Shown: one piece after another, positions 1 to 64,000 of the stretch | Layout: the number at the start of each line of letters is the position of its first letter | How positions within the stretch are numbered: the stretch's first letter is position 1 | From: Limnobacter humi | Lineage (GTDB): Bacteria; Pseudomonadota; Gammaproteobacteria; Burkholderiales; Burkholderiaceae_B | DNA: 64,000 nucleotides | Assembly: GCF_024518835.1 (NCBI RefSeq) | Contig: NZ_JANIGO010000003.1 | Coordinates: 372,001-436,000 of the forward strand | Direction: 5' to 3' | Program-made: the position numbers and the translations under genes | The notes under the pieces: generated by a model | Database searches by the model: none | What the model saw: only the letters and a program-made list of their open reading frames with translations | Told to the model about the DNA's origin: nothing

Positions 1-810
1 TTGTAGCGTGTCACTCACCACCACACCGCGGTTGCACAGCAAGCCTGCACTGGCAGCCAGCTTGTCGTTGGGGCGAATACCCACCGCCATCACCACCAGG
101 TCGGCGTCCAGCTTTTCGCCATCGGCAAATTCAATCTGGGCCACGCGACCATCCGCCCCGGCATGCAGTGCCTTGGTATTTTTGGCCAGCAAAAATTTCA
201 GGCCTTTGTCTTCCAGGCTCTTTTGCAGCAAACCCGCCGCAGTGGGGTCCAGTTGCCGCTCCATCAGCCAAGTGGGCAAATGCACCACACTCACATCCAT
301 GCCTTGAATGGCCAAGCCGTTGGCTGCCTCCAGGCCCAACAAACCACCCCCGATCACAATCGCCTTTTTGTAGCTTTTGGCAGCCGTCAACATGGCCTCG
401 GTGTCGGCAATGTCGCGATACCCAATCACACCCGGCAAGTTGCTGCCGGGCACGGGCAATATGAAAGAATTGGAGCCCGTGGCCAAGAGCAATCGGTCGT
501 AAGCAGCCGAGGTGCCGTCGGCGCATTTCACCACGCGCTTCACCCGGTCGATTTCAACCACTTCCTTGCCCACATGCAAGGTGATGTTGTTCTCCTGGTA
601 CCAAGCCCAGTCGTTCAACACGATTTCGTCGAAGGTTTGCTCTCCAGCCAACACGGGCGAAAGCATGATTCGGTTGTAATTGGGGTGTGGCTCTGCCCCG
701 AATACGGTGATGTCGTACAACTCGGGGGTGAGCTTCAGCAGCTCTTCCACCACCCGAATACCGGCCATGCCGTTACCGATCACCACCAACTTCTGCTTAT
801 GAACAGACAT
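1..810 (-). CDS. nirB: Nitrite reductase large subunit NirB, N-terminal part (runs off left edge)
   Basis: This is the FAD/NAD-binding part of assimilatory nitrite reductase, the cytoplasmic enzyme that reduces nitrite to ammonium. About 270 residues are in the window; the siroheme and iron-sulfur part would lie beyond base 1. The translation opens with a nucleotide-binding motif (VVIGNGMAGIRVVEELL), followed by the NirB-typical NYNRIMLSPVLAGE and ILPVPGSNLPGVIGYRD stretches, then a second Rossmann motif (AIVIGGGLLGLEAANGL). ATG at 810 and ATG at 816 are both in frame; 810 gives the usual N-terminus MSVHKQKLVVIGNG. The gene sits behind a long leader with nitrogen-control signals (817-1103). 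Other FAD-dependent oxidoreductases share the fold, but the NYNRIMLSPVLAGE signature and the regulatory context favour NirB. Confidence 0.88.
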   Translation of the reverse strand, partial: MSVHKQKLVVIGNGMAGIRVVEELLKLTPELYDITVFGAEPHPNYNRIMLSPVLAGEQTFDEIVLNDWAWYQENNITLHVGKEVVEIDRVKRVVKCADGTSAAYDRLLLATGSNSFILPVPGSNLPGVIGYRDIADTEAMLTAAKSYKKAIVIGGGLLGLEAANGLAIQGMDVSVVHLPTWLMERQLDPTAAGLLQKSLEDKGLKFLLAKNTKALHAGADGRVAQIEFADGEKLDADLVVMAVGIRPNDKLAASAGLLCNRGVVVSDTLQ

Positions 811-838
811 CAGCATTTTATTCACCCAATTCCGAACC

Positions 839-881
839 AAAAAAAAACGGTGCCCTGCCACCGAAGCAGCGGGACACCGTT
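839..881 (-). terminator. Leader terminator upstream of nirB
   Basis: On the minus strand an ACGGTG arm (879-874) pairs with CACCGT (852-847). Inside, CC/GG and CTGC/GCAG pair around a TTCGGTG loop, and nine T residues follow directly (847-839). It lies only about 30 bases upstream of the nirB start, so it would stop transcription before the gene unless antitermination occurs. That is the arrangement expected for ANTAR-controlled nitrate genes. Confidence 0.8.
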
Positions 882-921
882 GTCCAACTCCGCAAGCGCA
901 AGGCTCTTGGAGACCTGTCAA

Positions 922-949
922 TCCACCTGTGGACCGCCGCCGTTGACGA
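922..949 (-). promoter_or_regulatory. Two-hexaloop ANTAR-type RNA element in the nirB leader
   Basis: Reading the minus strand, stem TCGTC/GGCGG closes a six-base loop AACGGC (944-939). It is followed at once by stem TCC/GGA closing a second six-base loop ACAGGT (930-925). Both loops have A at position 1 and G at position 4, the known hallmark of RNA bound by ANTAR proteins. The first stem uses G-T wobbles and the second is short, possibly extended by GG/TT wobbles. NasT, an ANTAR protein, is encoded at 11425-12063. The seen part is the hairpins; the binding is inference. Confidence 0.6.
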
Positions 950-965
950 CCCACGCCCCTGTATA

Positions 966-981
966 TGCAAGGGGTGTGCCA
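966..981 (-). promoter_or_regulatory. Sigma-54 promoter for nirB
   Basis: The minus strand reads TGGCACACCCCTTGCA, matching the sigma-54 consensus TGGCAC-N5-TTGCA with exact spacing of the GG (-24) and GC (-12) pairs. Transcription would start near 955, giving a leader of about 145 bases to the nirB start. Sigma-54 control is usual for nitrogen-assimilation genes. Confidence 0.82.
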
Positions 982-1086
982 GGGTTTAATGGGGAGGAAT
1001 TGCACCGAAAAGAGGACGAAAACCGCTATTCATGCGCCCAAAGGCTGCATGGGGGTGCAAGTTCGTCAAATTTGGTGAATTGGGTG

Positions 1087-1103
1087 GGCACCCAGATAGT
1101 GCA
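1087..1103 (-). promoter_or_regulatory. Putative NtrC enhancer site for nirB
   Basis: The minus strand reads TGCACTATCTGGGTGCC, which fits the NtrC-binding consensus TGCACY-N5-GGTGCA at 11 of 12 specified positions. It is centred about 140 bases upstream of the predicted sigma-54 start, the normal place for an NtrC enhancer. One site only is convincing. Confidence 0.55.
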
Positions 1104-1104
1104 A

Positions 1105-1130
1105 CGCACCATTCCTTGCAGAATGGTGCG
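1105..1130 (-). terminator. Strong hairpin after the S15-like lipoprotein gene
   Basis: CGCACCATTC pairs with GAATGGTGCG around a TGCAAG loop, just beyond the stop codon of the minus-strand gene ending at 1142. There is no T-run after it, so it may be a weak terminator or RNA-end stabiliser. Its half-sites (GCACC, GGTGC) also resemble NtrC half-sites, but 14 bases apart instead of 5. Confidence 0.45.
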
Positions 1131-1141
1131 CCGGGGTTGAA

Positions 1142-3055
1142 TTACTGGCCGCAGAAACCTGTGGAGTCGGTGACCGTGTTGGGCAAGGCCACGCTGGCAC
1201 TCACATTCACAGGCACTGGAACACGGTTGAAACTGGTCAGAAACACTGGGTTGTAGCCCTGCAGGTTCAGCGTCAACTTGTCGCCAGCCTGCAAACGCAC
1301 CGAGATACCGGGCAATTCCAGCGTTTTTTCGCCGTAACCCTTGATGGGCGTGATTTGGTCATGCAGCACGGTTTTCGTACCATCCGCGCGTTCCAGGCCC
1401 AGGCCAACGAATACCTCGGGCGCTTCCGGCGAGGGCAAGCCCACAGGCTCCACCTTCACGGTGGCCTTGGGTACACCCACATAGCAGCCGGGCAGGTTGG
1501 CATTGTTCAGGTCCACATACACCGGCTGTGCCAATTGGCTACCCTGTGTGGACGACAAGCCCGAAGGCACACCCAACAGGCCGGTGACAACCTGGGTGGA
1601 CGCCGTGAATGCCGAGGCAGCACGCAAACCTTCCAGCTTGGGGCGGTCTGCCCCTTTGGCTTGGATGGCCACTGCGGTGGGGTCTGGCCGGCTGTCTTCC
1701 AGCACCGCCGCAATCTCCGGTACCGGCACAGGGTCAAATCCCAGGTAGGTTTTGGAGTTCGCTTCGTTCTTGCCGATCAGGTTTTGCACCAAAAACTGAA
1801 ACATCATGTCCTTCAGGGGAATCACACAACGGCCGGTGGCTTGGTCATACAGGGTAGCCGGACATTGATTCTGCGCGGTTTTGAGCCACACCAGGCTTTC
1901 ATTGAAGGCGTACTTGGCGCCGGTGCCAGCCAACTCGCCAGCAGGGTCCTTCTGAATTCTCAAAGCGCTCAGGCTGTGGCCATACTTCACAAACAGCAAC
2001 TTGCTGTCAGCATTCACCTTGCGATAGCACTCAAAGTTCTGCAAGCCTTCCCGCAAGTTGAACAACACGTCGGTGGCACCCTGCACAAAAAAGGCTGGAA
2101 TGCTCTTGAGGGTCATGCCGTTGGGCAGGTTCTGGGTCAGATCGCAATAGGACACCGCTCCTTGAGAGCCTAGCCGTTTGACGATGGTGTCATTCACCAC
2201 ACCGGTGGTGTTGGCTTCCACCAAACCTTGAATCAGGAATTGGTCATAACGGCCTTTGTTGCTTTGGGCACCCGCAGCCACCAGTCCATCCAGGTACGCT
2301 GTTTTGGGCACACCGCCGGGGTTCAGGCTGTAGCGCAAGTCATACCAGGTTCCACCGGGCACCATGGCGTCCACCCGGCCATCCAGCCCCGCGCCAATCA
2401 ATTGGAATGCACCGCCATAACTGCGGCCAATCGTACCGACCACGGGGTCGGGTGCATTGCCTTTGGTTCTGTAGCCCAGGTTGGGCAAATTGGCCTGCGC
2501 CCAGTCCAGCACGGTTGAAAAATCCTTGCCTTCAATGTTGGGGTCGAGAATGCTGACATTGCCCCCGGAATCACCGTGGCCCCGCTGGTCATAGGAAATG
2601 ACGTACCAGCCCTTGCGCCCAGCCACAGCGTTCTTTTGGTTGTATGCCATTTGCAGCACATCAACGCCGATCTCGGATGTTTGTGTGGCTTCATCAAAGT
2701 CCAGGCTGGTGGTGCGGCTGCCGCCAAACCCATGCGAGTGCAGAAGCAATGGCGCCGCCTCACCCTTGGCCAAGGTCGGGTAATAGACCGTTAGGGCAAT
2801 GTCGGTGCCGTCAAAGGCTTTGATGGTGACCTGCTCAACCTTGGCGGCATGCCCCACCGCAGTGGCCGAATCTTTGACCTTGATGGGCGTACCGACTTCG
2901 GCGGGTGTGACTGGCGTGCCAGAACCACCGGTCGGAATACCCGGGGACTCGGAGCCGGACAAACAGCCCGACAGACTGGCCACGGCGAAGAGGCCCAACG
3001 CGAGCTGGCGCAGGGTAATGCTGTGTGCGCCGCTGGCGCTGCCCTTGAGAAACAT
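1142..3055 (-). CDS. Lipoprotein alpha/beta hydrolase, CocE/X-Pro dipeptidyl-peptidase (S15)-like
   Basis: A 637-residue predicted lipoprotein hydrolase. The start at 3055 is chosen for GGAG seven bases upstream; it gives a lipoprotein signal ending in a lipobox (VASLSGC), so the protein should be anchored in the envelope. The hydrolase core follows: an oxyanion region LLLHSHGFGGSR, YDQRGHGDSGG, and the nucleophile elbow GRSYGG, all typical of S15/CocE-type enzymes. A late GHSLSAL holds a candidate catalytic histidine. The C-terminal ~150 residues look beta-rich, as in the jelly-roll domains of this family. The gene stands alone, divergent from the PhoD-like gene. Substrate is unknown: peptidase, esterase and acylase activities all occur in the family. 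Confidence 0.72.
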   Translation of the reverse strand: MFLKGSASGAHSITLRQLALGLFAVASLSGCLSGSESPGIPTGGSGTPVTPAEVGTPIKVKDSATAVGHAAKVEQVTIKAFDGTDIALTVYYPTLAKGEAAPLLLHSHGFGGSRTTSLDFDEATQTSEIGVDVLQMAYNQKNAVAGRKGWYVISYDQRGHGDSGGNVSILDPNIEGKDFSTVLDWAQANLPNLGYRTKGNAPDPVVGTIGRSYGGAFQLIGAGLDGRVDAMVPGGTWYDLRYSLNPGGVPKTAYLDGLVAAGAQSNKGRYDQFLIQGLVEANTTGVVNDTIVKRLGSQGAVSYCDLTQNLPNGMTLKSIPAFFVQGATDVLFNLREGLQNFECYRKVNADSKLLFVKYGHSLSALRIQKDPAGELAGTGAKYAFNESLVWLKTAQNQCPATLYDQATGRCVIPLKDMMFQFLVQNLIGKNEANSKTYLGFDPVPVPEIAAVLEDSRPDPTAVAIQAKGADRPKLEGLRAASAFTASTQVVTGLLGVPSGLSSTQGSQLAQPVYVDLNNANLPGCYVGVPKATVKVEPVGLPSPEAPEVFVGLGLERADGTKTVLHDQITPIKGYGEKTLELPGISVRLQAGDKLTLNLQGYNPVFLTSFNRVPVPVNVSASVALPNTVTDSTGFCGQ

Positions 3056-3245
3056 GAACTGTCTCCAGATTGTCATGATTGTTGTGTGTAGGTAATACTC
3101 GGTACAGGCCAACACAGATTCACCCCACTGCGTCGGCTGGGCGACACAACAGAACGAACCCACCAGAATCCATCCGGGCCCGCTCGACCATCACCCGCAG
3201 CACAAACTGCCTAGGCTGGGCGTTTTCTCCTGTGAACACCACGCC

Positions 3246-4754
3246 ATGCCCAACACCAACACACTGATGCTGGGCCCACTGCTGGGCCTTGAATCCGATA
3301 CCTTGTACACCGTGTGCTTTGCCGCACCCACCACCGTGCAACAAGCCTCGGTGCGCCTCCAACAAGGTGGACAAGCCACCGACCGACCTGCGCAATGTTT
3401 AAGCACCACGGCCCAGTGGGGTTTTTGGCGCGCAGACATTCAAGTGCCCACCAGAGCCACAGCCCAACAGTGCGCGTACGCCGTATTGCTTGATGGCGTT
3501 GTTGCCACCAGCCAACAAGGATTGTCCCAGTGGGTTTTTGAAGTGCCGGGCAACAGCCAGGCGCCCCGGCTGGCCTACGCCTCTTGCAATGGTTTTTCCG
3601 ACCCCAAATTGATGAAAAACACCGCAGAGCCTTTTGCCCTGTGGAAAAAATTGCTGAACGACCATGCCAAGGCCCCCATTCACCTGCTGCTGATGGGCGG
3701 CGACCAAGTGTATGCAGACAGCCTGTGGGGGTCTGTGCCACTGCTCAAACGCTGGAGCGCTTTGCCCAAAGACCAGAAATGCACACTGAAGCCTGCCAGC
3801 AAAGAACTGGCAGCCCTTCAATCGGCCTATGTCAACCTGTACCTGGAACGCTGGAATGAACCCAGTACTGCACAAGCATTGGCCACCATACCCAGCCTGA
3901 TGATGTGGGACGACCACGACATTGTGGATGGCTGGGGCAGCTACAGCGACGACCTGCAACAAAGCCCTGTGATGCAAGCGGCTTTTCAGGCGGCCAACAC
4001 GGCATTTCAGCTCTTCCAACTGCGAGGCCGTTCAACCAACACCACACTGCTGGCGCCCCAGGCAGCCCACCACTCGGCACTGCTGCGGTTTCGCGGGCTT
4101 AACATTCTGGCGTTGGACAACCGCAGCGACCGCTGTCTGAACCGCATCATGAGCGAGCCCCATTGGCAGACGGTCATCAACACCCTGAACACCCTCACCA
4201 ACGGCGATCTACTCGTCATGAGTGGCGTACCGGTGGTGTACCGGGATTTTTCATTTGTGGAGCAAACACTGGACACCCTGCCCGGTGATCAGGAATTGAC
4301 CGATGACCTGAAAGACCACTGGCGTGCCCGCGCCCACCAGGGTGAACGGGCACGGTTCATCATGCGCCTGCTGGACAATGCGCGGCAGCGCAAGGCCAGG
4401 CAACACCAAGCCCGCACAGTCATTTTGTCCGGGGATGTGCATGTGGGCTGTCTGGGTGTGGTGCAGGACACCACGGGCCACTCGCCAGTCAACCTGCACC
4501 AAGTGGTGTCCTCCGGCATTGTGCACCCAGCCCCCAATGCCCTGCAGTGGGCGGGCATTCTGGCAACAACGAATGATCGCGACGAAACCTTGGACGAAAA
4601 CGGCCATGTGCGCAGCCGCATGCTCACCCCGTTTGGTAGCAGCACCTATTTGCGCACGCGCAACTACGCCACACTGCAGGAAGGCACCGATGGCAAGCTG
4701 TGGGTGAACTGGGTGTGCGAAAATGGAAACCAACCCCATTACCCGCTTGCTTAG
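3246..4754 (+). CDS. PhoD-like metallophosphatase family protein
   Basis: A 502-residue protein of the PhoD-like alkaline phosphatase/metallophosphoesterase group. The family signatures appear in order: LAYASCNGF, then the metal-binding [14 protein letters not shown], then [15 protein letters not shown], and late [13 protein letters not shown]. These supply the Asp, Asn/Asp and His ligands of the two-metal centre. No signal peptide or Tat motif is seen, so it is probably cytoplasmic, unlike secreted PhoD. The start is uncertain, since the Shine-Dalgarno sequence is poor. The stop overlaps the tsaD start region by a few bases without sharing a start codon, so the two may be co-transcribed. Exact substrate is not evident from sequence. 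Confidence 0.8.
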
Positions 4755-4762
4755 TACCCCCA

Positions 4763-5827
4763 ATGGCTGCTGCCCCACAACTCGTTCTCGGTTTTGAAAG
4801 CTCCTGCGACGAAACCGGTGTTGCCCTGTGCACCACCGAGGGCACTATTTTGGGCCAAGCGCTGCATTCTCAAATTGCCATGCACAAAGACTACGGCGGC
4901 GTGGTTCCGGAGCTGGCCTCGCGAGACCATATTCGCAGGCTGATTCCCCTCATGAACCAGGTGCTGGCGCAAAGTGGCAAAACCCTGCAGGACGTGGATG
5001 CCATTGCAGTCACCACAGGCCCAGGCCTGCCGGGTGCGCTCATGGCGGGCACTGCGTTTGCCACCAGCCTGGCCATGGGGCTGGGAAAACCAGTCATTCC
5101 GGTGCACCACCTGGAAGGACACTTGTTGTCGCCGTTGTTATCGGCCACCTCACCTGAATTTCCTTTCACCGCCTTGCTCGTGAGCGGTGGGCATTCTCAA
5201 CTGATGGCCGTTCAAACCCTGGGCCAATACACCTTGCTGGGCGAAACCCTGGACGATGCAGCGGGCGAAGCCTTCGACAAAACCGCCAAAATGATCGGAT
5301 TGCCCTACCCGGGCGGCCCAGCCTTGTCCGCGTTGGCCGAACGAGGCGATCCAACACGCTTCAAACTGCCCCGCCCCATGCTGCACAGCGGTGACTTCAA
5401 CTTCAGCTTTTCCGGCCTGAAAACCGCGGTGCTGACCACTGCCATGAAGTTGGCTGGTGTGGCCCAGCCTTCAGAAACCATGGTGCTGAACCCGCAAGAC
5501 AAGGCCGACCTGTGCGCCAGTTTTCAGGCTGCCATCGTGGACGTGTTGGTGAAAAAATCCATCGCTGCCACCCGAGAAAGCCAGCACCAGCGCTTGGTGG
5601 TGGCCGGTGGTGTGGGCGCCAATAGGCTGCTGCGCACGCAACTGACTGAAGCGGCCAGCAAACGGGGCATCCAGGTGTATTTCCCAGAGCTCAGCCTGTG
5701 CACCGACAACGGTGCCATGATTGCGTTTGCGGCAGCCCTCCGCTTGAAAGCCAACCCCAAGCTGCTGAACCGACAGGATTACAGCATGCAAACCCGCCCA
5801 CGCTGCCCGCTGAACACGGCCCTGTAA
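4763..5827 (+). CDS. tsaD: tRNA N6-adenosine threonylcarbamoyltransferase TsaD
   Basis: TsaD transfers the threonylcarbamoyl group to A37 of ANN-decoding tRNAs, working with TsaB, TsaE and TsaC. The 354-residue length is normal. The N-terminal [13 protein letters not shown] matches the ASKHA-fold phosphate loop, and HHLEGH (residues 115-120) supplies the HxxxH metal ligands. LVSGGHSQL, the [10 protein letters not shown] stretch, [12 protein letters not shown] and [12 protein letters not shown] are all TsaD signatures. The start at 4763 is chosen because it gives the typical N-terminus; an upstream in-frame ATG at 4700 would overlap the PhoD-like gene. It lies nine bases after that gene. Confidence 0.97.
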
Positions 5828-5932
5828 GCCTTCAGAAGAGCCGCCCCACACCCCGGCCCCCGGGCATACACCAATGCTCAAAAACCCCCATTTTTGGGTA
5901 TTCTATGGGGCTGAATTCAGGATGTACGCACC
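5828..5932 (+). other. Spacer before glcDEF
   Basis: A 105-base gap holding only a small imperfect hairpin (AACCCCCATTTTTGGGT, about 5883-5900). I see no convincing promoter or terminator. A weak GGA lies before the glcD start. Confidence 0.4.
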
Positions 5933-7423
5933 ATGAACGCCCCCACCGAACCGTTTACGTTGAACAATGCCCTTCGCCAACAGGTGATTGAGGGTTTAAA
6001 TGGCATTCTGCCGCCACACGCCGTGCTTCACGAGGTGGAGGACACCCGGCCTTATGAATGTGACGGCCTAAGCCTGTTCCGCCAGCTGCCGCTGGTGGTG
6101 GCCCTGCCCGAAACCGAAGCGCAGGTCATTTCCATTCTCAAGCTGGCGCGTTCATTGAATGTACCCGTGGTGGCGCGCGGCGCCGGCACGGGTTTGTCGG
6201 GCGGCGCACAGCCGCACCCCGCAGGCATTTTGCTGGGCATGGCCAAATTCAACAAAATTCTCGACATCGATGTACCCTCCCGAACGGCCAAAGTGCAGCC
6301 GGGTGTGCGCAACCTCGGCATTTCCGAAGCGGTGGCACACCTCAACCTGTACTACGCACCCGACCCCTCCAGCCAAATTGCCTGCACCATTGGCGGCAAC
6401 GTGGCCGAAAACAGCGGCGGTGTGCACTGTTTGAAATACGGCCTCACCGTGCACAACGCGCTCAAAGTGCGTGGCGTTACCATCGACGGCGAGGTGGTTG
6501 AATTTGGCTCGGAAGCGCCCGACTGCGCGGGCATTGACCTGCTGAACCTGGTCATTGGTTCGGAAGGCATGTTGGCCGTGGTGACCGAAGTAACCGTGAA
6601 GCTGGTGCCCAAACCCGCCCTGGCACAGGTCATTATGGCCAGCTTTGACGACGTGGCCAACGCGGGCAATGCCGTGGCCGCTGTGCTGGCTGCGGGCATT
6701 ATTCCCGCTGGCCTGGAAATGATGGACAAGCGCGCCAGCCAAATGGTGGAGCCGTTTGTGAACGCAGGCTACGACACCGAGGCCGAAGCCATTTTGCTGC
6801 TGGAAAGCGATGGCACGCCAGAGGAAGTGGCCGAAGAAATCGAAGCCATGAGCCGCGTGTTGAATGGCTGTGGTGCCACCGCCATCAAGGTGTCGCAGTC
6901 GGAAGCCGAGCGCGTGAAGTTTTGGGCAGGCCGCAAAAATGCATTCCCGGCCGCGGGCCGTGTATCGCCCGACTATTACTGCATGGACGGCACCATTCCC
7001 CGCAAACGCCTGGCCGATGTACTGCACGCCATGGCCGAGATGGAAAAGAAATACAAGCTGCGCTGTGCCAACGTGTTCCACGCGGGCGACGGCAACCTGC
7101 ACCCGCTGATTCTGTTTGATGCCAACATCCCCGACGAAGTGAAACGCGCCGAAGACTTTGGTGCCGAAATTCTGGAGCTTTGCGTGGAAGTGGGTGGCAC
7201 CGTCACCGGCGAACACGGCGTGGGCATCGAAAAAATCAACCAGATGTGCGTGCAGTTTTCACGCGCAGAGCTGGATGCTTTTTTCGCGGTGAAAAAGGCC
7301 TTCGACGAACCCGGCCTACTGAACCCAGGCAAAGTGATTCCAACCCTTCAGCGATGCGCCGAATACGGTCGCATGCACGTGCACCACGGCCAAATGCCGT
7401 TTTCCGACATTCCCCGATTCTGA
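5933..7423 (+). CDS. glcD: Glycolate oxidase subunit GlcD (FAD-linked)
   Basis: GlcD is the flavin subunit of glycolate dehydrogenase, which oxidises glycolate to glyoxylate with GlcE and GlcF. The 496-residue protein has a PCMH-type FAD domain with ARGAGTGLSGGA and IGGNVAENSGGVHCLKYG. The C-terminal cap has VFHAGDGNLHPLILF and GEHGVGIEK, the metal and flavin contacts of the D-lactate/glycolate oxidase family. It is followed 18 bases later by glcE and then glcF, the standard operon order. No adjacent glcC-type regulator is present. Other FAD-linked lactate dehydrogenases look similar, but the DEF trio makes glycolate the best call. Confidence 0.95.
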   Translation: MNAPTEPFTLNNALRQQVIEGLNGILPPHAVLHEVEDTRPYECDGLSLFRQLPLVVALPETEAQVISILKLARSLNVPVVARGAGTGLSGGAQPHPAGILLGMAKFNKILDIDVPSRTAKVQPGVRNLGISEAVAHLNLYYAPDPSSQIACTIGGNVAENSGGVHCLKYGLTVHNALKVRGVTIDGEVVEFGSEAPDCAGIDLLNLVIGSEGMLAVVTEVTVKLVPKPALAQVIMASFDDVANAGNAVAAVLAAGIIPAGLEMMDKRASQMVEPFVNAGYDTEAEAILLLESDGTPEEVAEEIEAMSRVLNGCGATAIKVSQSEAERVKFWAGRKNAFPAAGRVSPDYYCMDGTIPRKRLADVLHAMAEMEKKYKLRCANVFHAGDGNLHPLILFDANIPDEVKRAEDFGAEILELCVEVGGTVTGEHGVGIEKINQMCVQFSRAELDAFFAVKKAFDEPGLLNPGKVIPTLQRCAEYGRMHVHHGQMPFSDIPRF

Positions 7424-7441
7424 TTCAGGCCTGGCCCCTTC

Positions 7442-8518
7442 ATGAGCGACTTTCTCGACCACCTGTGCAGCCGTGTTGAAACGGCTGCACGCCATGGCAC
7501 ACCACTCCGCCCGGTGGGCGGTAACACCAAACAGTTTTATGGCGGCCCGCTGCAAGGCGAGGAAATCAACCTGTCGGAATGGACTGGCATCCTGGCCTAT
7601 GAACCCACCGAATTGGTGATCACCGCCAAGGCAGGTACACCCCTGCACACCATCGAAGCCGCATTGGCCGAACACCAGCAGGAGCTGGCCTTTGAACCGC
7701 CCCGGTTTGGCACACAGTCCACCATCGGCGGTGTGGTTGCCAGCGGCTTGGCCGGCCCGGCCCGCCTGGCACGCGGTGGCGTGAAAGACTATGTGCTGGG
7801 TTGCACCCTGCTGGATGGCAAAGGCCAACTGCTGCACTTCGGTGGCGTGGTCATGAAAAACGTGGCGGGCTACGATGTGTCCCGGGTCATTCCCGGCAGC
7901 CTGGGCACCTTGGGCATTGCGGTGGATTTGTCCATCAAAGTGCTGCCCAAAGCCGTCGCCGAAGCCACCCTGCAATTTGAGTACAGCGAGGCCAAAGCGA
8001 TTGAGCAAACCAACGACTGGCTGGGCAAGCCCCTGCCCATCAATGCCACTGCCTGGGAAAACGGTTTGCTGACTGTTCGCTTGCGCGGTGCCCGTGCAGC
8101 GGTGGATGCAGCAACCAAAGGGTTGGGCGGTGCCGTCATGCTGCCCCCGGCTGCCGATGCATTCTGGAATAGCCTTCGCGACCAAACCCACCCCATGTTC
8201 ACAACCCCAGGCGACGTGTGGCGCCTTGCAGTTCCCGCCACCCGGGAGCCACTCAACCTGCCCGGCCACAGCCTGCACGAATGGGCCAGTGGCCTGCGCT
8301 GGCTGCGCCCTGCTGAAGGGAGTACCGTGGAACAGATTCGCAGCGCAGTGCAAGCTGTGGGCGGCCATGCCACCCTGTACCGCAGCAGCACGCCCGAACA
8401 CCGTGCACAGGCATTTCACGCACCGGCCAAAGCCATGGTCGACCTGCAGCGCCGCCTGAAACAACAATTCGACCCCGCTGGCATTTTCAGCGTGAACCGC
8501 CTCGCCCCCATTCTGTAA
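7442..8518 (+). CDS. glcE: Glycolate oxidase subunit GlcE
   Basis: GlcE is the second, shorter FAD-binding subunit of glycolate oxidase. The 358-residue length fits the family. The N-terminus has RPVGGNTKQFYGG, and STIGGVVASGLAGPARLARGGVKDYVLG follows, which is a strongly conserved GlcE stretch. The central GGVVMKNVAGYDVSRVIPGSLGTLGIAVDLSIKVLP region is also characteristic; I split it here only for description. It starts 18 bases after glcD and ends six bases before glcF, consistent with one transcript. The C-terminus is less conserved and carries no metal-binding motif. Confidence 0.94.
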   Translation: MSDFLDHLCSRVETAARHGTPLRPVGGNTKQFYGGPLQGEEINLSEWTGILAYEPTELVITAKAGTPLHTIEAALAEHQQELAFEPPRFGTQSTIGGVVASGLAGPARLARGGVKDYVLGCTLLDGKGQLLHFGGVVMKNVAGYDVSRVIPGSLGTLGIAVDLSIKVLPKAVAEATLQFEYSEAKAIEQTNDWLGKPLPINATAWENGLLTVRLRGARAAVDAATKGLGGAVMLPPAADAFWNSLRDQTHPMFTTPGDVWRLAVPATREPLNLPGHSLHEWASGLRWLRPAEGSTVEQIRSAVQAVGGHATLYRSSTPEHRAQAFHAPAKAMVDLQRRLKQQFDPAGIFSVNRLAPIL

Positions 8519-8524
8519 GCCGCC

Positions 8525-9781
8525 ATGGATACCCAACTCGCCGACTGGATTAAAGACACGCCCGAGGGCCAAACCGCTGAAGCGATTTTGCGCAAATGCG
8601 TGCACTGCGGATTTTGCACCGCCACCTGCCCCACCTACCAAATTCTGGGTGATGAACTCGACAGCCCGCGCGGCCGCATTTACCTCATCAAACAAGTGTT
8701 GGAAGGCAAACAAGTCACGCGCAAAACACAACAACACCTGGACCGCTGCCTCACCTGCCGCAATTGTGAAACCACCTGCCCGTCGGGCGTGAAGTACGGT
8801 CAGTTGATCGACATTGGCCGCAAGGTGGTCGATGAAAAAGTGGACCGTCCTGCTGGCGAGCAGTTCAAGCGCAATGCCCTCAAAACCCTCATGACCACAC
8901 CGGCGCTGTTCAACACCGGCATGGCCATGGGCAAGGCAGTGCGCGGCATTCTGCCCGCCAGCATCAAGGCCAAAGTACCGGCCAGCCGTTACAACCCGGG
9001 CTTTGCCAGCAACACGCACAGCCGCAAGGTGATTTTGTTGAAGGGCTGCGTGCAGCCCGCCATGGTGCCGTCCATCGACAATGCCACCTCCGTCATTCTG
9101 AATGCACTCCAGATTGAAAGCCTCGTGGTGTCGGAAAGTGGCTGCTGTGGCGCGGTGAAATTTCACCTGAACGATCACGACGGCGGCAAGGCCCAAATGA
9201 AAGCCAATATCGACGCCTGGTACCCGCTGCTGGCCAGCGGCCAAGCCGAAGCCCTGGTGATGAATGCATCGGGTTGTGGTGTGACCGTGCGCGAATACCA
9301 CCACCACTTCGAGCACGATCCAGCCTACGCAGCCAAAGCCAAGCTGGTGTCCGACAAAACCATGGACATCGGTGAGTTCTTGCTGAAACAACAAACCGAA
9401 TCGATCAGCGCTTTGAGCAACACCGTCAAAGCGGCCATGGTCCAGCAACGCATTCCCCAACGCATTGCCTTCCACCCGCCCTGCACTTTGCAGCATGGTC
9501 AACAATTGAAAGGCGTGGTGGAAGGTTTGTTGGTCAAGCTCGGCTTTGAACTCACACCAGTGGCTGAAAGCCACCTGTGCTGCGGCTCTGCCGGCACCTA
9601 CTCTGTGCTGCAGCCCGAGCTTTCAAGCCAGTTGAAACAACGCAAACTCAACAACCTGATGGCCGGGAAACCACAAGCGATCGCCTCGTCCAACATCGGT
9701 TGCTTAACGCACCTGGAAGGCAGCGCCAATGTGGACGTGCGCCATTGGGTGGAGTGGGTTGCGCAAGCGCTGTCGTCGTAA
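8525..9781 (+). CDS. glcF: Glycolate oxidase iron-sulfur subunit GlcF
   Basis: GlcF is the iron-sulfur subunit that passes electrons from the flavin subunits toward the membrane quinone pool. Two 4Fe-4S ferredoxin motifs are near the N-terminus: CVHCGFCTATCPTYQ and CLTCRNCETTCPSGV. Two CCG-type cysteine-rich domains follow (ESGCCGAVKFH and ESHLCCGSAGTYS), as expected for heterodisulfide-reductase-like subunits. Length is 418 residues, close to the usual size. It closes the glcDEF operon and converges with the small peptidase gene, with only ten bases between the stop codons and no obvious terminator. Confidence 0.95.
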   Translation: MDTQLADWIKDTPEGQTAEAILRKCVHCGFCTATCPTYQILGDELDSPRGRIYLIKQVLEGKQVTRKTQQHLDRCLTCRNCETTCPSGVKYGQLIDIGRKVVDEKVDRPAGEQFKRNALKTLMTTPALFNTGMAMGKAVRGILPASIKAKVPASRYNPGFASNTHSRKVILLKGCVQPAMVPSIDNATSVILNALQIESLVVSESGCCGAVKFHLNDHDGGKAQMKANIDAWYPLLASGQAEALVMNASGCGVTVREYHHHFEHDPAYAAKAKLVSDKTMDIGEFLLKQQTESISALSNTVKAAMVQQRIPQRIAFHPPCTLQHGQQLKGVVEGLLVKLGFELTPVAESHLCCGSAGTYSVLQPELSSQLKQRKLNNLMAGKPQAIASSNIGCLTHLEGSANVDVRHWVEWVAQALSS

Positions 9782-9791
9782 AATCGAGGGT

Positions 9792-10373
9792 TTATGGTGC
9801 GTTGCCGGCGCAAATCACCTTGCGCCGCTGGTAAAACCCCGGGTGTGAATTCGTGATGGGCATCATGGCGAATTCACCGCCATCAATGCTTCGCAACACA
9901 TCCTCGGTACAGGCTTGCACACCGAGCTGAGCCAGCCACTTTCGGGCCTGCTCATCAGCATCCAGCTCAAACTGCCGGTTCACCGTGTTCAACTGCTCCA
10001 TCAGAACTGGTTGCGTCTCCAGTGCGTCAAACGCACGGTCGGGGTCGGGTAGTCCCACCAACGCCATGGCTTTTTCGCCCAGCTTTTTCTGATGGTGCAT
10101 GTGCACGTGGGCATACTCGTGCGCCACCATGAACAGCACGGCATCGGCTTGTAACTGGCTTAAAAAGTCGGGGTCCACGGTCAGCTCCGGTGGTGAGCTT
10201 TCCTCATTCACAAAAGCGCGACTGTAAGTTTTCGCAACCGCGATTTTCAGGTGTAACCCTGGCACCACCGCCTGCAACTTGGACAGGGTTGAATCCAGAT
10301 CGCGGCTGGATGCCGCATGAGTTGGCATTGCAAGCAATGCAAACAAACCACACACCACGCGCTTGAACACCAT
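9792..10373 (-). CDS. Small exported M48-type zinc metallopeptidase
   Basis: A 193-residue predicted exported protease. The start at 10373 has GAGG seven bases upstream and gives a clear signal peptide (VCGLFALLAMPTHA, cleavage near AHA). The catalytic zinc motif is HEYAH, followed by a downstream ELDADEQA, which supplies the third ligand as in M48 peptidases (ExxxD). A cysteine near the C-terminus may pair with another in a disulfide. It is much shorter than HtpX or BepA and lacks their membrane or TPR segments. It lies 53 bases downstream of nasS on the same strand and may be read through from it, but a nitrogen role is not implied. Confidence 0.72.
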   Translation of the reverse strand: MVFKRVVCGLFALLAMPTHAASSRDLDSTLSKLQAVVPGLHLKIAVAKTYSRAFVNEESSPPELTVDPDFLSQLQADAVLFMVAHEYAHVHMHHQKKLGEKAMALVGLPDPDRAFDALETQPVLMEQLNTVNRQFELDADEQARKWLAQLGVQACTEDVLRSIDGGEFAMMPITNSHPGFYQRRKVICAGNAP

Positions 10374-10426
10374 TCCACCCTCGCCACCAGCGGACACCTG
10401 TGCACAGTGTAAATCAATCCATGGGA

Positions 10427-11425
10427 TCAACCCATGACGTTGAACACCTCTTTGACACGGTCAAATCCATCCAGAGACTGAGCACCCAAGGGGCCACACA
10501 GGCTTTGGGTCTCCAGCCACAGGGTCTCCAGCATCTGCAAATCAGCCTGCGACAGCGGTTGACCATCAAACGTGAGCGCTGGCACGGCAGGGTTAATCAC
10601 CGGCGTGTTAAGCAAGGCCCGCTCCAACAGGTCGGCCGGTACATTGGCGAATTCAGCCATCGACAACCACTGGGCGGCTTGCCGGCGATTGGCCTCGCCT
10701 TCCTGCAGCCAATGGCAGGCCGTTTGTACCACCCGAACCACAGCATCCCGTTGGGGCGCATTGGCGTAGGCCCACGCCGTGGAAAAACCCAGAACCTTCT
10801 CCGGCGCATCTGGCCACAATTGGCTTGACGTGGCCACCATGTGCCCCACGCGCTGACTCACCGCCAGCGAACCCCATGGCTCACCAGCGCAAAATGCATC
10901 CACCTCACCCGTGCGCAGGGCTTGCACCATGCGAATGGGCGGCAGTGCTTCAAAGCGCACATCCACATCCGGGTCCACGCCCTGTGCTTTCAACCACCGG
11001 CGCAACTGAAGTGTGTGCATCGAAAAGCGAAACACCGTACCAAATACCAAGGGTTCTAGCCCCTGCGCCTTGCGGGCACGCAGGGCATCACCCAACGTGT
11101 AGTCCACCGTGACCGCCTGCAATACTTCCCACAGCGCGTTGGACACCGTCACACCATTACCGCCACGGCTCAATACCAAAGGCGCGCGAATGGACTTTCG
11201 AGGTGACCCACCCAAACCCAACTCCACGGCAATGGCCATGGGGGCCAACATGTGGGCGGCCTGTATCTCGCCGTATACCAGCTTGTCACGCAACGTGGCC
11301 CAGGAGGGCTGACGCTCCAGCACCACGTCCATACCAGCCCGAGCAAACAGGCTCAAGTGTTGAGCCACAACGAATGGGGCTGAGTCCGTGAGTGCCAAAA
11401 TTCCGATTTTTAATGCAGCACTCAT
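10427..11425 (-). CDS. nasS: NasS-type nitrate/nitrite sensor (NrtA/CmpA-like binding fold, cytoplasmic)
   Basis: A 332-residue protein with the fold of nitrate-transport binding proteins (NrtA/CmpA family). There is no signal peptide: the N-terminus goes straight into LKIGILALTDSAPFVVA. This is the known hallmark of NasS, the cytoplasmic sensor that holds the ANTAR protein NasT inactive until nitrate or nitrite binds. Conserved pieces include MLAPMAIAVELGLGG and FCAGEPWGS. Its start codon shares one base with the nasT stop codon (TGATG), so the pair is translationally coupled. The likely target is the nirB leader at 817-955. A transporter binding subunit is the alternative, but no permease or ATPase lies beside it. 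Confidence 0.88.
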   Translation of the reverse strand: MSAALKIGILALTDSAPFVVAQHLSLFARAGMDVVLERQPSWATLRDKLVYGEIQAAHMLAPMAIAVELGLGGSPRKSIRAPLVLSRGGNGVTVSNALWEVLQAVTVDYTLGDALRARKAQGLEPLVFGTVFRFSMHTLQLRRWLKAQGVDPDVDVRFEALPPIRMVQALRTGEVDAFCAGEPWGSLAVSQRVGHMVATSSQLWPDAPEKVLGFSTAWAYANAPQRDAVVRVVQTACHWLQEGEANRRQAAQWLSMAEFANVPADLLERALLNTPVINPAVPALTFDGQPLSQADLQMLETLWLETQSLCGPLGAQSLDGFDRVKEVFNVMG

Positions 11426-12063
11426 CAGAGTCCGCCTCCATCCAACATCTCAAATACCTCGATGACACTGCGCGCGGTGTCTACCAGGCGCTGATTGCGT
11501 TCCATCGCCAACTTCCGCATGGCGTGGTAGGCCTGATCTTCCGAAAAATTTCGGTGCTTCATCAACAAACCCTTGGCCTTGTCGATTAATTTGCGATCCG
11601 CCAGTTGTTCCTTGGTTTGCTGAAGCTCGGCCTTCAAGGCCTGAAATTCGCGGAATCGCGCCACCGCCACCTGAATGATGGGCCGCACCCTGTCTGGGTT
11701 CATACCATCGGCCACGTAAGCACTCACACCCGCGCGAATCGCCCCCGCAATCGTGTCTTCATCGTCTTCACCCGAAAACAAAATCACAGGCTTGGGATTG
11801 CTGCGGGACAGCACTGCCATGTTCTCCAGGCTGTCACGGTCTGGCGAATCCATGTCGACAATCACGATATCCGGTGCGCTGGCCGCCACATGTTCGGCCA
11901 GGCGATGAGTGGACGTCAGCCGGGATACGAGTTCGTAACCAGCATCCAGCAAAGCACGTTCCAGAATGGCGGCGCGTCCAGGTTCTTCATCAATCAGCAG
12001 AACGCGCAAAGGCCCACTGCTGCTGGTCGACTTGGGCGCGCCCGGTTTCCCTTTGTTGGGCAT
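11425..12063 (-). CDS. nasT: NasT-type ANTAR response regulator (RNA-binding antiterminator)
   Basis: A 212-residue two-domain regulator. Residues about 18-135 form a receiver domain (VLLIDEEPGRAAILERAL, IVIVDMDSPDRD). The C-terminal ~60 residues form an ANTAR RNA-binding helix bundle (IDKAKGLLMKHRNFSEDQAY, then HAMRKLAMERNQ). Family members are antiterminators that bind RNA with two hexaloop hairpins and let transcription pass a leader terminator. The nirB leader in this window has exactly those elements. The gene is coupled to nasS by a one-base overlap, with nasT first. A weak GGAAA lies before the start. Confidence 0.92.
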   Translation of the reverse strand: MPNKGKPGAPKSTSSSGPLRVLLIDEEPGRAAILERALLDAGYELVSRLTSTHRLAEHVAASAPDIVIVDMDSPDRDSLENMAVLSRSNPKPVILFSGEDDEDTIAGAIRAGVSAYVADGMNPDRVRPIIQVAVARFREFQALKAELQQTKEQLADRKLIDKAKGLLMKHRNFSEDQAYHAMRKLAMERNQRLVDTARSVIEVFEMLDGGGL

Positions 12064-12094
12064 GGCAATTTCCAGGTGGTGTAATTCAGGTTCT

Positions 12095-12124
12095 TGGGGG
12101 GCCGATCATTGCCGACCCCATCCA
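12095..12124 (-). terminator. Hairpin between pdxH and nasT
   Basis: On the minus strand GGGGTCG pairs with CGGCCCC around an eight-base loop, shortly after the pdxH stop. No T-run follows, so termination is uncertain; it may act on pdxH transcripts. Confidence 0.35.
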
Positions 12125-12145
12125 GTGATGGTTCATCCAATGCAA

Positions 12146-12799
12146 TTACGGTGCCAAGCGGGCAATCGCCCAAACCGGGTCGACACCATCGGCGCTCAGC
12201 GTGTAGGCCAAACGGTCATGCAGCCGGGAAGGCCGTCCTTGCCAAAACTCAAAATAATCGGGCACCAATCGATAACCGCCCCAAAATGGGGGGCGATCCA
12301 CCGGGTCACCTTGTTGCTCCGCACGGGCTTGGTGCACGCGGGCTTCTAGTGCATCACGGCTTTCTATCACCTGGCTTTGTGGCGAAGCCCACGCACCCAA
12401 ACGGCTACCGGCTGGCCGCGAACGGTAATACGCGTCCGACTCGGCTTCGCTCACCTTCTCCACCCGCCCCTCGATGCGCACCTGGCGCTCCAGCTCGGTC
12501 CAGTGAAACAGCAAAGCCGCATGCGGATTGGCGTCCAATTCCTGCCCCTTTCGGCTGGCATAGTTGGTAAAAAACGTGAAGCCCCGTGCATCCACCCCTT
12601 TGATGAGCACAATGCGGGCTGCGGGCCGACCTTGTGCATTCACAGTGGCCAGCGTCATGGCATTGGGTTCGGGCAGTTCCGCCTTCAACGCCTCGTCAAA
12701 CCAACGGGCAAACAGGTCAAACGGGTTGGGCAAGGCATCCGCCTCGTCCAGCGTGGCCATGGTGTAATCCTTTCTCAAATCAGCAATCGCGGTCGGCAT
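12146..12799 (-). CDS. pdxH: Pyridoxamine 5'-phosphate oxidase PdxH
   Basis: PdxH is the FMN enzyme that oxidises pyridoxamine or pyridoxine phosphate to pyridoxal phosphate, the last step of vitamin B6 synthesis and salvage. The 217-residue length is standard. Signatures: LRKDY near the N-terminus, [34 protein letters not shown], then [19 protein letters not shown] and the C-terminal [16 protein letters not shown] followed by RLHDR, which holds the active-site Arg and His. Start at 12799 is chosen for GGAG six bases upstream; a GTG four codons earlier is possible. It is divergent from xerD. Confidence 0.96.
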
Positions 12800-12860
12800 G
12801 CAAAACTCCACTGCAAATCAAAACGGTATGATGAACATTCTTGCACGAGGCCAGCCAGGC

Positions 12861-13784
12861 ATGCACAGCAACGCCGAACTCATCACCGATTTTTGTACCA
12901 GCCTGCTGCTGGAAGACGGGCTGTCGAACAACAGCCTGAGCGCCTACAAAAGCGACCTGGCACAGTTTTCCGATTGGCTGATTGCGCACTTTGACAGCGA
13001 CCAATCGCCCAACACCAGTACCAGCCTGCTGAACACCAACACCGAGCAATTGCGCAACTACATTTTCGACCTGCAAGGCTTAAAGCCCAGCAGCCTGAAC
13101 CGCAAAACCAGCAGCCTAAAACGCTTCTACCTGTGGCTGCGAAGCACCCACCGCCGCAGCGACAACCCAGCGCTGCCCTTGAACAGTGCCAAACAGGGCT
13201 TGCGCGTGCCCAAAACCCTGAGCGAAACCGATGTGGTCAACCTGGTGAACGCACCCGATGTTCACACCCCCCAAGGCGTGCGCGACAAAGCCATGTTGGA
13301 ATTGATGTACGCCAGCGGGTTGCGCGTGAGTGAGTTGGTAAACCTGCCTTTGCAGGCCATCGACCTGACCGCTGGCGCCTTGAAGGTGCTCGGCAAAGGT
13401 AACAAAGAACGGTTGGTGCCCATGGGGGAACCCGCCAGGCTGGCGGTGCTGTTGTACCTGGGGCACACCCGGGGCGAACTGTTGCACGGCAAAACCTGCG
13501 ACCAGTTGTTCGTCACGCACCTGGGTGGTCCCATGACACGCCAGGCCTTTTGGAAAAACATCAAACGCTATGCCCTGTTGGCTGGCATTCGCAGCCCCAT
13601 GAGCCCCCATGTGTTGCGGCATGCCTTTGCCACCCACCTGCTGAACCATGGGGCCGATTTGCGGGTGGTACAACTGCTGCTGGGGCATGCCGACATTTCC
13701 ACCACGCAAATCTACACCCACGTGGCCAAAGAGCAATTGCACCAATTGTTGAATAACAGCCACCCCCTGGGGCGTGGCCATTAG
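12861..13784 (+). CDS. xerD: Tyrosine recombinase XerD
   Basis: XerD with XerC resolves chromosome dimers at dif. The 307-residue protein has the SAM-like N-terminal DNA-binding domain (LLEDGLSNNSLSAYKSDL) and the catalytic domain. Active residues are all visible: Arg in ASGLRVSELV, Lys in GKGNKERLVP, His-x-x-Arg in SPHVLRHAFATH, His in LGHADISTTQIYTH, and the Tyr five residues later. Start at 12861 fits the family length; in-frame ATGs at 12828 and 12831 would add about ten residues. XerD is preferred over XerC because of the NxxSLxAYxxDL and LNHGADLRVVQ patterns, but this is not certain from one sequence. No phage genes are near it. Confidence 0.9.
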   Translation: MHSNAELITDFCTSLLLEDGLSNNSLSAYKSDLAQFSDWLIAHFDSDQSPNTSTSLLNTNTEQLRNYIFDLQGLKPSSLNRKTSSLKRFYLWLRSTHRRSDNPALPLNSAKQGLRVPKTLSETDVVNLVNAPDVHTPQGVRDKAMLELMYASGLRVSELVNLPLQAIDLTAGALKVLGKGNKERLVPMGEPARLAVLLYLGHTRGELLHGKTCDQLFVTHLGGPMTRQAFWKNIKRYALLAGIRSPMSPHVLRHAFATHLLNHGADLRVVQLLLGHADISTTQIYTHVAKEQLHQLLNNSHPLGRGH

Positions 13785-13797
13785 GTGGGTTCAAACT

Positions 13798-14355
13798 TTA
13801 GGCTCGCAAACGCTGCTGCGCACGTGGGTTGGGAGAGTGATCGTCATCAGAACCACCATCCCGAGGGCGTGGTTGTACACCAGGTTTGCACACACTGGGG
13901 GGTGAGCCATATTCCCGGGTTTGTGTGGAGGCGGCAGAACCCGGCGTGAGGGCATTGAACGCTGGCAGCAAGACGCGTGCAACCGGACGCTGAGGCTGCC
14001 CGCCAAACTGATGAACACCAGGCCCCAGGCGCTGGGGAGCCGGCGGCGCAACCGGTGCAGCACCCATCACATGCGCGTGCAGATTGTCCCAAAACAACTG
14101 ATCCAAAGGCAGCACGGGGGGCAGTATTTGATCAGGCGGTGTGTGTGGAGAACCATTTGGAACAGGCAAGGCATCTGCCAGATCTTGCGCGGCCTGTGCC
14201 AGGGGAGCAGGTGGCGGCTGAACAGCCACAGGATTTCCAGCCAAGTGAGGCATGGGCGCCAGAATCGGCGGCAAATTCAACCAAGGTGCATCGGCATGGT
14301 TGCCCGGGTTGAGGTTATTGAACAGGTTTGCAGGGTTGTTCGGGTTAATGTTCAT
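13798..14355 (-). CDS. Proline- and asparagine-rich orphan protein
   Basis: A 185-residue protein I do not recognise. The first 30 residues are Asn/Pro/Leu-rich (NINPNNPANLFNNLNPGN). The middle is proline-rich (LNLPPILAPMPHLAG, VQPPPAPLAQAAQDLADALP), and the C-terminus is hydrophilic and charged (RPRDGGSDDDH). There is no signal peptide, membrane segment or metal motif, and it is probably largely disordered. A GAG lies about eight bases before the ATG; a GTG 11 codons earlier is also possible. It converges with xerD (13 bases apart) and is divergent from plsY. It resembles the orphan genes at 15.2-19.1 kb in being without known domains and in orientation. Confidence 0.55.
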   Translation of the reverse strand: MNINPNNPANLFNNLNPGNHADAPWLNLPPILAPMPHLAGNPVAVQPPPAPLAQAAQDLADALPVPNGSPHTPPDQILPPVLPLDQLFWDNLHAHVMGAAPVAPPAPQRLGPGVHQFGGQPQRPVARVLLPAFNALTPGSAASTQTREYGSPPSVCKPGVQPRPRDGGSDDDHSPNPRAQQRLRA

Positions 14356-14507
14356 CGCGGGCTCGTGATTTAAAAACTTAAGTGGCACACATGGCCAATC
14401 AGTTCACAGCGAATACGCGGGGTAACCCCATTACACCTCCTCACTTTGCGGCACAATAGCGTTGAACAGGCCTTCAACCAACAACAACAAACCGGAGACC
14501 CCACACC

Positions 14508-15116
14508 GTGATTGCCTACATTGCCGCTCTCGTGATTGCTTACCTGATTGGATCTGTATCGTTTGCCGTGGTGGTGTCGAAATTTTCAGGCCTGGCCGAC
14601 CCCCGCACCTATGGTTCGAAAAACCCGGGTGCCACCAACGTGCTGCGCAGCGGCAACAAAAAAGCCGCCTTGTTCACCCTGCTGGGCGACGCGTTGAAGG
14701 GCACGCTGGCCGTGGGGCTGGCTTACCACTTTCAAGACACCTACCAGTTCACCCAAAGCGATGTGGCCTGGGTTGGCTTGGCCGCTTTTATTGGCCACCT
14801 GTACCCCATCTTCTTCAAATTTGAAGGTGGCAAAGGCGTGGCCACAGCACTGGGCGTGCTGCTGGGCCTCAACTGGGTGCTGGGCCTAGCCACTGCAGTC
14901 ACTTGGTTGGTGATTGCATACTTCTTCCGGTATTCGTCCCTGGCTGCCCTGGTGGCCAGCATTTTTGCCGTGTTTTACAACGCCTTGCTGTTTGGGCTGG
15001 ACGGCCAAGCCGCCGCGGTGCTGGTGATGGCAGCCCTGCTGGTGTACCGCCACAAGCAAAACATTGCCAACCTGATGGCGGGGAAGGAAAGCAAGATTGG
15101 GCAGAAAAAAGCCTAG
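14508..15116 (+). CDS. plsY: Glycerol-3-phosphate acyltransferase PlsY
   Basis: PlsY is the integral membrane enzyme that moves an acyl group from acyl-phosphate to glycerol-3-phosphate, the first step of phospholipid synthesis. The 202-residue length is usual. The three conserved PlsY loops are seen: IGSVSFAVVVSKFSGLADPR, YGSKNPGATNVLRSGNKKAA and FKFEGGKGVATALGVLLGLN. About five hydrophobic segments alternate with them. A GGAG lies upstream of the ATG at 14508. It stands alone between the proline-rich orphan (divergent) and the 1020-residue orphan (convergent). Confidence 0.96.
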   Translation: MIAYIAALVIAYLIGSVSFAVVVSKFSGLADPRTYGSKNPGATNVLRSGNKKAALFTLLGDALKGTLAVGLAYHFQDTYQFTQSDVAWVGLAAFIGHLYPIFFKFEGGKGVATALGVLLGLNWVLGLATAVTWLVIAYFFRYSSLAALVASIFAVFYNALLFGLDGQAAAVLVMAALLVYRHKQNIANLMAGKESKIGQKKA

Positions 15117-15192
15117 GTGTTTTGCCTTCAACTTGGTTGGATGGACGATTGAGCCTCGGCCCTGAAAGAGCCAACCGTTTCTGGGCTTCTTT

Positions 15193-18100
15193 CTAAGCAG
15201 GGTTTTGCACTGGCTTTGGATTTAGTTGACGGTATATCGCTTTGACTTCCTCAAATTTTTGATCAAAGTCTTCTTGGTTGCGTGAACTCAACATACCGAC
15301 GTAATGTTCAGCATACGCTGCAGTAAACCTACTGTGATTTGAGTCGAGTTTTGCGAGCTCTCGAATAAAAAATTCTCGTGTGACTTTTAATTTGCTCAGA
15401 TTTTCAGTTTCTTGTCGTGCCGAACCGTTGTCAAACCAAAGATCAGACGCCAAAGGCTCAACGACGTTATTGATCTTTTCACGGTCGGACAAAATATCGC
15501 AAACCTTATTTAAAAAGGAACTTTCTGCAGCCTTATAGTATTTGTTCTTACTTTGACCTATTAACTCAGGGTGACCCAAAATACTGTCGAGGCATATCTT
15601 TAATTTGCCAACGGACAACGCTTCCCCACCAGCGGTTGAACGTGTCAGCACATAACGTTCAATGCCTTTATAGGCATGTTCATCCAACAATATCCCACCT
15701 TCACCATACATCCTGGTCTTCTGGCCTGAACGAGATTCAGCTGGGAAAAAATCAGATAGAAGAGTGCCTTCACTTTGTGCTGTCCGTCGTGCAACAGTGG
15801 CCATTGAACGCGGCCTACTTGGATGCCCCGCAGAACCGACACGGTTACGATTTCTGTTGTCTACAACCACTGGCGGATTAGCGCCTACGGGACGAGTAAC
15901 TGCCACATTAGCTGGAGCGGGATTGTCGGCGAGATGAGTTAGGTTGGGCTCTTTCACAGCACTGTGAGCCACCACAAACGTCAACAATTTTTTGAAATTC
16001 TTGATTTCATCCACACTCGGTAAAGGTTGCCTCGGATTATTGGACAGGTGTGCAAACTTAATCAGTTGGGTAGACAGCAAACCGCCTGCACTGAGCTTTT
16101 CTTTTTCAGTGCCCGTGGCATTGTGCAGATCAAAAAACCGCAGTTGATCGACCGTTAACTTGGCGGTCAACACATCATCTCTGGCTGCGACAAACACCAG
16201 CTTGCCCACCTCAGCCAGTTCACCGTAAGTCCATTCTTTATTACCGTCGGCAAAACCAAGATTGTTTTCAAGTGCTGTTTTCACTTCGGCGGTGTTGGCG
16301 GCAAGCACATCACCAGCCGACTTCCTGATCATGCGCGCCAACAATGCATCACTCGTTTCCTCCATCATGCGGAGGCGGGCCGCGTTGGCACTGGGGCGTC
16401 CACTGACCGAATTGGGCATGCCATAGGACCACCAGCTCGCAATGTAGCGAATAATTCGGGCTGACCAATTTTTGTGGAACTGTAAGGAAGCTGTTTCAGC
16501 ACCAAGCCAACGGCGGGCGGGTCGGTTAATTTTTAACCCTTTTGAATACAAACCCTGATTGGCTTTGGTGGCCCGATCAAATTTTCGCGCGCTGAAACCA
16601 GCCTGCACAAACTTGGCCTGAAACAAATCATTGCTGGCCTGAGTCAATTGAGTATTAAATTCTTGTTGTTCTTTGGATTGGGGCTGTTGATCAGGATTCA
16701 AGGCAGGTGCTGTGGCAAACCGATACACGTGATCCACGAATTTCTTGTGATCATTTCGCAACGGAGAGGACCAATCCACGCTGTTGTTCACCTTCAACTT
16801 GACTTGATCGTCGTTAGCGGTGTTATCCCACACGAATGCAGAATCTCTTAAGGCGCGTGCGATGGTGCGTGCGCGCTTGTCGATGCCCCAGTCTGGCTTG
16901 GTGTGCTCAGCAATGGTCAACGCTTCCATGGCCTGCATCGCCTGGTTGGTGTACACCCGAAAACGCCCCTGACGCGCAAAGTCGTTTTTCATGTTCAACA
17001 CACTGGCGGAAAAACGGGGCAGTTGAACAGGCTGCTCACGCTTGCGGTATGCAGATGGAATGGTATCGTTGGCCGGCAACGCACGAGCAACGGGCAAACC
17101 CGCCATTAAACGCAAACCAACCTCGGGGGCTTTCAGCGTATACCCGTTCAAATGCTCAGGGCTGAAGCCCTTCAGTTCATCGGGGTTCATCAATTTCGCC
17201 ATCAAGGCAAAGGCGAATTCGTGTTTTAAATGAGCATCCGTGGACAATTCCGCCCGAAGAAACCGAAGCGACAACTGGGGAAGTACCCGACGGATTTCCG
17301 CTTCACTGAACCGTGAATCATTTGTTTTTTTATAGCTATTGATCAATTTGCGGAGCTGCTCTGTTTTCTCCGGAATGATGGCAGGTTCGGAACGCTCATG
17401 GTTGTTTAAACGCCCCCAAATGGCTTCATTTAGATTTTTAAACAGTTCAGCCAAACCCCTTGGGGTTATTACATCTGCAGAGGCCAATTTGTTGCCCAAC
17501 CAAGCCCGCAAGTTTCGCTCGTCAAGAGGCGCGGCAAATTTAAATTTTGACAACAGCGCATCTTCTAAACGTTCTAGCCGAGTCTTCGGTGGGTTTGACG
17601 CGTTGATGAAGAGGGTATCGTGAACTGACTTCACATAAGCACGACAAGTTTCTCTGTCGTAGTTCGCCAATCCGGGGCAGTTGAATTCACAAGCATTGTT
17701 AAAACCCAGTTTTTGGAAATTACGGTTATTACATTCCACAAGCATACGGGCAAACTCAAGCTTGCAATCTAAAGCAATCCGTTCGCCCAAAGCAGTTAGT
17801 GATCTATCGGGGTTGAGACAGGCACTCAGGGAAGTACCCGTTGACGTCAATACATTGTCAACAGCCTCCTTCATCAGCGAACTCTGAGTGTCAGTCCATG
17901 GGCGATCAGGCGCAGTTTTCAGTGGCTCCTTGACGATGGACTCAATAAAGTGGGTGAGCTGAGTATTTCTGGCTTCCACACCAGTTTCCGGTGGATCAGC
18001 ATTTAATGATTGCTTCAGCCTCGTCAGCAATTGTGGATTGGCTCGGGCCATGGAGGCCGCCAACTGACACCGGGTCTCGGGATCATTACTGTTACGCAGA

Positions 18101-18255
18101 GGCTCTAACAACTTCGGATCACACATTAACGTGCTTGCAACATCTGCGAGCCGATTGGGATTTGTCATCAACAATGCGCCCGCGTGCTTCACGAGATTGT
18201 CTAGTTTTTCACTCACTCTCTGAGCATCTGCTGTACTGGCCACTGAATTTGTCAT
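15193..18255 (-). CDS. Large orphan cytoplasmic protein, 1020 residues, no recognised domain
   Basis: I do not recognise this protein. It is long, hydrophilic and mostly helical in appearance, with no signal peptide and no membrane segment. Cysteines are clustered in ACEFNCPGLANYDRETC (about residues 180-210). A Pro/Asn/Arg-rich low-complexity stretch (about 790-840: ANVAVTRPVGANPPVVVDNR, then RNRVGSAGHPSRPRSM) seems to separate a large N-terminal region from a C-terminal ~190-residue region. The coding DNA is visibly richer in A and T than neighbours such as plsY or uvrA, which suggests acquisition. It follows the 254-residue orphan by 48 bases, so the two are probably one transcript. The AAAGG before the start is distant. 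A secreted effector or structural protein is possible but not shown. Confidence 0.7.
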   Translation of the reverse strand: MTNSVASTADAQRVSEKLDNLVKHAGALLMTNPNRLADVASTLMCDPKLLEPLRNSNDPETRCQLAASMARANPQLLTRLKQSLNADPPETGVEARNTQLTHFIESIVKEPLKTAPDRPWTDTQSSLMKEAVDNVLTSTGTSLSACLNPDRSLTALGERIALDCKLEFARMLVECNNRNFQKLGFNNACEFNCPGLANYDRETCRAYVKSVHDTLFINASNPPKTRLERLEDALLSKFKFAAPLDERNLRAWLGNKLASADVITPRGLAELFKNLNEAIWGRLNNHERSEPAIIPEKTEQLRKLINSYKKTNDSRFSEAEIRRVLPQLSLRFLRAELSTDAHLKHEFAFALMAKLMNPDELKGFSPEHLNGYTLKAPEVGLRLMAGLPVARALPANDTIPSAYRKREQPVQLPRFSASVLNMKNDFARQGRFRVYTNQAMQAMEALTIAEHTKPDWGIDKRARTIARALRDSAFVWDNTANDDQVKLKVNNSVDWSSPLRNDHKKFVDHVYRFATAPALNPDQQPQSKEQQEFNTQLTQASNDLFQAKFVQAGFSARKFDRATKANQGLYSKGLKINRPARRWLGAETASLQFHKNWSARIIRYIASWWSYGMPNSVSGRPSANAARLRMMEETSDALLARMIRKSAGDVLAANTAEVKTALENNLGFADGNKEWTYGELAEVGKLVFVAARDDVLTAKLTVDQLRFFDLHNATGTEKEKLSAGGLLSTQLIKFAHLSNNPRQPLPSVDEIKNFKKLLTFVVAHSAVKEPNLTHLADNPAPANVAVTRPVGANPPVVVDNRNRNRVGSAGHPSRPRSMATVARRTAQSEGTLLSDFFPAESRSGQKTRMYGEGGILLDEHAYKGIERYVLTRSTAGGEALSVGKLKICLDSILGHPELIGQSKNKYYKAAESSFLNKVCDILSDREKINNVVEPLASDLWFDNGSARQETENLSKLKVTREFFIRELAKLDSNHSRFTAAYAEHYVGMLSSRNQEDFDQKFEEVKAIYRQLNPKPVQNPA

Positions 18256-18303
18256 TCGTGTGTAAACCTTTCATCTTGGATTCGGTAGATTTTGTGCTGG
18301 ATC

Positions 18304-19068
18304 TCAAGCGGGGGTTTTTAATTTTTCTTCGATCTCACTGATCTTCATGCGGTGCTGCTCACATTGAGACTCCAATCTCAATATGTATTGGGGGGCTGCT
18401 TGCTTTTGCATGGGGTTGCCTGATTGACTAAGCGCATGCTGAGCAACCAACTCCCCGTAAAGCGCTGTATGCTTAGCTTTTAAGCGCTCCAGTTGCTGCT
18501 GAAGATCAGTTCTTTCGGGATTACTGTCACGAATGGTAGGCGTGGTATTGGCTGCTGTGGGCGAAGAATCGGTTTGTTGCGCCTCGCCGACCTTTTCCGG
18601 TTGTGCTTGTGAATTGGATGCTTTGAGACGGCGACTGATGCCCACGTTCATCTCATTGATTGCCTGCTTTATTTTTTCGATATTTGAATTGAGAGCCTGA
18701 ACATGGTCATGATCTAAATTGTTAAAATCGCGAATTTGCTCCAGGTTCCACACAACATCCCTCAAAACCTCAGCGTCCATTGGCAATTCGTTCAGTTCGT
18801 TCAGTTCGTTCAGTTCGTTCAGTTCGTTCAGTTGATTACCTGTAACTGGCCTCAAGGCGTCGAGCTTAAGCTTACCCCCCTCCACCGTCATGCCCACCAG
18901 ATTGGCAACCGCCTCTTTGAAAGCAGGAAAAATCTCTTTGCTTGTGAAGTCGGCCCTACCGTTCTTACCAGCAACCGCACACTGCCTGCTCACTTCCGTA
19001 GTGTGAGGCTCAATCGTAAAGAACGCGCGGCGAAGAGGATCGACCGTGGGTGCGTGTTGTGCTGGCAT
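18304..19068 (-). CDS. Orphan coiled-coil protein with NEL tripeptide repeats
   Basis: A 254-residue protein without a domain I recognise. The start at 19068 has GGAGG six bases upstream. The N-terminal half is soluble-looking (DPLRRAFFTIEPHTTEV). Around residues 80-95 five tandem copies of Asn-Glu-Leu come from a perfect 9-base DNA repeat. The C-terminal third is strongly helical (DLQQQLERLKAKHTALYGEL and ESQCEQHRMKISEIEEKLK), a likely coiled coil. No signal peptide or membrane segment. It precedes the 1020-residue orphan by 48 bases, in the same AT-richer stretch, so they likely work together. Function unknown. Confidence 0.65.
   Translation of the reverse strand: MPAQHAPTVDPLRRAFFTIEPHTTEVSRQCAVAGKNGRADFTSKEIFPAFKEAVANLVGMTVEGGKLKLDALRPVTGNQLNELNELNELNELNELPMDAEVLRDVVWNLEQIRDFNNLDHDHVQALNSNIEKIKQAINEMNVGISRRLKASNSQAQPEKVGEAQQTDSSPTAANTTPTIRDSNPERTDLQQQLERLKAKHTALYGELVAQHALSQSGNPMQKQAAPQYILRLESQCEQHRMKISEIEEKLKTPA
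18787..18831 (-). repeat. Perfect 9-base tandem repeat, five copies
   Basis: The unit TTCGTTCAG (plus strand) is repeated exactly five times inside the coiled-coil orphan, coding Asn-Glu-Leu repeats on the minus strand. As the unit is a multiple of three, slippage would change protein length without breaking the frame. Confidence 0.95.
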
Positions 19069-19379
19069 GAGAACCTCCAATTCCATCGAGGGACTATGAA
19101 AAACCTTTCACTTGGGTGGCAAAACCACAATCATCGGTTCAATTTTTCTATAAGTGGTCGCCCTTCGTAACTTCTAAACGATTGATCAGGTAGAGGAAGG
19201 CGACGATATCAGAACAGCCTTTGGTGGGTACTTACTCAATGTGCACCGGCAACGCCCGGATTGCGTCTGCAGATCCAAGCCCTTGTTTGATCCACCTCCC
19301 AAGTATCAGGCAAATTCCGGAAGCAGCACCTACCCAAACCCCTGCATGCCCTGCGCTGCCCTAACCGGAGACCCTCCCT
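19069..19379. other. Intergenic region between divergent orphan clusters
   Basis: About 310 bases separate the minus-strand orphan pair from the plus-strand DUF2589-type cluster. It should hold promoters for both. I found no promoter match good enough to name and no RNA gene. An AAACGATTGATC word (about 19175) recurs near 27410, which may be chance. Confidence 0.4.
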
Positions 19380-19964
19380 ATGGCCATCGGACAAGAACTT
19401 TCATCTATTGACTTTCAAGCCATGATTGGCGGGCCGCTCAGCGCGGTCATCAAGGCACAGGCACAGTCTGCCCAAACCTCGGTTGACTTCATCAAAAGTG
19501 TGGGCTTCAATGCGGCCGACGCGCAAACCGACCCCGGCAAGCCAACCATGGTCTCGTTCAAATACGACAAACCGGTGGAAAGCAAAGACGCGCAGGGCAA
19601 CATCACGGTCACAGCGGTACCGTTCAAGCTGGAAGTACCCATTCTGACCATGCTGCCCATTCCATTTATTCGGGTGGAAGAGACCACCATCGACTTCAAC
19701 GCCAAAATCAATTCGGTGACCGAGTCGACCACCACCAATTCCTCAGACCTCAGCGCCTCACTGGCAGTCAAAGGGGGCTGGGGCCCTGTGTCGGCTGAAC
19801 TGAAATGCTCCTACAGTAACAAAAAGAGCAATACCAGCGGCGAAAAAACCGAACGCACCTACAGCCTTCAAATCCACGTGCGGGCCGTGCAGGACGAATT
19901 GCCGGCTGGTCTTGAAAAGCTGTTGTCGATTCTGGAAGACAACATCAAGGAAACCAAGGCTTAA
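19380..19964 (+). CDS. DUF2589-type protein, first gene of a three-gene cluster
   Basis: A 194-residue protein that I match to DUF2589 from its N-terminal pattern: IDFQAMIGGPLSAVIKAQAQ, then TSVDFIKSVGF. A beta-strand-rich region follows (FKLEVPILTMLPIPFIRVEE, then TTIDFNAKINSV). A serine/threonine-rich hinge leads to SYSNKKSNTSGEKTERTYSL and a C-terminal helix. No signal peptide or membrane segment. No function for the family is known to me. A GGAG lies before the ATG. Two further genes follow closely (37 and 9 bases), so this is probably one operon. The domain call is from recall, not a search. Confidence 0.65.
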   Translation: MAIGQELSSIDFQAMIGGPLSAVIKAQAQSAQTSVDFIKSVGFNAADAQTDPGKPTMVSFKYDKPVESKDAQGNITVTAVPFKLEVPILTMLPIPFIRVEETTIDFNAKINSVTESTTTNSSDLSASLAVKGGWGPVSAELKCSYSNKKSNTSGEKTERTYSLQIHVRAVQDELPAGLEKLLSILEDNIKETKA

Positions 19965-20001
19965 ATCTAACGCAATGTGACAGTAAGGGAACGGATCAAC
20001 C

Positions 20002-20679
20002 ATGAATGATTTGGGCGATATTTTGGGTTCACTCATGACGGGGTTGATTCGTGCCCGGCAGGCGGCCGACCTGCAAACGGCGGCGCTGGCCGAGTTGTAC
20101 AAAGACAACCCGCTATTGGAAGGTTTGTCTGTTCCCAGGGTGCGAATTCCCGAGGTGAGCATCGACCTGCCTTTGATCATTGAAAGCCACGAAGCCGGTG
20201 AGGAAGGCGAACTCAACGAACCGTCCAAGGTGGTCGATGCCACCAGCAATCGTCTGAAAAACACCTTGGCCAACACCAACATCAAACTGTCGACCAACTT
20301 TCAGAAAGCCTTTGCCGACACGGCCAAACTGCGGCTAACCGAAGCGCGGAAAAATAACGATACCGTGTCGAAAGAGCTGGTGTCGCGCACCGTGCAAGAC
20401 GCATTTGTGGAAACACTGAAAAAAACCAACACCGAGCTGTCGGCCCAGGACAAGCTGGCCATTGTGAAAGACATTCGCACCGAAGCAGGCCTGGCTGCAC
20501 TGGCCAAACCGAGCATTCCTCAACGTATTTTGACCAACATCCGAACAGCTGACATTAAGGACAAAGCCACCGGCAATAGCGTGGTGCGCTTGAAAATTAC
20601 CCTGACCGAGGAAGGTGTGGAATGGGTAACGCAAAGCAATGACGCAGGCGGTGTAAACCGCACCTTGACCCCGGAATAA
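20002..20679 (+). CDS. Second gene of the DUF2589-type cluster
   Basis: A 225-residue soluble protein without a domain I can name. The N-terminus (DILGSLMTGLIRARQAADLQ) and the following VPRVRIPEVSIDLPLIIES echo the helix-then-strand layout of the upstream DUF2589-type protein, so the two may be distant relatives. The middle is charged and helical (KAFADTAKLRLTEARKNNDT), and the C-terminus returns to strands (VVRLKITLTEEGVEWV). It starts 37 bases after the first gene with AAGGGA upstream. It ends nine bases before the third gene. Role unknown; co-transcription with its neighbours is likely. Confidence 0.65.
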   Translation: MNDLGDILGSLMTGLIRARQAADLQTAALAELYKDNPLLEGLSVPRVRIPEVSIDLPLIIESHEAGEEGELNEPSKVVDATSNRLKNTLANTNIKLSTNFQKAFADTAKLRLTEARKNNDTVSKELVSRTVQDAFVETLKKTNTELSAQDKLAIVKDIRTEAGLAALAKPSIPQRILTNIRTADIKDKATGNSVVRLKITLTEEGVEWVTQSNDAGGVNRTLTPE

Positions 20680-20688
20680 GTACACACC

Positions 20689-21249
20689 ATGCAGGCACTG
20701 GCCCGTGAGAAGTTGCTGACCGCCCTGCTGTCGCTGGGTGATGTGGTGAATACCTATCGAAAAGACAGCACTCGGTTTGTGGCGGCTTATTTTCAGTGGC
20801 TGGAGAATACCGACGAGAGCGTCGGCCCATTGCGCTTACCTGTCAGCGGATTAATTCAAAGCCAAAAAAGCCAATTGTTGGCGATTGAAGATGGCTTGAT
20901 GCCGCCGCATGTGCAAACCGAGGGCAACAGTGTTCGAAAACGCCAACGTGCAGCCACTGCCACATTGATCGATACCATGACATTGGCTCTGCAAGACAAA
21001 CTGCAAACCATTGACCGTAGCTTTGATGATGCGCAAGACAAGCTCGCCCAGTGCCTGGCCGTGCTGATGGGGCAGCAGGCGGATTTTTTGGTCAATATCA
21101 AGCCCGACAACACCGGTGTGGCGGCAACCTGGCTCGCGATGAACCAGATCAAAGAGCTGACACCCGTATTGAATTACCTGACTGCCAAATACCCCCGTGC
21201 AGACCGGGAGTATTGTCTGCACGAGGTACTGCTGAATGCGCTCAGTTAA
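20689..21249 (+). CDS. Third gene of the DUF2589-type cluster
   Basis: A 186-residue, predominantly helical soluble protein that I do not recognise. It opens with LAREKLLTALLSLGDVVNTY, has a central basic patch (SVRKRQRAATATLIDTM), then long amphipathic helices (LQTIDRSFDDAQDKLAQCLA). It ends with YPRADREYCLHEVLLNAL. No catalytic or binding motif is evident. It begins nine bases after the second gene and has a weak Shine-Dalgarno sequence, which suggests translational coupling. It converges with uvrA with 17 bases between the stops. Confidence 0.6.
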   Translation: MQALAREKLLTALLSLGDVVNTYRKDSTRFVAAYFQWLENTDESVGPLRLPVSGLIQSQKSQLLAIEDGLMPPHVQTEGNSVRKRQRAATATLIDTMTLALQDKLQTIDRSFDDAQDKLAQCLAVLMGQQADFLVNIKPDNTGVAATWLAMNQIKELTPVLNYLTAKYPRADREYCLHEVLLNALS

Positions 21250-21266
21250 CGCAAGCGTACTGGAAA

Positions 21267-24200
21267 CTACCTCCCACCCCGACTGGCATAAAAATCAGCC
21301 AGTGCTTTGGCCGTGTGCCCAGGCTTTTTCCCTTTGCCCATGCCCTTGCCAGCCGCAATCTGCTGGGGGCTACCCTGGGCTACCAAATCGCCACCACCCA
21401 CACCCGCTTCTGGCCCCATGTCGATCACCCAGTCGGCCTGGGCGATTAAATCCAGGTCATGCTCAATCACCACCACCGTGTGGCCGGCATCCACCAGGCG
21501 GTGCAGCACGGCAATCAGCTTTTCCACATCGTTCATGTGAAGGCCCACGGTGGGTTCATCCAGCACATAGAGGGTGTGGGGGTTCACCCGGTTGTCACGC
21601 ACCTTGGTGAGCTCGGTCACCAACTTGATGCGCTGGGCCTCGCCACCACTCAAGGTGGGGCTGGGCTGGCCCAGGGTGAGGTAACCCAAACCCACATCGG
21701 CCAACAATTGAAGCGGTTGGGCAATGCTGGGGTGTGCGGTAAAAAACGGTGCAGCTTCTTCCACGCTCATGTTGAGAATGTCAGCGGCGGTTTTATCACG
21801 CCAGGCCACCTGTAGGGTGTCGGGGTTGAAGCGTGCGCCCCGGCAAGCCTCACACAGCACCTTCACATCGGGCAGGAAATTCATCTCAATGGTTTGCATA
21901 CCCTGCCCTTCACACACCGGGCATCGCCCAGGGCCGGTGTTGAAGCTGAAACGGCTGGCTTCAAAGCCGCGCAGACGGGCTTCGGCGGTGTCGGCCATCA
22001 CATTTCGAATGCGGTTCCAAAAGCCAATGTAGGTGGCTGGGCAGCTTCGCGGTGTTTTGCCAATCGGGGTTTGGTCCACTTCCAGCACACGGGCCACGGC
22101 GGGCGCATTCTCAATGGTATCGCAAGCAAACCAGTTCGAATGAACTCCGCCGCGCTTGCTTTGGGTGGCCACGGCTTGCCGCATATTGGCCAGCAAAATG
22201 TCGCGGGCCAAGGTGGACTTGCCCGAGCCCGATACACCGGTAACAGCGACCAAACGGCCCAAGGGAATGTCCACATTCAAGCCTGCAATGTTATGCAGTG
22301 TGGCGTTGCGAATGCGCAGGTGCTGCGTGGCTTTGTCCACCGGGCGGCGCGGTTGCAGCAGATGTGGAATGGGTTGCTTCAGATAGCGGCCGGTGAGCGA
22401 GTTGGGGTCGTTGCGGACCTCGGCCACACTGCCTTGCGACATGATGGCCCCACCCAGTTTGCCGGCGCCTGGGCCAATGTCCACCAAACGGTCTGCACGC
22501 AGCATGGTGTCAATGTCGTGCTCCACCACCACCAGCGTATTGCCCTTGCTGCGCAATTCATCCAACGCATCCAGCAGGCGGTGGTTGTCGCGGGTGTGCA
22601 GGCCGATGGTGGGCTCATCCAGCACGTAACAGACACCGCGCAGGTTGGTACCCAACTGGCTGGCCAGGCGTATACGCTGGGCCTCACCTCCACTCAAGGT
22701 CGGTGCACTGCGGTTTAGGTGCAGGTAATCCAGCCCCACTTGTTTCAGGAACTTCAAGCGGCCGGCCATTTCAATGCGAATGTCTTTGGCGATGCTTTCT
22801 TCACGGGTGTCCAGCTTCAGGGCTTCCACCCATTGCAAGGCATCGGTCACGGTTTGGTCGGCCAACTGCGCAATGCTCTGGCCCTTGAACTTCACCGCCA
22901 AGGCTGTTGCATTCAAGCGTTGTCCATCACATTGGCCGCACACCATGCTGTCGCCCAAATAAGCGGCTTCATCGGCCTCGTCGTCTTGCTCACTGCGGTC
23001 TTGCTCAGCCAGCCAGCGGCCTTCCTCACCCGTGGTGTCAGCATCAAACCCGTCCACCTTTTCCCCCACACCAAAGCAGCTGGGGCACCAGCCATGCTTG
23101 CTGTTGTAGCTGAATAAACGCGGATCAAGTTCCGGGAAACTGCGAGCACAACTGGGGCAAGCGCGCTTGGTCGAGAAAAACTGAATGGATGGTACAAGCT
23201 CACGGCCTGAGCCCATTGACCCCACCATAGACTCCACCATCACGGTACCTTTGCCAAATTCCAACGCACGGGCCAACACCTCACGCAGGTTTTTTTCAGC
23301 TTTGGCATTCACGGTGAGCGTGCCCACCGGTACTTCAATGTGGTGTTCCTGATAGCGAGCCAATTTGGGCCAGGGGTTGGTGGGTACATATGCACCATCC
23401 ACCCGCAAGCGTTCATAGCCGCGGTCCACCGCCCATTTGGCGATTTCGTTGTAAATGCCTTTGCGGCCTTGTACCAACGGGGCCAACAAGGTGATTTCCT
23501 TGCCTTTGTACGCCTGCATGATTTGCGCCAGCATCGAGTCCATGCTTTGCGGGGCAATCGGCACCTCGCAACTGGGGCAGTGTTGAATGCCCAACTTGAC
23601 GAACAATAAGCGCAGGAAGTGGTACACCTCGGTGACGGTGGCCACTGTACTTTTACGACCACCCCGGCTGGTGCGCTGCTCAATGGCCACCGTGGGTGGA
23701 ATACCAAAAATGGCATCCACCTCGGGCTTGGCTGCAGGCTGCACAAATTGGCGGGCGTAGGCGTTCAGGCTTTCCAAATAGCGACGCTGGCCTTCTGAAA
23801 ACAGAATATCAAACGCCAGCGTTGATTTACCGCTGCCCGAGGGGCCTGTGATGACTGTCATCTGCTCCCTGGGAATGGTCAGACTGATGTTTTTCAAGTT
23901 GTGTTCGCGGGCATGCAGGATTTCAATACCGTCTGTATTCGCGCGGCGCATGGTGCTGACTGCATACATCGCCTCGGGCTCATGGGCTGAGCTCGAATTG
24001 TTGCCTGAATTGAGGTCAGCCGCCTTCAGCAAATTTCGCTGCTGTCGGTATTGCGCAATCGCGACACCAGTGTGGCTGTGGGTTTGTTTCGCCAATGTAT
24101 CCGGTGTACCTTGCGCAACCAGTTCACCACCAAACTCACCGGCCTCGGGCCCGAGGTCGATCAACCAGTCGGCTGCGCATATCACGTCCAGGTTGTGCTC

Positions 24201-27014
24201 CACCACCAACACACTGTGCCCGGCCTGTTGCAGCAGGCGAAGGCTTTTCATGAGCTTTGCCACATCGTCGAAGTGCAGGCCAGTGGTGGGCTCGTCAAAC
24301 ACAAACAGGTCACCCCGCTTGGCCACTTTCTGGCCACTGGCGGTGGGTTTCAATTCGGCCAAAAAGCCAGCGAGCTTTAAGCGCTGGGCCTCGCCACCGC
24401 TCAAGGTGGGCACGGGTTGACCCAGGCGCAGGTAGTTCAAACCCACTTCGGCCAAAGGCTGCAGGGTTTTGCGCAATGCGGTGTCGTGCTCAAACAGGTG
24501 CAGGGCTTGGTCCACAGTCAATTCCAGCACTTGGTGCATGTTCAACACCTGGCCTTTGCGCTCAATGGTCACCTCCAAGGCTTCGGGCCGGTAACGGGTG
24601 CCATTGCATTCACCGCAGCGCAAATACACGTCACTCAGGAATTGCATTTCCACATGTTCAAAGCCATTGCCACCGCACATGGGGCAACGGCCATCGCCAC
24701 TGTTGAAGCTGAAAAAGCCGGGTGTGTAGCCCCGTTCCACCGCCACGGTGGTTTTGGAAAATATTTTGCGAAGCTCATCAAATCCACCCACATAGCTGGC
24801 CGGGTTGCTTCGCGTGGTTTTGCCGATGGGGCTTTGGTCCACGAAGGCCAGTTGGCCGATCAACTCGGCGCCATCCAGTGAATCAAACTCGCCAGGGGCT
24901 TCGGTGGGTTCACCCTTGATCTTTTTTAGCGCGGGTACCAGCACGTCTTGCACCAAGGTAGATTTACCGGAACCGGAGACGCCAGTGAGTACCACCAGGC
25001 GATTCAGTGGCAACTTGAATTCGATGTTTTTGAGGTTGTTGGCCCGCACACCACGGAGCAGCAAATGCTGTGCCCCATCGCCCAGCGCGCGGTCGTTGGG
25101 GGCCACCACCTTCAGATCGCCTTTGAGGTAACGGGCAGTCAGGGAGTCTGCCGTTTCGATGGCTGCCGGGGCGCCGTCAAACACAATGTTGCCACCCGCC
25201 TCACCTGGGCCGGGACCGATGTCAATAAGGCGGTCGGCTTGGTTCATCAATTGCGGGTCGTGCTCCACCACCACCAAGGTGTTACCGGCCGCTTTCAGGC
25301 GCTGCATGGCCATGGCCACCCGGGCAATGTCACGGGGGTGCAGGCCCACCGAGGGCTCGTCCAGCACAAACAGGGTATTGACCAGCGAACTGCCCAAGGC
25401 TGTCGTCAGGTTGATGCGCTGCACCTCGCCACCGCTCAACGTGCGGCTTTGGCGGTCTAGCGTGAGGTACCCCAAACCCACTTGAATGAGGAACTGCAAG
25501 CGGGTGCGAATTTCCTGGAGCACCAGGTCGCTGGCTTCGTCCAACGCGCCGGGCAATTGTAGGTTTGCAAACAGCTGGGCCACGTTCACGAGCGGCATCA
25601 TCATGATGTCGTGGATGCTGTGGCGTGCGTGAGCACTTGGCAGCTTCCACAACAGTGAATCGGGCTTTAAGCGAGCACCGTGGCAAGCTGTGCAGGGCGT
25701 GTAACTGCGGTACTTCGACAACATGACCCGCACATGCATTTTGTAGGTGCGGGTTTCCAGCCATTCAAAAAAACGGGCCACACCATAAAACAAGGGGCCA
25801 TCCCAGTTGCCATCAAAATTGGCGTCGCCCTCAATCACCCACAGTTGGTGCTCTTCGGGCAAATGCTTGAAGGCAATGTCGGTGGCAATGCCCCGCTGCT
25901 TGGCGTATTTCACCAAGTCTTTTTGGCAAGGCTTGAAGCTTTCGGTTTGCCAGGGCTTCACGCACCCCTCGGCCAGCGATTTGTTCTCATCGGGAATCAC
26001 CAATCCGTAATCAATGCCAATGACTCGGCCAAAACCCCGGCAGGTTTCGCAGGCACCCAAGGGTGAATTGAACGAGAAGTGGCTGGGTAGTGGCTTGGCG
26101 TAGTCAATGTCACAGGTGGCGCAATGCAAGCCTTCGGAGAAACGCCACGGGGCAGCGGCCTCACCATCGTCATCCGGCAGTGCAAAAACATTCACCTTGC
26201 CCTTGCCCCGGTGCAGTGCCGACGCAATCGCATCACTCAAGCGGCTTTCTTCGGTATTGCCCACACGGAAACGGTCTTGCACCACATCCAGAGTTTTGTG
26301 GGTGGGTGCAGCACTGGCCACTGTTTTTTTAGACTTTGCTGGTTTTGCAGACTTTGTTTTGGTGGTCTTCTTGTTGTCTTTTTTGGAGTCTGCTGCCGCA
26401 TCCGCCAGTTGCACCAAGGTTTCGCGGTGCACACGGGTGTAGCCTTGCGCGCTTAAAAAGTCCTCAACGTCCTGTTCACTCAAGGTCAGTGGCACCGTCA
26501 CCGGGAATGTAATCACCACACGGGGATCATTCAGCGCGGCGGCCCGTTCACGCAGGCTGGCCTGAATGGTGGCGGGCGTGTCTTCCCGCACCCATTGCCC
26601 ACACTGGCGGCAGTGCAAATGGGCAGCGCGCGCATAAATCAATTTCAGGTGGTCGTTGATTTCGGTCATGGTGCCCACGGTGCTTCGGGACGTGCGCACG
26701 GGGTTGGCCTGGTCAATGGCGATGGCGGGTAAAACGCCGTCAATGCTGTCCACATCGGGCTTGTCCATGCGGTCCAAAAACTGGCGCGCATAGGGCGAGA
26801 AGGTTTCCACATATCGGCGCTGGCCTTCCGCATACAGCGTGTCGAACACCAATGAGCTTTTGCCGCTGCCACTCACCCCGGTAAACACGGTGATTTCACC
26901 GGTTTTTATATCCAGATCGAGGTTTTTGAGGTTGTGTTGCCGGGCACCGCGGATACGGATGAGCTTGCCAAGGTAGGTGGATTCAGTGGCGGGGGTGTCG
27001 CGCTTGCGTGTCAT
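21267..27014 (-). CDS. uvrA: UvrA excinuclease subunit, tandem fusion of two UvrA copies
   Basis: UvrA is the damage-recognition ATPase of nucleotide excision repair. This protein has 1915 residues, twice the usual ~940, and contains two complete UvrA units in one chain. Walker A motifs are near residues 46 (GVSGSGKSS), 683, 1060 and 1596; four LSGGE signatures are present. Both zinc modules are intact in each half (for example CPMCGGNGF and CPVCEGQGM). The halves join near residues 1000-1030. The first half has a Lys/Ala-rich insertion at about 208-240. Such double UvrA proteins are known in Burkholderiales, so it is not a misassembly. I saw no clear LexA box upstream. Confidence 0.95.
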   Translation of the reverse strand: MTRKRDTPATESTYLGKLIRIRGARQHNLKNLDLDIKTGEITVFTGVSGSGKSSLVFDTLYAEGQRRYVETFSPYARQFLDRMDKPDVDSIDGVLPAIAIDQANPVRTSRSTVGTMTEINDHLKLIYARAAHLHCRQCGQWVREDTPATIQASLRERAAALNDPRVVITFPVTVPLTLSEQDVEDFLSAQGYTRVHRETLVQLADAAADSKKDNKKTTKTKSAKPAKSKKTVASAAPTHKTLDVVQDRFRVGNTEESRLSDAIASALHRGKGKVNVFALPDDDGEAAAPWRFSEGLHCATCDIDYAKPLPSHFSFNSPLGACETCRGFGRVIGIDYGLVIPDENKSLAEGCVKPWQTESFKPCQKDLVKYAKQRGIATDIAFKHLPEEHQLWVIEGDANFDGNWDGPLFYGVARFFEWLETRTYKMHVRVMLSKYRSYTPCTACHGARLKPDSLLWKLPSAHARHSIHDIMMMPLVNVAQLFANLQLPGALDEASDLVLQEIRTRLQFLIQVGLGYLTLDRQSRTLSGGEVQRINLTTALGSSLVNTLFVLDEPSVGLHPRDIARVAMAMQRLKAAGNTLVVVEHDPQLMNQADRLIDIGPGPGEAGGNIVFDGAPAAIETADSLTARYLKGDLKVVAPNDRALGDGAQHLLLRGVRANNLKNIEFKLPLNRLVVLTGVSGSGKSTLVQDVLVPALKKIKGEPTEAPGEFDSLDGAELIGQLAFVDQSPIGKTTRSNPASYVGGFDELRKIFSKTTVAVERGYTPGFFSFNSGDGRCPMCGGNGFEHVEMQFLSDVYLRCGECNGTRYRPEALEVTIERKGQVLNMHQVLELTVDQALHLFEHDTALRKTLQPLAEVGLNYLRLGQPVPTLSGGEAQRLKLAGFLAELKPTASGQKVAKRGDLFVFDEPTTGLHFDDVAKLMKSLRLLQQAGHSVLVVEHNLDVICAADWLIDLGPEAGEFGGELVAQGTPDTLAKQTHSHTGVAIAQYRQQRNLLKAADLNSGNNSSSAHEPEAMYAVSTMRRANTDGIEILHAREHNLKNISLTIPREQMTVITGPSGSGKSTLAFDILFSEGQRRYLESLNAYARQFVQPAAKPEVDAIFGIPPTVAIEQRTSRGGRKSTVATVTEVYHFLRLLFVKLGIQHCPSCEVPIAPQSMDSMLAQIMQAYKGKEITLLAPLVQGRKGIYNEIAKWAVDRGYERLRVDGAYVPTNPWPKLARYQEHHIEVPVGTLTVNAKAEKNLREVLARALEFGKGTVMVESMVGSMGSGRELVPSIQFFSTKRACPSCARSFPELDPRLFSYNSKHGWCPSCFGVGEKVDGFDADTTGEEGRWLAEQDRSEQDDEADEAAYLGDSMVCGQCDGQRLNATALAVKFKGQSIAQLADQTVTDALQWVEALKLDTREESIAKDIRIEMAGRLKFLKQVGLDYLHLNRSAPTLSGGEAQRIRLASQLGTNLRGVCYVLDEPTIGLHTRDNHRLLDALDELRSKGNTLVVVEHDIDTMLRADRLVDIGPGAGKLGGAIMSQGSVAEVRNDPNSLTGRYLKQPIPHLLQPRRPVDKATQHLRIRNATLHNIAGLNVDIPLGRLVAVTGVSGSGKSTLARDILLANMRQAVATQSKRGGVHSNWFACDTIENAPAVARVLEVDQTPIGKTPRSCPATYIGFWNRIRNVMADTAEARLRGFEASRFSFNTGPGRCPVCEGQGMQTIEMNFLPDVKVLCEACRGARFNPDTLQVAWRDKTAADILNMSVEEAAPFFTAHPSIAQPLQLLADVGLGYLTLGQPSPTLSGGEAQRIKLVTELTKVRDNRVNPHTLYVLDEPTVGLHMNDVEKLIAVLHRLVDAGHTVVVIEHDLDLIAQADWVIDMGPEAGVGGGDLVAQGSPQQIAAGKGMGKGKKPGHTAKALADFYASRGGR

Positions 27015-27076
27015 GGGAAAGCCTGCGGAGTCGGTTACTGCAAGCCTTTGATTGTAAACGCTGGGGGTGGAAGTGA

Positions 27077-27109
27077 CTTTGGGTCAGCCTAAAACCGCCG
27101 ACCCAAAAT
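27077..27109. terminator. Hairpin between uvrA and the small orphan frame
   Basis: TTTGGGTC pairs with GACCCAAA, extended inside by GC/GC, in a symmetric stem. It lies downstream of the small minus-strand frame at 27119-27372. No long T-run follows on either strand, so termination is only probable. Confidence 0.45.
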
Positions 27110-27118
27110 GGGCTTTAC

Positions 27119-27372
27119 TCAACTCAAATTGCGCAGTTGCGCAAGAGAAGACTGAAGGTCTTTGCCCAGCAATTCAGCAGCGTATGAAGAGGGAAGCCCC
27201 TTCACAGTCTGGAATGCGGTCAATGCAGCGGGACCGTATCGGCAGATCGGCACATCAGATGAGCGTCCACCAAACTCTGGTGTGTGTTGGCGACGGAGCT
27301 TGACAACAGTTGGGCATGGTGAACCAATGTGCTGTCGCTGGCACCACGGTATTCAATGTGAGGCAAAGGCAT
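27119..27372 (-). pseudogene. Small frame, possibly a frameshifted gene
   Basis: An ATG at 27372 with AGGAG seven bases upstream opens a 50-residue frame (MPLPHIEYRGASDSTLVHHA at the start) that stops at 27220. Another minus-strand frame is open through the whole segment and carries a protein-like tail, TAFQTVKGLPSSYAAELLG then KDLQSSLAQLRNLS, ending at 27119. Either the true product is the 50-residue protein, or one frameshift near 27225 joins the two into ~85 residues. It lies downstream of the 221-residue orphan on the same strand. I do not recognise either part. Confidence 0.35.
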
Positions 27373-27432
27373 ATCGAACTCCTGAAGTTACAAATTTTTA
27401 ATCAGCAAAACGATTGATCGGTCTCGGACACT

Positions 27433-28098
27433 TCACCAATGATCAGCGTCGTAGGGCGGATAGTCAGTCACCCGGACTTTGGCTTCATTCACAAAATAGT
27501 CAGGTTCCTGTGAAAAAGGCTCCACCCGGGAACGTACGGAGAAGTTGTTGATGAGTCGGTGCAGGTTGTTGGCTGCTGCCACAGTGCTGTTATAGGCGTT
27601 CCTCACCCTGGCCAGTTTTTCTGGCTTTGCTCCGGGTAATTCGGTGCCCCCGTAGGCCTGTTCCAATGGCTGGGGTTGATTGGCCACTGGATTGGCCTGA
27701 CAGTCTGGTGCATTGCACGGATCAAGCACCGCAGCCACCAGGTATTCAGCTGTACGAACATGGGTTTTGAATGTGCCATGTTCCTGCTCCAGTTCAGTGA
27801 TTGATCGAGGTGATGTTCCTCTCCAGATTCGCTGAAGATCGCTCTGGTACGTCGGAATGATCGCTTTCAAGCAGTATTTCAAATTGCTGCTGAGTCGGTA
27901 TGCACGTTTGGCAGACTCTTTCAGCGCTGGGCAGGCATTCCGCCCGAGGGACTTCACCGCATCTTTCAGCGCACAAGACTGGGCTTTGATTTCCCGCGCC
28001 GGCACAAGCCAAGCTTCATAGGCTTGTACGCTTCTGTCGATATTCTCCCGAAGTAACTGGGTATTCAACCGCACGGAAAGGCAGTGATCGGAATACAT
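27433..28098 (-). CDS. Orphan helical protein, 221 residues
   Basis: I do not recognise this protein. It is soluble-looking, helical and contains six or seven cysteines in its first two-thirds (for example ACPALKESAKRAYRLSSNLK and DPCNAPDC), which could be metal ligands or chance. No signal peptide, membrane segment or known motif is seen. The C-terminus is Tyr/Asp-rich (DYPPYDADHW). It is read in the same direction as aroG but after the aroG terminator (28197-28227), so it needs its own promoter, which I could not identify. The small frame at 27119-27372 follows by 60 bases and may be co-transcribed. Confidence 0.55.
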   Translation of the reverse strand: MYSDHCLSVRLNTQLLRENIDRSVQAYEAWLVPAREIKAQSCALKDAVKSLGRNACPALKESAKRAYRLSSNLKYCLKAIIPTYQSDLQRIWRGTSPRSITELEQEHGTFKTHVRTAEYLVAAVLDPCNAPDCQANPVANQPQPLEQAYGGTELPGAKPEKLARVRNAYNSTVAAANNLHRLINNFSVRSRVEPFSQEPDYFVNEAKVRVTDYPPYDADHW

Positions 28099-28196
28099 GG
28101 TTCAGGGCTTCACCCAATGAAATGGAATCCTGAGTAACACGTTGCACACAGTGGGTTCAATACGGCTTGATTCTGCAGAACCAAATGCCAAACATC

Positions 28197-28227
28197 AAAA
28201 AACCGGGTACTCGGCCCGGTTTTTTTA
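28197..28227 (-). terminator. Terminator after aroG
   Basis: AACCGGG pairs with CCCGGTT around a seven-base loop, with A/T runs on both sides. On the minus strand it follows the aroG stop at 28246 by about 20 bases and ends in six or more T residues. It is a good Rho-independent terminator. Confidence 0.88.
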
Positions 28228-28245
28228 AATCTATCAGCGCAGACT

Positions 28246-29313
28246 TTACTGCCCCGCAGAGGCCAGCCGGCGTTTGCGAACACCGGTCGCCAGGGCCTCC
28301 AGCACCTGCAGGCTGTCATCCCAACCCACGCAACCATCGGTAATGCTTTGACCGTACGTGAGTGGCTTACCTGGCTCCAGGTCTTGACGCCCTTCCACCA
28401 GGTGGCTTTCCACCATCACACCCATGATGCGGCGGTCACCGGCAGCCAGTTGTTCCGCAATGTTGTCGCAAACACCCACCTGGTTTTTGGGCACCTTGCT
28501 GCTGTTGCCATGGCTGGCATCGATCATGATGCGGGCAGCCAGGCCCGATTTGCCGATTTCAACCGCGGCCGCTTCCACGCTGGCTGCATCATAATTGGGC
28601 GCTTTGCCGCCACGCAAAATTACATGGCAGTCTTCGTTGCCGGTGGTGCTGACAATGGCGCTGCGGCCTTCCTTGGTGACGCTCAGGAAATGGTGGGGAT
28701 GCTGGGCAGCCTTGATGGCATCCACTGCGATTTTCACATTACCATCGGTGCCGTTCTTGAAACCCACTGGGCAGCTCAAGCCGCTGGACAGTTCGCGGTG
28801 AATCTGGCTTTCAGTGGTGCGGGCACCAATCGCCCCCCAACTCACCAGGTCAGCGATGTACTGCGGGGTGATCATGTCCAGAAACTCGGTGCCGGCTGGC
28901 AGGCCCAGGCTGTTGATGTTCAACAGCACTTCACGCGCCATGCGCAAACCTTTGTTAATCTGAAAGCTTCCATCCAGGTCGGGGTCGTTGATCAGTCCTT
29001 TCCAGCCTACGGTGGTACGGGGCTTTTCGAAATACACCCGCATCACGATTTCAAGGTCTTCTGCGTACTGTTCGCGGTAGGCCATCAGCTTGCTGGCGTA
29101 TTCCATGGCAGCCTTGGTGTCGTGGATGGAGCAAGGGCCCATCACCACGATCAGGCGGTCATCAGCCCCGTGCAAAATTTGGTGCAAGGCCTTGCGGCAA
29201 CCCGACACCGTTTGGGCGATGGCCTCGGTGATGGGCACCTCTGCGATAACCGCTGCTGGGGTTTGCAGTTCTTTGATTTCTTTGATTCTCAAGTCGTCTG
29301 TTACCGTGTTCAT
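28246..29313 (-). CDS. aroG: 3-deoxy-7-phosphoheptulonate synthase (DAHP synthase, AroG type)
   Basis: DAHP synthase joins phosphoenolpyruvate and erythrose-4-phosphate, the first and most regulated step of the shikimate pathway. The 355-residue length is that of the class I AroFGH group. Signatures: VMGPCSIHDTKAAMEYA, YFEKPRTTVGWKGLINDPDL, SWGAIGARTTESQIHRELSS and PVGFKNGTDG, with late MIDASHGNSSK. The start at 29313 has GGAG upstream; the frame stays open further upstream only through the leader terminator, which is not coding. Expression is predicted to be attenuated by the leader at 29374-29522. Which amino acid inhibits the enzyme cannot be told here. Confidence 0.95.
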   Translation of the reverse strand: MNTVTDDLRIKEIKELQTPAAVIAEVPITEAIAQTVSGCRKALHQILHGADDRLIVVMGPCSIHDTKAAMEYASKLMAYREQYAEDLEIVMRVYFEKPRTTVGWKGLINDPDLDGSFQINKGLRMAREVLLNINSLGLPAGTEFLDMITPQYIADLVSWGAIGARTTESQIHRELSSGLSCPVGFKNGTDGNVKIAVDAIKAAQHPHHFLSVTKEGRSAIVSTTGNEDCHVILRGGKAPNYDAASVEAAAVEIGKSGLAARIMIDASHGNSSKVPKNQVGVCDNIAEQLAAGDRRIMGVMVESHLVEGRQDLEPGKPLTYGQSITDGCVGWDDSLQVLEALATGVRKRRLASAGQ

Positions 29314-29373
29314 TGCCAATTCTCCTGAGCGCTGGCGTGTTTTTTTGCAACCCGTTTTCGCGACCCATGGGTT

Positions 29374-29410
29374 AAAAAAAAACCGCCAGGTATTCAGAGC
29401 CTGGCGGTTT
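29374..29410 (-). terminator. Attenuator terminator upstream of aroG
   Basis: On the minus strand AACCGCCAGG pairs perfectly with CCTGGCGGTT around a nine-base loop, followed by nine T residues. It sits between the leader peptide and aroG, 60 bases before the aroG start, as in ribosome-mediated attenuation. Confidence 0.9.
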
Positions 29411-29435
29411 TGGGTGTTTGGTAGTTCAATGTGTG

Positions 29436-29522
29436 TTACGCACAACCCTCGTCCGCCGCTTGCCAAAACCAGGCAAAGAAGCTGTAAAACGCGTAAAAAG
29501 AATGGGCGTGTGTCAAATTCAT
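29436..29522 (-). CDS. Leader peptide of aroG, rich in Phe, Tyr and Trp
   Basis: A 28-codon frame that starts at ATG 29522 and stops at TAA 29438-29436, 25 bases before the attenuator terminator. Its centre reads FYAFYSFFAWFW: five Phe, two Tyr and two Trp in twelve codons. This is the composition expected of an attenuation leader sensing aromatic aminoacyl-tRNAs, comparable in idea to the pheA leader of enteric bacteria. A modest AAAGG is close to the ATG. When aromatic amino acids are scarce, ribosomes should stall in this run and prevent the terminator from forming. The alternative antiterminator hairpin could not be drawn with confidence by eye. Confidence 0.85.
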   Translation of the reverse strand: MNLTHAHSFYAFYSFFAWFWQAADEGCA

Positions 29523-29570
29523 GCCTTTACTCTAAACGATTTTTGCTGTGCCAGGCAAGCCAAGTACTGG

Positions 29571-29576
29571 ATTGTA
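29571..29576 (-). promoter_or_regulatory. Possible -10 element for the aroG leader
   Basis: TACAAT on the minus strand lies about 50 bases upstream of the leader peptide start, a good distance for the leader transcript. No strong -35 match is seen at 17 bases, so this is tentative. Confidence 0.35.
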
Positions 29577-29628
29577 ACAAGGTTTTCTGTGGTCTCGCTG
29601 ACACAGCACATGCCCGGACGGTTGCCAG

Positions 29629-31098
29629 TTACTGGGTTCCACCCATCACCAAGCCGTCGATCCGCAGGGTGGGCTGCCCCACACCAACCGGCACGCTTTG
29701 ACCTTCTTTGCCACAAGTGCCCACACCGTCGTCCAAGGCCATGTCGTTGCCCACCATGGAGATTTTGGTGAGGGAGTCGGGCCCGTTGCCGATCAGCGTG
29801 GCGCCTTTAAGCGGATGGGTAATTTTGCCGTTCTGGATTTTGTAGGCCAATGAGGCAGAAAACACAAACTTGCCGCTGGTGATGTCCACCTGGCCACCCC
29901 CAAAGTTCACGGCGTAAACCCCGTCCTTCACGCTGGCAATGATTTCCTCGGGGGTTTTGTCGCCATTGAGCATGTAGGTGTTGGTCATGCGGGGCATCGG
30001 CAGGTGGGCAAAACTTTCTCGACGGCCATTGCCGGTAACGGGCATTTTCATGAGGCGTGCGTTGGTGATGTCCTGAATATAGCCTTTGAGAATGCCGTCT
30101 TCAATCAGCGTGGTGCATTCGGTTTTGTTGCCTTCGTCGTCGACGTTTAGCGAGCCCCGGCGGCCTGCCAGCGTGCCATCGTCCACAATGGTCACGCCCT
30201 TGGCCGCCACACGCTGACCGATCATGCCCGAGAACGCACTGCTGCCCTTGCGGTTGAAATCGCCTTCCAGACCGTGGCCAATGGCCTCATGCAACAAAAT
30301 GCCGGGCCAGCCTGAACCCAATACCACCGTTTGTGCGCCAGCCGGTGCAGGTTTGGCCTCCAGATTCACCAAAGCCTCATCCACGGCTTTGTGGGCGTGT
30401 GCTTGAAGAAACTCGTCGGTGAAGCGCGCAAAATCAAAACGGCCTCCAGCGCCAGAGTTGCCGGTTTCTCTGCGGCCTTTGTGTTCAACCACCACACTCA
30501 CGTTCACACGCACCAAGGGGCGTACATCAGCAGCCAGCACACCATCGCTGCGGGCCACCAGCACCACATCATAAGCCCCAACAATGTTGGCCATGACCTG
30601 CTTTACACGCGGGTCCCGCTTGCGGGCAAACTGTTCCAAACGCTTCAGCAGGGCCACTTTCTCGGTGGAGCTGAGGGATGGAATGGGATTGAGTGGCGCA
30701 TACAGCGCCAAACCTGAATTGGCGGTAAAGCCTTTGCCGGTTTTGAGGTTGCGGTTCGCTGTTTTACCCAGCGCGGCAATTTCACGCACACTTTTGGCAG
30801 CCGCCAGAATGGGTTTCAACGCAATGTCGTCGGAATAGGCAAAGGCGGTTTTTTCGCCGCTGACCGCACGCACGCCCACACCTTGCTCAATGTTGTAACT
30901 GCCGCTTTTGACGATGCCTTCATCCAGCGACCAGCCCTCCACGCACCCGTACTGAAAATACAGGTCGGCAAAATCCACCTTGTGGGTAAACATTTCGCCA
31001 AAAGCTTTATGCACCACCTGTTCGTCAATGCCATACGGCGTCCACAGCAGGTTTTGGGCGATGGCGAGGTTTTCGATGGTGGGATCTACAACGTTCAT
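29629..31098 (-). CDS. tldD: Metalloprotease TldD
   Basis: TldD forms a protease complex with TldE/PmbA that processes peptides such as microcins and acts with CcdA-type antitoxins in enteric bacteria. The 489-residue length matches. The zinc motif HEAIGHGLEGD (HExxxH) is seen, with RGSLNVDDEG and FAHLPMPRMTNTYMLNGD between it and the C-terminal CGKEGQSVPVGVGQPTLRI region, all TldD features. It starts 15 bases after the nitrilase-family gene in a yhdP-nitrilase-tldD run; yhdP and tldD are neighbours in many proteobacteria. The partner tldE is not in the window. Confidence 0.95.
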   Translation of the reverse strand: MNVVDPTIENLAIAQNLLWTPYGIDEQVVHKAFGEMFTHKVDFADLYFQYGCVEGWSLDEGIVKSGSYNIEQGVGVRAVSGEKTAFAYSDDIALKPILAAAKSVREIAALGKTANRNLKTGKGFTANSGLALYAPLNPIPSLSSTEKVALLKRLEQFARKRDPRVKQVMANIVGAYDVVLVARSDGVLAADVRPLVRVNVSVVVEHKGRRETGNSGAGGRFDFARFTDEFLQAHAHKAVDEALVNLEAKPAPAGAQTVVLGSGWPGILLHEAIGHGLEGDFNRKGSSAFSGMIGQRVAAKGVTIVDDGTLAGRRGSLNVDDEGNKTECTTLIEDGILKGYIQDITNARLMKMPVTGNGRRESFAHLPMPRMTNTYMLNGDKTPEEIIASVKDGVYAVNFGGGQVDITSGKFVFSASLAYKIQNGKITHPLKGATLIGNGPDSLTKISMVGNDMALDDGVGTCGKEGQSVPVGVGQPTLRIDGLVMGGTQ

Positions 31099-31113
31099 GA
31101 ATGGATGTTCCTT

Positions 31114-31959
31114 TTACAACACACGGTGGGTCAACGCTGGCAGGCTGGCCCGAATATCCATCATCTTAGCAGGGTCCACGGTGCCCATCACCACGCCCTC
31201 GCCATCGACCTGCACGGCCTCGACCTCTCCCCATGCATTCACCAGCATGGAATGCCCGTAGGTGCGCCGGCCGTTGGGGTGCAAGCCACCCTGCCCGCAA
31301 GCCAGCACGTAGCACTGGTTTTCAATGGCCCTGGCACGCATCAAAACCTCCCAGTGCGCATGGCCTGTGGTGTAAGTGAAGGCGGCAGGCATCAAAATCA
31401 GGTCCAAGGCCCCGGCCATGGCACCCATGCGGCGATACAGCTCGGGAAAACGCAGGTCGTAGCACACCGACAATCCGACATTCAAACCGGCCAGTTCAGC
31501 CACCACGGGTGTATCACCGGCCTTCAGAACCCGGGCTTCGTCGTAACTCTCGGTGCCCTTGTGGAAACAAAACAAGTGGATTTTATCGTAGCGGGCCACA
31601 CACCGCCCATTGCTGTCGAAGGCCAGGCTGCTGTTAAACACCCGGGGGGTGGCGTTCGGCAGCTCAGGCTCGGGCACTTTCAACGGCAAGGTACCCGCCA
31701 CCAGATTGACCCGGTTGCTGGCAGCCACCTCGGACAACCATGTTTGTATGGGCCCATGACCCATGGCTTCTGCGATGGCCAGTTTGTCAGTGTCTTTGTG
31801 GCCCATCAGGCAAAAATACTCGGGCAATAGCAACAGCTCAGCACCTTCCGCGGCGGCCCGCTGAACCAAGCGTTCGGCCATATCCAGATTCTGCTGCAGC
31901 ACTGGCGTGGAGATCATTTGAAGGGCTGCCACACGCACAGCACGCCGGGGGTTGATCAT
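31114..31959 (-). CDS. Carbon-nitrogen hydrolase, Nit1-like amidase (probable deaminated glutathione amidase)
   Basis: A 281-residue nitrilase-superfamily amidase. The catalytic triad is clear: Glu in LLLPEYFCLMG, Lys in RYDKIHLFCFHKG, and Cys in LSVCYDLRFPELYR. The C-terminal GRRTYGHSMLVNAWGEV is also typical. The branch is that of Nit1/YbeM-type enzymes, which hydrolyse deaminated glutathione, a repair reaction for a by-product of transaminases; substrate assignment is inference. It sits between yhdP and tldD on one strand, with gaps of 24 and 15 bases, which suggests one transcript. Confidence 0.87.
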   Translation of the reverse strand: MINPRRAVRVAALQMISTPVLQQNLDMAERLVQRAAAEGAELLLLPEYFCLMGHKDTDKLAIAEAMGHGPIQTWLSEVAASNRVNLVAGTLPLKVPEPELPNATPRVFNSSLAFDSNGRCVARYDKIHLFCFHKGTESYDEARVLKAGDTPVVAELAGLNVGLSVCYDLRFPELYRRMGAMAGALDLILMPAAFTYTTGHAHWEVLMRARAIENQCYVLACGQGGLHPNGRRTYGHSMLVNAWGEVEAVQVDGEGVVMGTVDPAKMMDIRASLPALTHRVL

Positions 31960-31983
31960 GTTGCTTCTCCTGATGTTGGCGGC

Positions 31984-34900
31984 TTAACCACCGCTATTGA
32001 CGCTGCCGTTGTTGCCCTCACCGGTTTTCTTCAGACGCTCTATGGTGGGTGAGGCCCATGGACCGCTCACTTTGTATTGAACGGAGAACACTTTGGAAAT
32101 CGGATCTTTGAACAAAAAGTCCGCAATCAGCGAGGCAATCCCCACCGCGGGGTTGGCTGCAATCAGGGAGTAAACGAGCGAGCCCCCTGTGGCATTCAAA
32201 TCGGGCAATACCACCACGTTCAAGTTCTGCGTTTCTTTGTCCAGGTCCAGTGTGCCATCCATCAATACAGTTGCGCTGGGCGCCGTCATTTTGAAATTCC
32301 GGGTGGTTGCAATGCCCTCATTCAGGGTGACATCGGCTTCAATGGTGTCGTAGGCAAAGCCTTGGGAAAACAGGTCTTTGAAATCGAGTGTGAAACGCCG
32401 GGGAATGCTTTGCAATGAGAGCACACCCAGCAGTTTGGCTGCACCTGGATCGGCTTTCAGAAATTGGCCTTTGCGGCTGCTCAGTTTGAATTGGCCGCTC
32501 AGGCTGTCGTAATCCATGCTGGTGGGTGCATCATTCCAGCGCAAACGACCCGTCAGAGTACCCTCTCCGCCTTTGAATACGTCGTTCATGCCCAGGCGAG
32601 CCAGCAGGCCTCCAGCGTCTTTCACGGTTTGGCTGATGTCAATGTCGGTGCGCTGGTTGACCAGGCCCGGGGTGTATTGCCACACGCCTTTGGCGGTGGT
32701 GACTGATTCAGGATTTTCAAGTTTCAGTTCTTCCAGGCGCCATTCCCGTTGGCGCTGTGGATTGGACAACACCTCATCCCGCGTCTGGTTCAGTGCTCGA
32801 AGAGTCAAGGTGCCCATTCGCAGGTCGTTCATAACAAAATCATCGGCCTGAACATCCAGCGCTGGAATGCTGGAAGCGGGTTCATCCACCAGCTTTTTCA
32901 CGCCACCATCCAACGACTTCGGAATGGTCAGCTTCTTGAACCGGGCCAGCACCGCGCCCTCCGGGCGGGCTTTGTCTTGGACCCAGGTGAAGTAGCCATC
33001 CACGCCTTTTGCACTGACATCGAACTGCCAGCGTTTCTCCACAGTGCGGGCGGTCAGGCTCACGCCCTCAAATGGCTTGCCGCTCAAATTGATTTTATCG
33101 GCACGGACACGCAAACGGATGCGTGCAGCACTTTCACTCGTGTCGGCCAGCCAATCACCCAATAACCCGGTCGGTTTTTGTGAACCCCCTTTGCGGCCAG
33201 AGGTCTCCCCGGAAATCTGCTCATAAATGGCGCGCCAAGTGTCTACATCCAGCGTGGCAACCCGCACATCGCCCTGAATACCTGGCGTGGGCACCGGCAA
33301 CGGTGTGCCGATTACAAACTGCAGGGAATCAACATCGGCTTGCTCACCACGTTCAGTCACCAGTGCACGCAATTGCCCCGCCATGGCCGATGATGCATTG
33401 GGGTTCGAGAGGTCTGGCCCCAAATCAACCGTCCAACGGCTGGTGTTGTTGCTGATGGACTGCTGAATTCGAAGGGGCAAACGACCATCGGCCTTTTTAC
33501 CCAGCGGGGTAGGCAATTTCACCTCAAGCCCTTGCAATTGACTGTTGATGTCGATGTCCAGACGGTTTCCGCGGCTGCTGACCAAGACACTGTAGGGCGT
33601 AGAACCAGCCAGATAGGGCTCTATCAGGGGGTTCAGATATTGGGCGAGGCCAGCGGCGCGGGCATTGCCGGTTGCACGAATGTCCATACGGCCGCTGGCA
33701 TCGGTGCTGCCCTTGATTTGAACGGGTGCACCCAAGGCCTGCCCCTGCAACTGATCAATGCGAAGCCCTTTGTTGGAAAACCCGATGCTACCGTCCAGCG
33801 CGGTCACCTTGGGCATGCCACGCACCAGCTTGATGGCATTGCCCTTTAACTGCAAACTGCCCTTGACTTCCGTATTTTGAACTGCATCCAAGGGGATGCG
33901 CAGCCCCAGGGACAAGCGTGCGAAGCCCTCGGTATCGGCCTTGCTCAAAGCCTGCCCCAACAAGTTACTCACCGGGCTGTTGTTGACATAGGCAACCATG
34001 TTGTTGAGCTCGCCTTCGCCAAACCCATCCACAGTCAGCACCGTTTTGGCGGCACCCAGGTCTGCAATTTTCGCCTCCACGTTGCGCAGCGGCACCCCTT
34101 GGGTTTCGGCAGAATCGGCAACAATCCGCATGGATTTGCCCTCAAACACAGCTCTACCCTGGATGTTGCTGATGTCGGGCCAGTCTGGCGCAAACTGCAG
34201 CTCGCCGTCAGTCAATGGAATATCGATCTTGAAACGCCCTGGATAACGAGCCTCACCGTACGGAAAGTCACTCACTTTGCCTTCGATAACAAACTGCCCT
34301 TGTCGGGCCACCCCGCCTTTCAACGCCGTTTGTAACCAGCTTCGAGCAGACTCACCGACCACCAGTGGCAAATACTTCGGAACGCGTTGAATCTGTGCCT
34401 GTTCCAAGTTGCCCTGCAGGTTCATCACATCATCACCTTGTTCGACAAATCGGTAATTGCCTTGTACATCCGCCGTCAAATCCGGATTGCTGACCCGGAG
34501 TTGTTGGATGGTCACGTCCAGTGGGGTGCCCGGCGTCAACAGGTTTGCCCAATGCCCCTGCCCGCTAAGTGCAGCAAATTCCAGGCTGGGGCTTTCGAAC
34601 AGCTCGGGCAAGGCTATGCTGCTTTGCTGGCCCGTGATCTGCCACTGACCGCTCCGGTTACTGCCACGAAAAAAACCACTCAAATTTCTAAATCCAGTAA
34701 CCTGCTTGCGAACTGGCATGCCCTTGGTCTGTCGTTCACTGGTGTGCAGCAGGGTCAAGCCCCGAAACGCCACATCACTCTGAAATGCCAGATCAACCTG
34801 ACCGCCGCCCACAGCCTCAGCACCGGGCGGCGATGCTGGTGTTTTCCAGGTCAACAATGCCTTGTCGATGCGTCCAGATGCATCGTAGTCATCCAAACGG

Positions 34901-36093
34901 GCCAGTGCCTCTGCCTGTCCAATGTGCGGCGCCAGTTCGCGGGCCACCGAACGGGCTTGTTCCACATCCAGGTTTTGAATGATCAGTGACCAATTCAGGG
35001 CGTTTTGTATTTCAGTGCGCGCAAGGCCGACATGGCTTAGCCCAAACCGACGTTGGCCGCTTAACTGCCCGGTCAGGTTTTTCACGGTGATGGCGGTGGG
35101 CCGGAACAGCGAGTGTTCACCCTGAACTTCCACCAATGCACTGGCATGTGTGAGCCGGAAAGGCGGTGAATCCACATCGGGATTGGACAAACTGAACCGC
35201 TCAACATGGGCATCGATCAGTGAACCTTGCACGCGACCTTCGGCAAAATCCACCCACACCCGGCCATTGGCTGCCTCCAGGCCCACATCCAGCTTGAAGA
35301 GTTTCAGCAAGCGGGCCATGGGCTCGGAATTGTCGAGTTTGAAATCTGTAAACAGAACACCGGACCAGTCCCGAAGGTTACCGGGCTGTGTGGCCCACAA
35401 TGGTGTGCTAAACCGGGACTGAAGCCGGATGGGCTGCTGCCCCACTGCTGGCAGCACCAGCTCACCACCCAACCGATGCTGCCCAAAGCCGTTGCGCATC
35501 AATACCTCACCCTGCGTAACGGCAGCATTGGGCCAAACACCCTGCTCATCCTGCCAAACCACCTGGATGTCGCTCAAGTAGACACGCCGCTGGCGAAGCA
35601 ACCAGTCCACAAGAGGATTGTCGGTGCGACCATCTGGAACCATGCGAATGCCAGCAAGCTCAAACACACCATCCGTGAGCCGGCGGACCTGAAGCACCGG
35701 TGAGTGGATTTCCAGATTGGACAGGTTGGGATTGAAGGCCAGCAAACTGGGCAGTGACCAATCCATGCGAACCAGCGGTGTTTCAAAACCGGGCGTTCCA
35801 TCCGGCCTGACAATGCGCAGACCCTCCAGGGTGATCTGTGGACTCAGGCCAGTCCATTGGGCTTTGAGCGAACCCAATTTCACCGGCTGACCAGTTTGCA
35901 CGCTGAGCCATTGCTCCAAGCGCGGCCGATAGGAGTCCACCTGGGGCAAGAGCCACCATTTCAGGGCGATCAGCACCAGACACAACGGAATATACAGCGA
36001 GGCCAATGCCCAGAATGCCCAGGTGCGAGCCCGGTGCCATGGGTCGACGGCAATCGGGGTCGTGATCTCAACAGGGGTGGATTCGTCCAGCAA
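31984..36093 (-). CDS. yhdP: YhdP family protein (AsmA-like, phospholipid transport)
   Basis: YhdP is a very large AsmA-like envelope protein thought to bridge the inner and outer membranes and move phospholipids. The 1369-residue length fits the family. One membrane segment lies near the N-terminus (about residues 26-49: WAFWALASLYIPLCLVLIAL). Then come YhdP-type beta-rich repeats, and a C-terminal AsmA-like stretch with FKLSSRKGQFLKADPGAAKL, LLGVLSLQSIPRR and LDLDKETQNLNVVVLPDL. No ATG is available at the N-terminus; TTG at 36093 is the best start, without a strong Shine-Dalgarno sequence. It is divergent from glnE and heads the yhdP-nitrilase-tldD run. Confidence 0.92.
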   Translation of the reverse strand: MLDESTPVEITTPIAVDPWHRARTWAFWALASLYIPLCLVLIALKWWLLPQVDSYRPRLEQWLSVQTGQPVKLGSLKAQWTGLSPQITLEGLRIVRPDGTPGFETPLVRMDWSLPSLLAFNPNLSNLEIHSPVLQVRRLTDGVFELAGIRMVPDGRTDNPLVDWLLRQRRVYLSDIQVVWQDEQGVWPNAAVTQGEVLMRNGFGQHRLGGELVLPAVGQQPIRLQSRFSTPLWATQPGNLRDWSGVLFTDFKLDNSEPMARLLKLFKLDVGLEAANGRVWVDFAEGRVQGSLIDAHVERFSLSNPDVDSPPFRLTHASALVEVQGEHSLFRPTAITVKNLTGQLSGQRRFGLSHVGLARTEIQNALNWSLIIQNLDVEQARSVARELAPHIGQAEALARLDDYDASGRIDKALLTWKTPASPPGAEAVGGGQVDLAFQSDVAFRGLTLLHTSERQTKGMPVRKQVTGFRNLSGFFRGSNRSGQWQITGQQSSIALPELFESPSLEFAALSGQGHWANLLTPGTPLDVTIQQLRVSNPDLTADVQGNYRFVEQGDDVMNLQGNLEQAQIQRVPKYLPLVVGESARSWLQTALKGGVARQGQFVIEGKVSDFPYGEARYPGRFKIDIPLTDGELQFAPDWPDISNIQGRAVFEGKSMRIVADSAETQGVPLRNVEAKIADLGAAKTVLTVDGFGEGELNNMVAYVNNSPVSNLLGQALSKADTEGFARLSLGLRIPLDAVQNTEVKGSLQLKGNAIKLVRGMPKVTALDGSIGFSNKGLRIDQLQGQALGAPVQIKGSTDASGRMDIRATGNARAAGLAQYLNPLIEPYLAGSTPYSVLVSSRGNRLDIDINSQLQGLEVKLPTPLGKKADGRLPLRIQQSISNNTSRWTVDLGPDLSNPNASSAMAGQLRALVTERGEQADVDSLQFVIGTPLPVPTPGIQGDVRVATLDVDTWRAIYEQISGETSGRKGGSQKPTGLLGDWLADTSESAARIRLRVRADKINLSGKPFEGVSLTARTVEKRWQFDVSAKGVDGYFTWVQDKARPEGAVLARFKKLTIPKSLDGGVKKLVDEPASSIPALDVQADDFVMNDLRMGTLTLRALNQTRDEVLSNPQRQREWRLEELKLENPESVTTAKGVWQYTPGLVNQRTDIDISQTVKDAGGLLARLGMNDVFKGGEGTLTGRLRWNDAPTSMDYDSLSGQFKLSSRKGQFLKADPGAAKLLGVLSLQSIPRRFTLDFKDLFSQGFAYDTIEADVTLNEGIATTRNFKMTAPSATVLMDGTLDLDKETQNLNVVVLPDLNATGGSLVYSLIAANPAVGIASLIADFLFKDPISKVFSVQYKVSGPWASPTIERLKKTGEGNNGSVNSGG

Positions 36094-36168
36094 GCAGTGC
36101 GTCCAACAAGGGGTGATACATCGTGTACGCTATTGTAAAACCAAGCACCCGTCGAGTATTGCCACCCC

Positions 36169-38889
36169 ATGAGCCTCCCTCCGGATTTCTGCCACGCCGT
36201 GTGGCCTACCCATTCTCTGTATGCCCAGCGTTGGCTGAATCGTTTTCCGGCCTGGAATGCAGACACAGACCCAGCACTGGACCTGATTACCCTCATCAAC
36301 CGCTGGCTGGAACCCGCCCGGGGCTTGACCGATGAAGCAGGCCTCATGAAAGCCCTGCGCTTGGCACGTCAGCGCAGCATGGTAGAAATCATGCGGAGAG
36401 ACCTGCTCAAACAGGCCGAATTGTTTGAAGTGACCGAGGCGCTGTCATTTTTGGCCGATGCCTCAGTACAAATTGCACTGAACCACTGCCACCAGGCCCA
36501 GGCAGAACGCTACGGCGAACCTGAACAGCAGGACAGCCTGATGGTGGTGGGCATGGGCAAACTGGGCGGGCTGGAGCTGAATGCATCCAGCGACATTGAC
36601 CTGATTTTTCTGTACAACCAGGATGGCGAAACCCTGGGTGGCCCCAACGGCCGCAAACAGTCTCATGCCGAATTTTTTACGCAGGTTGGCCGCAAGCTGA
36701 TCAAATTGATTTCCGAGGTGACCGAGGATGGCTTTGTGTTCCGTGTGGACATGCGCCTTCGCCCCAATGGCGATTCAGGTCCATTGGTCGTCAGTCTGGA
36801 CATGCTCGAAGAATACTTCATGGTGCAGGGCCGGGAATGGGAGCGGTATGCCTGGATCAAGGCCCGGGTGATCAACTGGACGGTAAACCCCAAGCAGGAT
36901 GAAGCTTTCCAGCAATCACTCAACAACCTCAACAGCATCATTCGGCCTTTTGTATACCGGAAGTACCTTGACTTCGGAGCCATCCGGGCCTTGCGAGCCC
37001 TGCATGCGCAAATTCGCAGCGAAGTGAACAAACGCGAACACCAACACCCGGGCACCGTGCATGTCAAGCTGGGCCGTGGCGGCATTCGGGAAATTGAATT
37101 CACCGCCCAAGCCTTCCAGTTAATACGCGGCGGGCGCGAACCCAAGCTGCAGCGCCGGCGCACGGTGGATGTATTGGCGATTTGCGTCGAACTGGGATTG
37201 CTCAACACCCACGAATTTGAACGCATGGTGGCAGCCTACCATTTTCTGCGGGATGTGGAGCACCGCCTGCAATACGTGGACGATGCGCAAACACACCGCC
37301 TGCCAGCTGGCGAGGCCGACGTGCAGCGCATCGCTTTGTCCATGGGGTATCAGGACGCCGGGCAATTTCAACAGACCTTGACCGAGCACATGGCCTTTGT
37401 GGCCGACCACTTTGATTTGGTGTTTGGCGACAAAGCCGAAGACGAGGAAACTGCAGACCTGTCCCTGCCTTGGCCAGACAAACTCACCCAGGGTTTCAAA
37501 AACCCGCAAGCAGCCCAGGACCGTTATCAACAGTTCATCGAGTCGGGCCGTTACCAAACACTGCCCACCGCCCACCGGGAACGAGTGGATCGGCTCATGC
37601 CCGCATTGCTCGCCGCTGCGGGCTCATCCAATGAGCCTGATACCTGCTGGAAATTTTGTTGTGATCTGATTGAGACAGTATCCCGCCGGGGTGCTTACCT
37701 CTCGCTGCTGGATGAATACCCAGTGGCGCGCATGCGCGTTAGCCGCATATTGGCAGCCAGCCCCTGGGCGGCACACTTTCTGATTCGCCACCCCATTTTG
37801 CTGGATGAATTGCTCGACAGCCGCACCTTGTTGGCGCCACCGAATTTCAACCAGTGGAAAGCACAACTTCGTGAAGCGCTTTCCCACGCGGTAACCCCCG
37901 ATGGCCAACCCGACCTAGAACGTCAGATGGACCTGGTGCGTGAGCAGCACCATGCACAGCTCTTCAGGGTGCTGGCGCAAGACCTTGAAAACCTGCTCAC
38001 GGTGGAAGTGGTGTCTGACCTGTTGTCCGAACTGGCCGACTGCACACTGGAGGTGGTTCTGGAATCCGCCTGGAGCCAGGTGCCCAAACGTCACCTGGAG
38101 CGACCCAAATTTGCCATCATCGCCTACGGCAAACATGGCGGGAAAGAGTTGGGTTATGCATCGGATCTGGACATGATTTTTCTCTTTGAAGACGACGACG
38201 ACCGCGCGCCTGAACTGTATGCCAGTCTGGCCAAACGCGTGAACCGCTGGCTGACCACCCACACCGCTGCCGGTACGCTCTTTGAAACTGATTTCCGCTT
38301 GCGCCCCAACGGCGAAGCGGGCTTGCTGGTCAGTACTGTGGACTCTTTTGAAGCCTACCAGCGCCGTGAAGGCGGCGTGGGCGCGTGGTTTTGGGAGCAT
38401 CAAGCCCTAACCCGCGCCCGCTTTTGCGTGGGAGATGCGCACATTGGGCAGCGGTTTGAAGCGCTGCGGGATGAAATCCTCTGCCTGCCCCGCGACTGGA
38501 CTGAGGTGAAACGGGAAGTGATTTCCATGCGCCACAAAATGCTCGAGGGCCACCCCAACCCCACCGAGCTGTTCGATGTCAAACACGACCGTGGCGGTAT
38601 GGTGGATGTGGAGTTCATGGTGCAAGCACTGGTCCTGGGCCATTCCCACCAGCACCCGGCGCTCACCAAGAACAAAGGCAATATTGCGTTGTTGAAAAAG
38701 TCGGGCGAATTGGGCCTGATACCCGCTGATTTGGCGCTGAGCGTGGCCGATGCCTACCGACTGCTGCGGGCCAAACAACACGCGCTGCGGTTGGCTGGTT
38801 ATGAAAAAAGTCGCAGCAGTGACCCCGCCATGATGGCCCTGCGCAAACCCATTCAGGCCTTGTGGACCACACTGATGGGCGAAGAATAA
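36169..38889 (+). CDS. glnE: Glutamine synthetase adenylyltransferase/adenylyl-removing enzyme GlnE
   Basis: GlnE switches glutamine synthetase off and on by adding or removing AMP, under PII control. The 906-residue length fits. It has two nucleotidyltransferase domains: the N-terminal one with GMGKLGGLELNASSDIDLIF (adenylyl-removing) and the C-terminal one with YGKHGGKELGYASDLDMIFL (adenylyl-adding), each ending in a conserved helical module (KLGRGGIREIEFTAQ and KHDRGGMVDVEFMVQ). Start at 36169 is in the spacer shared with the divergent yhdP. Together with nirB and nasST it shows that this strain has the normal nitrogen-control machinery. Confidence 0.96.
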   Translation: MSLPPDFCHAVWPTHSLYAQRWLNRFPAWNADTDPALDLITLINRWLEPARGLTDEAGLMKALRLARQRSMVEIMRRDLLKQAELFEVTEALSFLADASVQIALNHCHQAQAERYGEPEQQDSLMVVGMGKLGGLELNASSDIDLIFLYNQDGETLGGPNGRKQSHAEFFTQVGRKLIKLISEVTEDGFVFRVDMRLRPNGDSGPLVVSLDMLEEYFMVQGREWERYAWIKARVINWTVNPKQDEAFQQSLNNLNSIIRPFVYRKYLDFGAIRALRALHAQIRSEVNKREHQHPGTVHVKLGRGGIREIEFTAQAFQLIRGGREPKLQRRRTVDVLAICVELGLLNTHEFERMVAAYHFLRDVEHRLQYVDDAQTHRLPAGEADVQRIALSMGYQDAGQFQQTLTEHMAFVADHFDLVFGDKAEDEETADLSLPWPDKLTQGFKNPQAAQDRYQQFIESGRYQTLPTAHRERVDRLMPALLAAAGSSNEPDTCWKFCCDLIETVSRRGAYLSLLDEYPVARMRVSRILAASPWAAHFLIRHPILLDELLDSRTLLAPPNFNQWKAQLREALSHAVTPDGQPDLERQMDLVREQHHAQLFRVLAQDLENLLTVEVVSDLLSELADCTLEVVLESAWSQVPKRHLERPKFAIIAYGKHGGKELGYASDLDMIFLFEDDDDRAPELYASLAKRVNRWLTTHTAAGTLFETDFRLRPNGEAGLLVSTVDSFEAYQRREGGVGAWFWEHQALTRARFCVGDAHIGQRFEALRDEILCLPRDWTEVKREVISMRHKMLEGHPNPTELFDVKHDRGGMVDVEFMVQALVLGHSHQHPALTKNKGNIALLKKSGELGLIPADLALSVADAYRLLRAKQHALRLAGYEKSRSSDPAMMALRKPIQALWTTLMGEE

Positions 38890-38916
38890 ACCCACCAAAC
38901 CAGCGCCACAGTGGCG
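38890..38916. other. Short convergent spacer with a small hairpin
   Basis: CGCCAC and GTGGCG face each other at about 38905-38916 between the glnE and mtgA stop codons. Without a T-run it is at most a weak bidirectional terminator. Confidence 0.3.
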
Positions 38917-39657
38917 TTACTTGGGCACAGCCACTTGGTAAAGCCGCGCTTGGACCGTGGCTGTTTTTCGGGCCAAAAATGGGGACGCACGGCGTTTGTC
39001 GAAGTACCTGGGGGCCGGCAGCATGCTGGCCAGCCGTGCCGCCTGGGCAGCGCTCAACTGGCTGGCATTCACGCCATAGTAGTAGCTCGACGCGGCTTGC
39101 GCACCGTAAACACCGTTGCCCCACTCCACCACATTCAGATACACCTCCAGAATGCGGCGCTTTCCCCAAATGGCCTCCAGCATGAAGGCAATGACCAACT
39201 CCTGCGCTTTGCGAATGTAACTGCGCTTGCTGGTCAGAAACAGGTTCTTAGCCAGTTGCTGGGTGATGGTAGAGCCACCGTGTGTGACCTTACCTCGGCG
39301 CTGGTTTTTTTGAATGGCCACTTCGATGGCCTCAGGCTCGACACCATAGTGACTCATGAAGCCACTGTCCTCGGCCGCCACCACTGCACGCTTGAGGTTC
39401 ATCGAAATCTGGTCGTACGGCACCCACGCCTGTTTGAGCTGCGCACTGCGGTCGGTTTTGCGCATTTCTTCCAAACGGATGTTCATGAAACTCGTGCTGC
39501 TGGGGTTGAAGCGTGCCCAGTAGGTGATTTGCGCCAAGTACCACAACTGCAACAACACCACTGCGCAAAACGCCCAAAACAGCAATTTGAATAGCCAACG
39601 GAACGGGGCAAATACGATACCACCAGCGCTTCGCTGAGCATTGTTGCGTTTAGCCAT
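38917..39657 (-). CDS. mtgA: Monofunctional peptidoglycan glycosyltransferase MtgA
   Basis: MtgA polymerises glycan strands from lipid II in the inner membrane. The 246-residue protein has one N-terminal membrane segment (LLFWAFCAVVLLQLWYLA) and a GT51 domain. The GT51 motifs are AAEDSGFMSHYGVEPEAI (catalytic Glu), HGGSTITQQLAKNLFLTSKR, and VYLNVVEWGNGVYGAQAAS. No transpeptidase domain is present. It overlaps the end of aroE by eight bases and is the last gene of the mpl-to-mtgA operon. The aroE-mtgA neighbour pair is common in Burkholderiales. Confidence 0.95.
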   Translation of the reverse strand: MAKRNNAQRSAGGIVFAPFRWLFKLLFWAFCAVVLLQLWYLAQITYWARFNPSSTSFMNIRLEEMRKTDRSAQLKQAWVPYDQISMNLKRAVVAAEDSGFMSHYGVEPEAIEVAIQKNQRRGKVTHGGSTITQQLAKNLFLTSKRSYIRKAQELVIAFMLEAIWGKRRILEVYLNVVEWGNGVYGAQAASSYYYGVNASQLSAAQAARLASMLPAPRYFDKRRASPFLARKTATVQARLYQVAVPK

Positions 39658-40510
39658 GCTGCTGCCCCAAACCTTCCCGCATGCGGGCCAAGGTCATCAG
39701 CGCATCCGGTGTACGCCCAGTCCAAATTTCAAAAGCCAATGCAGCCTGGAACACCAGCATGCCCAAACCATCACTGATCAGCAGTGCTGGATTCACACGG
39801 GCAACATGCTTCATGAATGCGGTGGTTTCAGCGCCGTACATCATGTCGTAGGCCAACACCGCGTCACGATACCAAGCAACGTCCATCACAGGAACTTCTC
39901 CGTTCAGGCTGGCCGATGACGCATTCACCACCACCCGGGGCAAACCGGTGGCAATGGCTTTTGTATCAAAGCCAGCGCCAGTTGCTGGCAAACCAATGCG
40001 GTTGGCCCGCAAGGCCAGGGCCTCAGCCTTGTGAACCGTGCGGTTCAAAATGGTCAAAGCCTGCACGCCGTGCTGTTTAAAGGCTGCAATACAGCCACTG
40101 GCGGCACCACCCGCCCCCAGCAGTAAAACCTCGCAATCAGCCAGGCTCAACTGGTGAGCCTGAAGTTGACGATTCAAGTCTCGACACAGCCCTCCACCAT
40201 CGGTGTTGTCGGCGTAGATACCTTCCGGTGAAAATACCAAGGTATTGGCTGCCTCTGCAAATTGGGCTCCTTCGCTGTATTGGCCAGCCAACTCAAAGGC
40301 GGCCTGCTTGAAGGGAACGGTGACATTGGCACCCGCCACGCCAGCAGCACGCAGGGCACGAACCGTGCCGTCAAAGCCTTGCAGCGGGGCCAACACACGC
40401 TCATATTGAACAGACAGGCCCAACTGACTGGCAAAATCCCGATGAATGGCTGGCGACTTGCTGTGCGCAATCGGATTGCCCAAAACCACCAAACGCAAAG
40501 GTGTACTCAT
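39650..40510 (-). CDS. aroE: Shikimate dehydrogenase AroE
   Basis: AroE reduces 3-dehydroshikimate to shikimate with NADPH. The 286-residue protein has the substrate-binding GNPIAHSKSPAIHRDF, the catalytic Lys in GANVTVPFKQAAFELA, and Asn-Thr-Asp in ADNTDGGGLCRDL. The nucleotide loop is LLLGAGGAASG, with NRT later. The C-terminus has AYDMMYGAETTAFM and FQAALAFEIWTG, both usual in AroE. It starts five bases after the tonB stop and overlaps mtgA by eight bases. With aroG it gives two shikimate-pathway steps in the window. Confidence 0.95.
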   Translation of the reverse strand: MSTPLRLVVLGNPIAHSKSPAIHRDFASQLGLSVQYERVLAPLQGFDGTVRALRAAGVAGANVTVPFKQAAFELAGQYSEGAQFAEAANTLVFSPEGIYADNTDGGGLCRDLNRQLQAHQLSLADCEVLLLGAGGAASGCIAAFKQHGVQALTILNRTVHKAEALALRANRIGLPATGAGFDTKAIATGLPRVVVNASSASLNGEVPVMDVAWYRDAVLAYDMMYGAETTAFMKHVARVNPALLISDGLGMLVFQAALAFEIWTGRTPDALMTLARMREGLGQQHG

Positions 40511-40515
40511 GGTGT

Positions 40516-41379
40516 CTACTCTGTTCGAATTTCATCACGGCTGAACACCCAGGTGCGGGTAATGGCCAGCACATCAATTTTCTGCCGCATGTCGGAAGAA
40601 AACGGTGGAAACGGTGCAGATTGCCGAAGAATACGCACAGCCGCCCTGTCCAGAACCGTAGAACCGGAAGACCTGTCAATCTCCACCTCTTCAAGACTGC
40701 CATCGGCCTTGATGTATGCAGTCAATCGCAGTTTGCCGTAAATTTTTCCTTTCAGCTCATCGGGATAATGGGTATTGCCCACGGACTCGACTTTGTGTCG
40801 CCAGGCCTCTTCATACATGGCAAACAGGTACGGTGAAGTGCGTGGCGAGAAGAAATGCTTGCGAGGGCGCTCGTTGTAGCTCTTGATGTTGTCGGCAATC
40901 TGGGCTTGCAACCGCTTCATTTCCAGCGCCCGTTGGGATTTGTCATCCTGACCATTGCGACTATCGGTCGACTCCGTGGCTGACTTGCCCTCCACATGCC
41001 CCAGTGCAGGGTCATGGGGTGAATATCGCAGGCCACCCCCGGTCAATTCGCGCTGGAGATGCTCCAATGCCTGCAACTGCTTCTGACGGGCCATCAACTC
41101 ACGCTGAATGACTTCATCCTCAGCCTCGCTGGGCAAAGTGGTTGCCCGACCCTGGTCAGCCTGCCCGCCGCCGTCCAGGGCCACTTGGGCCATGGCTTGC
41201 GCCTGCTCCGGTGCCTTGGCTGACTTGGCATTCACCAAAATGACTTCGAGTGGCGCGCGAAACGGCTTGTCGGTATTGGGTTTCGCAAAGTGAATGCTCA
41301 GCAACACCCCATGCAAAACCACCGACAGCAACAAGGCTTTCTGGAGGTTGAATGCCCGTCCTTGAAAACCCATCACCAT
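40516..41379 (-). CDS. TonB-family energy transducer
   Basis: A 287-residue protein with one N-terminal membrane segment (ALLLSVVLHGVLLSIHF), a charged periplasmic middle with predicted coiled coil (RELMARQKQLQALEHLQREL), and a C-terminal TonB domain (YPDELKGKIYGKLRLTAYIK and SGSTVLDRAAVRILRQSAPF). It would carry proton-motive energy to outer-membrane receptors, or have a structural role as in TolA. There is no ExbB or ExbD gene beside it, and the proline-rich spacer of classical TonB is missing, so a specific receptor partner cannot be named. Its ATG shares one base with the stop codon of the upstream RNB gene. Confidence 0.82.
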   Translation of the reverse strand: MVMGFQGRAFNLQKALLLSVVLHGVLLSIHFAKPNTDKPFRAPLEVILVNAKSAKAPEQAQAMAQVALDGGGQADQGRATTLPSEAEDEVIQRELMARQKQLQALEHLQRELTGGGLRYSPHDPALGHVEGKSATESTDSRNGQDDKSQRALEMKRLQAQIADNIKSYNERPRKHFFSPRTSPYLFAMYEEAWRHKVESVGNTHYPDELKGKIYGKLRLTAYIKADGSLEEVEIDRSSGSTVLDRAAVRILRQSAPFPPFSSDMRQKIDVLAITRTWVFSRDEIRTE

Positions 41380-43379
41380 CAGGCAGCAGCCTCCCCATCG
41401 CCGGGCGTCATGTCTACTGCTTCACCGGCGGTTTCACCAGCTGGTTCTTCAGACACCAGCTCATCCAGCTCCTCGTCATCCAGCAAGCGTGTGGGCGTGC
41501 CTTTTTTCAAGGCAATCAGTTTGCAGGACACCGTCAACGTCAACTCATCCACCTCATCCAGCTCAACCTCAACCTGGACACCACGACCCGGCGACGTAAC
41601 CCCCACCAATCGAACAAACAAGGGGATTTCATCCAGTCGCACCAATTCGTCTTTCACCACCACGCCATCAAATTGCTTCCGCTGGCGCTGCTGGATCCAG
41701 CGCAGGCACCAATAGCGTTCCATGCTCTGTTGAAATTCAGCGTATGCCTTGTATGTGATGTCGAAACTGTTCACCGCGGACAACAGATCGGCGTCAGTGG
41801 CGGTATATACCGGAGGCTCTGAACGCAGCAATGAAATGAGTTGTTGTTGGTTGACCAAATCCACATAACGGCGCAGGGGTGAGGTACTCCATGCGTATTG
41901 AGGCACACCCAATCCAGCATGAGGCGCCGCATGGGTGGACATGCGCACGCGGCCCATCGGTGGTTGAATGCGGTAAATGCCAGTCACCTTGTGCTGGCTT
42001 AAAAAGCCGCCCCACTCCCGGTTCACCAAAATCATCCACTCAGCCACCAAAATATCCAGTGGCGCATCGCGGCGACGGGGCACAATGTCAACCGTCCCGT
42101 CATCGTGCACATAAAAATTGAAATCAATGCGGGCATGCTTCTCCGGTTGCCCGCGCACACGTTCCCGCTCAGCCTTTAATGCCTTGGCGCAGGTCCACAG
42201 CACCTTTAGTGCAGGGAAAAATTCACCCACGGCGGGCAACTCGCTGAGTGACTCATCCTCCAGCACCTCGGCGCTCAACGCCTCATCCAGGTGATTGTGG
42301 CGCAGGTTGGCGGCAATCGGTACCTGTTCAATCGCGCTGGTGTGCGTGCCCAGTACCTCCCCTGTTTCTGTATCCACGTCCACGTACAAACTGACAGCGG
42401 GCACCGTGCGGCCTTCCGCCAGGGTGCTGAACTCCACCACATTGGCGGGCAGCATGGTGATCTTGTCGCCCGGTGCATACACCGTCGACAACCGATCACG
42501 GGCCACTTTGTCATGCGGGCTGCCCCGTTCAATCAGCAAGGCCGGTGCCGCAATGTGCACACCAACACGGGCGCGGTTGCCATCCAGCATCACCACACTG
42601 AATGCATCGTCAATTTCAGTGGTGGAAATGTCATCAATGGAAAAAGCGCGCACCGGTGCAATTGGCAGTTCATTCAAATCAGCGGGCACGGCTGGTGCAG
42701 GCAGATCAATCTCGGTGCCTCGCGGAAAATGAACGGCTGCGAACCGGGCACGCATCATCTCGTGCACACTGTTGAAGGCACCACACTCCAAAAGCAACAC
42801 GTCGGGTGAACGGCCTGCACGTGTGCAGGCCAGCATCAGGGCCTTGTATTCCTGGCTGTTTTTATCGGGCCGCACCAACAACACCGCTGCCTGTTTCAGG
42901 AATGGATCGGGCAATTCACGGCGCACCAAAGCATCGGCCCATGCCTCCTGCTGCTCCGCCTGCAAACGCTTTTTCTCCAGCCCAGCCAAAGCAGCCTGTA
43001 AAATATCAGCAGGCGCAGCCCTGTACATGCCGCGGCCCTTGCGGTGAAAATGAATGGGGGCCGCATGCAGGGCCAGCAGGATTGCTGCCTGCTGAACCAC
43101 CCCCGGCTTTTCTCCAAAATACTCTTGCGCCATGGTGGTGAACTCAAATTCATCGGCGGGCGCACACGCGTACAACAACTCGGTGTCGACTTCCTTGGAC
43201 AGGGCTTCGATGCTTTCGGCAAATTCAGCCATGTCAGGCACATCAAACTTCAGGAACACACTGTTGGCCTTCACTTTGGTGCGCTTGCCATGCAAGGTTT
43301 CAACCTGGTAGGCATTGCCCTGCTCTTGAAGCACACGCCCCACCTTGAAAGCGCCGGCTTCCTCAAAATACAGATTCAT
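41379..43379 (-). CDS. RNB-domain exoribonuclease (RNase II/VacB family)
   Basis: A 666-residue 3'-to-5' exoribonuclease-type protein. The RNB catalytic core begins with AFSIDDISTTEIDDAFSVVM, giving the cluster of acidic residues that bind magnesium, followed by VGVHIAAPALLIERGSPHDK and YAPGDKITMLP. Late AWSTSPLRRYVDLVNQQQLI is the family's conserved Arg-rich motif. It lacks the length of RNase R (about 800) and its N-terminal cold-shock region is degenerate, so it is closer to an RNase II-like variant. It overlaps ubiC by four bases and tonB by one, in a fixed operon order known from Burkholderiales. Confidence 0.88.
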   Translation of the reverse strand: MNLYFEEAGAFKVGRVLQEQGNAYQVETLHGKRTKVKANSVFLKFDVPDMAEFAESIEALSKEVDTELLYACAPADEFEFTTMAQEYFGEKPGVVQQAAILLALHAAPIHFHRKGRGMYRAAPADILQAALAGLEKKRLQAEQQEAWADALVRRELPDPFLKQAAVLLVRPDKNSQEYKALMLACTRAGRSPDVLLLECGAFNSVHEMMRARFAAVHFPRGTEIDLPAPAVPADLNELPIAPVRAFSIDDISTTEIDDAFSVVMLDGNRARVGVHIAAPALLIERGSPHDKVARDRLSTVYAPGDKITMLPANVVEFSTLAEGRTVPAVSLYVDVDTETGEVLGTHTSAIEQVPIAANLRHNHLDEALSAEVLEDESLSELPAVGEFFPALKVLWTCAKALKAERERVRGQPEKHARIDFNFYVHDDGTVDIVPRRRDAPLDILVAEWMILVNREWGGFLSQHKVTGIYRIQPPMGRVRMSTHAAPHAGLGVPQYAWSTSPLRRYVDLVNQQQLISLLRSEPPVYTATDADLLSAVNSFDITYKAYAEFQQSMERYWCLRWIQQRQRKQFDGVVVKDELVRLDEIPLFVRLVGVTSPGRGVQVEVELDEVDELTLTVSCKLIALKKGTPTRLLDDEELDELVSEEPAGETAGEAVDMTPGDGEAAA

Positions 43380-43954
43380 GCTGTGTCCTGCTTAAAATGG
43401 TTCAAGGCTGGAAGAAACACCTCCATCACCCACAGCGGCGTGTGCCCTGGGCGGCGTTCAAACCGCGCACAACGGGCATACACAGTCCGCATCGTCTTCA
43501 ATTCCACATCCCATCCGGCGCAGGCCGTTTGTTCATCCATCAATTGTTGAATCCAGGGGGTTTGCACAGGCAAACTGGCAAACGCCAAAGGCCCTCGATG
43601 AACCTGCGGATCGGTAAACAGCACAGACCCCAGAGACCGCTTCCCGAGCCGGCGCCAAAATGGCCAGTCACTGGCTTGTCCGTTGAACGTCATCACTGTT
43701 TGCGCCAGCACAACCGCGTGCCCACCCACCGCCAGGCGCACCAGGCGCTGGCGCATCACCCGGCGGGGAACGCGGCAAGCACCCGGCAAGGTTCGCGGCG
43801 ACACCACCGTCATCCGTTGAACCACCGGCTGCACCTCAAAACCCCGGTTCAGGCCTTTCAGCCGCAACGTCAGGGACCCTGTGGTGCAGGCCCAATCCCT
43901 GGCCCAGGCCGGCCAGGAAACCGGGCATGTGGCATGCCAACGCACTGCGCTCAT
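43376..43954 (-). CDS. ubiC: Chorismate pyruvate-lyase UbiC
   Basis: UbiC removes pyruvate from chorismate to give 4-hydroxybenzoate, the ring of ubiquinone. The 192-residue protein shows the family pattern: GSLTLRLKGLNRGFEVQPV near the N-terminus, RQRLVRLAVGGHAVVLAQTV with the chorismate-binding Arg, and WRRLGKRSLGSVLFTDP. Near the C-terminus, WVMEVFLPAL carries the conserved active-site Glu. The DNA overlaps its neighbours on both sides by four bases (ATGA), so it is translated as part of the operon. A ubiA gene is not in the window. Confidence 0.87.
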   Translation of the reverse strand: MSAVRWHATCPVSWPAWARDWACTTGSLTLRLKGLNRGFEVQPVVQRMTVVSPRTLPGACRVPRRVMRQRLVRLAVGGHAVVLAQTVMTFNGQASDWPFWRRLGKRSLGSVLFTDPQVHRGPLAFASLPVQTPWIQQLMDEQTACAGWDVELKTMRTVYARCARFERRPGHTPLWVMEVFLPALNHFKQDTA

Positions 43955-44595
43955 GCCAGCCCCAGAAAGAGGCGCACAAACGGGAGCTGCTCATCAAAGT
44001 GGCTCAGCGCGTGGTCTGAACCCTGCACGCGCAACTGGTGGGCGCCTGGGTAACGGGCCACCATGGCCGCAACACTGAGCACCTCATCCCCGGTTGCAGC
44101 CACCAGAAAGTAACGGTCGGCCCGCGTTAACTGCGTGGTCTCCATGGCGCGCAACTCATCCAGGTAGGCGGGAACAAACTCGATTTCCTCATCCGAGAAA
44201 TACACGGCCTGGCGACCCATCTGGTCTTGCAAGTCGTCATACGGCTTCACAGCGGGGTTGAGCAATGCCACACGGGCATTCAAATGGCGCTCACCCAGCA
44301 CCGTGGCATAAAAACCGCCCAGAGAACTGCCCACAAACCCCAATCGCAAGCGTGGGTTGTTGTGCAGGCGAATACGCAACTCGTCTTCCACCAGGGCCAG
44401 CGCCTGCGCTGGCGATGCTGGCAAATCGGGCACCCACAGGCGGTCGCCGAGACCAACCTGTGCAAAAGCGTCGATGGTTTTTTGGGCTTTCACCGACCGC
44501 GAGCTGGAACGAAAGCCGTGCAAATAGACCACCCAATCCAACGGTTGAGGTGGCGCGGAAAATCCGCCAGGGCTTTCCAGCACAAAAGGCCACAT
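43951..44595 (-). CDS. YqiA/YcfP-like alpha/beta-fold esterase
   Basis: A 214-residue small alpha/beta hydrolase. It has the oxyanion region VVYLHGFRSSSRSVKA, the nucleophile elbow GFVGSSLGGFYATVLG, and GDEVLS plus GSDHALSHFDEQ that supply the Asp and His. This is the layout of the YqiA/YcfP (UPF0227) esterase family. The start at 44595 is chosen because it lies directly after the mpl stop (TGACCATG); longer in-frame options read into mpl. Cytoplasmic location is expected. Physiological substrate is unknown. Confidence 0.85.
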   Translation of the reverse strand: MWPFVLESPGGFSAPPQPLDWVVYLHGFRSSSRSVKAQKTIDAFAQVGLGDRLWVPDLPASPAQALALVEDELRIRLHNNPRLRLGFVGSSLGGFYATVLGERHLNARVALLNPAVKPYDDLQDQMGRQAVYFSDEEIEFVPAYLDELRAMETTQLTRADRYFLVAATGDEVLSVAAMVARYPGAHQLRVQGSDHALSHFDEQLPFVRLFLGLA

Positions 44596-44597
44596 GG

Positions 44598-46007
44598 TCA
44601 GACCACCTGCTGGCGTTGAGTCAAGGCGTCCAGCAAGCGCTGGTGTATGCCGCCAAAAGCGCCATTGCTCATGGCCACCACCCAGTCGCCCGCACTGGCA
44701 TCGGCCACCACCCGTTGAATCACATCGTCCAGATTGGCACTGGAAAACAAGCGTTCGCCCAGTGGGCTCAGCGTGTCGTTCACATTCCAACTGATGCCCG
44801 CCGTGTAACACAGCACCGAATCAGCCGCACTGAACGAGGCGGGCAAAGCCTGCGCCAGCGTGCCCATTTTCATGGTGTTGGAGCGCGGCTCAAACAAGGC
44901 AATCAGGCGGCCTGGCTGACGGTTTTCTCGGGCAGCCAGCTCATTCATCAAGGCCCGGGCACCAGCCAGCGTGGTGTCGATGGCCGTGGGATGGTGGGCA
45001 AAATCATCGTACACCCGCACACCGCCCGCCTCACCCCGCAATTCCATGCGGCGTTTCACACCCGGGAAGTTGGACAAAGCCTCGCAGGCTGTGGCCACTG
45101 GCACACCCAAGGCCTGCGCTGCCGCCATCACCGCCAGCGCATTGTTGATGTTGTGCACGCCCGACCAGGCCCAATCCACAACACCCGCCACAGTGCCCCG
45201 ATGCAGTACCTCAAAGCGCGAGGCACCCAACTGCCGGGCTTGCCAGGGCACATCATCGCCCAATACACCCTGGCCCTGTACGCCAAAATGGTCCACCGGG
45301 GTCCAGCAACCGCGTTTCAACACCCGCTTCAGACTGTCGGTATTGGCCGGGCAAACAATGCGACCCTCACCTGGCACGGTGCGCACCAAGTGATGAAATT
45401 GGGTTTCAATGGCGGCCAAATCGGGGAAGATGTCTGCATGATCGTATTCCAGGTTGTTGAGCACCGCCACACGGGGCCGGTAGTGCACAAACTTGGACCG
45501 CTTGTCAAAAAATGCAGTGTCGTATTCATCGGCTTCTATGACGAAGGCCAAACCCTCACCCAGCCGTGCCGATACATCAAACCCACCCGGTACACCCCCA
45601 ATCAAAAAACCAGGCTTTTGGTCAGCACAATCCAACACCCAGGCCAGCATGGATGATGTTGTGGTTTTGCCATGCGTACCCGCCACCGCCAGTACTGTAC
45701 GGCCACGCAATATATGCTCACCCACCCACTGGGGGCCACTGGTGTAGGGCAAACCTTGGTTCAAGATGGCTTCCATCAGTGGGTTGCCGCGTGACACCAC
45801 ATTGCCCACCACCCACAAATCAGGCTGGATGGCCAACTGCTCCACGCCAAACCCCTCGGTGAGCGCAATGCCCGCCTGGGTGAGCTGTGTGCTCATGGGC
45901 GGGTAAACATTGGCATCGCAACCGGTCACGGTGTGCCCCAGGGCTTTGGCCAGCTGGGCCACGCCACCCATGAAGGTGCCGCAAATTCCGAGGATGTGGA
46001 TGTGCAT
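44598..46007 (-). CDS. mpl: UDP-N-acetylmuramate:L-Ala-gamma-D-Glu-meso-DAP ligase Mpl
   Basis: Mpl attaches recycled murein tripeptide to UDP-MurNAc, a step in peptidoglycan recycling. The 469-residue protein has the N-terminal Mur fold (HILGICGTFMGGVAQLAKAL, VTGCDANVYPPMS), then the ATP loop VAGTHGKTTTSSMLAWVL and FVIEADEYDTAFFDKRSKFV. The GICGTFMGG motif distinguishes Mpl from MurC (GIGGIGM). A central HHPTAIDTTLAGAR and NTMKMGTL region matches Mpl too. It heads the minus-strand operon and is divergent from the nucleotidyltransferase-like gene at 46070, leaving only about 60 bases for both promoters. Confidence 0.96.
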   Translation of the reverse strand: MHIHILGICGTFMGGVAQLAKALGHTVTGCDANVYPPMSTQLTQAGIALTEGFGVEQLAIQPDLWVVGNVVSRGNPLMEAILNQGLPYTSGPQWVGEHILRGRTVLAVAGTHGKTTTSSMLAWVLDCADQKPGFLIGGVPGGFDVSARLGEGLAFVIEADEYDTAFFDKRSKFVHYRPRVAVLNNLEYDHADIFPDLAAIETQFHHLVRTVPGEGRIVCPANTDSLKRVLKRGCWTPVDHFGVQGQGVLGDDVPWQARQLGASRFEVLHRGTVAGVVDWAWSGVHNINNALAVMAAAQALGVPVATACEALSNFPGVKRRMELRGEAGGVRVYDDFAHHPTAIDTTLAGARALMNELAARENRQPGRLIALFEPRSNTMKMGTLAQALPASFSAADSVLCYTAGISWNVNDTLSPLGERLFSSANLDDVIQRVVADASAGDWVVAMSNGAFGGIHQRLLDALTQRQQVV

Positions 46008-46069
46008 TGTTTTGTCCTGTCAGCGCAAGTGCATATTGTAGTGCCTCCGAATTTGGATACACTCTGGCG

Positions 46070-46669
46070 ATGGACGAATTCACCCCCCCGGAAGACGATC
46101 TGCGCCGCGAAATTGCCATGGCTGCAGCCCGATTGATTGCTGAAGACGGATTGGACTACGGTTCAGCCTGCAATCAAGCGGTTCGAAGTGTGGCCGGCCG
46201 CGAACGCCTTGCCCGCGACCGCATTCCAAGCCATGCTGAAATTCAGGATGAAGTGCGGGCCTACCAAGCCTTGTTTTTGGCGGACACCCAACCCGGTGAA
46301 CTGCGTGATTTGCGTGAAATAACCCTGCAATTGATGCACAAACTGGCCCATTTCGAGCCGATTGTGTACGGTGCCTTGGTGAACGGCACTGGCAGTGCCC
46401 ATTCAGACATCCACCTGCTGGTGTTTTCAGACGACGAAAAAGAAGTGGACTACTGGCTGCTCAACCAAAACATGGCCTTCGACGCCTGCGAGGACGCCCT
46501 GCTGGCCGGCAAGGTGTTTCCGGCGGTTGCATTTCAGTGGAAAAATCGGTGGGTTCAACTCGGTGTGGCCAGCCCGGCACAACGCCGTGGGTTGTTGAAC
46601 CGAAGCAGCAGCGAAGGGTCTATGTTTCAAACTGACATCGCGGGCCTGACCCGCTTACTCGAGGCATGA
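46070..46669 (+). CDS. Nucleotidyltransferase-like conserved protein
   Basis: A 199-residue protein. The first ~70 residues are helical and acidic (EDDLRREIAMAAARLIAED). The second half has ALVNGTGSAHSDIHLLVFSD, which resembles the GSxxxSDxDLxV motif of minimal nucleotidyltransferases, but with His where the second catalytic Asp is expected. Activity is therefore uncertain. In Burkholderiales a protein of this kind sits between mpl and a TlpA-like gene, as here, and its stop overlaps the next start (ATGA). The start at 46070 follows a spacer divergent from mpl; an upstream ATG would overlap mpl. Confidence 0.65.
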   Translation: MDEFTPPEDDLRREIAMAAARLIAEDGLDYGSACNQAVRSVAGRERLARDRIPSHAEIQDEVRAYQALFLADTQPGELRDLREITLQLMHKLAHFEPIVYGALVNGTGSAHSDIHLLVFSDDEKEVDYWLLNQNMAFDACEDALLAGKVFPAVAFQWKNRWVQLGVASPAQRRGLLNRSSSEGSMFQTDIAGLTRLLEA

Positions 46670-47181
46670 TGAACAAGCAGTGGATTCCAGTATTGAGCGG
46701 CATCGCGGCCCTGGCGATTGGTTTTTTTGCATCCGTCCAGCTGGGTTTGTCCCCAACCGGAACCCATCCGACGTACCCGCTGGCAGGGCAAACCTTTGAA
46801 ACCCCGCAAGGCACAACACTGGACATGGCCGCGCTCAAAGGCAAGACGGTGGTGGTGAACTTCTGGGCCACCTGGTGCCCACCCTGCGTGGAAGAAATGC
46901 CCGAACTGAATGCCTTGTACCCGGAACTGAAGGCGAAAAACATTGAATTGATTGGCATTGCCATTGATTCACCCACCAACGTGAAGCAATTTCTCGAAAA
47001 AACCCCAGTTGATTACACGGTGGTACTTGGCGGACTAACCGGCACAGAATTGGCCAAAAAGCTGGGCAATACCCAGGGCGGATTACCCTTTACTGTCATT
47101 TTGAATGCAGATGGTGAAAAAATCCTCACCAAAGCCGGCAGAATCCATTCTGATGAAATCAAGGCAGCACTGGTTCGGTAA
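46666..47181 (+). CDS. TlpA/ResA-type thioredoxin-fold disulfide reductase
   Basis: A 171-residue membrane-anchored periplasmic thioredoxin. One N-terminal hydrophobic helix (VLSGIAALAIGFFASVQLGL) serves as signal anchor. The active site is NFWATWCPPCVEEM, with the CPPC at residues 71-74, in the TlpA/ResA branch used for cytochrome c maturation or periplasmic reduction. The conserved cis-Pro follows as GGLPFTVIL. It overlaps the preceding gene by four bases. A 220-base gap follows before accB, holding no obvious gene. Confidence 0.9.
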   Translation: MMNKQWIPVLSGIAALAIGFFASVQLGLSPTGTHPTYPLAGQTFETPQGTTLDMAALKGKTVVVNFWATWCPPCVEEMPELNALYPELKAKNIELIGIAIDSPTNVKQFLEKTPVDYTVVLGGLTGTELAKKLGNTQGGLPFTVILNADGEKILTKAGRIHSDEIKAALVR

Positions 47182-47401
47182 ATTGTTGTATGCTCACGCA
47201 GGTTCGAAATTGCTGCAGTTGCACCATCGGAAAATACGCAGCATATTTCGGCAGTACCAACTAGAAATAGATCGCAATTGGGCGCACACTCAACGAACTT
47301 AAACCCAATTTAAGCGCTGATGAGCAGCACCAAGCGACACACCTCGATGGCCCGTCCCAAGAGTCGGGCCCAAACGATCAACCTCCTCGATGGAGTCGTA
47401 G

Positions 47402-47860
47402 ATGGACCTCAGAAAGCTCAAAACCCTCATTGACCTCGTGGCTGAATCCGACATTTCCGAATTGGAAGTGACGGAAGGCGAAGGCAAAGTAAGAATCGTC
47501 AAAAGCCAGCCCGTACAGTACGCCATGGCTACACCAACCATGATGGCACCCGCAGCGCAGCAGCCCGTAGCGGCTGCGGCGGCAACAGCTGCCGCGGCTG
47601 CACCGGCAACGCCAACGGTGGAAACCGGTCACAAGGTGACATCGCCCATGGTCGGCACCCTGTACCGCGCACCCAGCCCCGGGGCCTCCAATTTTGTTGA
47701 AATTGGCAGCACCGTCAAGGAAGGCCAAACCCTCTGCATCATTGAGGCCATGAAATTGCTCAATGAAATCGAAAGCGACAAAGCCGGTGTGGTGAAAGCC
47801 ATTCTGGTGGACAACGGCCAACCTGTTGAATTTGGTCAAGCGCTGTTCATCATCGAGTAG
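47402..47860 (+). CDS. accB: Biotin carboxyl carrier protein of acetyl-CoA carboxylase AccB
   Basis: AccB carries the biotin that moves carboxyl groups in acetyl-CoA carboxylase, the committed step of fatty acid synthesis. The 152-residue protein has the conserved N-terminus ([19 protein letters not shown]), an Ala-rich flexible linker (about residues 45-72) and the biotinyl domain. The biotin-accepting Lys118 lies in [16 protein letters not shown] is six bases before the ATG. It is followed 17 bases later by accC, the usual pair, and then prmA. Confidence 0.97.
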
Positions 47861-47877
47861 GTCGGAGGACGATCACC

Positions 47878-49230
47878 ATGTTTGGAAAAATCCTGATCGC
47901 CAACCGGGGCGAGATCGCCTTGCGCATATTGCGAGCGTGTCGAGAGCTGGGTATCAAAACCGTGGCCGTGCATTCCACAGCCGACATTGACGCCAAATAC
48001 GTCAAATTGGCCGATGAATCCGTGTGTATCGGTCCGGCATCCTCCAAAGAGAGTTACCTCAACATTCCAGCCATCATCAGCGCAGCCGAAGTGACCGACT
48101 CCGAAGCCATCCACCCGGGTTACGGCTTTTTGTCTGAGAACGCCAATTTTGCGGATCGGGTTGAAAAAAGCGGCTTCGTGTTCATCGGCCCCCGAGCTGA
48201 GTCCATCTTGCTGATGGGCGACAAGGTGTCGGCCAAACGCGCCATGATTGCAGCGGGCGTGCCCTGCGTGCCGGGTTCTGAAGGAGAGTTACCAGACGAT
48301 CCGCGCGAAATCGTGAAAATTGCACGACAAATCGGTTACCCAGTCATTATCAAGGCCGCAGGCGGTGGGGGTGGACGTGGCATGCGGGTGGTGCACACCG
48401 AAGCAGCACTGCTCAACGCCGTCACCATGACCAAAACGGAAGCCGGCCAGGCGTTTAATAACCCGGCCGTCTACATGGAAAAATTTCTGGAAAATCCACG
48501 CCACATTGAAATCCAGATTTTGGCCGACGAGCACAAAAACGCGGTCTGGCTGGGTGAGCGGGATTGCTCCATGCAACGCCGCCATCAAAAAGTGATTGAG
48601 GAAGCGCCTGCGCCCAACATCCCACGCCGGCTGATTGAGCGGATTGGTGAACGCTGTGCCGAAGCCTGCCGGAAGATTGCCTATCGAGGTGCGGGCACCT
48701 TTGAATTCCTGTACGAAAACGGCGAGTTCTATTTCATTGAAATGAACACCCGCGTACAGGTTGAGCACCCGGTGACCGAACTCATCACCGGTGTGGACAT
48801 TGTTCAGGAACAGATTCGCATTGCGGCAGGCCAAAAGCTTCGCTTCCGCCAGCGGGACATTGAATTCCGTGGACACGCCATTGAGTGCCGCGTGAATGCC
48901 GAAGACCCGTTCAAGTTCACACCCTCACCAGGCCCCATCAAAGCCTGGCACGCGCCCGGCGGCCCAGGGGTCCGTGTTGATTCCCACGTATATTCGGGTT
49001 ACAACGTACCACCGCATTACGACTCCATGATCGCGAAAATCATCACCTTTGGCGAAGACCGCAAACAGGCCATGGCCCGCATGCGTCAAGCCTTGGCTGA
49101 AACCGTGGTGGACGGCATCAAGACCAACATTCCACTGCACCGGGAATTGATGGACGATGCGCGCTTCATTGAAGGTGGCACCAGCATTCATTATCTTGAG
49201 CACAAGCTCGAACACCGCGTCGTCAAGTGA
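47878..49230 (+). CDS. accC: Biotin carboxylase subunit of acetyl-CoA carboxylase AccC
   Basis: AccC carboxylates the biotin of AccB using ATP and bicarbonate. The 450-residue length is standard. Signatures: [20 protein letters not shown] at the N-terminus, the ATP-grasp glycine-rich loop [35 protein letters not shown], and [19 protein letters not shown] good Shine-Dalgarno (GGAGG) precedes the ATG. The stop is one base before the prmA start codon, which suggests tight coupling. The accA and accD subunits are not in the window. Confidence 0.98.
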
Positions 49231-49231
49231 C

Positions 49232-50149
49232 ATGAACCTCGTCCAAACCACCCTCACCCTGCCGTTTGACCTCGCCGACCAGGTGTCTGATGCACTCATG
49301 GAATTGGGCGCGCTGGCGGTCAGCCTGGAAGACGCCAACGCGGACAGTGAAGACGAACAACCCCTGTTTGGAGAACCCGGCATGGAGCCCGAACAGGCTG
49401 CCTGGGGCACCAACCATGTGGTGGCCCTGTTTCGCAACCGGGCTGAGGGTGAGCAAATATTCGGTGAAATCGTGAGTTTGTTTGCAGACGACACCTGTGA
49501 CACGGCTTTCACCATGGATGACGTTCAGTTCTCCGAGGTGCCGCAGGAAGACTGGGTTCGACTGACACAGTCCCAATTCGATCCAATCGAAATCACCGAA
49601 CGGCTGTGGATTGTGCCCTCCTGGCACGCTCCCGAAAACACCGGGAACCGGGTGAACCTGGTGCTGGACCCTGGCTTGGCCTTTGGCACCGGCTCGCACC
49701 CCACCACTGCCCTGTGCCTGCGTTGGTTGTGCCAACACACCCTAAACGGTCAGGCCGTACTTGATTATGGCTGCGGATCAGGCATTTTGGGCATTGCCGC
49801 GCTCAAGCTGGGGGCCTCTGCCGCCATTGGTGTTGACATTGACCCGCAAGCCGTCGAAAGCACCGCGTACAACGCCCAGAATAACGCGGTGAACATGCCC
49901 TGCGGCCTGCCAGACTTCGATCTGGCCAAGCGCTTGTTTCCAGTGGTGGTGGCCAATATTTTGAGCAACCCGTTAAAAGTGCTGGCACCGTCTCTGTGTG
50001 GCCATGTGGCGTCTGGCGGGCACTTGGTGTTGTCGGGCGTATTGGCTCGCCAGGCTGACGAAGTGATCGCCCACTACGCGCAGTGGATACCCATGCGCGT
50101 GTGGGCTGAACGCGATGGCTGGGTTTGCCTGCATGGCACAAAGCCATGA
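49232..50149 (+). CDS. prmA: Ribosomal protein L11 methyltransferase PrmA
   Basis: PrmA trimethylates ribosomal protein L11 with S-adenosylmethionine. The 305-residue protein has the L11-binding N-terminal domain, then the conserved LDPGLAFGTGSHPTTALCLR and the SAM loop VLDYGCGSGILGIAALKLGA, with VVANILSNPL as motif IV. The start at 49232 directly follows the accC stop; an upstream in-frame ATG at 49157 would lie inside accC. It shares ATGA with the next gene. The accBC-prmA order is frequent in beta- and gammaproteobacteria. Confidence 0.96.
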   Translation: MNLVQTTLTLPFDLADQVSDALMELGALAVSLEDANADSEDEQPLFGEPGMEPEQAAWGTNHVVALFRNRAEGEQIFGEIVSLFADDTCDTAFTMDDVQFSEVPQEDWVRLTQSQFDPIEITERLWIVPSWHAPENTGNRVNLVLDPGLAFGTGSHPTTALCLRWLCQHTLNGQAVLDYGCGSGILGIAALKLGASAAIGVDIDPQAVESTAYNAQNNAVNMPCGLPDFDLAKRLFPVVVANILSNPLKVLAPSLCGHVASGGHLVLSGVLARQADEVIAHYAQWIPMRVWAERDGWVCLHGTKP

Positions 50150-50910
50150 GCCTGGCCACGCGCTGCCCCCATTGCAATACCCTGTTCAAGGTCACCTCGG
50201 GGCAGCTGCAAATTCACCAAGGGCAAGTGCGATGTGGTCATTGCCAACAGGTGTTTTCTGGCATCGACCACCTGACGGCAGCCGATGCCGACGCCTGGCA
50301 GACCACACACATCAGCCTACCAGCCACGGCCAACCCACCACCACCTGGCCCGGAATTTCTAACCACTGCGCCGGACCCAAAGCCCGCCATCCGACTAACC
50401 CGCCAGCAACGCTGGGCCAGCGGTTGTTTGCTGACGCTTCTGCTTCTGCAAGGCCTGTGGTGGTCGCGCCATGGCTGGCTTCAATACTTGCCCGTTTTCC
50501 AGCAAGCAGGCCTTCCCGCCTGGGTTATTGAACTGGCAGCCAGCCAACCAGGGCGCACATTGGTGCTGGAGGGCAGTGGGCTCACCGCACTGGACGAGAA
50601 TACACTGCGGGTTGACCTGACATTGCTCAACCGCGGCCCACTGCCGGTGCATTGGCCAGTACTGAAGGTAGACCTTCTGGACCCCCAGGGCCTGGTCATG
50701 GCGAGCAAACTGATCCGACCTGCTGAATATGAAGTTCGCCAATCCCAATCCAGCAGCGCAAGCACCAGACCAACGGCTGAACACGCGCTACCCATTCGGG
50801 TCCGCCAAACCGTGGAAGTGCTGGCATACTTGAATACCCAAACACTCAACGAGCAGTTACCCGACAGCGCCACCACCGGCTTTCGGGTCAGCTTGCTTGA
50901 CCCACATTGA
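50146..50910 (+). CDS. Zinc-ribbon/DUF3426 membrane protein
   Basis: A 254-residue protein with an N-terminal zinc ribbon (TRCPHCNTLFKVT, CGHCQQVFSG; two CxxC pairs), a single membrane segment (about residues 86-106, SGCLLTLLLLQGLWWSRHGW) and a C-terminal beta-rich DUF3426-type domain outside the membrane (LRVDLTLLNRGPLPVHWPVL). This arrangement, MJ0042-type finger plus DUF3426, is typical next to prmA in betaproteobacteria. Role unknown. The start at 50146 overlaps the prmA stop (ATGA). Confidence 0.82.
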   Translation: MSLATRCPHCNTLFKVTSGQLQIHQGQVRCGHCQQVFSGIDHLTAADADAWQTTHISLPATANPPPPGPEFLTTAPDPKPAIRLTRQQRWASGCLLTLLLLQGLWWSRHGWLQYLPVFQQAGLPAWVIELAASQPGRTLVLEGSGLTALDENTLRVDLTLLNRGPLPVHWPVLKVDLLDPQGLVMASKLIRPAEYEVRQSQSSSASTRPTAEHALPIRVRQTVEVLAYLNTQTLNEQLPDSATTGFRVSLLDPH

Positions 50911-50938
50911 CCCATTTCCAACACAGCACACACCAACC

Positions 50939-51880
50939 ATGAGCAGTCCACGCGTCTTGATTTGCGGTTCCATCGCCTTTGACACCATTATGGTGTTTGA
51001 AGGTCGTTTTAAAGACCAGATTCTTCCGGATCAGGTTCACATTCTGAACGTGGCATTCCTGGTGCCCACGCTGCGAAAGGACTGGGGCGGTTGTGCCGGG
51101 AATATTGCCTACAGCCTAAACATGCTGGGCGGTTTGGCAGTACCCATGGCCACGGTTGGCCATGACGGCGCTGGTTATGTGGAGCGCCTCAAAGGTCTGG
51201 GGATTGACACCAGCATGCTGCGCACTGTCAACGACGAGTTCACCGCACAGGCCTTTATCACGACCGACCTCGACGACAACCAGATCACGGCATTCCACCC
51301 GGGTGCGATGAGCCATTCGCACCTCAACACGGTGGCGCAGGCCGGCCCCATTGCCCTGGGCATTATTGCCCCGGATGGACGAGACGGCATGATTCAACAC
51401 GCCGAGCAATTTGCAGCCGCCGGCATTCCATTCGTGTTTGACCCGGGTCAGGGTTTGCCCATGTTCGGCAAGCCCGAACTGGACCGTTTTTTGGAACTTG
51501 CAACCTATGCGGCGGTCAATGACTATGAAGCCAAGATGTTGTGTGACAAGACCGGCCTCAGCCTGGAGCAGATCGCAACCCGTCTGAAGGCACTCGTGGT
51601 TACCCGGGGCGCGGAGGGCAGTTGGATATTTACAGAGGGTCAACGCCTGGACATTCCATGCGTTAAAGCAGAGACGATTGCAGACCCCACAGGCTGTGGT
51701 GATGCTTACCGGGGCGGATTGTTGTACGGTTTGTCGCAAGGCATGCCCATCCGAAAAGCGGCCCAATTGGCCAGCTTAATGGGGTCGTTGAAAATTGCGC
51801 ACAAAGGTGGCCAGAATTACCACCTCACGCGCGACGACATTGCAGCACAGTACGCAGCCGCATTTGGCGAGTCACTTTGA
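50939..51880 (+). CDS. PfkB-family carbohydrate kinase
   Basis: A 313-residue ribokinase-fold sugar or nucleoside kinase. The N-terminal GGCAGNIAYSLNMLGG matches the PfkB signature 1 region. The catalytic loop is DPTGCGDAYRGGLLYGL, with the base Asp in GCGD, a variant of the usual DTxGAGD. The substrate cannot be told; adenosine kinase-like and ribokinase-like members both occur, and a kinase of this kind follows prmA and DUF3426 genes in related genomes. ATG at 50939 lies 28 bases after the preceding stop; an in-frame ATG at 50897 would overlap it. Confidence 0.88.
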   Translation: MSSPRVLICGSIAFDTIMVFEGRFKDQILPDQVHILNVAFLVPTLRKDWGGCAGNIAYSLNMLGGLAVPMATVGHDGAGYVERLKGLGIDTSMLRTVNDEFTAQAFITTDLDDNQITAFHPGAMSHSHLNTVAQAGPIALGIIAPDGRDGMIQHAEQFAAAGIPFVFDPGQGLPMFGKPELDRFLELATYAAVNDYEAKMLCDKTGLSLEQIATRLKALVVTRGAEGSWIFTEGQRLDIPCVKAETIADPTGCGDAYRGGLLYGLSQGMPIRKAAQLASLMGSLKIAHKGGQNYHLTRDDIAAQYAAAFGESL

Positions 51881-51902
51881 TCATTTGAAAGGAATTTTCA
51901 CC

Positions 51903-52379
51903 ATGTCTCAACGCCGGAATTCTCGAATCAAAACCACCGCTGTGCTCGCCCTGCTAGCCTTGACAGGCCTGGCGGGCTGCGCAACACAAAGCACCTCCGG
52001 CCAGGTATACCGGGAGGGCGAAGCGCGCCGTGCCCAAATTATCGAACAAGGCGTGGTCGAAAGCGTCCGCAACGTCACGATCCAAGGCGACACCAACAAC
52101 GTGGGCACCCTGGCTGGCGGCGTGCTGGGTGGCATGGCTGGTAGCAATATTGGCGGCGGCAGTGGGCGAGCAGCTGGTGCCATTTTGGGTGCTGTGGCAG
52201 GTGGTATTGCAGGTCAAGCTGCAGAACGCAACCTATCCAACCGCCCTGGGCTGGAAATCACTGTGAAGATGGACAATGGCACATTGCGCGCCTACGTACA
52301 GGATGCCGATGAGCAGTTCCGCCCCGGCGAACGCGTCCGCATTGTCAGCAACGGCGGTGTTTCGCGCGTTAGTCACTAA
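51903..52379 (+). CDS. SlyB/PcP-like outer-membrane lipoprotein (glycine zipper)
   Basis: A 158-residue lipoprotein: signal peptide with lipobox LTGLAGC, then a glycine-zipper stretch (about residues 60-100: LAGGVLGGMAGSNIGGGSGR, AAGAILGAVAGGIAGQ) that inserts in the membrane. The C-terminus is a small beta domain ending in GERVRIVSNGG. This is the pattern of SlyB/PcP (Rickettsia 17 kDa antigen) proteins, which help outer-membrane stability. AGGA lies about ten bases before the ATG. A strong terminator follows at 52430-52470, closing the plus-strand run that began at 46070. Confidence 0.88.
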   Translation: MSQRRNSRIKTTAVLALLALTGLAGCATQSTSGQVYREGEARRAQIIEQGVVESVRNVTIQGDTNNVGTLAGGVLGGMAGSNIGGGSGRAAGAILGAVAGGIAGQAAERNLSNRPGLEITVKMDNGTLRAYVQDADEQFRPGERVRIVSNGGVSRVSH

Positions 52380-52429
52380 CAGCCACAAGCAACTACATCA
52401 CCCCACAATCCGTTCTGCGGATTGAACCA

Positions 52430-52470
52430 AACCCGTCCTCTGATTATATTCAGAGGGCGGGTTTTTTATT
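52430..52470 (+). terminator. Terminator after the SlyB-like gene
   Basis: AACCCG plus CCTCTGA pairs with TCAGAGG plus CGGGTT around a six-base TTATAT loop, followed by T residues. A single unpaired base lies in each arm. Strong Rho-independent terminator. Confidence 0.92.
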
Positions 52471-52552
52471 GGATGAACCTTCAGCAAGCCCAAACCACGA
52501 AAGATGGAGCATCGCCCCACCGTTGTCGTACCCTGTTTGACAAGGACTCAAC

Positions 52553-53665
52553 TTGAACACATACATCAGCAGTTCAGCCAAAAATCACCAGCGAATTCTC
52601 TGGGTGGTCAGCGTCTTCTTCTATTTCACGCTGGTGAGCTTCGGCTCTGCCTTGATGCAAGATCTACCCACGGCCTACCAACAAAGCCAGGTTCCCTACG
52701 CATCGGCCAGCGAACAAGACCGTATTCGTCTGAAAGAGCTGCAAGGTGTTGAGGAAAGGCTGAACCATCAGACTGCACCATTAAACACTCACCTGAATGC
52801 ACTGCAGTCGCAGCGGAATGCCCAAAAAAGCGTTTACGAAAACCTGCGAGCACAACAACAGTCTTTGTTGGAAAGCCGCACAGCCAGCCAAGACGTGCAG
52901 TACAACGACAGCATCAAAGCACTGAACACCCAAGTGGCCCAAGCCCTTCGAGATTTGCAGGTTCTGGATGAACAAATCGCGAAGGATCAACAATCCATCG
53001 CCACCTTGCGCGATGGCGCGGCGGTTCAAATTCAAGCGCTGAACACCCTCAAGCGCACCCTGGACAATGCGGAGGCCAAAGCCCAACAGGCCTTTGACCT
53101 CAAGGTGTTCTTCATCCGGTTGGCGCTGATCGTGCCACTGGTGCTGGCCGCTGCCTATGCGCTCAAAAAACACCGCAAAGGCCCCTACTGGCCATTCGTA
53201 TATGGCTTCGCTGCGGCGGCTTTTACCTTCTTTTTTGTTGAACTCACGCCGTACATTCCAGATTTCGGTTTTGGAAAATACGTCTACAGCCTTTGCGCCA
53301 TTGGCCTGACAGTGTTTGCAGGTGTGAAAACCATTCAGGCACTCAACGCTTACCTGGCCCGTCAAAAAGAACTGGAGAAAACCAGCACCCAGGCCCGCAA
53401 GGCCATGTTGTCCAAGGATGCGTTGTATGACTCGTCCATGAAGAAGTTGAAAGCGGGTGCCTGCCCAAGCTGTGAAAAACCCATTGCAGACTTTATCAAG
53501 GCCCATGAAGGCAAACCCTTGCACTGCCCCCATTGTGGATTTGGTATTAAAACCCGGTGCAACAGCTGTGGTGAAGTGAAAAATTCACTGACCAAATTTT
53601 GTGCGCACTGTGGCAGCGCAGATTCGGGTTTGGCGGACGACGCTGCGCCGCCAGAGCCCACTTGA
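52553..53665 (+). CDS. Membrane protein with coiled coil and C-terminal zinc ribbons
   Basis: A 370-residue protein I cannot assign to a named family. One N-terminal membrane helix (ILWVVSVFFYFTLVSFGSAL) is followed by about 120 residues of predicted coiled coil (QDRIRLKELQGVEERLNHQT through IAKDQQSIATLRDG). Three further hydrophobic helices come next (FFIRLALIVPLVLAAAYAL; FVYGFAAAAFTFFFVELTPY; VYSLCAIGLTVFAGVKTIQA). The C-terminus has CxxC pairs in two zinc ribbons: CPSCEKPI with CPHCGFGI, and CNSCGEVK with CAHCGSAD. Start codon is TTG at 52553, with AAGGA seven bases upstream. A membrane-bound sensor or assembly factor is possible but not shown. Confidence 0.7.
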   Translation: MNTYISSSAKNHQRILWVVSVFFYFTLVSFGSALMQDLPTAYQQSQVPYASASEQDRIRLKELQGVEERLNHQTAPLNTHLNALQSQRNAQKSVYENLRAQQQSLLESRTASQDVQYNDSIKALNTQVAQALRDLQVLDEQIAKDQQSIATLRDGAAVQIQALNTLKRTLDNAEAKAQQAFDLKVFFIRLALIVPLVLAAAYALKKHRKGPYWPFVYGFAAAAFTFFFVELTPYIPDFGFGKYVYSLCAIGLTVFAGVKTIQALNAYLARQKELEKTSTQARKAMLSKDALYDSSMKKLKAGACPSCEKPIADFIKAHEGKPLHCPHCGFGIKTRCNSCGEVKNSLTKFCAHCGSADSGLADDAAPPEPT

Positions 53666-53679
53666 TGGCAGGTTGCTGC

Positions 53680-54249
53680 TTAAAACCCGGGCATCACCCG
53701 TTGCAGCACCATCATCACGATTTGCAGAATGAGAAAGAACACCAGCGGCGACAAGTCCACATTGCCGATAGACGGCAATACCCGCCGTAGCGGTTCCAGA
53801 AACGGCCGTGACAACTCATTGAGAATGGCGGCCATGGGCGAAAAGGGGTTTACCCAACTCAACACCACTTGAACCAACACAATGCCCATCAACAGATAGG
53901 CGATATTGCGAATGACCCAGAAAATAGCCAGGGGAATCGAAAAGGTGACCAATGCAGCCACACCCGGACTGCTTCGAGACAGGGCAACCGACAACCCCAC
54001 CAGCACCATGTGAAGCACAAACGACACAAGAAACGCACCCAACACAGAGGCCCAATCCACACCACCGTAACCAGGCACACCTTTGCGCAAGGGCTTTACA
54101 AGCCAGTCCGTCATCGAAAAAATGAACGGTGACAGGGGGTTGTTGGGGTGAATTCTTACCCACTGCATCAAAGCGCGAAGCAGCAGGCAAAAAACGACAA
54201 GGCTGGCAGCTGTCTCAAGCACCAGGCGCAAAATATCAATCAGCAGCAT
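53680..54249 (-). CDS. YggT family membrane protein
   Basis: A 189-residue integral membrane protein with two YggT repeats. Each has hydrophobic helices and the conserved proline pattern (NPLSPFIFSMTDWLVKPLRK in the first, NPFSPMAAILNELSRPFLEP in the second, then VLPSIGNVDLSP). YggT proteins are implicated in osmotic protection, membrane integrity or cell-division/plastid partition in different organisms; no specific role is clear. It lies 17 bases after the histone H1-like gene on the same strand. Confidence 0.88.
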   Translation of the reverse strand: MLLIDILRLVLETAASLVVFCLLLRALMQWVRIHPNNPLSPFIFSMTDWLVKPLRKGVPGYGGVDWASVLGAFLVSFVLHMVLVGLSVALSRSSPGVAALVTFSIPLAIFWVIRNIAYLLMGIVLVQVVLSWVNPFSPMAAILNELSRPFLEPLRRVLPSIGNVDLSPLVFFLILQIVMMVLQRVMPGF

Positions 54250-54266
54250 ATGCCCCCGTGAAACTG

Positions 54267-55151
54267 TTAGGGCCGTGAACCCGTGGGGAACGGCCAGGTG
54301 GTGGTTGCACCTTTCAGTTTACGTGGTTTTGCAGCGCCCGAACGGCGGCGGCGTGCAGGCTTGACTGGCGTCAGCAAGGCCAACGGGGTTACTTCGCCGG
54401 GCGACAGGGCAGTTTTGGACGGCTTGCGCGACGCGCTTGCCGATTTGATCGAGGTGGTCACAGGACTGCTTTCTTGAGCTGGCTGGGGCTTCGCTGCTTC
54501 AACAACCATGGGTGATGTAAGCACCGGGGCAGGCGTTGTAACAGGCTTGGCCACAGGGGGTTTGGACGGTTTCTGCGCTGGCTTGGCCGATGGCTTAACC
54601 ACCGGCTTTGCTGGAGCAGGAGAATTCGCGATTTTACCGGACTTTGGCTCACTTTTCACCTTTTTATCAGGCACCGGCTTGAGTGTGCTTTTCACGGCTT
54701 TCACGACGGGTGAGGCTTTTTTGACCGCAGTGGACTTCACCGTCGAAGCGCGCGATTTTGCAGTACTTTTCGCAGAATTGACTGCCTTTTTAACCACTGC
54801 GGTGACTTTGGACACCACGGTGCTCGCTGCCTTTTTTGCAGCGGTCTTCGTGACCGCAGGCTGCTTTGCTGGCGCTTTGGCAGTCGGTTTGGCGACAGAC
54901 TTTTTGACTTCAGCGTTGGCTGCTGACTTGGATACAGGCTTTGCTGCGTCCTTTTTACCAAGCGCTGGTGCGACTGATTTCTTGCTCACTGGTTTGGGAG
55001 GTTCTGCTTTTTTGGGGGCAGACTTTACAGCGGTCTTTGCAGCGGGTTTGGCTGCTGTGGGTTTGGCCTTGGTTACAGGTTTGGCCACAGGCTTTGCCGC
55101 AGGCTTTACGGCAGGCTTGGCTGATCCTTTGGCACGCTGAGTGGTTGGCAT
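54267..55151 (-). CDS. Lys/Ala/Pro-rich histone H1-like protein
   Basis: A 294-residue highly basic, low-complexity protein built of Lys-Pro-Ala repeats (KPAVKPAAKPVAKPVTKAK, VSKVTAVVKKAVNSAK). It resembles H1-like and AlgP-type DNA-binding proteins that compact or organise DNA in several beta- and gammaproteobacteria. It has no globular domain and is probably disordered. A GGAGAG lies seven bases before the ATG at 55151. The start overlaps the 3' end of the PAP2 gene by 46 bases in another frame, which is unusual. The repeat-rich gene may vary in length between strains. Confidence 0.8.
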   Translation of the reverse strand: MPTTQRAKGSAKPAVKPAAKPVAKPVTKAKPTAAKPAAKTAVKSAPKKAEPPKPVSKKSVAPALGKKDAAKPVSKSAANAEVKKSVAKPTAKAPAKQPAVTKTAAKKAASTVVSKVTAVVKKAVNSAKSTAKSRASTVKSTAVKKASPVVKAVKSTLKPVPDKKVKSEPKSGKIANSPAPAKPVVKPSAKPAQKPSKPPVAKPVTTPAPVLTSPMVVEAAKPQPAQESSPVTTSIKSASASRKPSKTALSPGEVTPLALLTPVKPARRRRSGAAKPRKLKGATTTWPFPTGSRP

Positions 55152-55936
55152 AGTGACTCTCCCATCTTGTTCTTAGAATTGCTCTGAGAAGAGTAGCAGT
55201 AAGGTCTTGAATACACAACAAATAGTCGCGCATAAACCCATGAAACCGACAGCGAGATGACCCAACAAAGCCACAAGGTGGCCAACACATGGCTTAAAAA
55301 GTGCGCACCCCGAACCAATTGGACTACACAGACCACAAGGCTAAGCAACACAACGGCGATGGACAACGTACGCTGGTAACGCCCCTCTGGCCAGGCCAGT
55401 GCCCGTCGAATCCTCGGCAGAAACAACACGCCCAACCACATCAAACCCACGCTGGCATGCCCACTGGGAAAACATTTGCCTGACCCAGCCTGAGACAAAT
55501 CGTTGTCTGTTGCATCGTAAAACAAAGGCAACCAGGTGCTTTGACCACCATAGGTTTGCAGATCCCAGGGGCAACTGTGCAGGGACCGGGTTTTGAGCAG
55601 ACTCACCACCGCGGCCGACAGAACGCTGCTGATCAGCACGAATACTGCGGCATGTGACCAGCCCGCTTTCCGCACATAACGCTGTGCCAACATCCACACC
55701 AGCAGAGCAAACCACAGCACAGTGCTGAGGTGTTTTAACCGATTGTGAAGCAGTTGCTCCGCCCACCACTGGTGTTGCAAGGGGAACGCGTGTTGCGCGC
55801 TGGAGTAAAACCAGTCGGCCACGTCGAAGTCAATGCGGGTGTAGCGGTTTAGGTAGACGATGAATACCCCAAACAGCATCAGGAGCCCCACGTGGCCCCA
55901 ACCGGTCCTCTGCTCACCTGCTGTTTTCTGCTGCAC
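55106..55936 (-). CDS. PAP2-family membrane phosphatase
   Basis: A 276-residue PAP2 (lipid phosphate or undecaprenyl-type) phosphatase. The start is taken at GTG 55936 with AAGGGG upstream; a TTG at 55972 is an alternative. Several membrane helices are seen. The three PAP2 motifs are recognisable: KTRSLHSCPWDL, the conserved PSGHASVG with the catalytic His, and RGAHFLSHVLAT. The first is looser than the classical KxxxxxxRP. The C-terminal tail, beyond the last helix, is polar and overlaps the H1-like gene. It follows the monooxygenase gene by 42 bases. Substrate (lipid A, undecaprenyl diphosphate or phosphatidate) is unknown. Confidence 0.82.
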   Translation of the reverse strand: MQQKTAGEQRTGWGHVGLLMLFGVFIVYLNRYTRIDFDVADWFYSSAQHAFPLQHQWWAEQLLHNRLKHLSTVLWFALLVWMLAQRYVRKAGWSHAAVFVLISSVLSAAVVSLLKTRSLHSCPWDLQTYGGQSTWLPLFYDATDNDLSQAGSGKCFPSGHASVGLMWLGVLFLPRIRRALAWPEGRYQRTLSIAVVLLSLVVCVVQLVRGAHFLSHVLATLWLCWVISLSVSWVYARLFVVYSRPYCYSSQSNSKNKMGESLCQPLSVPKDQPSLP

Positions 55937-55978
55937 GCCTTGCCCCTTATAAACAGGGCAAAGCGTATTCAAGCGGGA

Positions 55979-57436
55979 TTAAGCAAACATTAAGCCGTCT
56001 TCATCCACCGGGTCTTTCAGCAACACTTTTTGGTCGTGGTAGTAGTCCTGCTTGTTGCGCCAGGGGTGTGTGGCCCCTTGTCGAGGAAGCTGGTCGGCGA
56101 CCCGTTTCAAGTAATTCGAGCTCAAACCGCCCAGCACCGTCAGCTCATTGACCACCGGTACCTCACCGGCATGCGGCGTGGCCACCGTGAGCCCGTGCTT
56201 GTCCATGTGTTTGAGCAACCGGCACACAAAACCAGCGGCCAGATCCGACTTCAATGTCCAACTGGCGTGGGTGTAACCCAGCACGACCGCCGCATTGGGT
56301 ACGTCTTGCAGCAGCACGCTCTTGTAGAACATTTTCTGGCCCAAGTTGACGGGCACGCCGTCTTTCATCAAATTCATGCCGCCCACCATCTGCACATTCA
56401 AACCGGTGGCTGTCACAATCAAATCGGCTTCCAGCAATTCGCCCGACTTCAAGCGAATACCTTCCGGCTCAAAGCGCTCAATGTGGTCGGTCACCACATC
56501 GGCTTTGCCGCCGCGCAAGGCTTTGAAGAAATCACCGTCGGGCACCAGGCACAAGCGTTGGTCCCAGGGCATGTAGCTGGGGCTGAAGTGCTTGATGTCA
56601 ACAGTCGAGCCTTTCAACTGACGAGCCACCATCTTCAAGATGAATTTGCGCATGGCCGCTGGCCGGCTTTTGCAGGCCTTGAACATGACATGGGCCAGGC
56701 CAATGGTGCGGGTGCGGTTCAACTTGTAAGCGAGGTTGGCTGGCAGGGTTTTTTGAAGCACCTGGGTGATGGCATCCACCGATGGCAGCGAGAAAATATA
56801 GCTGGGCGACCGTTGCAGCATGGTCACTCGCGCGGCCTTGTCCACCATGCTGGGCACCAGGGTCACGGCTGTGGCACCACTGCCAATCACCACCACCCGT
56901 TTGCCGGTGTAGTCCAGGCCTTCAGGCCAGTGTTGGGGGTGCACAATTTGCCCCTTAAATGTGTCTTCACCGGGGAAGTCGGGCTTGTAGCCTTTGTCAT
57001 AGTTGTAGTAGCCGGCGCAGCACCAGAAGAATTTGGCGCGGTAGGTTTCCTCTTCGCCAGTGGCTTCATTCACCACCTTCACAATCCAACGCTTGGCCCG
57101 TGAATTCCAGTCTGCACTCACCACTTTGCGCTGAAAGCGGATGTGGTCAAACACCTTGTTCTCCGTCGCAGCTTCCTGGACATAATCCCGAATATCCGCA
57201 CCTTGCGAGAAGAAGTGCGCATTGCGCCATGGCTTGAATTTGAAACCGAAGGAGAACATGTCCGAGTCGGACCGAATGCCGGGGTAGCGGAACAGGTCCC
57301 AGGTACCGCCAATGTTGGTGCGGCGTTCCAGGATGGTGAAGCGGCGCTTGGGGAGTTCCTTCTGCAAATGGCAGGCTGCACTGATGCCCGACAGGCCAGC
57401 GCCCACAATCAGGATGTCTTCTTCAAAGTGGTTCAT
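55979..57436 (-). CDS. Flavin-containing monooxygenase, Baeyer-Villiger type
   Basis: A 485-residue NADPH-dependent monooxygenase with two nucleotide-binding motifs: FAD-binding DILIVGAGLSGISAACHL at the N-terminus and NADPH-binding VVVIGSGATAVTLVPSM in the middle. Between them, FKGQIVHPQHWP fits the Baeyer-Villiger fingerprint FxGxxxHxxxW(P/D). RYPGIRSDSDMFSFGFKF is also typical. Such enzymes insert oxygen next to ketones or oxidise heteroatoms; the substrate here is unknown. It is divergent from the GlcG-like gene and followed by the PAP2 gene. Confidence 0.88.
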   Translation of the reverse strand: MNHFEEDILIVGAGLSGISAACHLQKELPKRRFTILERRTNIGGTWDLFRYPGIRSDSDMFSFGFKFKPWRNAHFFSQGADIRDYVQEAATENKVFDHIRFQRKVVSADWNSRAKRWIVKVVNEATGEEETYRAKFFWCCAGYYNYDKGYKPDFPGEDTFKGQIVHPQHWPEGLDYTGKRVVVIGSGATAVTLVPSMVDKAARVTMLQRSPSYIFSLPSVDAITQVLQKTLPANLAYKLNRTRTIGLAHVMFKACKSRPAAMRKFILKMVARQLKGSTVDIKHFSPSYMPWDQRLCLVPDGDFFKALRGGKADVVTDHIERFEPEGIRLKSGELLEADLIVTATGLNVQMVGGMNLMKDGVPVNLGQKMFYKSVLLQDVPNAAVVLGYTHASWTLKSDLAAGFVCRLLKHMDKHGLTVATPHAGEVPVVNELTVLGGLSSNYLKRVADQLPRQGATHPWRNKQDYYHDQKVLLKDPVDEDGLMFA

Positions 57437-57492
57437 GTGTCTCTTGATGTATTGGAATATTTGTGGACCCTAGATTGCTGAAATTTGACATT

Positions 57493-57518
57493 GAAGGGAA
57501 GCCCCCAAGGCTCCCTTC
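57493..57518. other. Hairpin in the spacer upstream of the monooxygenase
   Basis: GAAGGG-AGCC pairs with GGCT-CCCTTC around a short C-rich loop with one bulged base. It lies between divergent genes and has no T-run, so it may be an operator or a leader structure instead of a terminator. Confidence 0.4.
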
Positions 57519-57641
57519 CAGTGCTTTGTCCGAAAAAATGAATCGGGCCAGCGGCTTTGTCACTCGGGACTTCACCCATTGCCGTACCGCGCCACACACG
57601 CCACACTGTTGGTCTTGAAAAATCATTCTGGAGAATTGTTC

Positions 57642-58097
57642 ATGGCTGAAATTGCCCGCCCCACTGTGCCCACCGTTCTACCCCCCGAATACGGCACGCC
57701 CCTGACTGCAGCCCAGGCCGCTCAAATGATGAAAGCCGCCGAAGACTGCGCCAATGCCGAAGGCTGGCCCATGGTGATTGCCATTGTGGACAGCACAGGC
57801 AGCCTGCTGATGCTGCACCGCCACGACAATGCCCAGCGCGCCAGTGTGGACATCGCGATTGCCAAAGCCACCTGCGCTGTCAACTTCCGTCGCGAAACGC
57901 GGGTGTTCGAAGAACTGGTGGCCGGTGGCGGTCTGGGTACGCGCCTGCTGGCCATGCCCGGCATGACCCCGCTGGAGGGTGGACTTCCTGTGCTGCTCAA
58001 TGGCAAAGTGGTGGGCGGTATCGGCGTATCGGGCATGCATTCCACGCAGGATGCATTTGTCGCCAAACACGGCCTGGCGGCCATCGGTGCACTGTAA
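57642..58097 (+). CDS. GlcG/HbpS-type small protein
   Basis: A 151-residue protein of the GlcG/HbpS family, which binds heme or small ligands and sometimes lies with oxidoreductase genes. Characteristic pieces are PLTAAQAAQMMKAAEDCANA, VIAIVDSTGSLLMLHRHDNA and LEGGLPVLLNGKVVGGIGVS, followed by GMHSTQDAFVAKHGL. No signal peptide. The start at 57642 has GGAG upstream; an in-frame ATG at 57579 would have none. A DUF1653 gene follows 25 bases later. Family function is not well established, and the glycolate link of the name does not apply here by context. Confidence 0.82.
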   Translation: MAEIARPTVPTVLPPEYGTPLTAAQAAQMMKAAEDCANAEGWPMVIAIVDSTGSLLMLHRHDNAQRASVDIAIAKATCAVNFRRETRVFEELVAGGGLGTRLLAMPGMTPLEGGLPVLLNGKVVGGIGVSGMHSTQDAFVAKHGLAAIGAL

Positions 58098-58122
58098 GTC
58101 AAAAACTTCAAAGGAGACCACC

Positions 58123-58374
58123 ATGAGCGCAGTGCCCGTTGCGGAGCCCCATGTCAAACCCGGTGAACGTTACCGGCATTACAAGGGCGGTGTGTACGAA
58201 GTGATCTGCGAAGCCGTTCTGGAATCAGACGGCAGCAAAATGGTGGTTTATCACCCGCTGGACAAGGGCGACAAGAACCAGGCCTGGTGCCGTCCCATGT
58301 CCGTGTTTTTTGAAAAAGTGTTGGTCAACAACCACCCGGTTCAGCGTTTCACCAAGGTGGACAGCGATTCCTGA
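58123..58374 (+). CDS. DUF1653 protein
   Basis: An 83-residue soluble protein. The core KPGERYRHYKGGVYEVICEA, VVYHPLDKGDKNQAWCRPMS and FFEKV match the DUF1653 pattern, a small beta-rich domain of unknown function. An AAAGGAG ten bases before the ATG gives a strong start. It probably shares a transcript with the GlcG-like gene. Its last 34 bases overlap the 3' end of the radical SAM gene on the other strand, so the two converge. Confidence 0.82.
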   Translation: MSAVPVAEPHVKPGERYRHYKGGVYEVICEAVLESDGSKMVVYHPLDKGDKNQAWCRPMSVFFEKVLVNNHPVQRFTKVDSDS

Positions 58375-60266
58375 CCGTTCAGTGCCCGCGCGATGTAATC
58401 GCGCGGCACAGTGGGTTTGGGCACGGTCATGTCGAACCAACTTCGCACGTTTTGCTCCAACCCCACGCCATGCATGTAGTTGTACAGGGCCTTGTTCAGG
58501 CCCTTGCCCAATGCGTCGTGGTCAACCCCGGTGGGGTCCACAAAGCCCACATCGTTTTTGGCAAACTTACCCTCGGGCAACGGCAACAGCGTTACCCCAT
58601 AGGCTTCCGGATTTTTCCCAACGGGCGAGTGCACCGTGCAGGCAAACCGGTGGAAAAAACCAGATTGAATGCAGCCCTCTGCAAACAACTGGCGCACATA
58701 TTCCAGCGCGTCCACCGTGTCTTGAACTGTTTGTGTGGGGAAACCGTACATGAGGTAGGCGTGCACCAGCACACCTGCATCGGAGAACGCCTTGGTGACC
58801 CGCGCCACCTGCGCCACCGACACACCCTTTTGCATCAACTTCAACAAACGGTCCGAAGCCACTTCCAATCCACCGCTGATGGCAATGCAACCACTTTGCG
58901 CCATCAACTGACACAATTCTGGCGTGAAGGATTTTTCAAAACGGATATTGCCCCACCAGGAAATGGACACCTGCCGTTCCAGCAATTCATGCGCCAGCGC
59001 TTTCAGTGATTTGGGGGGGGCAGCCTCGTCCACAAAGTGAAACCCGGTTTGCCCGGTTTCTTCCACAATGCGTTCAATGCGGTTGACCAGCTCCGTGGCG
59101 GTGGCGGTTTCATAGCGGCCAATGTAGTCCAGCGACACATCACAGAAACTGCATTTCTTCCAGTAACAGCCATGGGCCACCGTCAGCTTGTTCCAACGGC
59201 CATCGCTCCACAGGCGGTGCATGGGGTTGAGCATGTCCAGCAGGCTGAGGTAACTGTGGATGGGCAAACCGTCCCAGGTGGGGGTACCCACGTCTTCAAA
59301 GGGCACATCAGGTTCGGCCCAGTTGACATACTTCACCGCGCCTTCTGCAGTTCGCACAAACGTACGCACCAAGCGCTGCGGGCCACGTTTGCCTTGTAAA
59401 TGTTCAATGAGCGCCAGCAATGGGCGTTCGCCCGCATCGAGTGTGATGGTGTCCACATAGTTGAACACCCGAGGCTCGCCCAGCTCACGAAGCTCGGTGT
59501 TGGGGTAGCCTCCACCCAGGGAAACGTGCGCCTTGGGAAACTCAGCCTTGATGGCCTGGCCAATGCGCAGCGCGGCGTACATGGCCCCAGGGAACGGCAC
59601 CGACAACAGCACCAAATCCGGTTGATGCGCATCACAGGCTTCCAGTGCCAGGCTGACCAACACATCATCCACCAGGGTGGTGTCGCCTTCCAGCGCCAAT
59701 TCCATGGGATCGAAACTGGCTTGCCCGCTGGCCAGGCTTTCGGCGTAGCGTACAAATTCAAAACGCTCATCTATCGCATCGCGAACCACATCCGACAAGT
59801 CATTCAAGTACAGCGTGGCCAAGTGGCGTGCGCGGTCTTGCGCCCCCAAAGCCCCAAAGGCCCACGCCAGCGAATCGCCCCCCTCATCCACATAACTGTT
59901 CAGTGAATCAAACCGCTCGCCTTCTGGCAAATAGTTGCGGGTGTTGATGCGGTGGGCCAGGGTAGAATCGCCTCCCTGCAGAAACCGGATGGTGGGCCCA
60001 ATGGTGGCCCGGTACTGGTCAAAGCGATCCATGAAGGCCGCCACACGTTCGGTCACCTCGGGCTGCGCCTCAATTTCATCGGCAATCGCATCCAATCCTT
60101 CCGGCGAAAAGAGGCGAAGCACCAAACCCAAGGCAATATCAGCTTGCACGGCGTGAATGCCTTGCGAGCGCAAAAAACCGGTGAGGTATGCGGTGGAGGG
60201 GTATGGTGTGTTGAGCTGCGTCATCGGCGGGATGAGCGACAACACCGTAAAGGCAGATTTGGACAT
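58341..60266 (-). CDS. B12-binding-type radical SAM protein with CX4CX2C cluster motif
   Basis: A 641-residue radical SAM enzyme. The N-terminal half resembles a cobalamin-binding domain (DLVLLSVPFPGAMYAALRIG, HVSLGGGYPNTELRELG). The cluster motif is GCYWKKCSFCD: the cysteines are spaced C-x4-C-x2-C, not the usual CX3CX2C. The rest of the barrel follows (FVDEAAPPKSLKALAHELL, SISWWGNIRFEK, GGLEVASDRLL). The substrate is unknown. ATG at 60266 (MSKSAFTVL) is preferred; ATG 60284 is possible. It follows the SDR gene by about 50 bases on the same strand. Confidence 0.82.
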   Translation of the reverse strand: MSKSAFTVLSLIPPMTQLNTPYPSTAYLTGFLRSQGIHAVQADIALGLVLRLFSPEGLDAIADEIEAQPEVTERVAAFMDRFDQYRATIGPTIRFLQGGDSTLAHRINTRNYLPEGERFDSLNSYVDEGGDSLAWAFGALGAQDRARHLATLYLNDLSDVVRDAIDERFEFVRYAESLASGQASFDPMELALEGDTTLVDDVLVSLALEACDAHQPDLVLLSVPFPGAMYAALRIGQAIKAEFPKAHVSLGGGYPNTELRELGEPRVFNYVDTITLDAGERPLLALIEHLQGKRGPQRLVRTFVRTAEGAVKYVNWAEPDVPFEDVGTPTWDGLPIHSYLSLLDMLNPMHRLWSDGRWNKLTVAHGCYWKKCSFCDVSLDYIGRYETATATELVNRIERIVEETGQTGFHFVDEAAPPKSLKALAHELLERQVSISWWGNIRFEKSFTPELCQLMAQSGCIAISGGLEVASDRLLKLMQKGVSVAQVARVTKAFSDAGVLVHAYLMYGFPTQTVQDTVDALEYVRQLFAEGCIQSGFFHRFACTVHSPVGKNPEAYGVTLLPLPEGKFAKNDVGFVDPTGVDHDALGKGLNKALYNYMHGVGLEQNVRSWFDMTVPKPTVPRDYIARALNGQESLSTLVKR

Positions 60267-60318
60267 GCCCGAATTATCGGCCATGCCCAGCCTGTGGGTC
60301 AAATCGACAGCGAGACAC

Positions 60319-61101
60319 TCAAACCTTTGTGGGGCGGGTCAAAAAGGCCACCAAGGCGGTGACCACGCGCCGAGGCGTAAAGCGCACGCTTTGTGCCATC
60401 AGCCAGTTCATAAAGCCCTGAATAAACACCCGCTTACCACCCATCATGGCCTGATAACCCTCAATCGCCACCTGTTCTGACGTGGGCAGGCGTTTACCCT
60501 TGACCATGGCGGAATGGTGCATGTCGGCCTTGTCTTGGAAGCCGGATGCAGTGGGGCCTGGGCACAAGGCGGTGACAGACACACCATGCGGTGCCAACTC
60601 CTCGGCCAGCGCCTCACTAAAACTGAGCACATAGGCTTTGGTGGCGTAATACACCGCCATGTAAGGACCAGGCTGAAATGACGCTGTAGACGCCACATTC
60701 AGGATTTTGCCGCGGTTGGCGATCAGGTCGGGCAAAAACCGCTTGGTCAGAATGGTGAGCGAGTCCATGTTCAAGCGCATCATGGCCAACTCGCCATCCA
60801 GGTCGTTGTCCTTGAACTCACCAAATACGCCCACGCCCGCATTGTTGATGAGGTAGTTCAAGGCAATGCCCTTGCCCCGCACTGTAGCCACCAACGCCTC
60901 GGCTGCACCCTGGCGAGACAAATCACCAGGCGCAGTTTCAACCTGAACACCATACTGACTTCGCCACTGGGCAGCCAACTCATCCAGCTTGGCAGCGCTG
61001 CGCGCTGAAATGATGAGCGACACGCCCCCCTTGGCCAACTGTTCCGCAAAATGCAACCCAATGCCCGACGATGCGCCAGTAACCAATGCCCACTGTTTCA
61101 T
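60319..61101 (-). CDS. Short-chain dehydrogenase/reductase
   Basis: A 260-residue SDR. The cofactor motif is LVTGASSGIGLHFAEQL, then NNAGVGVFGEF, and the catalytic Ser, Tyr and Lys appear as ASTASFQPGPYMAVYYATKA (YxxxK). The Arg in SARSAAKLD suggests preference for NADP(H). No membrane segment is predicted, though the C-terminus is slightly hydrophobic and basic. It is controlled, I infer, by the ArsR-type regulator downstream of whose gene it lies: a perfect 18-base palindrome sits 26 bases before its start. Substrate unknown. Confidence 0.88.
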   Translation of the reverse strand: MKQWALVTGASSGIGLHFAEQLAKGGVSLIISARSAAKLDELAAQWRSQYGVQVETAPGDLSRQGAAEALVATVRGKGIALNYLINNAGVGVFGEFKDNDLDGELAMMRLNMDSLTILTKRFLPDLIANRGKILNVASTASFQPGPYMAVYYATKAYVLSFSEALAEELAPHGVSVTALCPGPTASGFQDKADMHHSAMVKGKRLPTSEQVAIEGYQAMMGGKRVFIQGFMNWLMAQSVRFTPRRVVTALVAFLTRPTKV

Positions 61102-61127
61102 GGTGATTCTCCCACTGTAACAATACC

Positions 61128-61145
61128 GATATGTTTAAACATATC
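61128..61145 (-). promoter_or_regulatory. Perfect palindromic operator upstream of the SDR gene
   Basis: GATATGTTTAAACATATC is an 18-base perfect inverted repeat between the SDR start (61101) and the arsR stop (61211). A near-identical site lies upstream of arsR at 61573-61590. It is the likely binding site of the ArsR-family protein. Confidence 0.75.
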
Positions 61146-61210
61146 AACCTATTCAATCTTTAAAAACCCAGGGTCTTTGTGGTACCCCGGGCACGGTTCC
61201 TTCACAAACT

Positions 61211-61540
61211 TTAAGAACAAGCCACTTCGGCCTGTTCTATCAATGTTTTCAACTGACCAATCGGCTCGTCCCATACCAAGGTGTAGTAATTCTCTCGGGA
61301 CTCTTTTTCCGCAGCAATCAACCCCGCTTCCTTTAGCACCTTCAAGTGGTGCGACACAGTGGGCCGCGAGAAACTGACCCGTTCGCTGATCTCGCTCACA
61401 TTCAAACGCTCAAACTCCGCCAACAGCAGCAGAATGGCTTGCCGGTTGACATCGCCCAAGGCATGGAACAGTGGCGCGCAGCGGTCCAGCGACTTTTTGA
61501 CGTCTTTTAAAGTCCAGTGCAGCTTGCCGACTTTACTCAT
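61211..61540 (-). CDS. ArsR-family winged-helix repressor
   Basis: A 109-residue regulator. It has DVNRQAILLLLAEFERLNVS, then the recognition helix SRPTVSHHLKVLKEAGLI and a wing (EKESRENYYTLVW), all typical of ArsR/SmtB. The metal-binding ELCVCDL motif is missing, so it probably senses a non-metal signal or is not metal-dependent. It lies between two similar 18-base palindromes, one before its own start and one before the SDR gene, which suggests autoregulation and control of the SDR. The SDR gene follows 110 bases downstream. Confidence 0.88.
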   Translation of the reverse strand: MSKVGKLHWTLKDVKKSLDRCAPLFHALGDVNRQAILLLLAEFERLNVSEISERVSFSRPTVSHHLKVLKEAGLIAAEKESRENYYTLVWDEPIGQLKTLIEQAEVACS

Positions 61541-61572
61541 GAAGGTGAATACTCAGGAATTTAAAACATGTT

Positions 61573-61590
61573 GATGCGTTTAAACACATT
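61573..61590 (-). promoter_or_regulatory. Palindromic operator upstream of arsR
   Basis: GATGCGTTTAAACACATT is a near-palindrome (half-sites GATGCGTTT and AATGTGTTT) with the same length and TTTAAA centre as the site at 61128-61145. It lies 33 bases upstream of the arsR start. Confidence 0.68.
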
Positions 61591-61612
61591 AAATCAATAA
61601 AGCGCCATGTTG

Positions 61613-62866
61613 TCAACGGTGCCGGTTTCGATACTGCTCCAGCAACCCCCCAGAAAACACCTGCTTGAAAAAAATCGGCGTCAAGAAGGTGGTGACAATG
61701 CCCATCAGCACCAGCGTTGAAAACATGGTGGGGCCAATAAACCCTTTTTGGTAGGCAATGCCCGCCACCACCAGTTCCATCACGCCACGGCCATTGAGCA
61801 CACAACCCAGGCCGATGGCCTCACGCGAACCCATGCCCACGATGGCACCGCCCAACCAGCCCGAGAGCATTTTGGTGAACACGGAAATCACGATCACGAT
61901 CAGCGGGAAATCCCAATCGCTGAGCGAGAACCAATGAAACTCCAGGCCGAGGTACGCAAAAAATACAGGCGCCAAAAAACCGTTGGTGATCGAACCCAAG
62001 GTATTTTGCAGGTCGGTGTAGCGCGATGCTAAAAAATGCCGCTTGTCCAAAAACAGCGCACCAAAAAATGCACCGATCACAAAGTGAAAGCCCAGGGCCT
62101 CGCTGATGGTGCCAAACACCAATACAAACACCACCACAATGCCGAACAGCGCCTCTGGACCAAATATTCGGATCATGGTTTCAGGGAAAGTGGCCACACT
62201 GAAATTGCGGGCATCCAACCATTCCAGCAGCTTGTTGAGGGCATACACAACCGCGGCAAAGACCATCAGTTTTAAGGTGGCAATGCCCACCGTGTCCAGG
62301 GCATCGTTGACAGTGATTTTTTCGGGCAGGTTCAACACAATGCCCAGCACAAACAGGGCCGCCACGTCATTCACAATCGCTGTGGCCAGCGCGTACTTGG
62401 CAATCGGTGTATGCAACACACCCAAGCTTTCCATCAATTTCACCGCCACCGGCAACGCAGTAATGGAAATGCACAAACCCAAAAACACCATGCGCATCAC
62501 ATCCAGCTCATAAGCCTGGGCCACCACAATGCCGCCGCCAAACGGAATGATGAAGCTCAACGCTGCCAACACCAAGCCGCGGCCCTTCATCGCGCTCACA
62601 ATGTCGGCCAGGCGCATCTCCAGCCCGGCACTCAAAATGATGAGGAACACCGCCAACTCAGTAATCCCTGCCAACGCCTTGTTGGGGCTGATCAAACCCA
62701 ACACAGCAGGGCCCAGCAACACACCGGCCAAGATTTCACCAATGAGCTCAGGCTGGTTGTAACGGGCAAACAAACGGCCAAACAAACGCGCCGCCACAAT
62801 CAAGATCAACAGGCTGGATAGGAGGGACATGGCAAACCATTCAAAATATTCGATCGAGTTTAGCAT
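61613..62866 (-). CDS. CPA2-family cation:proton antiporter
   Basis: A 417-residue integral membrane antiporter of the Kef/NapA-like CPA2 group, with about 12 hydrophobic helices. Conserved parts are QPELIGEILAGVLLGPAVLG near the N-terminus, ELAVFLIILSAGLEMRLADI, ALATAIVNDVAALFVLGIVL with the ion-binding Asn-Asp pair, and GLGCVLNGRGVMELVVAGI. It lacks the cytoplasmic TrkA-N domain of full KefB/C. It exchanges K+ or Na+ for protons; the ion is not clear. The start is uncertain: ATG at 62866 or 62875. It is divergent from marR. Confidence 0.87.
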   Translation of the reverse strand: MLNSIEYFEWFAMSLLSSLLILIVAARLFGRLFARYNQPELIGEILAGVLLGPAVLGLISPNKALAGITELAVFLIILSAGLEMRLADIVSAMKGRGLVLAALSFIIPFGGGIVVAQAYELDVMRMVFLGLCISITALPVAVKLMESLGVLHTPIAKYALATAIVNDVAALFVLGIVLNLPEKITVNDALDTVGIATLKLMVFAAVVYALNKLLEWLDARNFSVATFPETMIRIFGPEALFGIVVVFVLVFGTISEALGFHFVIGAFFGALFLDKRHFLASRYTDLQNTLGSITNGFLAPVFFAYLGLEFHWFSLSDWDFPLIVIVISVFTKMLSGWLGGAIVGMGSREAIGLGCVLNGRGVMELVVAGIAYQKGFIGPTMFSTLVLMGIVTTFLTPIFFKQVFSGGLLEQYRNRHR

Positions 62867-62884
62867 GACCGGCATGACACCCCG

Positions 62885-62908
62885 AACCACGCTGGGAACC
62901 ACGCTGGG
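62885..62908 (+). repeat. 12-base tandem duplication, two copies
   Basis: AACCACGCTGGG occurs twice back to back upstream of the antiporter start. It lies outside the chosen reading frame start and may affect its leader. Confidence 0.9.
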
Positions 62909-62938
62909 AAACACCCAAGGTCTTGTTTGACGAATCCA

Positions 62939-62972
62939 TTGACAGTCCGTTCTAACAACGATAGGATACTAC
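62939..62972 (+). promoter_or_regulatory. marR promoter with overlapping palindrome
   Basis: A perfect -35 TTGACA (62939-62944), a 17-base spacer and a -10 TAGGAT (62962-62967). The -10 lies inside GATAGGATACTAC (62960-62972), which has the palindromic core TAG-N4-CTA. The same core and spacing recur at 63399-63432 and 63460-63493. This is a probable MarR operator, giving autorepression. Confidence 0.65.
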
Positions 62973-62976
62973 CGAA

Positions 62977-63402
62977 ATGTCGCATCCCACACTTGATTTC
63001 AAGCGCGCCTATTTGGCGCTGCGCCGGGCACTCGAGAACACCGTGAAACCTTTTGGGTTCACGGGTGGGCAGTTTGACGTCCTTCAATTGTTGATGCACG
63101 AGACCGACATCGAGCACCGTGAATTGCAGCGTAGGCTCGCCGTCACCTCCCCCACATTGACCAATATTGTCGATGTTCTGGAGAAAAACGGACATGTGGT
63201 TCGACGGTCCAATGCGGACGACGCCCGAACCAAATCGATTGCAATCACCGATGCGGCCCGAGAGATTTGTTACTCAGCAGAATTTTGCGATGCAGGTGAC
63301 CAATTGGTTGAGCAGATGTTTGCTGGTTTTACCAAAGAAGAACGGAAACAGTTCACCAAGTTGCTGGCACGGATCGAGCGCAATCTCGATTCACTGACTT
63401 GA
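62977..63402 (+). CDS. MarR-family transcriptional regulator
   Basis: A 141-residue winged-helix regulator. The MarR core is clear: FTGGQFDVLQLLMHETDIEH, then the recognition region LAVTSPTLTNIVDVLEKNGH and the wing RSNADDARTKSIAITDAARE. Such dimers bind short palindromes and are released by small phenolic or other ligands. It likely represses its own promoter (62939-62972) and the tandem promoters of the membrane gene at 63519. The start ATG is at 62977, only about ten bases after the presumed -10, so its leader is very short or the message is nearly leaderless. Confidence 0.9.
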   Translation: MSHPTLDFKRAYLALRRALENTVKPFGFTGGQFDVLQLLMHETDIEHRELQRRLAVTSPTLTNIVDVLEKNGHVVRRSNADDARTKSIAITDAAREICYSAEFCDAGDQLVEQMFAGFTKEERKQFTKLLARIERNLDSLT

Positions 63403-63432
63403 GTTTTTTTAACCATTTAGATAGGAAGCTAC
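63399..63432 (+). promoter_or_regulatory. Promoter-operator copy 1 before the membrane gene
   Basis: -35 TTGAGT (63399-63404), 17-base spacer, -10 TAGGAA (63422-63427) inside GATAGGAAGCTAC (63420-63432) with the TAG-N4-CTA core. Its -35 overlaps the last codons of marR. Confidence 0.55.
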
Positions 63433-63459
63433 AGAATAAGCACATCCCGCTCAACTTCA

Positions 63460-63493
63460 TTGCGCGGATCCATTTAAATCGATAGGAAGCTAC
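63460..63493 (+). promoter_or_regulatory. Promoter-operator copy 2 before the membrane gene
   Basis: -35 TTGCGC (63460-63465), 17-base spacer, -10 TAGGAA (63483-63488) inside an identical GATAGGAAGCTAC (63481-63493). The membrane gene starts at 63519, 26 bases after the operator. Confidence 0.55.
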
Positions 63494-63518
63494 TTTTAAA
63501 CCAATTCAGGAGTAACTC

Positions 63519-64000
63519 ATGAATACCTTAACGACCTTAACGCAACTGGGGTTAATCGCAACACTCATGGCCATGGGCATTTCTTCGGTGAGGGAATTTC
63601 GTAACCACACCCCCGGACGTTTTCGCAAAGTGGCCAGCGGGTTGGGCTCAATACTGGCGGGCCTTGGGAATGTGGCTGGTTTGATGGTTCCGTTTTTCGC
63701 GTTTTTCATGGCAAGCCTGTCGCTGATTGCGGTGATCATCCATGCCCGGGTTATGCGCAGCACTCGCTCAAGCGTTAGGCCATGGACCTTGGGGGTTGCT
63801 GCACTGCTGGCGCTGGCCGTTGCCCTGTTGCAACCACTGGGACTGAAGGTGCTGCTGCTGCCCAAGGCCGACGACTTACCAACCCGGGCTATGCAAACGC
63901 GCGTGTTGAAAACCTTCGAACCGGGCGAGTCGCTAGAGGGCATTGCTGTGGGCGCCCAGGGGCAGATTGTGCTGACCACCAACAAAGGACTGCGGTTGGA
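63519..64000 (+). CDS. Membrane protein, N-terminal part (runs off right edge)
   Basis: At least 160 residues of a protein that continues beyond the window. Hydrophobic helices are seen at the N-terminus (LTQLGLIATLMAMGISS), in the middle (MVPFFAFFMASLSLIAVI) and later (LGVAALLALAVALLQPLGLK), followed by an extracytoplasmic-looking part that begins a repeat-like EPGESLEGIAVGAQGQIVLT. That last piece resembles the start of a beta-propeller, but it is too short to be sure. A GGAG lies nine bases before the ATG. Two promoters with presumed MarR sites precede it, so it is probably part of the MarR regulon. Confidence 0.72.
   Translation, partial: MNTLTTLTQLGLIATLMAMGISSVREFRNHTPGRFRKVASGLGSILAGLGNVAGLMVPFFAFFMASLSLIAVIIHARVMRSTRSSVRPWTLGVAALLALAVALLQPLGLKVLLLPKADDLPTRAMQTRVLKTFEPGESLEGIAVGAQGQIVLTTNKGLRL

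Follow-up and report, generated by a model that had tools for sequence, protein, structure and literature searches.

A leader peptide containing Phe-Tyr-Phe precedes the DAHP synthase gene at the aroR-aroF locus of Corynebacterium glutamicum, where Phe limitation raises transcription (excerpts of PMC11802643 and PMC4046766) and Tyr availability is reported to have no effect (excerpts of PMC11802643). In Sinorhizobium meliloti, the trpL leader RNA (rnTrpL) has its 5' end at the AUG, and its activity in trans has been demonstrated (excerpts of PMC7298713). For Escherichia coli and Shewanella, an aroF "attenuator sensing tyr-tRNA" and a possible termination at aroH have been proposed (Table 3 of PMC2659441), while 82 short 5'UTR transcripts, among which an aroG leader may occur, are listed for Burkholderia cenocepacia (Table S3 of PMC5688073). 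No description of an aroG attenuator in Burkholderiales was found in searches of open-access papers, and the excerpts of PMC2965389, PMC5343134, PMC2864571, PMC5770649 and PMC10987360 give none.

The present analysis concerns a locus in a 64-kb window (the whole stretch of DNA that was analysed) at which a first-pass annotation had proposed an attenuator with an aromatic leader peptide ahead of aroG. This proposal is supported by conservation, by a conserved antiterminator and by stall folding resembling that of E. coli trp, and we assign a probability of roughly 0.88 to the locus being a ribosome-mediated transcription attenuator of aroG.

Organisation of the leader, predicted terminator and putative promoter

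The ORF, the terminator and the complementarity between them, like their conservation, are read from the sequence (Table 1). As in attenuators, a short ORF rich in codons for the end products of the pathway was found, and its 28 codons, with nine Phe, Tyr or Trp codons in twelve, are those first described. Across the six frames of the 64-kb window, at least seven aromatic codons occur in 6 of the 95,512 stop-free 12-codon stretches, all six inside the leader ORF, and no second stretch reaches nine in twelve. A chance ORF was rejected on this density together with the detector controls given below.

Between this ORF and the biosynthetic gene lies a predicted intrinsic terminator. The perfect pairing of the hairpin and the nine T residues after it agree with the first-pass annotation; its count of ten pairs falls between the 8 of the CCGCCAGG core and the 12 obtained by adding A-T pairs formed with the T run, and the distance from the leader stop to the hairpin, given there as 25 bases, measures 24 nt. 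A generic promoter and terminator scan, with a loop limit of 8 nt against the 9 nt present here, called neither this terminator nor its promoter.

Table 1. Features of the aroG leader region (positions within the window)
Feature	Position	Strand	Details
Putative -35	29553-29558	minus	TTGCCT; consensus position only; 18-nt spacer to -10
Putative -10	29529-29534	minus	TAGAGT; 6 nt before leader ATG
Leader peptide ORF	29522-29436	minus	MNLTHAHSFYAFYSFFAWFWQAADEGCA; 28 codons, without Shine-Dalgarno
Control codons	29498-29463	minus	FYAFYSFFAWFW; 9/12 codons aromatic: 5 Phe, 2 Tyr, 2 Trp
Segment 2	29457-29453, 29448-29445	minus	GGCGG + GGGU; within leader codons 3' of the aromatic run
Leader stop codon	29438-29436	minus	
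Segment 3	29415-29412, 29411-29400	minus	ACCC + terminator 5' arm AAAACCGCCAGG
Terminator hairpin (predicted)	29411-29379	minus	AAAACCGCCAGG / CTCTGAATA / CCTGGCGGTTTT; perfect pairing, GC-rich, 9-nt loop
Segment 4	29390-29379, 29382-29374	minus	terminator 3' arm CCTGGCGGTTTT + T run
AGGAG ahead of aroG	29326-29322	minus	
aroG, type I DAHP synthase	28246-29313	minus	start ATG at 29313; NCBIfam NF006723, Pfam PF00793

The gene that follows the leader is indeed aroG, identified as a DAHP synthase gene by both family models. It is the sole type I DAHP synthase match in the focal genome at E ≤ 0.001, and neither a type II DAHP synthase nor TrpR was found in that genome, so the attenuator may be its main transcriptional control. 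The closest named relatives of AroG are six Limnobacter records with 83-93% identity. A 221-aa ORF downstream of aroG (27433-28098, minus) matched nothing in Pfam or NCBIfam at E ≤ 0.001, and a 1,915-aa ORF (21267-27014, minus) looks by eye like two head-to-tail fused UvrA proteins.

At the focal locus, GGCGG(n)GGG of segment 2 can pair with CCC(n)CCGCC at the terminator. GGCGG, the partner of CCGCC in the terminator 5' arm, occurs near the leader end at 70 of 73 dereplicated loci, compared with 4.6 of 73 expected from shuffles of the same stretches; GGTGG is found in two loci and neither motif in L031. A second helix, formed by GGG with the CCC immediately 5' of the hairpin, is available in Limnobacter, Bordetella and many Burkholderia. 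The outer pairs seem to covary by eye (CTGGCGG with CCGCCAG, CCGGCGG with CCGCCGG), many Burkholderia having a G-U pair instead. An alternative antiterminator seen by eye at the focal locus, in which GCCTGGTTTTGG (the Trp codons) would pair with the terminator arm, was rejected because a ribosome stalled on the Trp codons would cover it.

The choice of codons in the leader was assessed by scoring the pairing with segment 3 after 300 random synonymous recodings at each of 82 loci. Natural codons paired better than the recodings, with a mean z of -1.75 over loci that are related, so that the tests are not independent; the focal locus lies at 1.3%. The best 5% was reached by 41 of the 82 loci, the other 41 failing at that level.

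The putative promoter TTGCCT-18-TAGAGT matches the consensus at 8 of 12 positions and falls short of the generic scan's threshold, and Limnobacter relatives have TACATT, TAAATT or TAATCT at or close to the place of the focal -10. Over 98 loci, the promoter-like score peaks for -10 hexamers that end 6-8 nt upstream of the leader ATG (z 5.6-5.7). It rises again at 13-16 nt (z up to 4.8) and, mainly owing to Burkholderia and Paraburkholderia, at 35-38 nt (z up to 8.3). Shine-Dalgarno motifs are rare at the leader starts, AGGA, GGAG or GAGG being present in 7 of 83 (4.4 expected from shuffles) and lacking in 76; among the aroG starts of the first relative set described below, 60 of 70 have one. 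The position of the putative promoter suggests that Limnobacter transcripts probably begin at the leader AUG or close to it, with leaderless initiation, and those of the Burkholderia group probably a little upstream of it. The aroF attenuator transcripts of C. glutamicum are reportedly leaderless, a finding attributed to Neshat et al. in 2014.

Predicted behaviour with a stalled ribosome

The stall logic of the proposed mechanism comes from folding, and its promoter, leader translation and starvation response are what we infer around it. The transcript would begin at or near the leader AUG and be translated immediately. If charged tRNAs for Phe, Tyr and Trp are ample, the ribosome would come to rest at the stop codon and cover segment 2, whereupon segments 3 and 4 would form the terminator and transcription would stop ahead of aroG. 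Scarcity of any one of the three tRNAs would stall the ribosome upstream, between F9 and W18; segment 2, left free, would pair with segment 3 while segment 4 emerges, the terminator would be pre-empted and aroG would be transcribed.

Stalls were modelled with the leading edge of the ribosome assumed to lie 12 nt beyond the first A-site base, the RNA being folded before segment 4 exists. The first-pass annotation had suggested folding the RNA in search of an antiterminator that pairs with the first arm of the terminator, and the GGCGG(n)GGG pairing is predicted in that role, with a probability of 0.96-1.0 for stalls at F9, Y10, F12, Y13, F15, F16 and W18. The value drops to 0.46 at F19 and 0.30 at W20, and reaches 0.0 at the stop codon, where the terminator is predicted to form. 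An antiterminator that excludes the terminator, and one arm of which a ribosome resting on the stop codon would cover, is thus predicted, although its energy at the focal locus is unexceptional, 40, 54, 56, 83 and 119 of 200 shuffles being as good at W18, F16, F9, Y10 and Y13, respectively. Across 105 dereplicated loci, a mid-run stall gives a mean antiterminator probability of 0.985 (at least 0.9 in 99 of 105), compared with 0.48 for shuffled pre-terminator stretches; the mean folding energy is -24.3 kcal/mol against -19.0 kcal/mol in shuffles, but only 27 of the 105 loci have a better energy than every one of their 40 shuffles.

When segment 4 was included, the equilibrium favoured the terminator at each stall position tried at the focal locus (P 1.0), a result against the reading; antitermination must therefore be kinetic. 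E. coli trp, treated by the same procedure, gave antiterminator probabilities of 0.71 at both Trp codons and 0.01 at the stop, and 0.96-0.98 for the terminator at equilibrium with segment 4. The focal locus shares this stall and equilibrium pattern and therefore behaves like a proven attenuator, a kinetic choice being assumed in both. Also against the reading, the antiterminator is predicted for the untranslated focal leader (P 0.97). A 1:2 protecting hairpin, an accessory and non-defining trait of attenuators, is near zero at the focal locus; it was discarded as a general feature, being strong at some relatives' loci and zero at others.

Distribution among relatives and amino acids probably sensed

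A first set of relatives comprised AroG-fetched loci from 16 genus genomes and 80 named-genome records (Limnobacter and other Burkholderiales or betaproteobacteria), giving 96 upstream stretches, 95 of them usable after the too short L007 was set aside. In 82 of the 95, an ORF with at least five aromatic codons per twelve precedes a terminator, although the loci are not independent, the genus genomes and named records sharing species; the leader of L055, visible by eye, was dropped from this count by a length filter. Leaders are missing from L014 and L026 (Limnobacter MAG RU_2_4, apparently one contig twice) and L016, as well as from L033, L054, L057, L064, L084, L092, L093, L094 and L101; in two Limnobacter lineages no stretch upstream of aroG passed.

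In the wider order, AroG was matched at E ≤ 1e-30 in 240 of 300 genomes, and 96 upstream stretches were picked for family coverage among the matches listed, 28 of them being loci from the AroG search and 68 further stretches; one of them, L134, was cut wrongly where its contig ends. Of these, 28 pass (f1 7/9, f188 7/8, f190 4/7, f193 1/2, f199 1/5, f202 4/4 and f211 4/5), and seven more have the leader-and-terminator plan without reaching the threshold (L137, L145, L156, L158, L167, L178 and L194). Eighteen of the 25 sampled families have no passing stretch among the matches listed, some being represented by 1-3 stretches only (f186, f187, f191, f194, f195, f197, f200, f201, f204, f205, f207, f209, f212, f218, f222, f223, f226 and f230).

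Conservation of the peptide, which had been put forward as a check, is borne out by the combined detector for aromatic ORF and terminator: 109 of 191 aroG upstream stretches pass (81/95 in the first set, 28/96 in the survey), whereas none of 191 reverse strands and a single one of 1,910 dinucleotide shuffles do so, the detector having been designed after the first positives were known and related species being counted separately. Leaders occur in Limnobacter, Bordetella/Achromobacter, Burkholderia/Paraburkholderia, Cupriavidus, Oxalobacteraceae and unnamed families. The control codons are conserved across species despite changes: the runs of Limnobacter (HSFYAFFGFFAWFGQAAEEGCA), Burkholderia/Paraburkholderia (MSAKFYFYFFWYLRPLADREG), Bordetella/Achromobacter (MKFASPAFYFYFYGFLKPLAEEG) and Oxalobacteraceae (MSFARFYFYFYFSYSSPKAVEKR) differ in sequence and follow one plan, which also stays constant in such diverged runs as FYAFFGFFAWFG, FYFYFFWY, FYFYFYGF and FYFYFYFSY.

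Several other arrangements were observed at these loci. Tandem DAHP synthase genes stand behind a PYFFWFWF or PYFFWFWY leader at L212 and L213 (genomes G522 and G402), and AroG-like proteins with an extended N-terminus are encoded behind the runs FFAFYFWF and AYFFYFWF at L107 and L108 (genomes G122 and G239). The upstream gene tldD was recognised in 36 stretches. In those with a leader, the tldD-aroG gap measures 217-417 nt (n = 18); in 13 of the 18 without one, aroG begins 45-119 nt past tldD (L144, L093, L179, L094, L202, L057, L181, L064, L152, L171, L192, L016 and L170), and such closely placed aroG genes may be co-transcribed with tldD.

The 85 distinct runs contain 434 Phe, 200 Tyr and 41 Trp codons, Phe being present in all 85, Tyr in 84 and Trp in 37, and the aromatic codons of relatives differ by synonymous and F/Y exchanges. 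Among the 11 Limnobacter sequences compared, W18 is kept in 10 and position 20 is Trp in two; this agrees with the folding, in which W18 is able to act and W20 hardly so. W18 is probably the working Trp codon in the folding model, W20 probably lying too near to act. The runs thus suggest Phe and Tyr as the general signals, with Trp added in some lineages. The earlier claim that all three aromatic amino acids are sensed accordingly holds for the codons of the focal locus, but not for most relatives' runs with respect to Trp; of the two Trp codons at the focal locus, W18 alone is well placed.

An RNA model of the element (R1) proved of little use class-wide, and the AroG search with reading of the upstream DNA worked better: 78 of 369 class genomes match at E ≤ 0.01, many on the terminator alone. 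Seven matches, the focal locus included, reach at least 54 bits, and in six of these the first long downstream ORF is AroG-like, that of L105 lying in another frame. The next-best match in the focal genome (G000:C24:131604-131678, 32 bits) covers model positions 52-127, the terminator half only, and as far as the model shows it is no second aromatic leader.

One class-level R1 match, L120 (genome G197), pointed to a second gammaproteobacterial order. The DAHP synthase of this locus was matched in 17 of 58 genomes of that order, and 12 of the 17 loci have an FFYFSFF leader and a hairpin ahead of the DAHP synthase gene (L228-L238 and L240), nine passing the detector with its threshold lowered to 5 and three recognised by eye; five are without them. 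The terminator reads CCCCCAG/CTGGGGG, and most leaders contain CTGGGTGG, by eye the likely segment 2. Judged from these motifs, the element is built of other sequences on the same plan as the focal leader.

Alternative explanations and known systems

Sensing through the nascent peptide is known for other leaders, and the C-terminal pattern x-Ala-x...Gly, which is partly kept, could reflect a peptide that responds not to tRNA charging but to a signal such as drug-stalled ribosomes or an aromatic metabolite. We consider this improbable: Phe, Tyr, Trp and their spacing vary among families, which fits a requirement for codon content and not for a particular peptide, and the RNA pairing of GGCGG and GGG explains the kept pattern. 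Equally small is the chance that the chief action of the terminated leader RNA or its peptide is in trans, as with S. meliloti rnTrpL/peTrpL, attenuation being secondary; excerpts of PMC7298713 describe trpL there as a leaderless attenuator RNA with trans activity, and the focal leader also looks leaderless, but outside the switch parts its primary sequence is poorly conserved between families. Least credible of all is a plain tldD terminator joined to a chance aromatic reading of T-rich DNA. In its favour, tldD does lie upstream in the same direction and the many terminator-only R1 matches elsewhere show that the terminator sequence is not special; against it, the aromatic codons are kept through synonymous and F/Y exchanges, the detector controls (0/191 and 1/1,910) are nearly empty, and the terminator 3' core is copied inside the leader codons at 70 of 73 loci.

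Ribosome-mediated attenuation of aroG is therefore the reading carried forward. A known Rfam family was excluded: at the gathering score there was no match in 29000-29800 (best Thr_leader, 17.3 bits against 55) or in eight relatives. Because neither Rfam nor the open-access papers searched gave such an aroG element for Burkholderiales, the locus is best regarded as a new, broadly conserved case of classical ribosome-mediated attenuation. The first-pass remark that attenuation of DAHP synthase in betaproteobacteria was not a known case stands for Burkholderiales aroG within the papers searched and needs amending by the C. glutamicum aroR-aroF precedent, as far as its excerpts describe it.

Taken together, we lean towards a widespread, undescribed class of attenuators, leaderless in several lineages, that would act as an OR gate on two or three aromatic tRNAs and gate entry into the shikimate pathway across much of Burkholderiales, the sensed set being retuned by codon position relative to segment 2, with a counterpart of different terminator sequence in another gammaproteobacterial order. 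Control of the first step of aromatic synthesis is thereby proposed for Burkholderia, Bordetella, Cupriavidus, Oxalobacteraceae and Limnobacter. Differences among the leaders in Trp content and in where the codons sit provide a natural series on stall position versus amino acid specificity, and the leader, apparently lacking a ribosome binding site, lends itself to studies of attenuation on leaderless RNA.

The closest precedent is aroR-aroF, which, in the excerpts cited above, has in common an aromatic leader peptide ahead of a DAHP synthase gene; C. glutamicum belongs to another phylum and has a shorter run, whereas the leader described here counts as many as nine aromatic codons, with Trp among them. 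The enterobacterial trpL-trpE and pheL-pheA leaders likewise have control codons, a terminator and an antiterminator, stall behaviour having been matched with E. coli trp only; those leaders serve terminal branches and one amino acid each, whereas the focal leader concerns the shared entry step of the pathway and, as predicted, two or three amino acids. Unlike the focal leader, that of E. coli trp is equipped with a ribosome binding site and a 1:2 protecting hairpin. S. meliloti rnTrpL, as excerpted, begins at the AUG, a 5' end also suggested by the focal promoter position, but responds to Trp only and controls trpE(G). For the aroF and aroH elements, the table cited above gives no comparable leader peptide, and they concern other genes in other taxa. 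Attenuators of the ilvGMEDA type are alike in serving several end products with one leader, and respond to branched-chain amino acids. Against this background, the distinctive traits of the proposed aroG attenuator are its lineage-specific Trp codons and its probably leaderless start.
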